A DNA stretch of 37,459 bases from Reyranella sp. (GTDB lineage: Bacteria; Pseudomonadota; Alphaproteobacteria; Reyranellales; Reyranellaceae). The stretch's first letter is position 1. Each line of letters begins with the position of its first letter. Of this stretch, positions 1 through 37,459 are shown piece after piece. Below the pieces are notes generated by a model. It searched no databases. It was not told the origin of the DNA and saw only the letters and a program-made list of their open reading frames with translations. Both the position numbers and the translations under genes were made by a program. The DNA is taken from the NCBI GenBank assembly GCA_029946105.1, contig JAQSDW010000111.1, positions 1 through 37,459 of the forward strand, read 5' to 3'.

Positions 1-6
1 GCTTGA

Positions 7-47
7 GCGCCACTTCAGGGCGGAGGATACTCCGCCCGCAGTGGCGC
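7..47. other. two-tier hairpin upstream of the first gene
   Basis: An outer stem GCGCCACT (7-14) pairs with AGTGGCGC (40-47). An inner stem GGGCGGAG (18-25) pairs with CTCCGCCC (30-37) around a GATA loop, giving 16 base pairs with a small internal loop. No T-run follows, so it is not a standard intrinsic terminator on the plus strand. It could end an upstream gene lying outside the window, or lie in the leader of the gene starting at 67. Confidence 0.5.
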
Positions 48-66
48 GCTCCAAAGAAGGCCCTCT

Positions 67-648
67 ATGATTCGTGGTCTCTATGATTGGGTGATCCGGC
101 TCGCCGGCCACCCCCGCGCCATCCCTGCCCTGGGCGTGGTCTCGTTCCTGGAAAGCTCGTTCTTTCCCATCCCGCCCGACGTGATGCTGATCCCGATGGT
201 GCTGGCCAACCGGGAGAAGGCCTTCCGCATCGCTCTGGTCTGCACCGTCTGTTCCGTTCTGGGCGGCCTGCTGGGCTACGCCATCGGTTACTACTTCCTC
301 GAGACGATCGGCGAATGGGTCGTGCGGACCTACGGGCTGCAGGCGGGCCTGGAGAAGTTCCGGGTCGGCTTCCACGAGTGGGGTATCTGGATCATCCTGA
401 TCAAAGGCCTCACGCCCATTCCCTACAAGCTGGTGACCATCGCCTCGGGCGCCGCCCACTTCGATCTCTTCACATTCGTGTGGGCGTCCATCGTGACGCG
501 TGGCATCCGCTTCTTCCTCGTGGCAGCCTTGCTGTGGAAGTTCGGCGAGCCGATCCGCAGCTTCATCGAGAAGCGGCTGACGTTGCTTACCTGGCTGTTC
601 CTGATCGCGCTGGTCGGCGGCTTCGTCGCCTTCCGCTACCTGTTCTGA
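67..648 (+). CDS. YqaA/DedA-family (VTT domain) membrane protein
   Basis: This is a 193-residue integral inner-membrane protein of the SNARE-associated/VTT (DedA, YqaA-like) family. Visible hallmarks are the N-terminal ESSFFPIPPD segment (about residues 29-38), a glycine-rich membrane segment GGLLGYAIGYYF, and the conserved KGLTPIPYKLVTIASG block near residues 114-129. It ends in a hydrophobic helix. DedA-superfamily members are linked to lipid flipping and envelope homeostasis; YqaA itself has no firmly known substrate. The ATG at 67 is preceded by AAGAAGG, a plausible ribosome-binding site. dsbB starts 8 bases after the stop, and coq7 overlaps dsbB, so the three probably form one transcription unit of membrane and redox functions. 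Family assignment is confident; the function is inferred only. Confidence 0.88.
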   Translation: MIRGLYDWVIRLAGHPRAIPALGVVSFLESSFFPIPPDVMLIPMVLANREKAFRIALVCTVCSVLGGLLGYAIGYYFLETIGEWVVRTYGLQAGLEKFRVGFHEWGIWIILIKGLTPIPYKLVTIASGAAHFDLFTFVWASIVTRGIRFFLVAALLWKFGEPIRSFIEKRLTLLTWLFLIALVGGFVAFRYLF

Positions 649-656
649 GGGACTTC

Positions 657-1169
657 ATGGCCGCGTCGCAACGCCTCCCCCTTCCCAGCCTGATCGGCCT
701 GCTGGCGGCGCTGGGCAGCACAGGAATGCTGGGCGGTGCCCTGTACTTCCAATACCTCCTCGGGCTCGCGCCCTGCGAGATGTGCCATTGGCAGCGCTGG
801 CCGCACATCGCGTCCATTGTCGTGGGACTGCTGGCGTTCACTTCCTTCGCCCGGCCGGGCCTCGCGGCGACGTTCGCCGGGCTTGCGGTCGCGGCACTCG
901 CCGTCACCTCGGCCATCGGCCTCATCCACGCCGGCGTCGAACTTCACTGGTGGCAGGGACCGCAGACCTGCACGGGCACCATCCCGCGCGGCCTGTCGGC
1001 GGACGAACTCAAGAAGTACCTGTTCGGCGCCAGGATGGTGCGTTGCGACGACATCGTCTGGTCGCTGTGGGGCATCTCCATGGCCGGCTGGAATGCGGTC
1101 CTGTCCGGCGTGCTCGCCTTGGCACTGGGCTTCGGTCTTGCCGGTGGTGCAGGAGTGGTCCGCAGATGA
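657..1169 (+). CDS. dsbB: disulfide bond formation protein B (DsbB)
   Basis: This 170-residue inner-membrane quinone reductase reoxidises periplasmic DsbA and passes the electrons to ubiquinone. The first redox pair is CEMC (Cys40 and Cys43) just after transmembrane helix 1, followed by the typical HWQRWPH segment. The second pair is Cys105 and Cys130 in the periplasmic loop between helices 3 and 4. Four hydrophobic segments are visible. The frame is open far upstream, but the ATG at 657 gives the expected family length and follows the yqaA-like stop by 8 bases with GAGGGACTTC in front. The stop overlaps the coq7 start as ATGA. Its position next to a ubiquinone-biosynthesis gene fits its dependence on quinone, although that link is inference. 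Confidence 0.93.
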   Translation: MAASQRLPLPSLIGLLAALGSTGMLGGALYFQYLLGLAPCEMCHWQRWPHIASIVVGLLAFTSFARPGLAATFAGLAVAALAVTSAIGLIHAGVELHWWQGPQTCTGTIPRGLSADELKKYLFGARMVRCDDIVWSLWGISMAGWNAVLSGVLALALGFGLAGGAGVVRR

Positions 1170-1729
1170 AGACCGCCGAGAACCGCAATCCCGGCGACCC
1201 GGATGCCCGCGCCTTCGTCGAGCGCACCATCCGTGTCGACCAGGCCGGCGAATTCGGCGCCGTGCGCATCTATGAAGGCCAGCTTGCCGCCCTGCGCTGG
1301 ACCGGCCGCGGCCGCAGCGAGGCCAGCCGCAAGATTGCCGCCATGGCTGAGGCCGAGCGCCGCCACAACAAGGAGTTCGACCGCCTGCTGGCGGCGCGCC
1401 GGGTACGACCCACGATCCTGTCGCCGCTGTGGAGCGTGGCGGGCTTCGCGCTGGGGGCGGCCACGGCACTGATGGGCGACAAGGCTGCCATGGCCTGCAC
1501 TGTCGCGGTCGAGGAGACAATCGACGAGCACTATGCCGGCCAGGCGGCGGCGCTGGGCGACGACGAGGCCGAGCTGCGCACGACCATCGAAGCGTTTCGC
1601 GCCGAGGAGATCGAGCACAAGGACGAGGCGCTGGCCTCGGGTGCCGAGCAGGCGCTGGCCTACGGGCCGCTGACCACGGCCATCAAGGCCGGCTCGAAGC
1701 TGGCGATCTGGCTGTCGACGAGGATTTGA
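1166..1729 (+). CDS. coq7: COQ7-type demethoxyubiquinone hydroxylase
   Basis: This 187-residue carboxylate-bridged di-iron monooxygenase of the COQ7 family hydroxylates 2-polyprenyl-3-methyl-6-methoxy-1,4-benzoquinol at C6 in ubiquinone synthesis. The expected iron ligands are present: Glu29 in VDQAGEFGA, an ExxH pair at Glu64/His67, a glutamate in the VAVEETIDEHY segment (about 113-123), and a second ExxH at Glu148/His151. The length matches bacterial COQ7 and the two-fold helical repeat is clear. The ATG at 1166 overlaps the dsbB TGA by four bases, implying translational coupling. Alphaproteobacteria commonly carry COQ7 instead of the flavin enzyme UbiF. A perfect palindrome follows the stop directly. 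Confidence 0.93.
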   Translation: MKTAENRNPGDPDARAFVERTIRVDQAGEFGAVRIYEGQLAALRWTGRGRSEASRKIAAMAEAERRHNKEFDRLLAARRVRPTILSPLWSVAGFALGAATALMGDKAAMACTVAVEETIDEHYAGQAAALGDDEAELRTTIEAFRAEEIEHKDEALASGAEQALAYGPLTTAIKAGSKLAIWLSTRI

Positions 1730-1730
1730 C

Positions 1731-1769
1731 TCTTCTGGACCGCGAGCGTCACGCTCGCGGTCCAGAAGA
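1731..1769. terminator. perfect 39-base palindrome between convergent genes
   Basis: The arms 1731-1749 and 1751-1769 are exact reverse complements around a single central base (1750). The left arm begins TCTTCTGGACCGCGAGCGT. It starts one base after the coq7 stop and ends one base before the stop of the HNH gene on the other strand, so it is placed to serve as a bidirectional terminator. The outer bases supply AGA/TCT rather than a long T-run, so the terminator role is inferred from position and stability. Confidence 0.65.
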
Positions 1770-2333
1770 TCAGTTCTGATCCAGTTCGCTGTCCCAATAC
1801 AGGAAGTCGCGCCAGCTCGTGTGCAGGTAGCCGGGCGGGAAGGCCCGGCCGTGTTCCTGCAGCAGTTGCGTCGTCGGCTCCGCCGGCGCGCGCTGCAGGC
1901 GCATGGCGCTCTCGAACAGCAGGCGGTTGCCTTTGAGCAGGTTGCACGGGCTGCAGGCGGTGACGACGTTGCTCCAGCTCGTGCGGCCGCCGCGCGACTT
2001 GGGCACGACGTGATCGAACGTGAGTTCGTTGGTGGCGAAATCGCCGCCGCAATACTGGCAATGGAAGCGGTCGCGCAGGAAGACGTTGAACCGCGTGAAG
2101 GCCGGCCGGCGCGCCGCCGGCACGTATTCCTTGAGCGCAATGACGCTGGGCAGCCGCATCTCGAAGGACGGGCTGTGGATCTTGCGCTCGTATTCGGAGA
2201 TGACACTGACGCGATCGAGGAACACCGCCTTGACGGTGTCCTGCCACGACCAGATGGACAGTGGAAAATACGAAAGCGGCCGAAAATCGGCGTTGAGCAC
2301 CAGCGCATGGCAGGACTCAAGGCCCGGCGTCAC
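1770..2333 (-). CDS. HNH endonuclease
   Basis: This 187-residue protein has a C-terminal zinc-stabilised HNH nuclease domain. CQYC (Cys92, Cys95) and CSPCN (Cys127, Cys130) form the four-cysteine zinc site. FDHVVPKSRGG carries the catalytic Asp107-His108 pair, and SN (Asn122) and Asn131 supply the remaining HNH residues before LLKG. The first 90 residues are a conserved N-terminal extension typical of chromosomal HNH proteins of alphaproteobacteria. The start is GTG at 2333. It converges on coq7 with the 39-base palindrome between them. No partner methylase or restriction subunit is nearby, so a restriction role is not supported. DNA cleavage is the family expectation; the biological target is unknown. 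Confidence 0.85.
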   Translation of the reverse strand: MTPGLESCHALVLNADFRPLSYFPLSIWSWQDTVKAVFLDRVSVISEYERKIHSPSFEMRLPSVIALKEYVPAARRPAFTRFNVFLRDRFHCQYCGGDFATNELTFDHVVPKSRGGRTSWSNVVTACSPCNLLKGNRLLFESAMRLQRAPAEPTTQLLQEHGRAFPPGYLHTSWRDFLYWDSELDQN

Positions 2334-2428
2334 GGCTAGCCCCGTGGCCGTTGGTAGGGACTACTGGGAAAGTCCATTCGGTCCAACATGCCGTGCATTG
2401 TGGCCAAGGTTTTGGGGAAACACAATAT

Positions 2429-2449
2429 GTCGATGTAGCGGTCATCGAC
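2429..2449. promoter_or_regulatory. operator-like dyad GTCGATG-N7-CATCGAC
   Basis: Seven-base arms (2429-2435 and 2443-2449) are perfectly inverted around a 7-base spacer, in the 166-base gap between the divergent HNH and serine-hydrolase genes. Similar AT-rich words flank it (ACAATATG at 2423 and ATAATATG at 2463). This is a plausible transcription-factor site, but no cognate regulator is visible nearby. Confidence 0.35.
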
Positions 2450-2499
2450 GTGTCCGCGAAACATAATATGATCGTCAAAGACCGAAGAGGGAGGCAGCC

Positions 2500-2571
2500 T
2501 TGGACACCACCATCATCACGCAGCCCGTCACGGGATTTCCTCTGCCGCCAGCCGACCTCGAGTCCCTGGGT
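2500..2571 (+). other. out-of-frame N-terminal coding segment of the serine hydrolase
   Basis: Starting from TTG at 2500, preceded by GAGGGAGGCAGCC, the frame reads MDTTIITQPVTGFPLPP and continues ADLESLG, then soon meets a TGA. From 2571 the +0 frame of the downstream gene reads FRHGQIDRLIALIERH. Joining the two at 2569-2571 gives ...LESLGFRHGQIDRLIALIERH, which looks like the normal N-terminus of beta-lactamase-like serine hydrolases. The join needs one extra base, for example GGN in place of GG. This is either a sequencing or assembly error or a genuine one-base deletion. Confidence 0.6.
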
Positions 2572-2594
2572 TCCGCCACGGCCAGATCGACCGG

Positions 2595-3659
2595 TTGATC
2601 GCGCTGATCGAGCGGCACATCGCCGAGGGCCGTTATCCCGGCTGCCAGATCGCGCTCGCCCGTCACGGCAAGCTCGGCCTGTTCAAGAGCTTCGGCAATG
2701 CCGCGACCGGCCCGGCGCCGCGCGCCGCGGCCGACGACACGCTGTGGCTGCTCTACTCCAACACCAAGGTCGTGACCGCCGTCGCGCTGTGGGCGCTGGC
2801 CGAGCAGGGCCTGTTCTCCTTTTCCGACAAGATCTCCGACCACGTGCCGGAGTTTGCCAGGAACGCCAAGGGCAACATCACCGTGTTGCAGGTGATCACC
2901 CATCAGGCGGGCTATCCCCACGCCGTCGTCGGCCCCGATGCCTGGGCCGACCACAAGCGGCTGCGCGAGGTGGTCTGCGACTTTCCGCTCGAATGGTCGC
3001 CGGGCTCGAAGGTCCACTATCACGGGCAGAGCGCGCACTGGACGCTGGGTGTGCTGATCGAGGCCATCACCGGCAAGGATTTCCGTGACGTCATCCGCGA
3101 GACCGTCTGCGAGAGGCTGGGACTCGGAAAAGAACTCTATGTCGGCCTGCCCGAGGCGGAGTTCGGCCGGGCTGCGGACATGCATGAACCTCTTCCTGCT
3201 GGCGGCGGCTCGCGCCCGCTCGCCCACAACAACTCGGCGGCGTGGCGCAAGAGCGGTGCGCCGGGCGCCGGCGGCTATGCCACGGCCCGCGCCATGGCCG
3301 CGCTCTACCAGATGATGCTGAACGGCGGCGAGCTTGCCGGCACGCGCCTGGTCTCGCCGCGCCTGCTGCAATACGTCATCCGCAACCACACCGGCGACCG
3401 GGTCGACGAGTTCATGGGCATGCCGATGCATCGGGGCCTCGGCCCACACCTCCGCGGCACGACCGAGAACGTCCGCGGTCTCGGCGGCTTCGCCAGCCCG
3501 CGCGCCTTCGGCCATGGCGGCGTCGGCACCTCCTACTGCTGGGGCGACCCTGATTCGGGCGTGTCCTTCGCCTACATCACCAACAACCGCATCCCCGATC
3601 CCTGGCACAGCAAGCGCCTCGACCAGGTGGCGAACCTGGTGCACACGGCGATCGTATAA
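2595..3659 (+). CDS. beta-lactamase-like serine hydrolase, N-terminus probably frameshifted
   Basis: The open part encodes 354 residues from a TTG at 2595. It belongs to the class C beta-lactamase/esterase EstB/penicillin-binding-protein-like family (serine hydrolases of varied esters and peptides). The SxxK catalytic pair is in YSNTKVVTA (Ser55, Lys58). The usual Tyr-x-Asn region is represented by HYHGQSAHWTLG (Tyr142), which lacks the Asn found in true beta-lactamases and is more esterase-like. A late GHGGVGTS block sits where the KTG/HxG motif is expected. No signal peptide is seen, which favours a cytoplasmic esterase. The TTG start is probably not real, because about 32 upstream residues are readable after a one-base correction near 2570. 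The active site lies downstream, so an internal start could still give a catalytically intact but shortened protein. Confidence 0.8.
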   Translation: MIALIERHIAEGRYPGCQIALARHGKLGLFKSFGNAATGPAPRAAADDTLWLLYSNTKVVTAVALWALAEQGLFSFSDKISDHVPEFARNAKGNITVLQVITHQAGYPHAVVGPDAWADHKRLREVVCDFPLEWSPGSKVHYHGQSAHWTLGVLIEAITGKDFRDVIRETVCERLGLGKELYVGLPEAEFGRAADMHEPLPAGGGSRPLAHNNSAAWRKSGAPGAGGYATARAMAALYQMMLNGGELAGTRLVSPRLLQYVIRNHTGDRVDEFMGMPMHRGLGPHLRGTTENVRGLGGFASPRAFGHGGVGTSYCWGDPDSGVSFAYITNNRIPDPWHSKRLDQVANLVHTAIV

Positions 3660-3807
3660 GCGGGCGACGAAAGAATGCTTCGAACGAGAAGACGGGTCTT
3701 AGTTTCAAAGACAGTGTCATCCCGAACGCAGTGAGGGACCTTTCCTGTGATTTGAAAGGTCGCTCACTGCGTTCGGGATGACTGCATTTTGCTACAGGCG
3801 ATCGTAT
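3647..3807. repeat. 11-base direct repeats GGCGATCGTAT flanking a palindromic element
   Basis: GGCGATCGTAT occurs at 3647-3657, across the serine-hydrolase stop, and again at 3797-3807. The palindromic REP-like element lies between the copies. The pair could be a target duplication left by insertion of a small non-autonomous element, or coincidence. The intervening segment has no coding potential. Confidence 0.4.
3716..3782. repeat. REP/MITE-like long imperfect palindrome
   Basis: GTCATCCCGAACGCAGTGAG (3716-3735) is exactly complementary to 3763-3782. After one mismatch (3736/3762) the stem continues for eight more pairs (3737-3744 with 3754-3761), leaving a nine-base loop. The word CCCGAACGCAGTGAGGGACC resembles interspersed palindromic repeats found in many proteobacterial genomes. 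It lies between the ends of the plus-strand serine hydrolase and the minus-strand HicB-like gene, a typical place for such repeats. Confidence 0.65.
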
Positions 3808-3812
3808 CGCCT
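3796..3812 (-). terminator. short hairpin downstream of the HicB-like gene
   Basis: AGGCGAT (3796-3802) pairs with ATCGCCT (3806-3812) around a CGT loop, seven bases past the minus-strand stop of the HicB-like gene. There is no clear U-tract, so this is only a candidate transcript end or 3' stabilising hairpin. Confidence 0.3.
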
Positions 3813-3819
3813 CAATTCG

Positions 3820-4020
3820 TCATGCTGCCGCGAGTGATATCGAGATATCGAGTGGTTTGGCTTCACCGTGCTCGATACGATCGGCAATGGCGCGAATCGC
3901 CACGATCTCGGCCACCCGCCATGGCCGCGTCGCGCCATAGGCCATTGCGCCCGGAATCCGCACGATCTCGGCAATCCAGCGACCATCCGCCTCGCGTTCA
4001 CATTCAATCGAAAGATTCAT
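3820..4020 (-). CDS. HicB-like small protein (orphan antitoxin fold)
   Basis: This 66-residue protein starts MNLSIECEREADGRWIAEI and continues with VRIPGAMAYGATR, then IRAIADRIEHGEA. This is the partial RNase-H-like beta-alpha-beta fold of HicB/UPF0150 proteins, with its E-x-D/E-GRW and P-G-x-x-x-G-A-T motifs. The start at 4020 is chosen because GAGGACAGCACG precedes it. An in-frame ATG at 4062 has no comparable signal and would add 14 unlike residues. It lacks the C-terminal DNA-binding domain of full HicB antitoxins, and no HicA toxin reading frame is adjacent. It may be co-transcribed with the MFS gene ending 64 bases upstream. Function unknown; a solitary HicB-fold protein is the safest call. 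Confidence 0.6.
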   Translation of the reverse strand: MNLSIECEREADGRWIAEIVRIPGAMAYGATRPWRVAEIVAIRAIADRIEHGEAKPLDISISLAAA

Positions 4021-4084
4021 CGTGCTGTCCTCGATCCCAAACCCAAGATAGCAGGTTTCCAAATCGAATTGGAGCAGGGTCCTT

Positions 4085-5296
4085 CTAACGTCCGAGGCGC
4101 TCGCGGGCGCCGGCCTCGGAGCCGAGCGAGGCGGCGGCGACCACGAGCGCCGTCACCGACAGGACCAGGACCGCCGTGTAGTTGCCCGTGAGGTCGTGCA
4201 GCACGCCGCCGATCCAGGCGCCGAGAAAGCCGCCGACACCCGAGCCAATGGTGATCAGACCGTAGATGCGGCCGAAATGGGCGCCGCGGTAGCGCAGCGT
4301 GGCGAGGGTCGAAATCATCGGCCCGCGCGAACCCATGCTGCCACCGAACAGCAACACGTAGAGCCACAGCCACAGGTCGTCGCCAGGCCCACGCACCATC
4401 GCCAGCGCGCCGACACCGGCGATCGAACAGGCATAGGCCAGCAGGGCCGCGAGGCGCCGGCCGCCGCGATCGGCGAGCCAGCTGAATCCCACCATTCCGA
4501 GCGGGGTCAGCAGGCCCGCGACCGCCAGCGCGCGCGCGGCGTACGAGCCCTCGACGCCGCGCTCCAGCAGATAGACCATCGCCTGCGGCACCAGCGAGAA
4601 GATGCCGATCGAAGTCAGCACGAACGACGAGAAGAGCGCCCAGAACGGCCAGTCGCGCACCGCTTCTCCGACGGTGGGACCGCGGTCGGCCGCAGCCCGC
4701 GCCCGCGCCAGTCCCGGCGCGCCGCGTTCGATCCGCGCCCACGGCAGGAACAGCAGCACCGGCACGAACACGGCGCTTACCGCCGCAAATACCATGTAAG
4801 CGGTCCGCCAGCCTTCTGTCGCGATCAGGTGCTGCGCCAGCGGGAACGTCGCCATCGCCCCCACGCCCGACGCCGACCAGGCGACGGCCAAGGCCACGCC
4901 CAGTCGTCGCGACGGGAACCAGCGGCCGAGCAGCGACGCACTCAGCACGCCGGAAAGCGCGGCGCCGCTGAAGCCCATGACGATCCCCAGGCCGAGATAG
5001 AGGTGCCAGAGCTCGGTGGCCTGCGACGCACTGGCCGTGGCCAGCGTCGCCGCGGTCACGCCGATGATCGTGAGAGCACGCAGACCGAAGCGGTCGACGA
5101 TCCAGCCGGCGATCGGCGCCGCGATGCCGCCGACCAGCAGGGCAAAACTGTAGATCAGGGTGACCGAGCCGCGGTGGGCATCGAAAGCCTGCTGAAGGGC
5201 CGGCACGAAGACCACGAAGGTATCGCTGATCGACCGGCTCGCGATGCCCAGGGCAAAACACAGCGCCACCAGCGCCCAAGGCATGAACGATCCCAT
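4085..5296 (-). CDS. MFS transporter (monocarboxylate/oxalate-formate antiporter-like)
   Basis: This 403-residue, roughly 12-helix major facilitator protein starts MGSFMPWALVALCFALG. The MFS signature between helices 2 and 3 appears as GWIVDRFGLRALTIIG, with a related segment WLADRGGRRLAALL after helix 8. A polar central linker near residues 195-225 separates the two six-helix bundles. The overall pattern, including FVVFVPALQQAF and RGPMISTLATLRYRG, resembles the OFA/monocarboxylate-porter group, so a small carboxylate substrate is likely but not established. An upstream ATG at 5368 would add 24 arginine-rich residues that do not look like MFS sequence, so I place the start at 5296. It diverges from the hotdog-like gene at 5402. 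Confidence 0.85.
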   Translation of the reverse strand: MGSFMPWALVALCFALGIASRSISDTFVVFVPALQQAFDAHRGSVTLIYSFALLVGGIAAPIAGWIVDRFGLRALTIIGVTAATLATASASQATELWHLYLGLGIVMGFSGAALSGVLSASLLGRWFPSRRLGVALAVAWSASGVGAMATFPLAQHLIATEGWRTAYMVFAAVSAVFVPVLLFLPWARIERGAPGLARARAAADRGPTVGEAVRDWPFWALFSSFVLTSIGIFSLVPQAMVYLLERGVEGSYAARALAVAGLLTPLGMVGFSWLADRGGRRLAALLAYACSIAGVGALAMVRGPGDDLWLWLYVLLFGGSMGSRGPMISTLATLRYRGAHFGRIYGLITIGSGVGGFLGAWIGGVLHDLTGNYTAVLVLSVTALVVAAASLGSEAGARERLGR

Positions 5297-5401
5297 CGCC
5301 CCAACCTCGACGAGCGCCCGCGCCGGCGCAAGCCGCCTGACGGGCCGGCAGGCTTGCATTCGCCGCATGCGCGCGCCACGTTCCGCGCCGCGGAGGAACT
5401 G

Positions 5402-6130
5402 GTGGACGACACATTAATCATTGAACGCGGCTTCAATGGACCGAGCCTGTCGGGCAACGGGGGCTATGTCGGCGGCGTGCTGGCGAACCGGTTCACACGT
5501 GCCTTCGGCGGCGACGGCGCCGTCGAGATCACCTTGCGCGCGCCGATCCCCATCGAGACGGTGCTCCAGGTCGTCCGCGACGGCGAGGCGCTGATGCTGC
5601 GCGATGGCGACACGCTCATCTGCGAGGCGCGTGCCGGCTCGGTCGATCATCTGACGCCCCCGCCCCCGCCCGCCGACTGGTCCGACGTATTACGTCGTGG
5701 TGAGAAAGGCGGCAGCCCCGAGGACAGCGACTTCCACCGGTGCATCGTGTGCGGTCGTGGCCGTGCGGTCGGCGATGGGCTGCGCGTGTTCGGCACGCAC
5801 GGGCCCGGCCCCGGCCACTCGCTCTCCTGCTATCTGCCGCATGCCCATCACGCCGACGCCGACGGCCGCATCAAGCCGGAATTCCTGTGGGGCACCCTCG
5901 ATTGCCCCGGCGCCTGGGCGGCCCAGGATCCCGACGACTGGCGGCCGGCACTCACCGGCCGCATGACGGCCAAGGTTCTGGATCGTCCGAAGGTCGGCGA
6001 GCGCTGCGCCGTGGTCGGCTGGCGCCTGGGCGCCGAGGGCCGCAAGCTTTATTCGGGCACGGCGCTCTACACCGAATCGGGCCGGCTGTGCGCGATCGGC
6101 CACTGCACCTGGATCGTGCTCCGAAGCTAG
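5402..6130 (+). CDS. hotdog/thioesterase-like protein of unknown function
   Basis: This 242-residue protein starts with GTG at 5402, with GGAGG (5392-5396) five bases upstream, an excellent ribosome-binding site. Features are an N-terminal FNGPSLSGNGGYVGG block (about 10-24), a central Cys pair in CIVCGRGRAVGDGLRVFG (about 116-133), and EFLWGTLDCPGAWA (about 161-174). The C-terminal strand GRKLYSGTALYTESGRLCA is typical of hotdog thioesterase cores. I recognise these as recurring blocks in uncharacterised double-hotdog, PaaI-like proteins. Acyl-CoA thioester binding is the likely chemistry, without direct proof. The frame remains open far upstream opposite the MFS gene, but that part is a composition artefact. 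The selD fusion gene follows after 21 bases and may be co-transcribed. Confidence 0.7.
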   Translation: MDDTLIIERGFNGPSLSGNGGYVGGVLANRFTRAFGGDGAVEITLRAPIPIETVLQVVRDGEALMLRDGDTLICEARAGSVDHLTPPPPPADWSDVLRRGEKGGSPEDSDFHRCIVCGRGRAVGDGLRVFGTHGPGPGHSLSCYLPHAHHADADGRIKPEFLWGTLDCPGAWAAQDPDDWRPALTGRMTAKVLDRPKVGERCAVVGWRLGAEGRKLYSGTALYTESGRLCAIGHCTWIVLRS

Positions 6131-6151
6131 CGGGCGGCTATAGGAGTAGGG

Positions 6152-8377
6152 ATGCAAACCGCGCCGCTTCTCAAGGATCTCGTGCTGGTCGGCGGCGGCC
6201 ATGCCCATGTCCATGTCCTGAAGAGCTTCGGCATGAAGCCGATGCCAGGTGTCCGCGTCACCCTGATCGGACGCGATATCGAGACGCCCTACTCCGGCAT
6301 GATCCCGGGCTTCGTCGCCGGCCACTATTCCTTCGATGAATGCCACATCGACCTTGCCCGTCTTGCTGCCTGGACCGGCACGCGCCTGATCCAGGCCGAA
6401 GCGGTCGGGCTCGATCGCGTCAATCGTCGGGTGCTGCTGAAGGACCGGCCTCCCGTCTCCTACGATCTCGTGTCGCTCGATGTCGGTGCCGCCCCCAGCC
6501 TCGATGCCATCCCCGGTGCTGCCGAGCATGCAACGCCGGTGAAGCCGATCGCCGAACTCGGCCGCCGCTGGCTCGCCTTCGTCGAGCGCATGAAAGGCCG
6601 GCGCGATCCCCTGCGCATCGCCGTGATCGGCGGTGGTGCGGGCGGCGTCGAACTGGCGCTAGCGATCGACCATCGCCTGCGCACGATCGCGGCCAGCGCG
6701 AAGATCGATATAGCGCTGATCACGCGCGGCGAAATCCTGGCCGGCAGCGCCGTCTCGGCGCGCCGGGCCATGCGCGCGATCCTGGCGCGCCGTGGCATCC
6801 GCCTGGTCGAGAACACGTCGACGACAGCGATCGAACAGGGTGTCGTGCGGCTCGAAACCGGCGAGCGGCTCGAGATCGATGATACCTTCGTCGTGACCGA
6901 GGCCAGCGCCTCCGATTGGTTCGCCGGCACGGGCCTCCCGCTCGACGATCGCGGCTTCTTCGCCGTCGAGCCGACGCTGCGCTCGACCGGCGACGATCGT
7001 GTCTTCGCGGTCGGCGATTGCGCCACCGTGCTGGCGCACCCGCGGCCCAAGGCCGGCGTGTTCGCGGTGCGCCAAGGCCCGCCGCTGGCCGACAACCTGC
7101 GGCGCACGCTGCTCGGACGAGAGCCGAGGCCCTTCACGCCGCAGAGCCGGTATCTTTCGATCATCGGCACCGGCGATGGCCGCGCAGTGGCAACGCGCGG
7201 GGCCTGGTCGGTCGAGGGCGCCTGGGTGTGGCGCTGGAAGGACTACATCGACCGCAAGTGGATGCGCATGTATCGCGAGCCGCCGGCCAAGCCGATGGAC
7301 ATGGGCGCGCGCACAACACCGCCTGATCCGGCGCTGGCCGACGCGGAAGCCAGGCGGCTGCTGGCCGACATCGGCATGCGCTGCGGCGGCTGCGGCGCCA
7401 AGGTCGGCGCCTCGGTGCTGGAGCGGGTGCTGGCACGACTCGGCCCGTCGCCCGGCTCCGGGATCGCGATCGGCCTCGATGCACCCGACGATGCGGCGAT
7501 GATCGAAGTGCCGGCCGGACAGGCGCTGGTGCAGTCGGTCGATTTCTTCCGCACCTTCCTCGACGATCCCTTCGTCTTCGGCGAGGTGGCGGCCGTCCAC
7601 GCGCTGGGCGACGTCTGGGCGATGGGCGCCCGACCGCACAGCGCGCTCGCCCTTGCAGTCGTTCCCGCCGCTGCCGAGCGTCTGATGGAAGAGGATCTCT
7701 TCCAGATGCTCTCGGGCGCGCGACGCGTACTCGATCGGGCAGGGTGTGCCCTGATCGGCGGCCATTCCGGCGAAGGCCCCGAAGCAGCGCTAGGCTTTTC
7801 GGTGAACGGCCTGGTCGATCCGGCGCGCGCGCTGCGCAAGGGCGGCCTCAGGCCAGGCGACAAGCTCGTGCTCACCAAGCCCCTCGGCACCGGTGTGATC
7901 TTCGCCGCCGCCATGCGCGGCGTGGCCCATGGCACCTGGATCGCGGCAGCACTCGCCTCGATGCGCCAGCCTTCGTCCGCCGCCGCCGAAGCCCTGGTCG
8001 CGGTCAGCGCGCACGCCTGCACCGACGTCACGGGCTTCGGCCTCGCCGGCCACCTCGCGGAGATGATTCGCGCCAGCGGTGCGATCTCGGTGGATCTCCG
8101 ACTCGACGCCCTGCCGGCGCTCGACGGTGCCGTCGAGTTGTTTGCGCAAGGCTTCGCCAGTTCGCTGCAGCCGGAGAACCTGCGCGCCCGTCACCTGATC
8201 GACGGCATGGAAGCTCACGCCCGCCATCCCAAGCTGGCCTTGCTGTTCGATCCGCAGACCGCCGGCGGACTGCTCGCCGCCATCCCATCGGACCGCGCGA
8301 CTCCGGACGGCGCCGTCGAGGTCGGCACGGTTCGTTCGCGCGACGCCAATGGTGCGGCGATCTATTTGGTCGGCTGA
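6152..8377 (+). CDS. selD: fused NADH dehydrogenase-like flavoprotein / selenide, water dikinase (SelD)
   Basis: This 741-residue two-domain protein starts at ATG 6152 behind TAGGAGTAGGG. Residues 1 to about 385 form a pyridine-nucleotide-disulfide oxidoreductase of the NDH-2 type: LVLVGGGHAHVHVL binds FAD, IAVIGGGAGGVELAL binds NAD(P)H, and VFAVGDCA is the second FAD motif. From about 405 a complete SelD domain follows, making selenophosphate from selenide and ATP. Its CGGCGAK motif supplies catalytic Cys414 and Lys417, encoded as ordinary Cys (TGC), not selenocysteine. GLDAPDDAA, ALGDVWAMGA and GGHSGEGPE match the ATP/metal-binding AIRS-type core, and TDVTGFGLAGH is conserved. Such fusions are known in alphaproteobacteria and cyanobacteria. 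The flavoprotein half may reduce selenium species for the kinase, which is inference. No selA, selB, selC or selU gene is present in the window. Confidence 0.92.
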   Translation: MQTAPLLKDLVLVGGGHAHVHVLKSFGMKPMPGVRVTLIGRDIETPYSGMIPGFVAGHYSFDECHIDLARLAAWTGTRLIQAEAVGLDRVNRRVLLKDRPPVSYDLVSLDVGAAPSLDAIPGAAEHATPVKPIAELGRRWLAFVERMKGRRDPLRIAVIGGGAGGVELALAIDHRLRTIAASAKIDIALITRGEILAGSAVSARRAMRAILARRGIRLVENTSTTAIEQGVVRLETGERLEIDDTFVVTEASASDWFAGTGLPLDDRGFFAVEPTLRSTGDDRVFAVGDCATVLAHPRPKAGVFAVRQGPPLADNLRRTLLGREPRPFTPQSRYLSIIGTGDGRAVATRGAWSVEGAWVWRWKDYIDRKWMRMYREPPAKPMDMGARTTPPDPALADAEARRLLADIGMRCGGCGAKVGASVLERVLARLGPSPGSGIAIGLDAPDDAAMIEVPAGQALVQSVDFFRTFLDDPFVFGEVAAVHALGDVWAMGARPHSALALAVVPAAAERLMEEDLFQMLSGARRVLDRAGCALIGGHSGEGPEAALGFSVNGLVDPARALRKGGLRPGDKLVLTKPLGTGVIFAAAMRGVAHGTWIAAALASMRQPSSAAAEALVAVSAHACTDVTGFGLAGHLAEMIRASGAISVDLRLDALPALDGAVELFAQGFASSLQPENLRARHLIDGMEAHARHPKLALLFDPQTAGGLLAAIPSDRATPDGAVEVGTVRSRDANGAAIYLVG

Positions 8378-8440
8378 ACTGCAACCACGAGTGGCCGGCG
8401 ACGTTTGCTGATGTCTACACCTCGGCAAACGGAGATCAGA

Positions 8441-8725
8441 ATGGCGAAGAGGGCAAAGAAGAAAAAGAGCTCGACGATTGCAGGCGCGGTACGCGGAGCG
8501 GTAGCCGGTCTCAAGAACTCCGTCGTCCGTGCCGAGATTGCCGTGGTCAGGGCGGGCAACAAGGCGGTCAAGGTCGTACAGCGTCGCGTCGACGCGGGCA
8601 TCCTGACGACCAAGAAGAAGGTTGTCGCCAAGGCGAAGAAGGCCGCCTCCAAGACCAAGAGCGCCGTCCGCAAGGCGGCAAAGAAGGTGACGAAGAAGGC
8701 GACGCCGCGCGCCAAGCGCCGCTAG
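8441..8725 (+). CDS. lysine/alanine-rich histone H1-like protein
   Basis: This 94-residue, extremely basic protein starts at ATG 8441 behind CGGAGATCAG; an in-frame ATG further upstream (8405) has no such signal. It opens MAKRAKKKKSSTIAG, has a short amphipathic middle (about 15-50), and ends in KKK/AKKA/KKAT repeats resembling the C-terminal tail of eukaryotic histone H1 and bacterial H1-like proteins (HC1/HC2, AlgP tails). Non-specific DNA or nucleoid binding is the reasonable expectation. Low complexity weakens homology claims. It sits alone between the selD fusion and an osmC-like gene. Confidence 0.65.
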   Translation: MAKRAKKKKSSTIAGAVRGAVAGLKNSVVRAEIAVVRAGNKAVKVVQRRVDAGILTTKKKVVAKAKKAASKTKSAVRKAAKKVTKKATPRAKRR

Positions 8726-8768
8726 ACTGATCCTTGCGCCCCCATGGGCGCATGGGATTGGAGACGGC

Positions 8769-9155
8769 ATGGCACACGCACGGGCGAGCATCGGGACGGT
8801 GGACTACGCCACCGCCATCACGGCCGGTCATCACAGGCTCACGGCCGACGAAGGCCCTGACCTGGGCGGCAAGGATGCGGGCCCGGCCCCCTACGATCTG
8901 CTGACGTCGGCGCTCGGCGCCTGCACGGTCATCACCTTGCGGATGTATGCCGAGCGCAAGCAGTGGCCGGTCACCGCCGTCCACGCCGACATCCACTTCG
9001 TGCGCGACGGCGACAAGCAGCGCATCGACCGCGTGCTCACCATCGAAGGCGCCGTCGACGAGGAGCAGAAGAAGCGCATGGCCGACATCGCCGAGCGCAC
9101 GCCCGTCACCCTCACCCTGAAGGGCGGGCTCGAGATCAGGACAAGGCTGGCCTAG
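8769..9155 (+). CDS. OsmC-family protein lacking the second cysteine
   Basis: This 128-residue OsmC/Ohr-superfamily protein has the core PYDLLTSALGACTVITLRMYAERK with Cys52. In classical Ohr/OsmC peroxidases a second Cys lies late in the protein. Here the equivalent segment is ERTPVTLTLKGG, with Thr111 where a Cys would be expected. It therefore belongs to the single-Cys OsmC subgroup, and a normal thiol-peroxidase disulfide cycle is not supported. The start ATG 8769 follows GGAGACGGC. The stop is nine bases from the stop of the convergent RraA-like gene. Confidence 0.85.
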   Translation: MAHARASIGTVDYATAITAGHHRLTADEGPDLGGKDAGPAPYDLLTSALGACTVITLRMYAERKQWPVTAVHADIHFVRDGDKQRIDRVLTIEGAVDEEQKKRMADIAERTPVTLTLKGGLEIRTRLA

Positions 9156-9164
9156 CGATTTCCC

Positions 9165-9878
9165 CTATTTCTGGCGCTTCTTCCATTCCTCGAAGTCGCG
9201 CTTGGCCTCTTCGCCCGCCACTGGGAACAGGCCCTTCAACGACCGGCCGCGCGCCACCTCGGCCTCGGCGAACTCCTCGTAGTGATAGGTGTTGAGCGCC
9301 TCCTCGGCCACCGCCTCGACGATCTCGGGGGGAATGACGAGGACGGCATCACGGTCGCCGACGACGATGTCTCCGGGATAGACGGCGACGCCGCCGCAGG
9401 CGATCGGCAGATTGAGATCGACCGGACGATGGGCAATCGGGCTGGGCGGCGAGGACGGCCGGCGGTGATAGGCCGGCAGACCGGTCTTGAAGACGCCGTC
9501 GGTGTCGCGAAAGCCGCCGTCGGTCACGATGCCGGCAGCACCTCGCGCCTTCAGCCGACCGATGTAGAGGTCGCCGGCTGACGCCGCGCGCGAATCGCCG
9601 CGTGAATCGATCATCAGCACATGGCCCGGCGGGCACTCTTCCATCGCCTGCGGCTGGACCATGCTGCGATTGGTCGAGGTCGGACCATCCTTGTCCTCGC
9701 GCGACGGAATGAAGCGCATGGTGAAGGCGATGCCGACCAGGCGCGGCTGTTCCGGGCGCATCGGCCAGACGTCATAGAGCGTCATGCTCTTGAGGCCGCG
9801 CCGGTTCAGCACGCCGGTCAGCGTCGACGTGCCGACGCGGGCCAGGGCCTCGCGCAGGTCGGGTGTGAGGACGGCCAT
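9165..9878 (-). CDS. RraA-family protein (RNase E regulator-like or aldolase/decarboxylase-like)
   Basis: This 237-residue protein of the RraA/HMG-aldolase fold starts at ATG 9878 behind GAGGGAGAGATCG. An in-frame start at 9947 would add 23 basic residues without a ribosome-binding site. Conserved blocks are STLTGVLNRRG (near residue 20), VLMIDSRGDSRAASAGD (about 85-101), GAAGIVTDGGFRDTD (about 113-127) and YPGDIVVGDRDAVLVIPPE (about 168-186). The family includes true RraA inhibitors of RNase E and class II 4-hydroxy-4-methyl-2-oxoglutarate/oxaloacetate lyases. The sequence alone does not decide between them, though the length (true RraA is about 160) favours the metabolic enzyme group. The gene diverges from cinA, whose ATG is 84 bases away. 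Confidence 0.8.
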   Translation of the reverse strand: MAVLTPDLREALARVGTSTLTGVLNRRGLKSMTLYDVWPMRPEQPRLVGIAFTMRFIPSREDKDGPTSTNRSMVQPQAMEECPPGHVLMIDSRGDSRAASAGDLYIGRLKARGAAGIVTDGGFRDTDGVFKTGLPAYHRRPSSPPSPIAHRPVDLNLPIACGGVAVYPGDIVVGDRDAVLVIPPEIVEAVAEEALNTYHYEEFAEAEVARGRSLKGLFPVAGEEAKRDFEEWKKRQK

Positions 9879-9961
9879 TCGATCTCTCCCTCGGATCTTC
9901 TTGATGGCAAGGTTAGCGGGTCGCGTTCGCTTTCGCACCTTCGACACGCCATAATTGCCAG

Positions 9962-11206
9962 ATGAAAATCGAAATCCTCTGCACCGGCGACGAAATCCTG
10001 ACCGGCAAGACCATCAACACCAATTACAGTCACATGGCCCGACGACTCGCCGATGTCGGGCTGGACGTGCATTGGGGCACGACCGTCGGCGACGACCGCG
10101 TGAGCCTGCTCGAAGCGTTCCGCCAGGCAGGCGAACGCGCCGATGCGGTGATCGTGAATGGCGGTCTCGGCCCCACGGTCGACGACCTCTCCCAGGAGGT
10201 GGCCGCCGAGGCCTGCGGCGTGCCGCTGGTGCTGAGCGACTACTGGATGGAGCGCATGACCCAGTCCTACGCGCGGCGTGGACGGGTGATGCCGGCCAAC
10301 AACAAGAAGCAGGCGATGCTGCCGGAGAACGCCGAGTTCATCGACAATCCGATCGGCACGGCCTGCGGCTTCGCCGTGACCATCGGCCGCGCGCGTTTCC
10401 TGTTCACGCCGGGCGTGCCGCGCGAGATGCGCCGCATGCTGGACGAACAGGTGATCCCCCGCCTGCTGGCGTTGAGCGGCATCAGGGGCGTAACGAAGCT
10501 CAAGCGTTTCCACACTTTCGGCATCGGCGAGTCGCGTGCCGACGAGATGCTGGGCAACATCGAAGCTTTTAAGCAGGAAGGCGGCATCAAACTCGGCTTC
10601 CAGGCGCACTATCCGCAGCTCGAGACCAAGCTCGCCGTGCGCGGCAACGACGAGGCCGATCTCGCGGCGCGCCTGGATCCGGTCGAGGCCGAGGTCCGCA
10701 AGCGGCTGGGCAATTTCATCGTCGCCGAGGACGAGCAGACGCTCGGAGGCGTGATCCTGGAAAGCCTGACCGCGGGCGGCCACACGCTGGCGACCGCTGA
10801 GATGTTCACCTCGGGAAACATCGCCGCCCGGCTGGCACCTCTGCCCGGCGCCGAGAAGATCTTCAAGCGCGGCATGGTGGCGCGAGATCCCATCGAGCTT
10901 GGGCTGGCCGGCGAAGTCTCCGCGGAAGCGGCCGCAGCGATTGCCGAGGACCAGCGCGTGGCGAGCGGCGCCAGCCATGCGCTCACCGTTCTCATGCAGC
11001 TCGACGAGGGTGCGGACCGGCCCGACTTCGGCGCGACCATCTGCATCGGCATCGCCGATGCCAAGGGGACCGTCTCGCGCCAGGCCCGCCTGATCGGCGG
11101 CCGGGACTGGGTGCGCGTCGGTGCGGCCGAACTCGGACTCGACTGCCTGCGCCGTCACCTGCTCGGCCTGCCCGTCGACGAGCGCATCGATTTCGAAAGA
11201 CGCTAA
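9962..11206 (+). CDS. cinA: CinA-like protein with degraded deamidase domain
   Basis: This is a full-length (414-residue) CinA architecture. The N-terminal MoaB/MogA-like domain (1 to about 170) is well conserved: CTGDEILTGKTINTN, TTVGDDR, and NGGLGPTVDD, matching the ADP-ribose pyrophosphatase/molybdopterin-binding fold. The C-terminal domain corresponds to PncC, NMN amidohydrolase, whose active-site motif is normally T-A-E-S-C-T-G-G. Here the equivalent is LATAEMFTSGNIAARL (about 275-290), so the catalytic Ser and following Cys are replaced by Met-Phe. The usual G-G-V-V-x-Y segment is also altered to KRGMVARDP. NMN deamidase activity is therefore unlikely, while the rest of the fold appears retained. 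A 7-bp hairpin starts immediately after the stop. Confidence 0.85.
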   Translation: MKIEILCTGDEILTGKTINTNYSHMARRLADVGLDVHWGTTVGDDRVSLLEAFRQAGERADAVIVNGGLGPTVDDLSQEVAAEACGVPLVLSDYWMERMTQSYARRGRVMPANNKKQAMLPENAEFIDNPIGTACGFAVTIGRARFLFTPGVPREMRRMLDEQVIPRLLALSGIRGVTKLKRFHTFGIGESRADEMLGNIEAFKQEGGIKLGFQAHYPQLETKLAVRGNDEADLAARLDPVEAEVRKRLGNFIVAEDEQTLGGVILESLTAGGHTLATAEMFTSGNIAARLAPLPGAEKIFKRGMVARDPIELGLAGEVSAEAAAAIAEDQRVASGASHALTVLMQLDEGADRPDFGATICIGIADAKGTVSRQARLIGGRDWVRVGAAELGLDCLRRHLLGLPVDERIDFERR

Positions 11207-11225
11207 CTCTCCGCACGCCGGAGAG
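11207..11225 (+). other. hairpin immediately after the cinA stop
   Basis: CTCTCCG (11207-11213) pairs with CGGAGAG (11219-11225) around a CACGC loop. No U-tract follows (CCGTTGTG), so it may protect the 3' end or weakly terminate cinA transcription. Confidence 0.45.
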
Positions 11226-11240
11226 CCGTTGTGCTGATCG

Positions 11241-11381
11241 TGTCACACGCGCACATGTCACACCAAGTTGTGACATTTTCTGTGACATGCACATGCCCGG
11301 AGTCCGGGCCGAGCCCGGAGTCACGGGCTTTTTACGACGTCGTTTCTTCTTCTCGTGTCACAGCCCGGCGCGCCTGTGACA
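11241..11381. repeat. array of six TGTCACA/TGTGACA heptamers
   Basis: TGTCACA occurs at 11241, 11256 and 11356. Its complement TGTGACA occurs at 11269, 11281 and 11375. ATGTCACA (11255-11262) and TGTGACAT (11269-11276) form a perfect dyad with a 6-base spacer. TGTCACAG (11356-11363) and CTGTGACA (11374-11381) form another with a 10-base spacer. The copies at 11256 and 11281 can also pair, allowing alternative hairpins. Clustered regulator-binding sites or a structured leader RNA are both possible. Confidence 0.5.
11312..11333 (+). terminator. intrinsic terminator candidate
   Basis: AGCCCG (11312-11317) pairs with CGGGCT (11324-11329) around GAGTCA and runs into TTTTT (11329-11333). A second hairpin (CCCGG/CCGGG) lies just before it. 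It would end plus-strand transcripts from cinA, or a short leader RNA starting in the heptamer array. Confidence 0.55.
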
Positions 11382-11507
11382 GGCAGCGCGATGCGTCCGT
11401 TCCGACGTGTGTCATGCCGACGTTATCGGTGCTCGGTTGGGACGGGCTTTTAACCGGACTCAGTCGGCCTGGCGTGACGCACCATCCGAGGCAAGCTCCA
11501 CCCTCCG

Positions 11508-11526
11508 CTCGAGTGTCGAACTCGAG
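11508..11526. other. perfect 7-bp stem hairpin/dyad
   Basis: CTCGAGT (11508-11514) and ACTCGAG (11520-11526) are inverted around GTCGA. No T-run follows, so it is either a protein-binding dyad or RNA structure in the leader region. Confidence 0.35.
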
Positions 11527-11616
11527 GCGTGTCAAACCTGCGGCGTGCGCGGGCGGGTCTTGCTTATGTAGTTGATCTGGCGCGATCCAACCGCCAGCCT
11601 GCCGGAAGCGATAGCA

Positions 11617-11645
11617 TTGTTCTGCTGAACCTGCAACTTTATACC
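11617..11645 (+). promoter_or_regulatory. sigma70-like promoter candidate for the nitroreductase gene
   Basis: TTGTTC (11617-11622) and TATACC (11640-11645) are separated by 17 bases. It lies about 110 bases before the start codon, in the AT-richer part of the intergenic region. The Fur-like palindrome lies downstream of the predicted transcription start, compatible with repression by roadblock. Confidence 0.4.
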
Positions 11646-11690
11646 GCTCAAATCTGCGTGAAGGAATGCTGGCAGTGCAAGCACATGATA

Positions 11691-11709
11691 GCGAATGACA
11701 ATCATTCGC
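11691..11709. promoter_or_regulatory. Fur-box-like 19-bp palindrome
   Basis: GCGAATGACAATCATTCGC is a perfect 8-3-8 dyad. Aligned without gaps to the classical enterobacterial Fur consensus (GATAATGATAATCATTATC), 14 of 19 positions agree, including the AATGA-x-AATCATT core. It ends 47 bases before the nitroreductase ATG. A Fur-family metalloregulator (Fur/Mur, less likely Zur) is the natural candidate. The alphaproteobacterial consensus differs from the enterobacterial one, so the exact regulator is inference. Confidence 0.5.
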
Positions 11710-11756
11710 ATCTAGACTACTCTCCTCTCAAAGCTGGTCGAAGGAAAGGAACCCCG

Positions 11757-12401
11757 ATGAGCAACGCAAGCGCGGCGCGGAACGCCTTTGCTGCGGCAAC
11801 CGCCGAGCAACGCAATCGCCTGCGCACCCTGGATCTTCTGATATCCCGCCGGTCGACGGGCGCACTCACCGAACCCGCGCCACAAGCAGCCGAACTCGAC
11901 CTGATCCTCGAGGCCGGCCTGCACGTACCGGATCACGGCCGGCTACGGCCCTGGCGTTTCGTTCTGATCCGTGGCGAGGCCCGGACCGCCTTCGGCGAGT
12001 GCCTGGCGGACGCCGTCAAGGCCCGCGACCGCGCAGCACCTCCCGCCCTCCTCGACCGCTATCAGGCATGGACGCTGCGGAATTCCCTGCTGATCGCCGT
12101 CGGCGTCCGCATCCGCTCCGGCCATCCTGTCCCGGAGGTCGAGCAGGTGCTGTCGACCGGCGCCGCCGCGATGAACATGCTGAATGCGATTCACCTGCTG
12201 GGCTATGCCGGGATCTGGGTGACCGGCGCCAATGCCTACGATGCCCGGGTGAACGAGGCTCTTGGCTTCCGGGCGCCGAACAAGCTGGTCGGCTTTCTCG
12301 CTGTCGGCACGCCGGTCAATGTCCCCGAGCCGGTGCCGGCTTCGCAGCGGCCAGACCGGTCGGCACATGTCTTCGAATGGAGCGCGCCAACAGCGGGATG
12401 A
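11757..12401 (+). CDS. YdjA-like nitroreductase-family protein
   Basis: This 214-residue FMN-dependent nitroreductase-fold protein starts at ATG 11757, with AAGGAAAGGAA in front. The frame is open further upstream but has no second signal and the family begins here. Key blocks are LLISRRSTGAL (about 27-37, FMN phosphate binding), LHVPDHGRLRPWRF (about 57-70, the YdjA/TM1586-type motif) and the late GYAGIWVTGANAYD (about 155-168). It is distinct from bluB, which faces it with 59 bases between the stops. It would reduce quinones or nitroaromatics with NAD(P)H, but the physiological substrate is unknown. The Fur-like box suggests metal-responsive expression. Whether it has any tie to the B12 locus is unclear; adjacency is the only hint. 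Confidence 0.85.
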   Translation: MSNASAARNAFAAATAEQRNRLRTLDLLISRRSTGALTEPAPQAAELDLILEAGLHVPDHGRLRPWRFVLIRGEARTAFGECLADAVKARDRAAPPALLDRYQAWTLRNSLLIAVGVRIRSGHPVPEVEQVLSTGAAAMNMLNAIHLLGYAGIWVTGANAYDARVNEALGFRAPNKLVGFLAVGTPVNVPEPVPASQRPDRSAHVFEWSAPTAG

Positions 12402-12460
12402 TATGAGGTCCGTTCGTCATCCAGACGCGCCGCTGCGATCGGGCGTTCATGGGAGCGCGC

Positions 12461-13096
12461 CTACCGCACGAACGTCACCGCCTCGGCGTTGGTGCGCTGC
12501 TCCCAGTGGTGACGCTCCAGCTCCGGGTCTAGATGTTCCTCGGCCGGAACGCCGAGGCAGAGATAGGCGACGAGGCTCCAGCCTTTCGGCACATCGAGCA
12601 CGCGAGTCACCGCCGCCGGATCCAGGATAGAAACCCAACCCATGCCGATGCCGTCGGCACGAGCGGCAAGCCACAGGGTCTGGATCGCGGCCACCACCGA
12701 ATAGTGCAGCGTCTCCGGCATGGTCTGCTGGCCGAGGCCGCTGCCGGTGTGCGTCGTGTCGTCGGAGAACACCGCGAGATGGACCGGCGCCTCCTTGAGG
12801 CCCGCAAGCTTCAGGCCAGCGTAGATCGCCTGCTTCTCGCCGGCATAGCCGGCAAGGGCCTTCTCGTTGGCCTCGGTAAAGCTCGCCACGACAGCGGCGC
12901 GCCGCTCCGGCGAGACGACATGTACGAACCGCCAGGGCTGGCTGAGCCCGACCGATGGCGCGTGGCTCGCGACCTCGAGCAACGCATCGATGCGCGCCGA
13001 TTCCACGGGATCGGGGCGAAAGCGCCGAACGTCGCGCCGCCACAGGACGAGTTCGCGAAACCGCTCCCGGAACGCTGCATCGAAAGTCGGAGTCAC
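12461..13096 (-). CDS. bluB: 5,6-dimethylbenzimidazole synthase BluB
   Basis: This 211-residue BluB uses O2 to cleave reduced FMN into 5,6-dimethylbenzimidazole, the lower ligand of B12. Diagnostic blocks are LWRRDVRRFRPDPV (about 17-30), HAPSVGLSQPWRFVHV (about 46-61), GLGQQTMPETL (about 121-131) and a C-terminal GIGMGWVSIL (about 149-158). These distinguish it from general nitroreductases. The start is GTG at 13096 behind GGGGGCAGAC; it overlaps the cobB TGA as GTGA, so it is the last gene of a translationally coupled run. A BluB in the operon indicates the organism makes its own lower ligand and grows with oxygen. The activating phosphoribosyltransferase CobU is not in the window. Confidence 0.95.
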   Translation of the reverse strand: MTPTFDAAFRERFRELVLWRRDVRRFRPDPVESARIDALLEVASHAPSVGLSQPWRFVHVVSPERRAAVVASFTEANEKALAGYAGEKQAIYAGLKLAGLKEAPVHLAVFSDDTTHTGSGLGQQTMPETLHYSVVAAIQTLWLAARADGIGMGWVSILDPAAVTRVLDVPKGWSLVAYLCLGVPAEEHLDPELERHHWEQRTNAEAVTFVR

Positions 13097-14433
13097 GTCT
13101 GCCCCCTATCAATGGCGTGGAAGAAGGTGCCGGTGACCGATCCGCGCCGCGCGCCACCTTCGGCCATCGACGCTCCCGCAGCATCGCGGCACTCGACGAG
13201 GGCCTCGTCGTCGGCCGCGAGCGTGCTGGCGTAGTGAAACTCATGTCCCATGATCTCGGTTCCGACCGATCCCAGCGAACAATCAGCCAGCAGGCGGGCC
13301 CTGCGGTAGCCAAGATGAAGGCTGCGCCGTGCAAACGAGGTTTCCAACCGCAGCAGACCTGCCATCGAATGGGCAACACCCCGCGCGTCCTCGATGCCGC
13401 GCCCCAGCACCATGTAGCCGCCGCACTCGCCATGGATCGGCACCGACCGGCCGGCAAGCGCCCGCAAGCCGCCGTGAAAGCGCTGCGCTGCCGCCAGCAC
13501 GCCGGCGTGAAGTTCGGGATAGCCGCCGGGCAGCCACACGGCGTCGGCGGCGGGATCGGGCGCCTGATCGGCGAGTGGCGAGAAGGGCACGATCTCCGCG
13601 CCTGCCGAGCGCCAGAGATCGAGCAGATGCGGATACATGAAGGAGAAGGCTTGGTCCTGCGCCAGCGCGATGCGTTGGCCGGGCGGCCGCAGGCCACGTC
13701 CAGCGGCAGTCGACGGCCAAAGTGCTGCAGGCCTCGCGGCGTGGCGGATGGCCTCCAGGTCGACCGACTTTTCGATCGCGTCGGCGAAGGCATCGAGGCG
13801 GCGCCCGATGCCGGCGATTTCGCCAGCCTGCACGAGGCCGAGATGGCGTTCGGGCAACGTCAGCTCGGCATCGTTGGCGATAGCGCCGAACAATTTCAGG
13901 CCGATCCGTTCAAAGGCGGGCGCGATCAAGGCGAGATGCCGCGCGCTCGATACCCGGTTGAGGATGACTCCGGCAACGCTGACATCGTCGCGATAGCGGG
14001 CGCATCCCATGGCAACCGCGGCGGCGGTCTCGGTCTGGCCCGAGACGTCGAGCACCAGCACCACCGGCCAGCCGAACTGCGCCGCGAGGTCGGCCGTGGC
14101 GCCTCGCGCCGTCTGGCCGGGCTGGGCCACGCCATCGAACAGGCCCATGACGCCCTCGGCGATGGTCACGTCGGCCGCAGCAGCATGGCGCGCGACGAGA
14201 TCGGACAGGGTGCCCTCGGCCATTGCCCAGGTATCGAGGTTGTAGCTCGGCCGGCCAGCCGCCACGGCATGAAAGGCCGGATCGATATAGTCGGGCCCAC
14301 ACTTGAAGGGCTGAACGGCAAGGCCGCGACGGCGGAACGCACGCATCAGGCCAAGGGCGATGGTGGTCTTGCCGGCACCGGAGCGTGGCGCCGCCACGAT
14401 CACGCCACCCGGCGCAAACGCTTGCTGCGTCAT
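13093..14433 (-). CDS. cobB: hydrogenobyrinic acid a,c-diamide synthase CobB
   Basis: This 446-residue glutamine- and ATP-dependent amidase converts hydrogenobyrinic acid to its a,c-diamide, the substrate for cobalt insertion by CobN. The N-terminal P-loop-like APRSGAGKTT (15-24) and FKCGPDYIDP (about 43-52) form the DTB-synthetase-like ATP domain. The C-terminal class-I glutaminase domain has the nucleophile in HGECGGYMVLG (Cys337) and the His in GHEFHYAS near residue 404. It overlaps cobA upstream (ATGA, 14430-14433) and bluB downstream. It is named CobB, not CbiA, because cobG and cobN mark the oxygen-dependent route, in which amidation precedes cobalt insertion. Do not confuse it with the sirtuin CobB. 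Confidence 0.95.
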   Translation of the reverse strand: MTQQAFAPGGVIVAAPRSGAGKTTIALGLMRAFRRRGLAVQPFKCGPDYIDPAFHAVAAGRPSYNLDTWAMAEGTLSDLVARHAAAADVTIAEGVMGLFDGVAQPGQTARGATADLAAQFGWPVVLVLDVSGQTETAAAVAMGCARYRDDVSVAGVILNRVSSARHLALIAPAFERIGLKLFGAIANDAELTLPERHLGLVQAGEIAGIGRRLDAFADAIEKSVDLEAIRHAARPAALWPSTAAGRGLRPPGQRIALAQDQAFSFMYPHLLDLWRSAGAEIVPFSPLADQAPDPAADAVWLPGGYPELHAGVLAAAQRFHGGLRALAGRSVPIHGECGGYMVLGRGIEDARGVAHSMAGLLRLETSFARRSLHLGYRRARLLADCSLGSVGTEIMGHEFHYASTLAADDEALVECRDAAGASMAEGGARRGSVTGTFFHAIDRGQT

Positions 14434-15221
14434 TGCCAGCCGACCATCGACGACAGCAGACCCTGTCTGAGGCCGGCGATCCTGCCGATCACCACGATGG
14501 CCGGCGCGCCGATGCCTTCGCGCTGGGCGTCGTCGACAAGCCGCGCCAGGCTGCTCTCGACCACACGTTCGTCAGCCGTGCTCACACCCTGGATGATGGC
14601 CGCCGGCATATCCGATGCCATGCCGCCGCGTTGCAGCGCCGCGGTGATGTCGGCGAGTTGCCCCATCGGCATGTAGAGGATGATCGGCTGACCCACTTTG
14701 CCGAGCGCTTCCCAGTCGGCCGCCGACCGACCGTCCTGCGCGCGATGGCCAGCGGCCAAGATCACCGCATGGTTGGTGTCGCGAGACGTGGCGGGAATGC
14801 CGGCGAGTGCTGCCGCCGCCAGACCCGAGGTGATGCCGGGAATGACACGAAAGCGGATGCCCGCTGCCGTGAGCGCCGCGGCTTCATCCCAACCGCGACC
14901 GAACACGAACGGATCGCCGCCCTTCAGGCGCAGGACACGCCGGCCTGCACGGGCGCGATCGATCAGGATCGCATTGATGTCGGCCTGCTGCGGCGACGGC
15001 CGGCCACCGCGCTTGCCGGCGAAAATGCGTTCGGCGTTCTTGTCGGCGATTTCCAGGACACGCGGATCGACCAGCGCATCGTGCACCAGCGTGTCGGCCG
15101 TCGACACGGCATGGAGCGCGAGCACGGTCAGCAGGCGGGGATCGCCGGGCCCCGCGCCCGCCAGCCAAACCTCGCCAGCCGGGAAGTCGGGCAGCGCCGG
15201 AAAATTGTCGGGAAGCTTCAC
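14430..15221 (-). CDS. cobA: uroporphyrinogen-III C-methyltransferase (SUMT)
   Basis: This 263-residue SAM-dependent enzyme methylates uroporphyrinogen III at C2 and C7 to precorrin-2, the branch point of B12 and siroheme. Motifs are [14 protein letters not shown] (about 19-32, SAM loop), [15 protein letters not shown] (about 92-106) and [23 protein letters not shown] (tetrapyrrole-methylase signature). The GTG start at 15221 overlaps the cobM stop as GTGA and has AGGGG seven bases ahead. The frame stays open further upstream opposite cobM, but that extension is arginine-rich noise. The protein is single-domain, with no CysG-type dehydrogenase/chelatase, which fits a dedicated cobalamin enzyme. 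Confidence 0.95.
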
Positions 15222-15979
15222 GTACCCCTGCCTCGGAACCGGCGTTGATAGCCTGCGTCGTAAAGCGCGCTGTCGCGAAATGTGCGGGTGCCCAGAACCT
15301 TGCCGACCAGGATCAAGGCCGTGCGCTCGATCGGCTCCCTGGCGATCTCGGCCGCGATGGTGCCGAGCGTCGCACGGATGATCCGTTCGTCGGGCCAACT
15401 CGCGCGGCAGACCACGGCAACAGCGCAATCGGTGCCATAGTGCGGCGAGAGTGCCTCCACGACCTTGTCGATCGCGTGAATCGACAGATGAATGGCCAGC
15501 GTCGCGCCGGTAGCGGCGTAGGCTTCCAGCTTTTCGCCCGATGGCATCGCCGAGGCGCGACCCGACGTGCGGGTGAGCACGACCGTTTGCGCCACTTCCG
15601 GCAAAGTCAGTTCCTGGCCCAATGCGGCGGCGGCGGCAGCAAAGGCCGGGACGCCGGGGGTGATCGTATAGGGAATGCCGGCTGCTTCCAGGCGGCGAAG
15701 CTGTTCACCCAACGCACTCCAGATCGAGAGATCGCCCGAATGCAGCCGCGCGACATCCTTGCCAGCATCGGTCGCCTGCCGGCATTCGGCCACGATCTCG
15801 TCGAGCGACAGGGGCGCGGTATCGACGATGCGTGCGCCCGGTGGGCAATGGTCGAGCAACGCCTTCGGCACCAGCGAGCCGGCATAGAGACAGACCGGGG
15901 CGCGCGAGATGATGTCCCGGCCGCGCACGGTGATCAGGTCGGCCGCACCCGGCCCCGCGCCGATGAAGTGCACGGTCAT
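15218..15979 (-). CDS. cobM: precorrin-4 C11-methyltransferase CobM
   Basis: This 253-residue tetrapyrrole methylase makes precorrin-5 from precorrin-4. It begins [20 protein letters not shown], a textbook CobM/CbiF start, and has [18 protein letters not shown] (about 76-93), which distinguishes CobM from the other methylases. [17 protein letters not shown] follows. The start ATG 15979 overlaps the cobE stop as ATGA; the cobA GTG overlaps its own stop. In the aerobic pathway the next step is CobF, for which no gene is visible in this window. Confidence 0.95.
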
Positions 15980-16359
15980 CGACCGTCTCCAATGGCGATG
16001 GCACAAGTCGCCCGCTCGGTCGCGACCCGCGTGCCGAGCAAGCGCGCATTCTGGCCCGCCACGACAAGCGCCGAGGCTTCGGCGATCGACGGCACGCCCT
16101 TGGTCGCCAGCACCAGGAGCGACGACGTCAGGACCCTGCCCGCCACGCGATCGAGATCCGATACCGTGCAGGCGACCAGCTTCACCGACAGAAATCGTGC
16201 CGCCTCGACAAGACCCGCCTCCAGCGCCTTGTCCGACTCCGTGGCAAGCGCGTCGAGGCGTTCCGGCGCCAACCGGAACATGCCGAGCGCCAACCGCACC
16301 ACGCGTTCGACCTCCTCGGCCGATGTATCGCGCCGGCATCCAACTCCGGCGACGATCAT
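15976..16359 (-). CDS. cobE: CobE (CbiG C-terminal-like) cobalamin protein
   Basis: This 127-residue protein corresponds to the C-terminal domain of CbiG. It opens [17 protein letters not shown], with the GxGCRR-x-T motif, then [20 protein letters not shown] and a C-terminal [23 protein letters not shown]. In Pseudomonas denitrificans cobE is needed for B12 synthesis and the protein binds corrinoid intermediates, but its exact role is debated. It is overlapped by cobL (ATGA, 16356-16359) and cobM (ATGA, 15976-15979). The frame is open upstream opposite cobL, but the start at 16359 is clear from the overlap pattern and family length. Confidence 0.88.
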
Positions 16360-17567
16360 AGCTTCCTCGCGCGCCATTGGGTGACGGGCATCGCCGCCCT
16401 CCAGCCGAACATCGTTCCGACGCGATCGGCCCTGGCAAGCTGCAGCCGCACGAGTTCGCCGCCGTGGCGCTGGAAGCAGTCGCCGAGGCGCGCTTCCGAT
16501 TCGAGCGTCACGGCATTGGCGACCATTCGGCCGCCAGGCTTGAGGGACGCCCATGCCTGATCGAACACCCCGGGATCGGACAGGCCGCCACCCAGGAACA
16601 CGGCATCCGGCGGCGGCAGGCCAGCGAAGGCTTCGGGTGCCCGCCCCTGCACGATCTGCAGGTCCGGCGTGCCGAGCGCCGCGGCATTGCGCGCCGCCCG
16701 CTCCGCGCGGTTGGTTCGGTCCTCGACACCAATCGCCTTCAACGAAGGATGTCGCAGCAACCATTCGATCGCGATCGAGCCCGCCCCCAGCCCGACATCC
16801 CACAGCAGTTCGCCGTGGCGCGGCGCGAGTGCCGACAGGGTCATCGCGCGGACGTCACGCTTGGTGAGTTGGCCGTCATGCTCGAACAGATCGTCTTCGA
16901 GGCCGGGCGTGAGAGGCAGAACAGTCGCGTCGGGTGCTGCCACGACCTCGATACCGATGGTGTTGAGAGCGGCTACCTCGGCGAGGTCGAATTCTGACGC
17001 CGTCGTCGCCCGAATGCGTTCGCCGGGCCCGGCCAGGCTTTCGAGGACGACGAGTTTCGACGCGCCCATGCCGCGGGCCATCAACAGGTGCACAAGCTTG
17101 GCCGCGGTCTCGTCGTCCCAGGCCAGCGCCAGGATCTTCGCGCCGGGCTGCAGGTAACGCACGATACCCTCGAGTGCGCGGCCGTGCAGGCTAACGGTCG
17201 CAACCTCCTGCAGGGACCAGCCAAGACGGGCAGCCGCTAGGCTGAACGCCGAGGGCTGCGGCAGGCAGAGCATTTCGGCGGCGGCAACGGCACCGATCAG
17301 CATGGTGCCGATGCCGTAGTGGAATGGATCGCCGCTCGCCAGCACGACGACGGGACGCCCGCGATGCTTCTGTATCTCCGGCAAGGCGCCGGCAATCGGA
17401 CTCGGCCAGGCCAGGCGCCGACCACGGATCAGATCGCCGGCCAGATCGAGATGGCGCTTGCCGCCAACGACCAGTTCGGCGGAGGCGATCAGACGCTGCG
17501 CCACGGGCAAGAGGCCAGCGGTGCCATCTTCGCCAATGCCGATGATGGACAGCCAGCGCGTCGCCAT
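16356..17567 (-). CDS. cobL: precorrin-6B C5,15-methyltransferase (decarboxylating) CobL
   Basis: This 403-residue fusion of CbiE and CbiT domains methylates precorrin-6B (precorrin-6Y) at C5 and C15 and removes the C12 acetate carboxyl. The N-terminal CbiE half (1 to about 200) shows [16 protein letters not shown] and [15 protein letters not shown]. The C-terminal CbiT half is a class-I SAM methyltransferase with [17 protein letters not shown] (about 255-271) and [19 protein letters not shown] use ATG 17567, preceded by GAGGGCGCACCCTGC; another in-frame ATG at 17591 would add eight residues. cobK starts only 38 bases away on the other strand, so any cobL promoter must lie in that small gap or inside cobK. 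Confidence 0.93.
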
Positions 17568-17605
17568 GCAGGGTGCGCCCTCACTTTTCATGAGTTGGTC
17601 CCGCA

Positions 17606-18364
17606 ATGCGCGTGCTCGTTCTTGGCGGCACCACCGAAGCCTCGGCGCTGGCGAAATTGCTGGCCGGCGATGCGCGCTTCGACGCGACCCTGTCCCTGGC
17701 CGGCAGAACGCTCTCTCCCAGGCCGCAGCCGCTGGCCACACGCATCGGCGGCTTCGGCGGCGTGGAAGGGCTCGTGCACTGGCTGCACCAGAAGAAGGTC
17801 GATGCCGTGATCGACGCCACCCATCCCTATGCCGCCCGGATATCGGCCAATGCCGTCGCCGCCTGCGCCCAGACAGGCGTACCGCTGGGCTCCATCGTGC
17901 GTCCGCCCTGGCGGCGACATGAGGACGACAACTGGCGGATGGTGCCCAGCGCCGAAGCCGCCGCGGCAGCCTTGGGGAAGACACCTCTCCGGGTCTTTCT
18001 CAGTCTCGGCCGCCAGGACCTTCACGCCTTCGCGCCCGCCCCCCAGCATCGCTACGTCGCGCGGACCATCGAAGCGCCCGAGCAGACGGCTTTGCCGCCC
18101 AACATCAGGATTCTGCAGGCACGCGGACCATTCGATCGCGACTCCGAGGCCGAGCTTCTCTCGGATGAGGAGATCGATGTCATCGTCTCCAAGAATTCCG
18201 GCGGTAGCGCGACCTACGCCAAGATCGAGGCCGCCCGCGAACTCGACCTGCCGGTCATCATGATCGTGCGTCCCGACAAGCCGGTCGGCCATGCCCTCGG
18301 CAGTCCCGAGGAAGCTGTCGCCTGGCTTCACGACCGCACTCCCGGTTCGCCGCGCGGCGTATAG
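17606..18364 (+). CDS. cobK: precorrin-6A reductase CobK, antisense within the cob run
   Basis: This 252-residue NADPH-dependent enzyme reduces precorrin-6A to precorrin-6B, directly before CobL acts. The N-terminus MRVLVLGGTTEASALAKLL is the nucleotide-binding loop of CobK/CbiJ, DAVIDATHPYAARISANAV (about 66-84) is the family signature, and IVSKNSGGSATYAKIEAA (about 194-211) is the C-terminal motif. It is the only plus-strand gene between 12.46 and 27.5 kb. Its start is 38 bases from the divergent cobL start, and its last 37 bases (18328-18364) overlap the end of cobJ on the other strand. A transcript running from cobJ into cobL would be entirely antisense to cobK. No strong ribosome-binding site precedes the ATG. 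Confidence 0.93.
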   Translation: MRVLVLGGTTEASALAKLLAGDARFDATLSLAGRTLSPRPQPLATRIGGFGGVEGLVHWLHQKKVDAVIDATHPYAARISANAVAACAQTGVPLGSIVRPPWRRHEDDNWRMVPSAEAAAAALGKTPLRVFLSLGRQDLHAFAPAPQHRYVARTIEAPEQTALPPNIRILQARGPFDRDSEAELLSDEEIDVIVSKNSGGSATYAKIEAARELDLPVIMIVRPDKPVGHALGSPEEAVAWLHDRTPGSPRGV

Positions 18365-19080
18365 ACCCAGCGGCCGACCCGCCGTGTCGTGCTGGCGCCC
18401 ACGATCACCAGGGTGCGCATGTCGGCCAGCGCACCGTCGGCTGCCGCCAGCGTCGTCGCGACGACCTTCGAGTCCACCGTGCCAGCCGCCCGGACGAACA
18501 GGACCGGTGTCTCGGCGGCCTTGATGGATCGCAGAAGATCGAATGCCTGTCCGAGTTGATGAGGCCGCGCCTTCGAGGCCGGATTGTAGAGGGCGATCAC
18601 GAAATCGGCCTCGGCCGCCGCTTTCAGTCGCCGTTCGACTGTCGTCCAGGCTTTCAGATTGTCGGACAGCGAGATGGCGCAGAAATCGCCGCCCAGCGGC
18701 GCGCCGACTTCCGCTGCCGCCGCCAGCATCGCCGTGACGCCGGGCTCGATGCGAATGTCGAGGGTGCGCCAGTCGGGATTCCCCAACTCCACCGCCTCGA
18801 AGATGGCCGATGCCATGGCGAATACGCCCGGATCGCCGCCAGATACCACGACCACCTGCCGGCCTGCTGCAGCGAGCGCCAACGCATGCCGCGCCCGATC
18901 CAATTCGACGCGATTGTCCGAGGCGTGCCGGCACTGATCGCCACGCATCACCGGCACGCGGTCGAGATAGGGTCCGTAGCCGACGAGGTCCGTCGCGTGT
19001 TGGAGCGCCGCTGCCGTCGCCGGCGTCATGAGCTCGGCCTTGCCGGGACCGGTGCCGACCAAGACGAGAGAGCCGGTCAC
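18328..19080 (-). CDS. cobJ: precorrin-3B C17-methyltransferase CobJ
   Basis: This 250-residue SAM-dependent enzyme methylates C17 with ring contraction, giving precorrin-4. The start is GTG 19080 (VTGSLVLVGTGPGKAELMTP), overlapping the cobI stop as GTGA. Signature blocks are LVGYGPYLDRVP (about 34-45), VVVVSGGDPGVFAMASAIFE (about 75-94) and DFVIALYNPASKARPHQL (about 151-168), the last typical of CobJ/CbiH. The 3' end overlaps the opposite-strand cobK by 37 bases. The product of CobG in this operon is its substrate. Confidence 0.95.
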   Translation of the reverse strand: MTGSLVLVGTGPGKAELMTPATAAALQHATDLVGYGPYLDRVPVMRGDQCRHASDNRVELDRARHALALAAAGRQVVVVSGGDPGVFAMASAIFEAVELGNPDWRTLDIRIEPGVTAMLAAAAEVGAPLGGDFCAISLSDNLKAWTTVERRLKAAAEADFVIALYNPASKARPHQLGQAFDLLRSIKAAETPVLFVRAAGTVDSKVVATTLAAADGALADMRTLVIVGASTTRRVGRWVYTPRGEPGVRS

Positions 19081-19835
19081 AGCCGCCTCCCCTGCCCGGG
19101 GATCAGGATCATCGCGAAATAGGCGCCGGAGGGATCGTGGCAATCGGCGAGCGGCAGGACCCGTTCGTTCTCCATCGTGCCGCGTTCGACATAGACCGCC
19201 CGCGACAGAAGGCCGGCGGTTTCGATGGCGCGGCGCACTTTGCCGAGGTTGCGGCCGACCTTCATGATCACGGCGGCATCGGTCTCGCGCAGACGGTCGA
19301 CGAGTGCTTGCTCGTCGAGCGTTCCCGGCAGCACGGCGAGCGTATCGTTGCCCCAGGTGATCGGCACGTTGGCGCGCGTCCAGCAGCCCGACATGCCGGT
19401 CACGCCGGGAACGACCTCGACGGGAAAGTCCGACTCGAGCCGGCGCCACATATGCATGAAGGAGCCGTAGAAGAACGGATCGCCCTCGGCCAGGAGACCG
19501 ACGGACTTGCCCTCGCGCAGGAGCGCTGCGATCGCATCGGAGGTCTGGCGGTAGAAATCGCCAATCTGACTCTGATATGCCGGGCTTTCCGCCGGGATCT
19601 CGTCGGTCACCGGATATTCGCACCGAAGCTCGGTGCGCCCGGCCGTCATCAGCGCTTCGACGATCCGTCGCGCGTTTCCCTGGTGCCCCCGCTTGGCAAA
19701 GTAGGCCACGACATCGACGGCCTGCACCAGCGCCGCGGCACGAAGCGTCAGATAGCGCGCATCGCCCGGTCCCACGCCGATGCCGTAGAGCGTTCCCCCG
19801 CGCGCCGAGCCGCCCAGGGTGTCGAGGCTGGTCAT
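19077..19835 (-). CDS. cobI: precorrin-2 C20-methyltransferase CobI
   Basis: This 252-residue tetrapyrrole methylase converts precorrin-2 to precorrin-3A. It shows LYGIGVGPGDARYLTLRA (about 16-33), VGLLAEGDPFFYGSFMHMW (about 111-129), VVPGVTGMSGCWTRA and a late VIMKVGRNLGKVRRAI (about 188-203), the CobI/CbiL-type pattern. The ATG at 19835 overlaps the cobH TGA (ATGA) and the stop overlaps the cobJ GTG. It commits precorrin-2 to cobalamin rather than siroheme. Confidence 0.95.
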   Translation of the reverse strand: MTSLDTLGGSARGGTLYGIGVGPGDARYLTLRAAALVQAVDVVAYFAKRGHQGNARRIVEALMTAGRTELRCEYPVTDEIPAESPAYQSQIGDFYRQTSDAIAALLREGKSVGLLAEGDPFFYGSFMHMWRRLESDFPVEVVPGVTGMSGCWTRANVPITWGNDTLAVLPGTLDEQALVDRLRETDAAVIMKVGRNLGKVRRAIETAGLLSRAVYVERGTMENERVLPLADCHDPSGAYFAMILIPGQGRRL

Positions 19836-20464
19836 TCGGCCTCGCTCGCCAGCGCGTTGACCGCCGCCACCGCCATCGCGCTGCCGCCCTTGCGGCCGCG
19901 CACGATCAGGAACGGCACGCGTCCGTCGGCCGCCAGCACGTCCTTGGATTCGCGGGCGCCGACGAAACCCACGGGGAGGCCGATCACCGCCGCCGGCGGC
20001 GGGGCGCCCGCATCGAGCATCTCGAGCAGATGAAACAGCGCCGTCGGCGCATTGCCGATGGCAACGACGGATCCCGCGAGCTTGTCGCGCCAGAGTTCCA
20101 TGGCGGCGGCGCTGCGGGTATTGCCCAACTTGGCTGCGAGATCGGGCACCCTGGGATCGTCGAGCGTGCAGACGATCTCGTTGCCGGACGGCAGGCGGGC
20201 CCGGGTGATGCCGTTGGCGACCATCTTCGAATCGCAGAGGATCGGCGCGCCGGCGACCAACGCCCAGCGCGCGTTGTCGGCAAAGCCCGATGACATGACG
20301 ATGTCGCGGGCGATCTCGGTCATGCCGCAGGCATGAATGATCCGCACCGCCACGCGCTCCTCGGCCGGCGTAAAACGGCCAAGGTCGGCCTCGGCCCGGA
20401 TGATGCCGAACGACTGGCGGTAGATTTCGGCGCCGTCCCGCACGTAAGCGCGTTGCTCAGACAT
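19832..20464 (-). CDS. cobH: precorrin-8X methylmutase CobH
   Basis: This 210-residue enzyme moves the C11 methyl to C12, forming hydrogenobyrinic acid. VAVRIIHACGMTEIARDIV carries His44, equivalent to the catalytic His of Pseudomonas denitrificans CobH. APILCDSKMVANGITR (about 73-88) and IGNAPTALFHLLEM (about 136-149) are family hallmarks. The start ATG 20464 lies 8 bases inside the end of cobG, and the stop overlaps cobI. Length is exactly as expected. Confidence 0.95.
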   Translation of the reverse strand: MSEQRAYVRDGAEIYRQSFGIIRAEADLGRFTPAEERVAVRIIHACGMTEIARDIVMSSGFADNARWALVAGAPILCDSKMVANGITRARLPSGNEIVCTLDDPRVPDLAAKLGNTRSAAAMELWRDKLAGSVVAIGNAPTALFHLLEMLDAGAPPPAAVIGLPVGFVGARESKDVLAADGRVPFLIVRGRKGGSAMAVAAVNALASEAE

Positions 20465-21692
20465 CGAACAGGGCTCCCGCCTCTTCCGCAGCGATGGTGC
20501 GTTCGGGGGTGTCGTTCGCGGTTCCGTTGCGGATCACCTTGTAGCGCCCGTGCTCTCCCACCAGCACGAGATCGGCCGGCGCGGAGCGCGCACAGCCCTT
20601 GGTGCAGCCCGAGACATGGACGTTGCCTTTGAATTTCAGGGTTGCGAGGAGGCGTGCGTCGTGCCGCGTGTCGACGCTGCTCGAGCGGCAGGCCGGCGCG
20701 CCCGGACACGCGTCGATCCGGAGGATTGGATCCTCTGCATCGACGATGAGTCCTGTATCGCGCGCAACATCGACCAGCTGGCGCGCCGATGTGATATCGC
20801 GGGCCTCGACATAGAGCGAGCGCCACGGCGACAGGCGGATGTCGGCCGCGCCGGCCTCCTCCGACATGGTGGCAAAGTTCCAGAGCTGATGGGCTTCGAA
20901 GCGGCCAAAAGACGCCGCAACGCCCACGGCAAAGCGGTTCGCACCGAACGAGAGCACGCCGAGGGGTCGATGCGAAGCGATCGGCATGTCGTCCTCCATG
21001 GCATGGAGCATGGGGGCGAGCGCGGACCGAAGCCGGGCCAGGTCCTGATCATCGACGTCGCGCAGGCGGCGCTGCTCGCGACGAACACCGAGGAATGCGC
21101 GCGCCGCCGCAAGTGCTGCCTTCACCGCGGTCTCGGGCGCCGCCCAACCGATCCATTCGGTTCCCGAGCGCGTGTCGAGCCCAAGCGCGATCCTCTTCCC
21201 CACGGCCCTGAGTGCAACGTCGGCACGCTCACCGGCAATGGAGATGCCGCCACCGCCATCGACCAGGAAGCCGAACTTCGACGGCAGGTCGTGCAGCGCC
21301 ACATCCTCCGCCAGCCCCTTTTCGAGGGCGCGGGCAAGCGGGCGGACGTCCAGCGCTTCGCCGGGATCGATACCCGCGAGCGGCGCCACCATGATGTTCC
21401 GAACGGCTTCGGTCCGGGCATCCCGATCGAGGAGGCCGAGAGTCGAGACGGCATCCTGCAGCTCCTTCAGGCTCGCCTCGCTGAGGCCGCGGAGCTGCAG
21501 ATTGGCGCGGCGTGTCAGGTCGATGTGGCCATTGCCGAAACGCTCCGCCGCTTCGGCCAGGGCCTTCGCCTCGGTCAAGCCGATTGCCCCGCCCCGCGGC
21601 CGCACGCGCGCGATCAGCCCGTCCCCGCTCTGCATCGGTTGCAGAACGCCCGGGCACCAGCCCTTCACCTCGACTGCGGCGGCGATGCTCAT
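20457..21692 (-). CDS. cobG: precorrin-3B synthase CobG
   Basis: This 411-residue oxygen-dependent iron-sulfur enzyme hydroxylates C20 of precorrin-3A and forms the gamma-lactone of precorrin-3B. It resembles sulfite/nitrite reductases, with two ferredoxin-like halves. The N-terminal half includes VKGWCPGVLQPMQSGDGL and GHIDLTRRANLQLRGL. The C-terminal cluster ligands appear in DACPGAPACRSSS and HVSGCTKGCARS (four Cys). CobG marks the aerobic pathway; organisms lacking it use CobZ or the anaerobic Cbi route. The stop overlaps cobH by 8 bases and cobN ends 10 bases before its ATG. Confidence 0.93.
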   Translation of the reverse strand: MSIAAAVEVKGWCPGVLQPMQSGDGLIARVRPRGGAIGLTEAKALAEAAERFGNGHIDLTRRANLQLRGLSEASLKELQDAVSTLGLLDRDARTEAVRNIMVAPLAGIDPGEALDVRPLARALEKGLAEDVALHDLPSKFGFLVDGGGGISIAGERADVALRAVGKRIALGLDTRSGTEWIGWAAPETAVKAALAAARAFLGVRREQRRLRDVDDQDLARLRSALAPMLHAMEDDMPIASHRPLGVLSFGANRFAVGVAASFGRFEAHQLWNFATMSEEAGAADIRLSPWRSLYVEARDITSARQLVDVARDTGLIVDAEDPILRIDACPGAPACRSSSVDTRHDARLLATLKFKGNVHVSGCTKGCARSAPADLVLVGEHGRYKVIRNGTANDTPERTIAAEEAGALFDV

Positions 21693-21702
21693 GATCCGGT
21701 CT

Positions 21703-24700
21703 TCATCGGCCGACCCCGCCGGGTCCGCAAGCCCCGATCGCCTCCCCGATTGCCCCCTCGATCGCTAGGGCGAGTTCCTCATCGACGGCATTGCGCCGCG
21801 TCGTCCAGAGGCCACGCGCCAGGGCATCCCTGAGGCGCCCGGCGATAGCCGCGACCGCAGCAGGGTTCTTCTCCTGCATCGCCGCCAGCACGGCGCCATC
21901 GGCGATGAGCGCATCGTGGGTTGCCTCGAACAGATGATCCGGCACCACCCGGGCGGTCGCGGCAAAGGCGTAGAGGGCATCGACGGTCTGAGCGATCTCG
22001 GCGACGCCACGATGGCCATGGTCGAGCATGCCCGCGATCCAGCGCGGGTTGGTGAGCCGCCCACGCACCACGCGCGCAACTTCCTCGGAGACCCGGCGCG
22101 CCTTCGGAGCGGAGGGCTGGCTGGTGTCGAGATGGTAGAGTTCCGGCTCGTTGCCGAGCAGCGCCGCCGCTGCGGCAAAGCCGCCGGCAAAGTCGGCCAC
22201 GCCGTCGCCGTCCAGAAGATCGCGCTCGCGATCGTCCTGGGGATGGACGAGAACGTCGGCTTCGGACACCCGATCGCGGAAGCCGCCCTCCGTTGCGCGC
22301 ACGGTTTCGGCGCCGCCGTAGGCATGCGTGGCCGAGGCGAGATAGGCTTCGCCCAATTCGTCGCGCGACGTCCACGCGCCATCGAGCGCGAGATCGGCCG
22401 CATGGGCACCGTAGCTCCCGGGCGCGCCGCCGAAGACACGCGCGAGATCGGCACCACGGCGACCCGCCTCGGCCAGTGGATTGTCACCGGCGTCTTCCTC
22501 GAGGGCTGCGACGCGGCGGACCGCCACGTCGAACAGCGCGATCTGGCTTTCGAAGATGTCGCGGAACAGGCCCGAGATCCGGAGCGTCACGTCGATGCGT
22601 GGCCGGTCGAGCACGGCCAGCGGCAAGATCTCTATGCCGGTGACCCGGCTGGAAGCCTTGTCCCAGGTCGGACGGACGCCGAGATAGGCGAAGGCCTGGG
22701 CAAGATCGTCACCCCCGGTGCGCAGCGAAGCCGACGCCCAGAGATCGATGACCAGCGCGCTTGGATACTCGCCGTGATCCTGCAGATAGCGGCGCACCAC
22801 CTCGTCGGCCGCACGCGCGCCGATGACCGACGCGGTGCGCGTCGGGATGGCACGCGGATCGATCGACGTCAGGTTACGTCCGGTCGGCAGAACGTCGGCG
22901 CGGCCTCGTGTCGGGGCGCCGGCCGGGCCCGGCGCCACACGCCGCCCGTCGAGCGCTGCCAGCAACGCATCGCGCTCATGCCGGCCGCACGCAGCGACAG
23001 CACTGTCGAGCCGCTCTCGCACGGCAGGAGTGTCCCCGGCATCCGATGCCAGAACCATCGCCTCGACCAGGGCGCTCCGCGCCTCGACATCCGGCTGCTG
23101 CCCGTAGATGTGCAAACCGTCGCGGATGCTCAATTCCTTGATGTCGCAAAGCTGGGCATCGAGCTTGGCGATGGCCGACTGGTTGGGCTCGCCACGTGCG
23201 AGGCCGCACTCCGCCGCCAGGCCGCTGTTCCAGGCACGCTCGACGATCTCGTCCTCGAGGAAGCGCAGGCGCCGCCGGTCGAGCCCGTCGGCCGATGCAT
23301 ATTCCTCGACCAGGCCTTCCATCTCGGCCATTGCGCCGTGAAGTCCGGCCGCACTGAGGGGCGGCGTGAGATGGCCAATGGTGATGGCGCCGAGCCGGCG
23401 CTTGGCCTGCACCGCTTCGCCGGGATTGTTGACGATGAAGGGATAAATGACCGGCACCGGCCCCAGAACCGCCTCGGGCCAGCATTCGGCCGACAGTGCC
23501 AGCGCCTTGCCGGGCAGCCATTCGAGTGTCCCATGCGTGCCGAGATGGATGAGGGCATCGATCTTCTCCGCCTCGTGTAGCCACGCGTACAAGGCGACGT
23601 AGGCGTGACGCGGCGGGCACGTCATGTCGTGGTAGCCGGCCTTGCGATCGTCGGCGAGGCCACGGTCGGGTTGCAGCAGGACCAGGACATGGCCGCAGCG
23701 CAGGACGGGAAGGTCGAATGAATCGCCTGACACGGCAGGATCGCTGCTGGCGTCGCCCCAGGTTTCGTCGATCGCCTGGCGCAGGCTTTCGGGCAATGCC
23801 GCGAGCCAGTCGCGATAGGTGGACAGGGGAATTCGTAGGCGCTCCGACTGCGTCGTCAGAAACTGCTCGATATCCGCGGCACTTCGCGCCGATGCGCCGG
23901 TATCGTAGCCCTCGCTCCGCAACAGGCGCAGGATTTCGGCGGCACTTGCCGACGTGTCGAGGCCGACGGCATAGCCGGTGCGGCCGCCGCGGGCCGGATA
24001 GTCGGAGAGGACGAGCGCCAGGCGTCGTTGCAGCCGCCCCTTGCGTGCCAACCGTGCCCAGGCCGCGGCCAGCCGGGCCACGTAATCGACGCGATCCGGA
24101 TCGGGCGCATGGCGGACGCTGCCGAACTCGATCCCGGGATCGAGTGGCGCCTCGGCCTTGAATGAAATCGCGCGCGTGAGGAGGCGGCCATCGAGTTCGG
24201 GCAGCACCACGTTCATCGCAAGGTCGGCCGGTGACAGGCCACGCGGTGAACTGGTCCAGCCCTCCCGCGTGCTGCCCGACAGGACGACCTGAAGCACCGG
24301 GACATCGGCGGCATCGAGCACGGTCGAATCATCCTCGCGCCGCGCCGAGAAGGCGGTCGTATTGAGGATGACCGCCGGCTTGCGCGCCAGCACCAGGCGT
24401 TCGAGATCGGCCTCGATCGCGGGATCCTTCAGGCTGTTTACCGCGATCGCGAGCGGTGCCAATCCTTGCCGGTCCAACGCCTCCAGAAGTGCCGCGATGG
24501 GCTCGACGTCGGCCGCCATCAGGTTGGAGCGGTAGAAAACGACCAGAGCGGTTGGGCGGTCGTCCTGCACCGCGCAGAGCTCGGAAACGGGAACGGTGCG
24601 ACGGTCGAGCGTAAAGCCCGCGATCGGGCCGACCCGCGTCGGCGGCGTCCAGGCATTATCGCGGCCAAGCAAGGCACCGACATAGTGCAGCGCCTGGCGG

Positions 24701-25149
24701 AGATTCTCCGTGCCGCCTTCGCGAAAGAACTGCTCGAGCCGCGCCAGCGGTTCGGCCGCGAGGGTCGAAACCGAAACCAGGCGGGGATCGCCGCGGTCGT
24801 CACCCGGCAGGGCGGCGAACAGCACGCCATTCTCGCGGGCAATGTCGCCGATCCGCTCGAAGCCGTAGCGCCAGTAATCAAGGCCACCCAGGCCGCGGAC
24901 GATCACGGCACGAGCGTGGGCCACGACTCGCTCTACGTAGAGATCAACCGACATCGGATGCCGGAGCTTCTTCAGGCTGGCGAGCCGAAGCGTCGGCAAT
25001 GACGACGCATCCTGCCGCCAAGCCGCGGCGAGCGCGGAGAGGTCGCTGTCGGAGAAGGAGAGCACGACGACATCGGCCGGAGACTGGCCGAGATCGATGG
25101 CATCGTCGGCTTCGTCCAGGGTCGCGAGCTGTGTCGCCAGGACGTGCAT
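21703..25149 (-). CDS. cobN: cobaltochelatase large subunit CobN
   Basis: This 1148-residue large subunit of the ATP-dependent cobaltochelatase binds hydrogenobyrinic acid a,c-diamide and inserts Co2+. It matches the CobN/BchH superfamily: VVFYRSNLMAADVEPIAALLEAL (about 201-223), DYPARGGRTGYAVGLDTSASA (about 380-400), HLGTHGTLEWLPGKALALS (about 535-553), and the C-terminal segment around FGGAPGSYGAHAADLAL. It is about 100 residues shorter than classical CobN (near 1250), without an obvious missing block. CobN works with the AAA+ pair CobS/CobT, neither of which is in this window; a ChlI/ChlD-like partner could substitute. The start ATG 25149 is six bases after the cobW stop. Confidence 0.95.
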   Translation of the reverse strand: MHVLATQLATLDEADDAIDLGQSPADVVVLSFSDSDLSALAAAWRQDASSLPTLRLASLKKLRHPMSVDLYVERVVAHARAVIVRGLGGLDYWRYGFERIGDIARENGVLFAALPGDDRGDPRLVSVSTLAAEPLARLEQFFREGGTENLRQALHYVGALLGRDNAWTPPTRVGPIAGFTLDRRTVPVSELCAVQDDRPTALVVFYRSNLMAADVEPIAALLEALDRQGLAPLAIAVNSLKDPAIEADLERLVLARKPAVILNTTAFSARREDDSTVLDAADVPVLQVVLSGSTREGWTSSPRGLSPADLAMNVVLPELDGRLLTRAISFKAEAPLDPGIEFGSVRHAPDPDRVDYVARLAAAWARLARKGRLQRRLALVLSDYPARGGRTGYAVGLDTSASAAEILRLLRSEGYDTGASARSAADIEQFLTTQSERLRIPLSTYRDWLAALPESLRQAIDETWGDASSDPAVSGDSFDLPVLRCGHVLVLLQPDRGLADDRKAGYHDMTCPPRHAYVALYAWLHEAEKIDALIHLGTHGTLEWLPGKALALSAECWPEAVLGPVPVIYPFIVNNPGEAVQAKRRLGAITIGHLTPPLSAAGLHGAMAEMEGLVEEYASADGLDRRRLRFLEDEIVERAWNSGLAAECGLARGEPNQSAIAKLDAQLCDIKELSIRDGLHIYGQQPDVEARSALVEAMVLASDAGDTPAVRERLDSAVAACGRHERDALLAALDGRRVAPGPAGAPTRGRADVLPTGRNLTSIDPRAIPTRTASVIGARAADEVVRRYLQDHGEYPSALVIDLWASASLRTGGDDLAQAFAYLGVRPTWDKASSRVTGIEILPLAVLDRPRIDVTLRISGLFRDIFESQIALFDVAVRRVAALEEDAGDNPLAEAGRRGADLARVFGGAPGSYGAHAADLALDGAWTSRDELGEAYLASATHAYGGAETVRATEGGFRDRVSEADVLVHPQDDRERDLLDGDGVADFAGGFAAAAALLGNEPELYHLDTSQPSAPKARRVSEEVARVVRGRLTNPRWIAGMLDHGHRGVAEIAQTVDALYAFAATARVVPDHLFEATHDALIADGAVLAAMQEKNPAAVAAIAGRLRDALARGLWTTRRNAVDEELALAIEGAIGEAIGACGPGGVGR

Positions 25150-25155
25150 GCCGAC

Positions 25156-26190
25156 CTATCCCGCGATGGCCGCGCGGATGGCTTCCCTGTCGAAGCCCTT
25201 CTCGCCGATCACCACCAGGCGGCCCTGCCGCGCCTCACCCTGCCGCCACGCCCGGTCGAACTGGTGCTGGATGCGCGCGCCGACGCCCTGCACCAGCAGG
25301 CGCATGGGCTTGCCGGCAATATCCACGAAACCCTTCACACGCAGGATGTCGTGTGCGCTGGTGGCCTTCGCGACGCGATCGACGATAGCCTGCGGCGTCG
25401 CAAACGACGGAATATCGACGATGAAAGTATCGAAATCCTCGTGGTCGTGCTCGCCCTCGAGATCGTGATGGGACGGCCGGCTTTCGAGATCGGCTTCCGC
25501 CGCCGCGCCGAGCCCGAGAAGGACCGACACCGCGACCTTGCCGTTTTCGACTTCGACGACCTTCACGGCCTTGGGCAACGTCTTGCCGATCTCGTCCGTT
25601 ACCGTCTTGCGTTCGTCCACCGACATCAGGTCGGCCTTGTTCAGGACCACGAGATCGGCGCACAGGAGCTGGTCCTCGTAGACCTCTTCCAGCGGATTGT
25701 CGTGATCGAGCGAATCGTCCTCGGCGCGCTGGCGGGCGATCGCCTCGGGATCGTCGGCAAAGCGGCCCGCTGCCACGGCAGCGCCATCGACCACGGCCAC
25801 GACACCATCGACGGTGACACGCGAGGCGATCTCCGGCCAGTTGAAGGCCTTGACCAGCGGCTTGGGCAGCGCGAGGCCCGAGGTCTCGATGACGATGTGC
25901 TCGGGCGGGTTGGGCCGATCGAGCAGGCTCTTCAGCGCCGGCACGAAATCGTCGGCCACTGTGCAGCAGATGCAGCCGTTCGACAGCTCGACGATGCTGT
26001 CCTCGGTGCAGCTTTCGATGCCGCAGCTCTTCAGGATGTCGCCATCGATGCCGACGTCGCCGAACTCGTTGACGATCACGGCGAGGCGCCGCCCACCGGC
26101 ATTCTCCAGAACATGCCGGACCAGCGTGGTCTTTCCGGCACCGAGGAAGCCGGTGATGATCGTGCAGGGAACCTTGGCCAGCGAAGTCAT
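25156..26190 (-). CDS. cobW: CobW GTP-dependent metallochaperone
   Basis: This 344-residue COG0523 G3E GTPase presumably delivers Co2+ to the CobN chelatase. It has the P-loop ITGFLGAGKTTL (12-23), the metal site GCICC (Cys73, Cys75, Cys76), ETSGLALP (switch/Walker B region), and the base-recognition motif LNKADLM. A His/acid-rich stretch with SHHDLEGEHDHED before the C-terminal domain (about 260-275) is typical of CobW proteins. The start ATG 26190 overlaps the DUF1636 gene stop (ATGA), and its stop lies six bases before cobN. Paralogous COG0523 proteins serve zinc, but this position inside the cobalt block strongly supports cobalt. Confidence 0.94.
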   Translation of the reverse strand: MTSLAKVPCTIITGFLGAGKTTLVRHVLENAGGRRLAVIVNEFGDVGIDGDILKSCGIESCTEDSIVELSNGCICCTVADDFVPALKSLLDRPNPPEHIVIETSGLALPKPLVKAFNWPEIASRVTVDGVVAVVDGAAVAAGRFADDPEAIARQRAEDDSLDHDNPLEEVYEDQLLCADLVVLNKADLMSVDERKTVTDEIGKTLPKAVKVVEVENGKVAVSVLLGLGAAAEADLESRPSHHDLEGEHDHEDFDTFIVDIPSFATPQAIVDRVAKATSAHDILRVKGFVDIAGKPMRLLVQGVGARIQHQFDRAWRQGEARQGRLVVIGEKGFDREAIRAAIAG

Positions 26191-26585
26191 GATTGAACGG
26201 CCTCTGAGACAGAAATGGGAGGAACCCGGGCGATTACGCCCTTGCGAAATGATGCGGGGCGTTCGCGCCAGGGAACGATGCCATTTTCGGAAGCAGCGAA
26301 GCTCAATGCCGCGGCAACGATCTCTTCGGCATGGGTGTCGGGATCGAGATCGCCGATCAGGTACGTCCACTTGTCGGCACCAGCCAGGGCGACTGTACAC
26401 GGGCGCTTGCACACGGCCAGGCAATCGACAGGCGTCACGGTCACGCTCGTCTGCCCGCCGTCCCGCAAGCGGGCCTGCAGTGTGTCGGCGAGGCCGCGGC
26501 CGGGCTGGTCAAACGACTCCTCGGCATCGCCAAGGCTCCGCCGGCACGAGACGCAGACGAAGATCGTCACGCTAGCTTCAGCCAT
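26187..26585 (-). CDS. DUF1636 thioredoxin-like ferredoxin-type protein
   Basis: This 132-residue DUF1636 protein is often found in alphaproteobacterial cob operons and has no settled biochemical role. It has CVSC (Cys11, Cys14) near the N-terminus and CLAVCKRPC (Cys55, Cys59, Cys63) mid-protein, an arrangement resembling thioredoxin-fold [2Fe-2S] ferredoxins. The C-terminal part contains TYLIGDLDPDTHAEEIVAAA. The gene lies between the cobalt transporter cbtA and the cobalt chaperone cobW, and its stop overlaps the cobW start. A redox or metal-handling role in cobalt insertion or corrin reduction is a reasonable inference. Confidence 0.8.
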   Translation of the reverse strand: MAEASVTIFVCVSCRRSLGDAEESFDQPGRGLADTLQARLRDGGQTSVTVTPVDCLAVCKRPCTVALAGADKWTYLIGDLDPDTHAEEIVAAALSFAASENGIVPWRERPASFRKGVIARVPPISVSEAVQS

Positions 26586-26605
26586 TCAGACAAACTCCAA
26601 GCAGC

Positions 26606-27316
26606 TCAGGCTGCCGTCTTCGGTGCGAATTTCGGCCAGAACAGACCAACGCCAATCCCGACCAAGGCCCACAGCAATCCCTGCACGACCAGCGACAGCG
26701 CAGTGAACTGGGCGGCGATTTCGGCCGGCACCTTGCTCTCGAACGCGGGCGGATGCGGAGCACCGATGACATGCGGCGCCAACAGCAGAACGATCGCGCC
26801 AAGACGCACGAGCGGATGATGATCGGCGCGCAGAAATGCCCACAGACCGATAGCCGTCGCGATAGCTGTCCCGACCCACCAGACCTGGCGACCGACCAGG
26901 TCGCCGGCAGCGCTGCCGGGCAGCACGGGCGCAAGACCGGCGGCAGGCGCCAGGCCGCAGGCGACGAAGCCCGCGACCGCCCACGCCAGCGCATGATGTT
27001 CGTCGATCGGCACGCCGGCGAAGACCATGACGGCCATCAGCACGAACGCGACCCCCATGGCGGTGGCGACAGTCGTGATGGCGGTGAAGAAAAGGCGCGG
27101 CATGCCGTCGGCGGGCTTCCAGCCCTCGCCGTGCACGTGGGCTTCCCCGCCCTGATGGGTGTGCGTTGGCGCAGGCGTGGCTGAAGCCACCGCCGGCTTC
27201 TCGAAGGTCTCGGCCACAAGGATGAGCGGCGTCGTCGTGACCTGCTGCAGGGCCGCGATCAGCAGCCCAGCCAGAAGCCCGGCCAAAAGGCCGACCGACA
27301 GGATCCGGGTAAGCAC
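26606..27316 (-). CDS. cbtA: cobalt transporter subunit CbtA
   Basis: This 236-residue membrane protein of the CbtA family is predicted to be a cobalt transporter because of consistent B12-riboswitch association. Five to six hydrophobic segments are visible, beginning LSVGLLAGLLAGLLIAALQQ. A His-rich loop THTHQGGEAHVHGEGW (about 51-66) lies between helices 1 and 2 and could bind metal; DEHHALAW and a buried GLAPAAGLAP motif follow. The start is GTG 27316, ten bases after the cbtB stop, and the DUF1636 gene follows after 20 bases. Transport activity is inferred from genomics, not shown by sequence. Confidence 0.88.
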   Translation of the reverse strand: MLTRILSVGLLAGLLAGLLIAALQQVTTTPLILVAETFEKPAVASATPAPTHTHQGGEAHVHGEGWKPADGMPRLFFTAITTVATAMGVAFVLMAVMVFAGVPIDEHHALAWAVAGFVACGLAPAAGLAPVLPGSAAGDLVGRQVWWVGTAIATAIGLWAFLRADHHPLVRLGAIVLLLAPHVIGAPHPPAFESKVPAEIAAQFTALSLVVQGLLWALVGIGVGLFWPKFAPKTAA

Positions 27317-27326
27317 AGCCGCCGCG

Positions 27327-27506
27327 TCAGTGGCAGGGGAAGCTGAGGCTGTGGCGCGTGTCGTGGGCGGCGTTGTGGATGACCTCGGGGTAGGCGAAGC
27401 CGGTCAGGAAAACCAACCCCAGTCCCAGGATCAAGGCAATACCTGCGGCGCGGCGTGCATCGCTTCGTTCGGTCGTCCTGATGACGGATGCGGTCGTGTT
27501 GGCCAT
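27327..27506 (-). CDS. cbtB: cobalt transporter subunit CbtB
   Basis: This short gene encodes 59 residues: a polar N-terminus, one transmembrane helix (GIALILGLGLVFLTGFAY), and the diagnostic C-terminal metal-binding tail HNAAHDTRHSLSFPCH, with several His and a final Cys. It is the first gene after the B12 riboswitch on the minus strand, with AAGGAG seven bases before ATG 27506. It forms a unit with cbtA. The small size and tail match CbtB closely. Confidence 0.92.
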   Translation of the reverse strand: MANTTASVIRTTERSDARRAAGIALILGLGLVFLTGFAYPEVIHNAAHDTRHSLSFPCH

Positions 27507-27519
27507 ATCAACTCTCCTT

Positions 27520-27538
27520 GGCTGCCCCTCCGGCAGCC
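27520..27538 (-). promoter_or_regulatory. expression-platform hairpin abutting the cbtB ribosome-binding site
   Basis: On the minus strand GGCTGCC (27538-27532) pairs with GGCAGCC (27526-27520) around a GGAGG loop, directly followed by the cbtB ribosome-binding site AAGGAG (27519-27514). It sits between the riboswitch aptamer and the start codon, the place expected for translational control. A decoy GGAGG in the loop beside the true site is unusual. Confidence 0.6.
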
Positions 27539-27552
27539 TGAATGTACCATAC

Positions 27553-27716
27553 GACGGCAGGTCTCCTGGCTCTCGGATCCTCGCCGCAGGCCCCCTTCCC
27601 GGTTTCCCAGTGGTGTCTTGGCCGTTGGCTCACCGACTACAGTTGCGGGGGCAGCCGCGGATTGAGGCCTACGCCTCTGGCCGCGTTCCCTTTTGAGCCC
27701 CGCGAGGGGCACCGTC
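27553..27716 (-). ncRNA. cobalamin (adenosylcobalamin) riboswitch
   Basis: Read on the minus strand, the order is the P1 5' strand GACGG (27716-27712), GGTGCC, AAAAGGGAA, the conserved GCTGCCCCCGCAACTGT core, GGTGAGCC, and the B12 box AGCCAGGAGACCTGCC (27571-27556). P1 closes with CCGTC (27557-27553). This is a complete class-I B12 aptamer. It precedes cbtB and, by operon continuity, the corrin-ring genes. High adenosylcobalamin should reduce expression of cobalt uptake and possibly the whole run. A matching promoter ends just before its first base. Confidence 0.95.
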
Positions 27717-27722
27717 CCGGCC

Positions 27723-27752
27723 TTGATACGGGCCACAGCAAAGCCCCGTCAA
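27723..27752 (-). promoter_or_regulatory. promoter of the riboswitch/cbt-cob transcript
   Basis: On the minus strand TTGACG (27752-27747) and TATCAA (27728-27723) are 18 bases apart. A start about seven bases further would fall at or near 27716, the first base of the riboswitch P1 stem. This agreement supports both calls. Confidence 0.6.
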
Positions 27753-27836
27753 CGGGATTCAGCCCGGTGCCGCGAGCCTTGCTGACGCGGGCTTCGCCCA
27801 CCATTCTGCGACCCCCGATCGCACAGCAGGCACAAC

Positions 27837-28448
27837 ATGCCCCCCGAACCCGACGAAGACCTCCGCCACAAGGCGAAGATGGCCAATCGCAAGGCCATTC
27901 AGGACGCCGAGGTTGCCGGCAAGACCTTGGAAAAGGGCCTGCTCATCGTCCACACCGGCAAGGGCAAGGGCAAATCCACGGCAGCCTTCGGCCTGCTGCT
28001 GCGGGCCGTCGGCCGCGGCTTTCGCTGCGGTGTCGTGCAGTTCGGCAAGGGCGCCTGGCAGTCGGGCGAACGCACGGCGATCGAACGGTTCGGTGACCAG
28101 GTCCAGTGGCACACGCTGGGCGAGGGTTTTACCTGGGAAACCCAGGATCGGACCCGCGACGTCGAGGCCGCCCGGCGCGCTTGGGCCAAGACGCTTGAAT
28201 TGATGGCCGACCCGTCGATCCGTTTGGTCGTGCTCGACGAACTCAACATCGCCCTGCGCTACGATCATCTCGATATCGGCGAGGTGGTGGCCGCCCTGAA
28301 GGCACGACGGCCCGATCTGCACGTCGTCGCTACCGGCCGCAATGCCAAGGCGGAGATGACCGACGCGGCCGATCTCGTGACCGAGATGACTCTCGTGAAG
28401 CACCATTTCGCGGCGGGCGTAAAGGCGCAGGAAGGCATCGAATTCTGA
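27837..28448 (+). CDS. cobO: corrinoid adenosyltransferase CobO
   Basis: This 203-residue CobA/CobO/BtuR-type ATP:cob(I)alamin adenosyltransferase attaches the 5'-deoxyadenosyl group to cobalt. The P-loop is [18 protein letters not shown] (about 35-52). [23 protein letters not shown] and [14 protein letters not shown] (about 123-136) are conserved family blocks, and the C-terminal [17 protein letters not shown] is typical. It is transcribed away from the riboswitch and is not downstream of it on its own strand, so it needs a separate promoter in 27.73-27.83 kb. The stop overlaps the cobQ ATG by one base (TGATG). Confidence 0.95.
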
Positions 28449-29941
28449 TGCCGACCACGAAGGCAGCCAGGGCCCTCATGATCCAGGGCACCGGCTCGGA
28501 TGTCGGCAAGTCTCTGCTCGTGGCTGCCTTCGCCCGGGTCTTCACGCGACGCGGGCTCCGCGTTCGGCCGTTCAAGCCGCAGAATATGTCGAACAACGCC
28601 GCCGTCACCACCGATGGCGGCGAGATCGGCCGCGCCCAGGCACTGCAGGCCCGCGCGGCTCGCGTGGCGCCGAGCGTTCACATGAACCCGGTGCTGCTGA
28701 AGCCCCAGAGCGACATCGGCTCGCAGGTCGTGGTCCAGGGCCGGGTCGTCGGCACGGCCAAGGCCCGCGAATACCAGACGATGAAACCCAGGCTGCTGGG
28801 CGCCGTGCTCGAAAGCTTCGAGCGGCTGGCAGGCGAGGCCGATCTTATCCTGGTCGAGGGTGCGGGCTCCGCATCGGAGGTCAATCTGCGCGCTGCCGAC
28901 ATCGCCAACATGGGTTTTGCGCGCGCCGCCGATGTTCCTGTCGTGCTGGTGGGCGACATCGACCGCGGCGGCGTGATCGCAAGCCTCGTCGGAACCCAGG
29001 CCGTCATCGATCCCGCCGACAGCGCCATGATCGTGGGCTTCATCGTCAATCGCTTCCGCGGCGATCCCTCGTTGTTCGCCGACGGCATGAAGATGGTAGC
29101 GCAGCACACGGGCTGGCAGTCCCTGGGGCTCGTGCCGTTCTTCGCCGACGCCCACCGGCTACCGGCCGAAGACGCGCTCGGTCTTACGAACAGCAAGGCG
29201 ACCGGCGACGACGGCCGGCCACGCATCGTCGTGCTGGCCTATCCGCACATCGCCAACTTCGACGACTTCGATCCGCTCCGTCTCGAGCCCAACGTCGACC
29301 TGGCGTTTCTGCGGCCCGGCGAGCCGATCCCCGGCGACGCGGCGCTGGTGATCCTGCCGGGATCCAAAGCGACCATCGCCGATCTCGCGGCGTTGCGCGA
29401 TGCGGGATGGGAGATCGATCTCAAGGCGCATCTGCGCCGCGGCGGACACATCCTGGGAATTTGCGGCGGCTATCAGATGCTGGGGCGGCGCATATCGGAC
29501 CCCGACGGCATCGAAGGGCCCGCCGGCAGCGTCGACGGCCTCGGCTTGCTCGACGTCGACACCGTACTCGAAGGTGACAAGGTCCTGGTCGAGATCGGCG
29601 GCGAGACCATTGTCGATTCGGTGCCGTTCAAAGGCTACGAAATGCATATCGGACGGACCACCGGCAGTCCTCGCCCGCTGCTGCGGCTCGCCAACGGCAA
29701 GGACGAGGGTGCGAGCAACGACAGCGGCACCGTCGCTGGCTGCTACATTCACGGCCTCCTGTCGGACGACCGGCAGCGGCAGCACTGGCTGCAACGCATC
29801 GGTGTTACCGGCTCGGCGCTGGACTACGAAGCCGACGTCGATGCGACCCTGGATCGTCTCGCCGATCATGTCGAAAAGCATATCGACTGCGACCGGCTGC
29901 TCGCGCTGGCACGACAGCCCAGCTTCAAAACACCAGGCTGA
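28448..29941 (+). CDS. cobQ: cobyric acid synthase CobQ
   Basis: This 497-residue glutamine-dependent amidase adds four amides (b, d, e, g) to adenosylcobyrinic a,c-diamide. The N-terminal ATP domain has [18 protein letters not shown] (about 13-30) and [13 protein letters not shown]. The class-I glutaminase domain carries [12 protein letters not shown] with Cys339, and the His in [10 protein letters not shown] near the C-terminus. GYEMHIGRT is also conserved. Start and cobO stop share one base. Its last 17 bases overlap the end of cobD on the opposite strand. Confidence 0.95.
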
Positions 29942-30899
29942 CCGTCACGATCAATACGAGCGCCGCGATCTGCAGACCGCAGGCGGCGCGATAGAGATCG
30001 AGCGCGGCGCGGATGTCGCGGGCGGCAAGATCCCGGCGACCCTCGCCCACCCAGCGTTCGGCGACTTCGACGCCATCGTAGACACGCGGGCCGGAAAGCT
30101 GGATGCCGAGCGCGCCCGCCATTGCCGCCTCGGGCCATCCGGCGTTGGGCGAACGGTGATGTCCGGCATCGCGACGCAGCACCTCGATTGCCCGGCGCGG
30201 CGACAGGCCCGGCGAGAGGGCGGCTGCCAGTACAAGCCAAAAGGCCGAGAGCCGAGACGCCGGCAGATTGACGAGATCATCGAAACGCGCCGACGCCCAG
30301 CCGAAGGCCAGATGACGCTGGGACTTGTGGCCGATCATGCTGTCGGCGGTGTTGACCGCCTTGTAGGCGATGGCGCCCGGCAATCCCGCAACCGTCATCC
30401 AGAAGAGCGGTGCCACCACGCCGTCGGAGAAATTCTCGGCGAGGCTTTCGATCGCGGCGCGACTCACGGCGGCCTCGTCGAGCTCGCGCGTGTCGCGGCC
30501 GACGATCATCGACACGGTCCGGCGGCCGGCCTCGATGCCGTCGTTCTCCAACGCCGACGCGACGGCGGCGACATGTGTGTAGAGGCTGCGTTGTGCCAGC
30601 ATTGAACTGCCGGCCACGCCACACAGCAACACCACCACGACGTCGTAAAAGAACTGTTCGAGGACGGCTGTAATCGCCAAACCCGAGAAGATGCCGACCG
30701 CCAAGAGCAGTACGAGCAGGTAGACGCCACGCCAGCGCCGCTCATCATAGGACAGCGTCTCGGAATTCCACGTCTTGTCGCACCATGCTATGAGCGCGCC
30801 GATCCACGTCACGGGATGGCCGATCCGGCGGTAGAGGCTGTCCGGATACCCGACGGCCGCTTCGGTCACGACGGCAATGAGGGCAAGGGCGGCGAACAT
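29925..30899 (-). CDS. cobD: adenosylcobinamide-phosphate synthase CobD (CbiB)
   Basis: This 324-residue inner-membrane protein links aminopropanol (phosphate) to cobyric acid. Motifs are [20 protein letters not shown] (about 18-37), [20 protein letters not shown] (about 148-167), [15 protein letters not shown] (about 177-191) and [22 protein letters not shown], all hallmarks of CbiB/CobD. Several transmembrane segments are present. I place the start at ATG 30899. A TTG at 30935 would add twelve residues and has no clear ribosome-binding site. Its ATG overlaps the ATG of divergent cobC in one CATG palindrome. This CobD is not the Salmonella CobD decarboxylase. Confidence 0.92.
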
Positions 30900-31896
30900 G
30901 GGTGCTTTGCCTATCACGACGGTCACGACCGTCAAACCGGTGGCTCATGGCGGCGACTTGGGCGAGGTGCGCCGCCGCTATCCCGACGCACCGGAACCCT
31001 GGATCGATCTTTCGACCGGGATCAATCCGGTTCCCTACCCGGTGGCGTCTCTGCCGCTGGAGGTTTGGTCGCATCTGCCCACGCGACAGCAGGAACGCGC
31101 GCTGCTCGAGGCCGCCGCGCGCCGCTACGGCGTTCGCGATCTCGCGACCATCGCCGCGGCGCCCGGCACCCAGGCCCTGATCCAGCTTCTGCCGCGGATC
31201 GTCCCGAAATCCCGCGTCGCCATCGTCGGCCCGACTTACGATGAGCATGAGGTCTGCTGGGCCCGGCAGGGACATGAGGTTGGCGTGGTTACGGGTATCG
31301 ACCAGGCCGCGGGCGCCGATGTCATGATCGTCGTCAATCCGAACAACCCTACCGGCCTGCTTCTGCAGCCGTCGGCGCTCCGTCGCCAAGGCGGCCTGCT
31401 GGTCGTCGACGAAGCTTTCGCCGACCTGCTGCCGGGCGACGCAAGCCTCGCCGCCGAGCTGCCGCCCAACACCATCGTCCTGCGCTCGTTCGGCAAGGTC
31501 TACGGTCTGGCCGGCGTTCGGCTGGGATTCGCCATTGCGGAAAAATCCATCGTCGATCGGATTCGCGATGAACTGGGGCCGTGGGCAGTCTCCGGCCCGG
31601 CGCTCGAGATCGGCCGGCGGGCACTCGGCGATACGGCCTGGCTGCAGGCGGCGGCGGCCCGCCTCGCCGACGATCGACGAAAGCTCGATTCCCTCCTCGT
31701 TTCGGCGGGCTGCGAGATCATGGGCGGCACGCCGCTGTTCTGCCTGGCCCGCCATCCCGACGCTTCGGGGTTGGCCGACAGGCTGGGACGGCAGGGCATT
31801 CACGTTCGCCAGTTCGCGCGCAATCCACACTGGCTGCGCTTCGGACTCTCCGCCAATGGCGGCGAGTTCCGTCGCGTGACCTCCGCGCTCGCCTAG
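30898..31896 (+). CDS. cobC: CobC, L-threonine-phosphate decarboxylase-like PLP enzyme
   Basis: This 332-residue fold-type-I, PLP-dependent aminotransferase-like protein supplies the aminopropanol arm, equivalent to Salmonella CobD decarboxylase. It has VAHGGDLGEVRRRYPDAPE, IDLSTGINPVPYP (substrate-binding), MIVVNPNNPTGLLL (about 144-157), VVDEAFADL and the PLP-binding Lys200 in SFGKVYGLAGVRLGF. ATG 30898 has AAGGGCGG five bases upstream; an ATG at 30877 would add seven residues. The start lies head-on against cobD. The stop overlaps the stop of the opposite transglutaminase-like gene (31893-31896). Confidence 0.93.
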   Translation: MGALPITTVTTVKPVAHGGDLGEVRRRYPDAPEPWIDLSTGINPVPYPVASLPLEVWSHLPTRQQERALLEAAARRYGVRDLATIAAAPGTQALIQLLPRIVPKSRVAIVGPTYDEHEVCWARQGHEVGVVTGIDQAAGADVMIVVNPNNPTGLLLQPSALRRQGGLLVVDEAFADLLPGDASLAAELPPNTIVLRSFGKVYGLAGVRLGFAIAEKSIVDRIRDELGPWAVSGPALEIGRRALGDTAWLQAAAARLADDRRKLDSLLVSAGCEIMGGTPLFCLARHPDASGLADRLGRQGIHVRQFARNPHWLRFGLSANGGEFRRVTSALA

Positions 31897-32801
31897 CCTG
31901 CCTTCCGAAGCGGAACAGGTTCTGCGGGCAGCAGCGTCCTCACTTGTACATCGACGACGGTGTTGATGCAGGCGCCGGGCGGCCCGGTGAAAGAACCCTT
32001 GATCGGCATCGCCTGCTCTGAATCGCGGGCGACGGCCACGCGAATGAGGCGGTCCGTGCCAACGATGCCGTTGGTCGGATCGAACTCCATCCAGCCCGCG
32101 CCGGGCAGATAGACCTCCATCCATGCGTGCGGATGGGCGGGTTCGGCATCGGCGCCGGAAGCGTTGTCGAGCGCCGGATCGTAGAGGTAGCCCGTCACGA
32201 AGCGTGCGGCGAGCCCGAGCGAGCGAGCGCCCTCCATCATCAGCAGGGCAAAGTCACGGCAAGTCCCGCTGCCTTGTCCCAGGGTGGTTGCCGGCGGCTG
32301 CGTGCCTGGTTCGAAGCGCTGATTGTAGGAGAAGGTTTCGTGAATCGCGCCGCACATGCGGCTGAGCGTGGCAAAGGTGTCGCCGCCTTCGCCTTCCAGG
32401 AATTCCTTCGCCCAAAGGCTGAGTGCCGCATTCGGGTCGGGATACTGGCGCTCGATGTAGCGCGCGAGATCGGGTGCTTCGTCGGCTGGATAGCTGAACG
32501 GCAGCTTCACGGCATAGGCCTCGATCGGAGGAACCTCGGAGGACGTTTCGAAATGTTCGAGCCGGATCGTGCTCACGAATTCCAGGACCTGGGCAGGCTC
32601 CGAGAAGGAAGCAATCGCGATGGAGTTGCCGAAAGCATCGTGTACCCAGCGGATGTTGCCGTTCGGAACGATCGCAAATTCGGTGTGCAACAGCCTGAGA
32701 TCATGGCTGTCACGTGGGCGAAACATCAGGCGATATTCACCGAGGGTGACCGGCTCGGCATATTCGTAGCGGGTGCGGTGGACGATTTCGATCGTGTGCA
32801 T
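31893..32801 (-). CDS. transglutaminase-like cysteine protease-fold protein
   Basis: This 302-residue protein has an N-terminal beta domain, beginning MHTIEIVHRTRYEYAEPVTLG as is usual in bacterial transglutaminase-like proteins, followed by a papain-like catalytic core. The triad is visible: Cys181 in GSGTCRDFALLMMEGARSLG, His in AHPHAWMEVYLPGAGW (near 219) and Asp in EFDPTNG (near 235). No signal peptide, so cytoplasmic. Some relatives act as peptidases or form gene pairs with alpha-E and circularly permuted ATP-grasp proteins, but no such partner is present here. The start is ATG 32801; an upstream start at 32855 adds arginine-rich residues unlike the family. Substrate unknown. Confidence 0.85.
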   Translation of the reverse strand: MHTIEIVHRTRYEYAEPVTLGEYRLMFRPRDSHDLRLLHTEFAIVPNGNIRWVHDAFGNSIAIASFSEPAQVLEFVSTIRLEHFETSSEVPPIEAYAVKLPFSYPADEAPDLARYIERQYPDPNAALSLWAKEFLEGEGGDTFATLSRMCGAIHETFSYNQRFEPGTQPPATTLGQGSGTCRDFALLMMEGARSLGLAARFVTGYLYDPALDNASGADAEPAHPHAWMEVYLPGAGWMEFDPTNGIVGTDRLIRVAVARDSEQAMPIKGSFTGPPGACINTVVDVQVRTLLPAEPVPLRKAG

Positions 32802-32891
32802 GGAACGTGGGCAACGTCTGGCGGTGGCGAAGGTTGCAGACCTCTGACGGTCCATTCCACTATGATCCCGGCAAAATCTGGAGGAATGGCG

Positions 32892-33839
32892 ATGCCGCGA
32901 TTAGGATATCTGCTGCCGACCCGCGAGCGAGTCATGGAGGGACAGCCCGAGACGGCGTCGCTTCTGGCGCTGGCCGAGCGTGCCGAAGCCCTGGGCTTCG
33001 ATTCGGTTTGGGTGGGCGACTCGCTCCTTGCCCGGCCCAGGCACGATCCCCTCACCCTGCTCGCCGCGGTCGCAGCGCGCACGCGCAAAGTCGAAATGGG
33101 AACCGCGGTTTTGCTGCCTATGCTCCGCAATCCCGTCGTGCTCGCCCAACAAGTGGCAACGCTCGACCGCATCTCCGAGGGCCGGTTGATCCTAGGCGTC
33201 GGCATCGCCTCCGACCTGCCGAACATCCGCGCCGAGTTCGAAGCCGCCGGCGTGCCATTCGAAAAGCGGGTCGGCCGCATGGTCGAAGGCCTGGCTCTGT
33301 GCCGCGCGCTGTGGACCGGCAAGCCGGTCGAGTGGCCGGTGGGCAAGGAAGGGCGCTGGAAGGTGGCGTCCAGCATCCTCGGCCCGACGCCGCACCGGCC
33401 GGGCGGCCCGCCGATCTGGGTCGCCGGCGCAGTGGCGGCGGCCCGCGAACGGACCGGGCGGCTGTACGACGGCTGGTTCCCCAATTCGCCGAGCGTCGCG
33501 GAATATGCCCCGCAATGGGCAGACGTAAAGCAGGCGGCGCGCGCCGCAGGACGCGATCCGGAGACGCTCACAGGGGCCATGTACCTGACGCTCTCAATCG
33601 ACGACGACGCGGCCGCTGCCGACAAGAAACTTAATGCCTATCTCGAGAGTTACTACGGCCAACCCGCCGACGTCCTCCGCCGGCGGCAGATGTCCTATGC
33701 CGGCCCCGCTGCCGGTGCGGCGGCTTGGATGAAGAGCTACGCCGATGCTGGTGCAAGCCATCTGGTGCTGCGTTTCGCCGGCGACCACGAACGCCACCTC
33801 GAGACCGTGGCGCGCCTGCGCCGCGATCTCGGCTGGTGA
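32892..33839 (+). CDS. LLM-class flavin-dependent oxidoreductase
   Basis: This 315-residue luciferase-like (TIM-barrel) FMN or F420 enzyme opens MPRLGYLLPTRERVMEGQPE. Characteristic blocks are AEALGFDSVWVGDSLLARPRHDPLTLLAAVAART (about 31-64), PVVLAQQVATLDRISEGRLILGVG and PPIWVAGAVAAARERTGRLYDGWFP. GGAGG at 32880-32884 is seven bases from ATG 32892 and only one base from an alternative ATG at 32886, so 32892 is preferred. It diverges from the transglutaminase-like gene with 90 bases between starts. The substrate cannot be read from the sequence. Confidence 0.87.
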   Translation: MPRLGYLLPTRERVMEGQPETASLLALAERAEALGFDSVWVGDSLLARPRHDPLTLLAAVAARTRKVEMGTAVLLPMLRNPVVLAQQVATLDRISEGRLILGVGIASDLPNIRAEFEAAGVPFEKRVGRMVEGLALCRALWTGKPVEWPVGKEGRWKVASSILGPTPHRPGGPPIWVAGAVAAARERTGRLYDGWFPNSPSVAEYAPQWADVKQAARAAGRDPETLTGAMYLTLSIDDDAAAADKKLNAYLESYYGQPADVLRRRQMSYAGPAAGAAAWMKSYADAGASHLVLRFAGDHERHLETVARLRRDLGW

Positions 33840-33865
33840 TGGCTGCCGCCGCTACCCAGTCGGCG

Positions 33866-34483
33866 CTACATCGGCGGCGTCAGCCCATCCTTGCCAACCA
33901 GAATCCGGGTTGCCGTCAGGATGCCGTCGGCGCCCTTGGCGGGGACCAGGAACACCTTGGCACCGACCTTGGCGTCGGTCCGGTCACCGGGTGCGAAGGT
34001 GACGATGGGAATGCCGGGCTTCACCCGGATATCCTGGGTGCCGTCCTTGTATTTGAGTGTCAGCGTCTGGCCCTCGCCTGCCGCGACGACGGTCGCCACG
34101 GTAGCGTTGGTCATCATGCTTTCTGGCTGCAGATCCCAGGGATAGTGGCCTTCGTTGCTGCCGCGGGCCGCCTCGGGAAACACCAGCACTTCCAGCGCGT
34201 TCTGGACACCATCGGGCCCCTTGAGCGAGGCGATGCCGACGAAGCTGTTGGCCTTGACCTCCGACAGGGCGATCGGCACGACGAGTACAGCAGCCCAGTT
34301 GTCGGCCAGGTTGACCTTGACCGAAGCGCCTTCACGCGTGGCGATCGTGGCAGTCTTGCCATCGATGGCGGAAATGCTGCCACGCAGGCGGGTCGGCGGG
34401 GCATTCTGGGCCAGTGCGACACCGGCGGCGACGAACGCCGCGAACGCGGCGACGCTGCCGGCAATCAAGCGAATGCGTGTCAT
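33866..34483 (-). CDS. secreted small protein, DUF5666-like beta-rich
   Basis: This 205-residue protein has a clear Sec signal peptide: MTRIRLIAGSVAAFAAFVAA followed by GVALA and a cleavage site before QNAPP. The mature part contains two similar beta-rich units (RLRGSISAIDGKTATIATREGA and TVVAAGEGQTLTLKYKDGTQDI), suggesting an OB-like or DUF5666-type repeat. A conserved EGHYPWDLQP segment lies between them. Such proteins are frequently labelled metal ABC transporter permease in databases, which the sequence does not support, since there are no membrane helices after the signal. GGGAGG precedes two ATGs; the one at 34483 has proper spacing. Function unknown. Confidence 0.7.
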   Translation of the reverse strand: MTRIRLIAGSVAAFAAFVAAGVALAQNAPPTRLRGSISAIDGKTATIATREGASVKVNLADNWAAVLVVPIALSEVKANSFVGIASLKGPDGVQNALEVLVFPEAARGSNEGHYPWDLQPESMMTNATVATVVAAGEGQTLTLKYKDGTQDIRVKPGIPIVTFAPGDRTDAKVGAKVFLVPAKGADGILTATRILVGKDGLTPPM

Positions 34484-34661
34484 GAACATCCTCCCGTTCA
34501 GGTGCGGAAAACTTGCCACAACCGGTCCGGCAGGGCCCTTTACGATTGCGTGATGGGTGCGCGAGGCCGGTCCTCTCGCAGGGCGGTCGACAGCCCTTCG
34601 CTGAGGTTGACCTGATGCGAACAGCGCCCGATTTTCGAAGGGCACATAGGAGCGACAGCAG

Positions 34662-36281
34662 ATGGCCGCCTCATCCGAACCCCAGGCCCTCGACTACGAC
34701 GCCATCATCATCGGCGCGGGTATTTCCGGCCTGTATCAGCTCTATCGCCTGCGCGAACTGGGGATGCGGGTGCGGGTCCTGGAAGCCGGCACCGGTGTCG
34801 GCGGCACCTGGTACTGGAACCGTTATCCTGGCGCGCGCTTCGATTCCGAGAGCTACTCTTACGGCTACTCGTTCTCGCAGGAGCTGCTGGACGAATGGCA
34901 CTGGACCGAGCATTTCTCACCCCAATCCGAGACCCTGCGCTATCTCAATTTCGTCGCCGACAAACTCGACTTGCGCCGCGACATCCAGTTCAAGTCCCGG
35001 GTGAGCGCCGCCCACTATAATGACGAAGGGCGGAGCTGGAACGTCACGCTCGAAGATGGCAGCCACTTCACCTCGCGCTTCCTGATCACGGCCATCGGTC
35101 CGCTTTCCGCGCCGACCATGCCCCGCATTCCAGGCGTCGAGAGCTTCAAGGGCCAGTCCTGCCACACCGCGCGCTGGCCGCACGAGCCCGTGAGTTTCGA
35201 GGGCAAGCGCGTGGCGGTGATCGGCACCGGCGCCACCGGCGTGCAGACGATCCAAGAGGTGGCCAAGACCGCCGGCCATCTCACCGTGTTCCAGCGCACG
35301 CCCAATTGGTGTGCGCCGCTGCACAACGGCAAGATCGGCGAGGAAGAGATGCGCGAGATCAGGGCCGGTTATCCGGAAATGTTCAAACGCTGCCAGGAAA
35401 CCTTCGCCTGCTTCCTGCATACGCCCGACCCGCGCGGCACGTTCGAAGTGACGCCGGAAGAGCGTGAGGCGTTCTGGGAGAAGCTCTACGGCGAGAAGGG
35501 CTTCGGCATCTGGCAGGGCAACTTTCGCGACATGCTGATCGATCGCAAGGCGAATGCCCTGATCAGCGACTTCGTCGCCCGCAAGATCCGCCAGCGCGTG
35601 AAGGATCAAGCCGTGGCCGAGAAGCTGATCCCGAAGAACCATGGCTTCGGCACCCGCCGCGTGCCGCTCGAGACCAGGTACTACGAGGTCTACAACCAGC
35701 CCAACGTCACGCTGGTCGACATCAACGAGACACCGATCGAGCGGATCACGCCGACAGGCATCAAGACCAGCGGCGCCGAGTACGAGTTCGACATCATCAT
35801 CTATGCGACGGGCTTCGACGCCATCACCGGCAGCTTCGACCGTATCGACATCGGGGGCGCAGGTGGGCTCAAGCTCAAGGACAAGTGGCAGGGCGGACCG
35901 AAGACCTACCTCGGTGTCCAGGTCGAAGGCTTTCCCAACATGATGATGCTGATGGGCCCGCACACGGCGCTGGGCAACATCCCGCGCAGCATCGAATACA
36001 ACGTCGAATGGGTAACGGGCCTGATCCGCCATATGCGCGAGCAAGGCCTCACGCGCGCCGAAGCCCGCCCCGAGGGTGTGAAGTCGTGGACCGACCATGT
36101 CGTCGCCCTGGGCGAGGGCCTGCTTTCCAACGAAATCGATTCGTGGATGACCGGCATCAACCGCAACGTCGACGGCAAGACCGAGCGCATCATCGCCCGC
36201 TATTCGGGCAGCGCGCCGGCCTATCGCGAACGCTGCGACCGCGTGGCGGCCGAGGGCTACAAGGAAATGAACATCGGCTAG
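34662..36281 (+). CDS. Baeyer-Villiger-type flavin monooxygenase
   Basis: This 539-residue class B flavoprotein monooxygenase resembles cyclohexanone and related BVMOs. GAGISG (18-23) binds FAD, GTGVGGTWYWNRYPGARFD (about 43-61) is the conserved BVMO block, and FKGQSCHTARWP (162-173) matches the diagnostic FxGxxxHxxxWP fingerprint exactly. IGTGATGVQTI (about 188-198) binds NADPH, and the late IYATGFDA motif is also typical. Ketone oxygenation to esters or lactones is likely; the actual substrate is unknown. The start ATG 34662 follows AGGAGCGACAGC. The neighbouring hydantoinase A gene starts 34 bases downstream and may be co-transcribed, suggesting a catabolic unit. Confidence 0.92.
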   Translation: MAASSEPQALDYDAIIIGAGISGLYQLYRLRELGMRVRVLEAGTGVGGTWYWNRYPGARFDSESYSYGYSFSQELLDEWHWTEHFSPQSETLRYLNFVADKLDLRRDIQFKSRVSAAHYNDEGRSWNVTLEDGSHFTSRFLITAIGPLSAPTMPRIPGVESFKGQSCHTARWPHEPVSFEGKRVAVIGTGATGVQTIQEVAKTAGHLTVFQRTPNWCAPLHNGKIGEEEMREIRAGYPEMFKRCQETFACFLHTPDPRGTFEVTPEEREAFWEKLYGEKGFGIWQGNFRDMLIDRKANALISDFVARKIRQRVKDQAVAEKLIPKNHGFGTRRVPLETRYYEVYNQPNVTLVDINETPIERITPTGIKTSGAEYEFDIIIYATGFDAITGSFDRIDIGGAGGLKLKDKWQGGPKTYLGVQVEGFPNMMMLMGPHTALGNIPRSIEYNVEWVTGLIRHMREQGLTRAEARPEGVKSWTDHVVALGEGLLSNEIDSWMTGINRNVDGKTERIIARYSGSAPAYRERCDRVAAEGYKEMNIG

Positions 36282-36314
36282 CCCGCTCGGAAGAGCGCCG
36301 CTAAGCTGGCATCC

Positions 36315-37459
36315 ATGTTGGATGCAGCACGCTCGTCTCTAACCGCTCCCTGGCGAATCGGCGTCGATGTCGGCGGCACCTTCACCGACATGGTGCTGCG
36401 CGACAGCGCCGGCGCCGTCCGTATCTTCAAGTCGCCGTCGGTTCCGGCCGACCCCAGCGAAGGCGTCCTGGACGTGTTGCGGCTTGCGGCCCTGCAGCTC
36501 GACCTGCCGCTTTCTGCGCTGCTGCGAGACTGCGCGCTTTTCGTGCATGGCTCGACGGTCGCCACCAACACCATCCTGGAGAAGAAGGGTGCCAGGGTCG
36601 GCATGCTGACGACCGAGGGCTTTCGCGACTCGCTGGAAATCCGTCGCGGCATTCGCGACAACCAATGGGACCATCGCGCGCCTTTCCCGCAGGTTCTGGT
36701 GCCACGCTATCTGCGCCTCCCGGTGCGCGGGCGCATCGGTGCCGACGGCCAGGAACTGACGCCGCTCGAGGCCAACGACGTTGACGCGGCCGCCAAGGTC
36801 TTTGCCGCCGAAGATGTCGAGTCGGTTGCCGTCTGCCTGTTCAACAGCTTCCTCGATGGGACGCATGAACGCAGCGCGGGCGCGCAACTCGCCAAAAACT
36901 GGCCCGGCAAATGGGTGTCGCTGTCGAGCGACGTCATGCCGACGATGGGTGAGTACGAGCGCGGCTCGACGGCCGTGGTCAACGCCTACATCGCCCCCAA
37001 GGTGACGAGCTATCTGCACGCACTGGACGAGCAGCTCCGCCAGCTCGGCCTGCCGCGCTCCCTCCTCCTGCTGCAAAGCAATGGCGGCGCAGTCTCCGTC
37101 GACCAGGTCGTGGCCCGTCCGGTGATGCTGGTCCTGTCGGGCCCGGCCGCCGGCGTCGGCGCGCTGAAGGGCTGTGCGGCACCCGGCGAGGCCGCCAATC
37201 TGATTTCTATGGAAATCGGCGGCACCAGTTGCGACGTCATGGTGATGGCAAGCGGCGACGTGCCGGTGACGGATGCGCTGGTGATCGATGGCTATCATCT
37301 CACCACGCCGTCGGTCGAAATCCACACCGTGGGCGCCGGTGGCGGCACCATCGCCTGGGTCGATGACGCGGGCCTGCTGCATGTGGGCCCGCAGGGTGCC
37401 GGCGCGCGCCCGGGTCCAGCCGCCTACGGATTGGGCGGCGAGCAGCCGACTGTCACCGA
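36315..37459 (+). CDS. hydantoinase A/oxoprolinase-family protein, 3' end outside window
   Basis: The first 381 codons of a HyuA-type ATPase subunit (full length normally near 680-700). The N-terminal phosphate-binding WRIGVDVGGTFTDMVL (about 13-28), FVHGSTVATNTILEKKGARVG (about 76-96), the MGEYERGSTAVVNAYIAP block and LLLQSNGGAVSVDQ are all conserved. The second ATPase motif reads MEIGGTSCDV: Glu300 replaces the usual Asp of D-x-G-G-T-S/T. HyuA proteins hydrolyse cyclic amides with ATP, usually with a HyuB partner encoded next door, here beyond the window. Acetone or acetophenone carboxylases share this fold, so the reaction is not fixed. The frame is open to the last base. Confidence 0.9.
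   Translation, partial: MLDAARSSLTAPWRIGVDVGGTFTDMVLRDSAGAVRIFKSPSVPADPSEGVLDVLRLAALQLDLPLSALLRDCALFVHGSTVATNTILEKKGARVGMLTTEGFRDSLEIRRGIRDNQWDHRAPFPQVLVPRYLRLPVRGRIGADGQELTPLEANDVDAAAKVFAAEDVESVAVCLFNSFLDGTHERSAGAQLAKNWPGKWVSLSSDVMPTMGEYERGSTAVVNAYIAPKVTSYLHALDEQLRQLGLPRSLLLLQSNGGAVSVDQVVARPVMLVLSGPAAGVGALKGCAAPGEAANLISMEIGGTSCDVMVMASGDVPVTDALVIDGYHLTTPSVEIHTVGAGGGTIAWVDDAGLLHVGPQGAGARPGPAAYGLGGEQPTVT

Follow-up and report, generated by a model that had tools for sequence, protein, structure and literature searches.

A heptamer cluster behind cinA in Reyranella lies in one copy of a structured, dispersed element found mostly at gene 3′ ends

Why do six copies of one heptamer lie directly behind the cinA gene of a Reyranella species? 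In the window—the whole 37,459-base stretch of DNA that was analysed—the exact words TGTCACA/TGTGACA occur at 11241-11247(+), 11256-11262(+), 11269-11275(-), 11281-11287(-), 11356-11362(+), and 11375-11381(-). The original prediction had placed all six within these 141 bases, and an exact search of the window located them there and nowhere else. Shuffling the whole window gave a mean of 1.95 heptamers, with six or more in 2 of 100 shuffles. Scaled to 141 bases, this mean is about 0.007, and therefore it is the clustering, not the total count, that is exceptional. The perfect longer dyads described earlier are likewise present: 11255-11262/11269-11276 and 11239-11247/11281-11289 are nested in the computed fold, and 11356-11363/11374-11381 was identified by reading. 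Alternative pairing between copies is possible as well, since 11256-11262 also matches 11281-11287 perfectly. On its left the block adjoins the 3′ end of cinA (Pfam MoCF_biosynth, CinA, and CinA_KH), and on its right about 375 bases separate it from the start of a nitroreductase gene. Two readings had been offered for it, a multi-site operator and a structured regulatory RNA.

The positions 11207-11340, which form the first 134 nt of the element described below, fold far better than expected (z -5.37; 0 of 200 shuffles as good). In order, the fold contains the left hairpin, the two nested heptamer stems, a stem at 11295-11328, and TTTTT. The terminator candidate formerly drawn at 11312-11333 thus holds as a terminator-like structure, while its extent has to be enlarged to the stem 11295-11328 and the T-run 11329-11333. 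According to this model, 11295-11333 would be intrinsic-terminator-like for transcripts arriving from cinA. An automatic terminator scan reported 11255-11276 only, and 11312-11333 is absent from its output. A promoter scan of 11150-11780 detected no sigma-70-type promoter. A 114-aa ORF covers 11231-11575; it was not treated as a gene, because other copies of the unit show indels and changes of class.

Table 1. Parts of the element copy in the window (positions are those of the window)
Feature	Position	Strand	Evidence
Whole element copy, 478 bp	11207-11684	+	Ends found again in further copies, in own genome and relatives; missing from the syntenic G042 site
Left-end hairpin CTCTCCG-CACGC-CGGAGAG	11207-11225	+	56 copies, picked for pattern and pairing: 333/392 cells Watson-Crick
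Outer heptamer arm (heptamer 1), partner 11281-11289	11239-11247	+	Fold; heptamer search
Inner heptamer arm (heptamer 2), partner 11269-11276, or 11281-11287 as in aligned copies	11255-11262	+	Fold; A2 covariation
Heptamer 3, complements heptamer 2 in window copy; in many copies GAGACA or unrelated	11269-11276	+	Heptamer search; A2 block; fold
Heptamer 4, the conserved 3′ arm	11281-11289	+	Heptamer search; A2; fold
GC-rich stem-loop followed by TTTTT	11295-11333	+	Fold; many aligned copies have a similar GGCTTTT stem-loop
Third dyad, heptamers 5 and 6, 8-bp arms, 10-nt spacer	11356-11381	+	Heptamer search; several copies keep TGTCACAGCCCGGCGCGCCTGTGACA
Conserved core common to classes: hairpin 11577-11597 and, on the minus strand, the 13-mer GCAGGTTCAGCAG	11562-11639	-	R1 match, E 3.3e-15; alignment A1
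Right terminal module, end TGCTGGCAGTGCAAGCAC, in only part of the copies	11640-11684	+	Copies aligned and compared

The left module of this copy begins on the base right after the cinA stop codon. At its other side, ahead of the nitroreductase start, lies the palindrome GCGAATGACAATCATTCGC (11691-11709), which we take to be Fur-box-like; a very similar palindrome stands upstream of the nitroreductase gene in the related genome G042. Elsewhere in the window, a cobalamin riboswitch was found at 27539-27729 on the minus strand (107.5 bits).

Is the block a feature of this locus alone? Searching the window’s own genome (G000) with 11207-11400 returned 22 matches including the window copy, seven of which span at least 151 nt. 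A longer query returned 28, again including the window copy, and delimited the unit as 11207 to about 11684. The pattern TGTCACA-N(0-30)-TGTGACA has 32 one-strand matches, some of them overlapping, as compared to one for the reversed-pattern control. When 18 copies were aligned, they had in common the left end, which bears the hairpin CTCYYCG-CACGC-CGRRGAG, and, close to the right end, a core, while the middle depended on the class. Additional loci added more classes, and in some of the aligned copies (L054, L070) the TGTCACA block is wholly missing. Across copies, the element measures about 300-550 bp. The core was modelled from alignment A1, which kept 62 of 90 pattern matches (four unrelated loci, near-duplicates, and L088 and L103 were removed), and the covariance model of this right-hand core, R1, has 78 positions. 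R1 matches 43 places in the own genome, the weakest of which share little beyond the core region. The terminator-like stem exists, as would be expected if the block were a chance cluster or a degenerate terminator pair behind cinA, but long copies of the same unit, 79-92% identical, lie elsewhere in the genome; that account is already refuted, and we give it practically no weight.

Next, we examined what is kept in the heptamer arms. For this purpose, 51 copies were aligned without reference to structure and the block was cut out (alignment A2); 48 were kept, the others being one with 31 letters and two without the block. In all 48, the block is exactly 32 letters long, mostly of the form N4-ACA-CC-N16-TGT-N4′. 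Among the 35 distinct hairpins, 91.8% of the cells are paired, as compared to 66.5% in shuffled sets and 7-56% when the arms are slid against each other. Changes on both sides of a pair occur in 49 cells (18.4 in shuffles), and covariation scores 0.554, as compared to 0.164 in shuffles. None of 500 shuffles, which leave relatedness in, reaches the observed paired fraction, double-change cells, or covariation score; the other two of the five measures, pairs with double changes and further pair types, are not above the shuffles. The arm words differ from copy to copy (TGTCACA, GGGCCCA, GTGGACA, GCGCACA, GCGGACA, and GGGCACA, each with its matching other arm) while the pairing stays, which is why we read selection as one that keeps arm complementarity rather than the letters TGTCACA.

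In the same copy, the arm words recur at a mean of 1.52 extra occurrences, as compared to 0.34 for arms of another type. An extra own arm is found in 35 of 52 copies, and the effect is strong for TGTC and GGGC arms only, so that a concerted change of all heptamers within one copy is only partly supported. The hairpin sets used for these recurrence counts and for the mismatch counts below were picked partly by pairing, and their totals therefore lean towards pairing; A2 was not picked in this way. A hand-set list of 22 loci, consisting of other taxa or chance matches, was left out of the slot, hairpin, arm-recurrence, and neighbour counts.

How, then, did the element come to lie behind cinA? 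A cinA match was obtained in 29 other genomes, and behind it not one of them carries a heptamer, the left-end hairpin, or the 13-mer in exact form; the sequence read covered 700 nt in 14 genomes and 314 in one of a first 15, and 700 nt in 12 and 375 and 201 in two of a further 14. G043 and G045 contain a match to the 13-mer with up to two mismatches, and the other features of the element are absent there. In G042, the order cinA, palindrome, nitroreductase is kept and the element is missing. Of the 30 genomes, G000 alone has the copy at cinA, and judged by these comparisons the window copy is an insertion.

These results bear directly on the operator, in which a DNA-binding protein would read the heptamers and control cinA or the nitroreductase gene. 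The six copies, the strict Watson-Crick dyads, and the wobble mismatches without strand bias (7 A-C against 9 G-T) would suit such a protein, and a trans-acting reader could explain why arm words recur within a copy. However, that recurrence is strong in two arm types only, the arm letters vary among copies at constant pairing, all 29 other genomes lack the block behind cinA, it sits at the 3′ end of cinA and finishes some 375 bases ahead of the nitroreductase gene, and the promoter scan found no sigma-70-type promoter nearby. A CRP-type operator was rejected on the heptamer order: the CRP consensus is TGTGA-N6-TCACA, and in each close pair TCACA comes before TGTGA. The operator reading is thus not supported: the block belongs to a dispersed element 478 bp long, and we consider control through the heptamers highly improbable. 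The conservation in relatives that was to decide the matter is lacking at the cinA locus and appears instead, across other copies of the element, as pairing around an 18-nt loop. The structured regulatory RNA fares better in one respect: a structured nucleic acid is borne out at the level of pairing, by A2 and the fold, while a structure specific to cinA is not, the block being part of a multi-copy repeat.

A second locus, between convergent genes for mltB and a lipid kinase (names taken from the translations, without a family search), extends the insertion evidence. In G018, G042, G071, G022, and G054, the two stop codons overlap (gap -4). In the same slot, G000, G021, and G076 have TGTCACA-class copies of 497, 458, and 467 nt, G019 has a 344-nt copy without heptamers, and G023 has a 298-nt member of another class with the core; G065 has a 319-nt insert that was put in the family by eye and is unmatched by the core pattern. 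The classes other than the TGTCACA class lack the TGTCACA block. Thirty loci were examined here, 18 of them in detail; the others had different genes or inserts there, or had no gene on the right that could be reached. Among slots that were compared because the fetched loci bear elements, L069/L105, L103/L147, L113/L139, and L032/L160 have flanks that are 87-91% identical, yet their elements do not match at E 1e-8; L091/L099/L162, by contrast, have kept alignable copies in one slot. Same-flank slots thus hold both alignable copies and unalignable classes, and therefore persistence and replacement both occur.

This evidence also bears on the idea of a vertically inherited, non-mobile 3′ gene module that is converted among copies instead of inserting. 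Several species do carry elements in the same slots, and copies from one slot can align (L069/L173, L091/L099/L162). Yet bare empty sites occur in G018, G042, and G071, all of which have core matches, the cinA copy is confined to one genome of 30, and classes that share a slot (L069/L105, L103/L147) have no alignable middle. We regard such a module as unlikely.

Where do the copies sit? Both neighbouring genes were called for 37 of 43 copies in the own genome, using a gene caller trained on 22 Pfam-supported genes (7,284 codons) that recovers cinA and the nitroreductase gene: 20 copies lie between convergent genes, 13 in sense behind a tandem gene, two in antisense, and two between divergent genes. 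In the other genomes, where both neighbours were called for 51 of 71 copies, the corresponding numbers are 39, 11, 1, and 0. Pooling both sets (88 copies) gives 59 in convergent gaps, 24 that follow a tandem gene in sense, three in antisense, and two in divergent gaps. Convergent pairs cannot show orientation, and so only the tandem cases are informative; 24 of 27 (13/15 own, 11/12 other) are in sense, with a binomial value of 2.5e-5, although related slots do not count as fully independent cases. For many copies, the distance from the stop codon to the left module is no more than a few tens of bases. The genes on the left are ordinary: 19 of 20 proteins match common Pfam families with metabolic, transport, stress, and repair functions (MoaE, MFS, Hsp33, UvrB, and aldehyde dehydrogenase among them), one has no match, and the Pfam scan detected no mobile-type family among the 20.

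Which strand carries the structure? Read on the plus strand, the mismatches of the left-end hairpin are A-C in 51 cells and G-T in two, with six others; those of the core hairpin are A-C in 118 and G-T in 15, with 42 others. The third hairpin leans the same way (16 against 5), while the heptamer hairpin has no strand bias (7 against 9). Related copies are not independent in these counts, in which several positions per hairpin agree. An A-C mismatch on the plus strand corresponds to G-U on the minus strand, and the bias thus fits either a minus-strand RNA or the recognition of folded minus-strand DNA. In contrast, folding energy shows no strand preference: over the whole element, the minus strand is lower in 24 of 51 copies, and the window copy folds slightly better on the plus (z -2.67) than on the minus strand (z -1.44). 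The whole-element consensus fold was not used for strand choice, because both strands score alike.

The lean raises the alternative that the copies are a family of minus-strand RNA genes, in which the 13-mer and a TGnTATnAT-like word would form the promoter of an RNA of about 400 nt, running to the left-end hairpin and convergent with the neighbouring gene. Besides the wobble asymmetry of the left-end and core hairpins, the 13-mer is nearly invariant in A1 and is followed by a TATNAT-like word. Against such genes stand the equal folding energies and the weaker minus-strand z of the window copy, a T-run hairpin after the supposed start in many copies, the negative promoter scan, and the lack of an Rfam match, and we consider them improbable.

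How widely is the family distributed? Under stricter filters, R1 matches occur in 17 of 61 Reyranella genomes: 15 have 9-61 matches, two have one, and 44 have none. The best nine mltB matches after the own genome all come from genomes with core matches, and the family therefore looks restricted to a subclade of Reyranella. A pattern scan of a species-genome collection returned 95 stretches; among the 80 listed, those with the family’s spacing are mostly from Reyranella or unspecified alphaproteobacteria, and the rest, from other taxa, look like chance matches. Viral contigs contain the pattern zero times and plasmids gave no match, leaving a plasmid or viral origin rejected. The element has no covariance-model match in Rfam, the only hit, to an lncRNA, falling well short of that family’s gathering score with E 3.1. 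We found no description of this family among the open-licence papers listed for Reyranella or for repeats and terminators in general.

Among known systems, bacterial intergenic repeats that are structured and dispersed come closest, for example bcr1 and the stem-loop families described in PMC2267715; the Bcr1 model given there is 167 bp long, with 31 intergenic members, 21 of them complete. Like these, bcr1, ERIC, BOX, and the stem-loop families, the Reyranella element is non-coding, multi-copy, intergenic, and lineage-restricted, with a common stem-loop structure. They differ in that the Reyranella element is longer (about 300-550 bp), has multiple classes with different middles around a common core, has arms re-lettered by class, and is strongly placed at gene 3′ ends. 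What defines such repeats is found here too: many non-coding copies, a structure backed by covariation in which three of five measures lie beyond all shuffles, and an intergenic, lineage-restricted distribution.

Other mobile DNA is less similar. MITEs and non-autonomous IS derivatives also lack coding capacity, insert as discrete units, and reach tens of copies, but the Reyranella element has no terminal inverted repeat, and neither a general target duplication nor a parent transposase was noticed. Comparison of the ends by reading showed no inverted repeat between the left CTCTCCGCACGCC and the reverse complement of the right GTGCTTGCACTGCC; no target-site duplication was evident in the flanks by reading; and no coding copy, as an autonomous parent would be, was noticed among the loci read. 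CTAG stands on both sides of the mltB copy of G000, at this one site, and not in G021, G076, or G019.

REP/REPIN hairpin repeats, which RAYT (Y1) transposases mobilise, are DNA repeats that sit at gene ends, as here. The Reyranella element is much longer and lacks the end tags GTAG/CGTC; REP families (PMC3733652) are thus unlike it in size and tags. In the own genome, whose assembly is 97.95% complete, Y1_Tnp (PF01797) has zero matches, and an IS200/RAYT derivation was rejected. A group II intron or retroelement derivation was rejected as well: RVT_1 is absent from the own genome and occurs in 4 of 17 core-positive as compared to 16 of 44 core-negative genomes, and reverse transcriptase is thus not associated with the element. 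Integron attC sites and IS200/IS605 ends are alike in the way of working only, as folded-strand sites in which structure counts over sequence. An attC lies behind its gene, but the cassette array of integrons is not seen with the Reyranella element, nor is a Y1 enzyme linked to it in the own genome.

Taken together, the element is multi-copy and inserted, lies mostly at gene 3′ ends, and keeps its arms complementary. Dozens of copies mostly behind gene ends point to a mobile-type structured repeat, not to a control switch of cinA. We consider it likely that the heptamers make up the hairpin array in a single copy of this non-autonomous, structured, dispersed element, and that the element can act as a portable 3′ UTR and terminator. 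In our model, the element inserts behind a stop codon, and its left part would then be transcribed as the 3′ UTR of the upstream gene. The transcript would fold into the heptamer hairpins, and transcription would end at the T-run stem-loop 11295-11333; both transcription and termination are suggested by the fold and the T-run. The right-end core, with its 13-mer and hairpin, may block transcription coming in on the other strand, or may serve as the recognition site for mobilisation.

Several observations sit uneasily with this portable 3′ UTR. The minus-strand G-U lean (51:2, 118:15) misfits a plus-strand 3′ UTR as the sole selected form, and folding energy has no strand preference. At the mltB slot, there are classes without the TGTCACA block; two of the five covariation measures stay within the shuffle range; and five of 88 copies (three antisense tandem, two divergent) are off the expected gene-end sense. 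No mobilising enzyme was found, terminal inverted repeats are absent, and a general target duplication was not evident.

More speculatively, these repeats could be mobile elements of a kind not described before, dedicated to the 3′ ends of genes. The classes, with a common core and re-lettered arms, would be rivals for stop-codon slots in a fixed orientation; they would be moved in trans by an enzyme reading the end hairpins on one DNA strand, on which the mismatches become G-T, and would give the host gene its terminator. We put this forward as a rather doubtful extension. What looked like an operator is a copy of a dispersed family without an Rfam match, and related species provide natural replicates, in which one and the same gene end is either bare or occupied by elements that differ in sequence. 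These replicates allow tests of whether repeats of this type determine where transcription ends, and of how they choose their stop-codon neighbourhoods.

Further repeats were noted at gene ends. In the own genome, the weak core matches L256-L268 belong to further classes, with only the core region in common with the window copy and, in several copies, repeated words of the GTGCCAC or TGTCCAC type downstream of stop codons. L020-L030, also in the own genome, form a further TGTCACA class that begins CGTGTCACA...GTGTCACACCAAG, mostly lacks the left-end hairpin, and often lies directly behind a stop codon. Right behind the cinA stop codon, L184 (G014) and L191 (G009) have other short direct repeats, of TTTCCGG-type and TTCCCGCAA-type words, which are possibly other gene-end repeat families. 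Finally, in two core-negative genomes, L303 (G051) and L299 (G047) have a different dispersed palindrome, CTCATCCTGAGGAGCG...CGCTCCTCAG, behind mltB.
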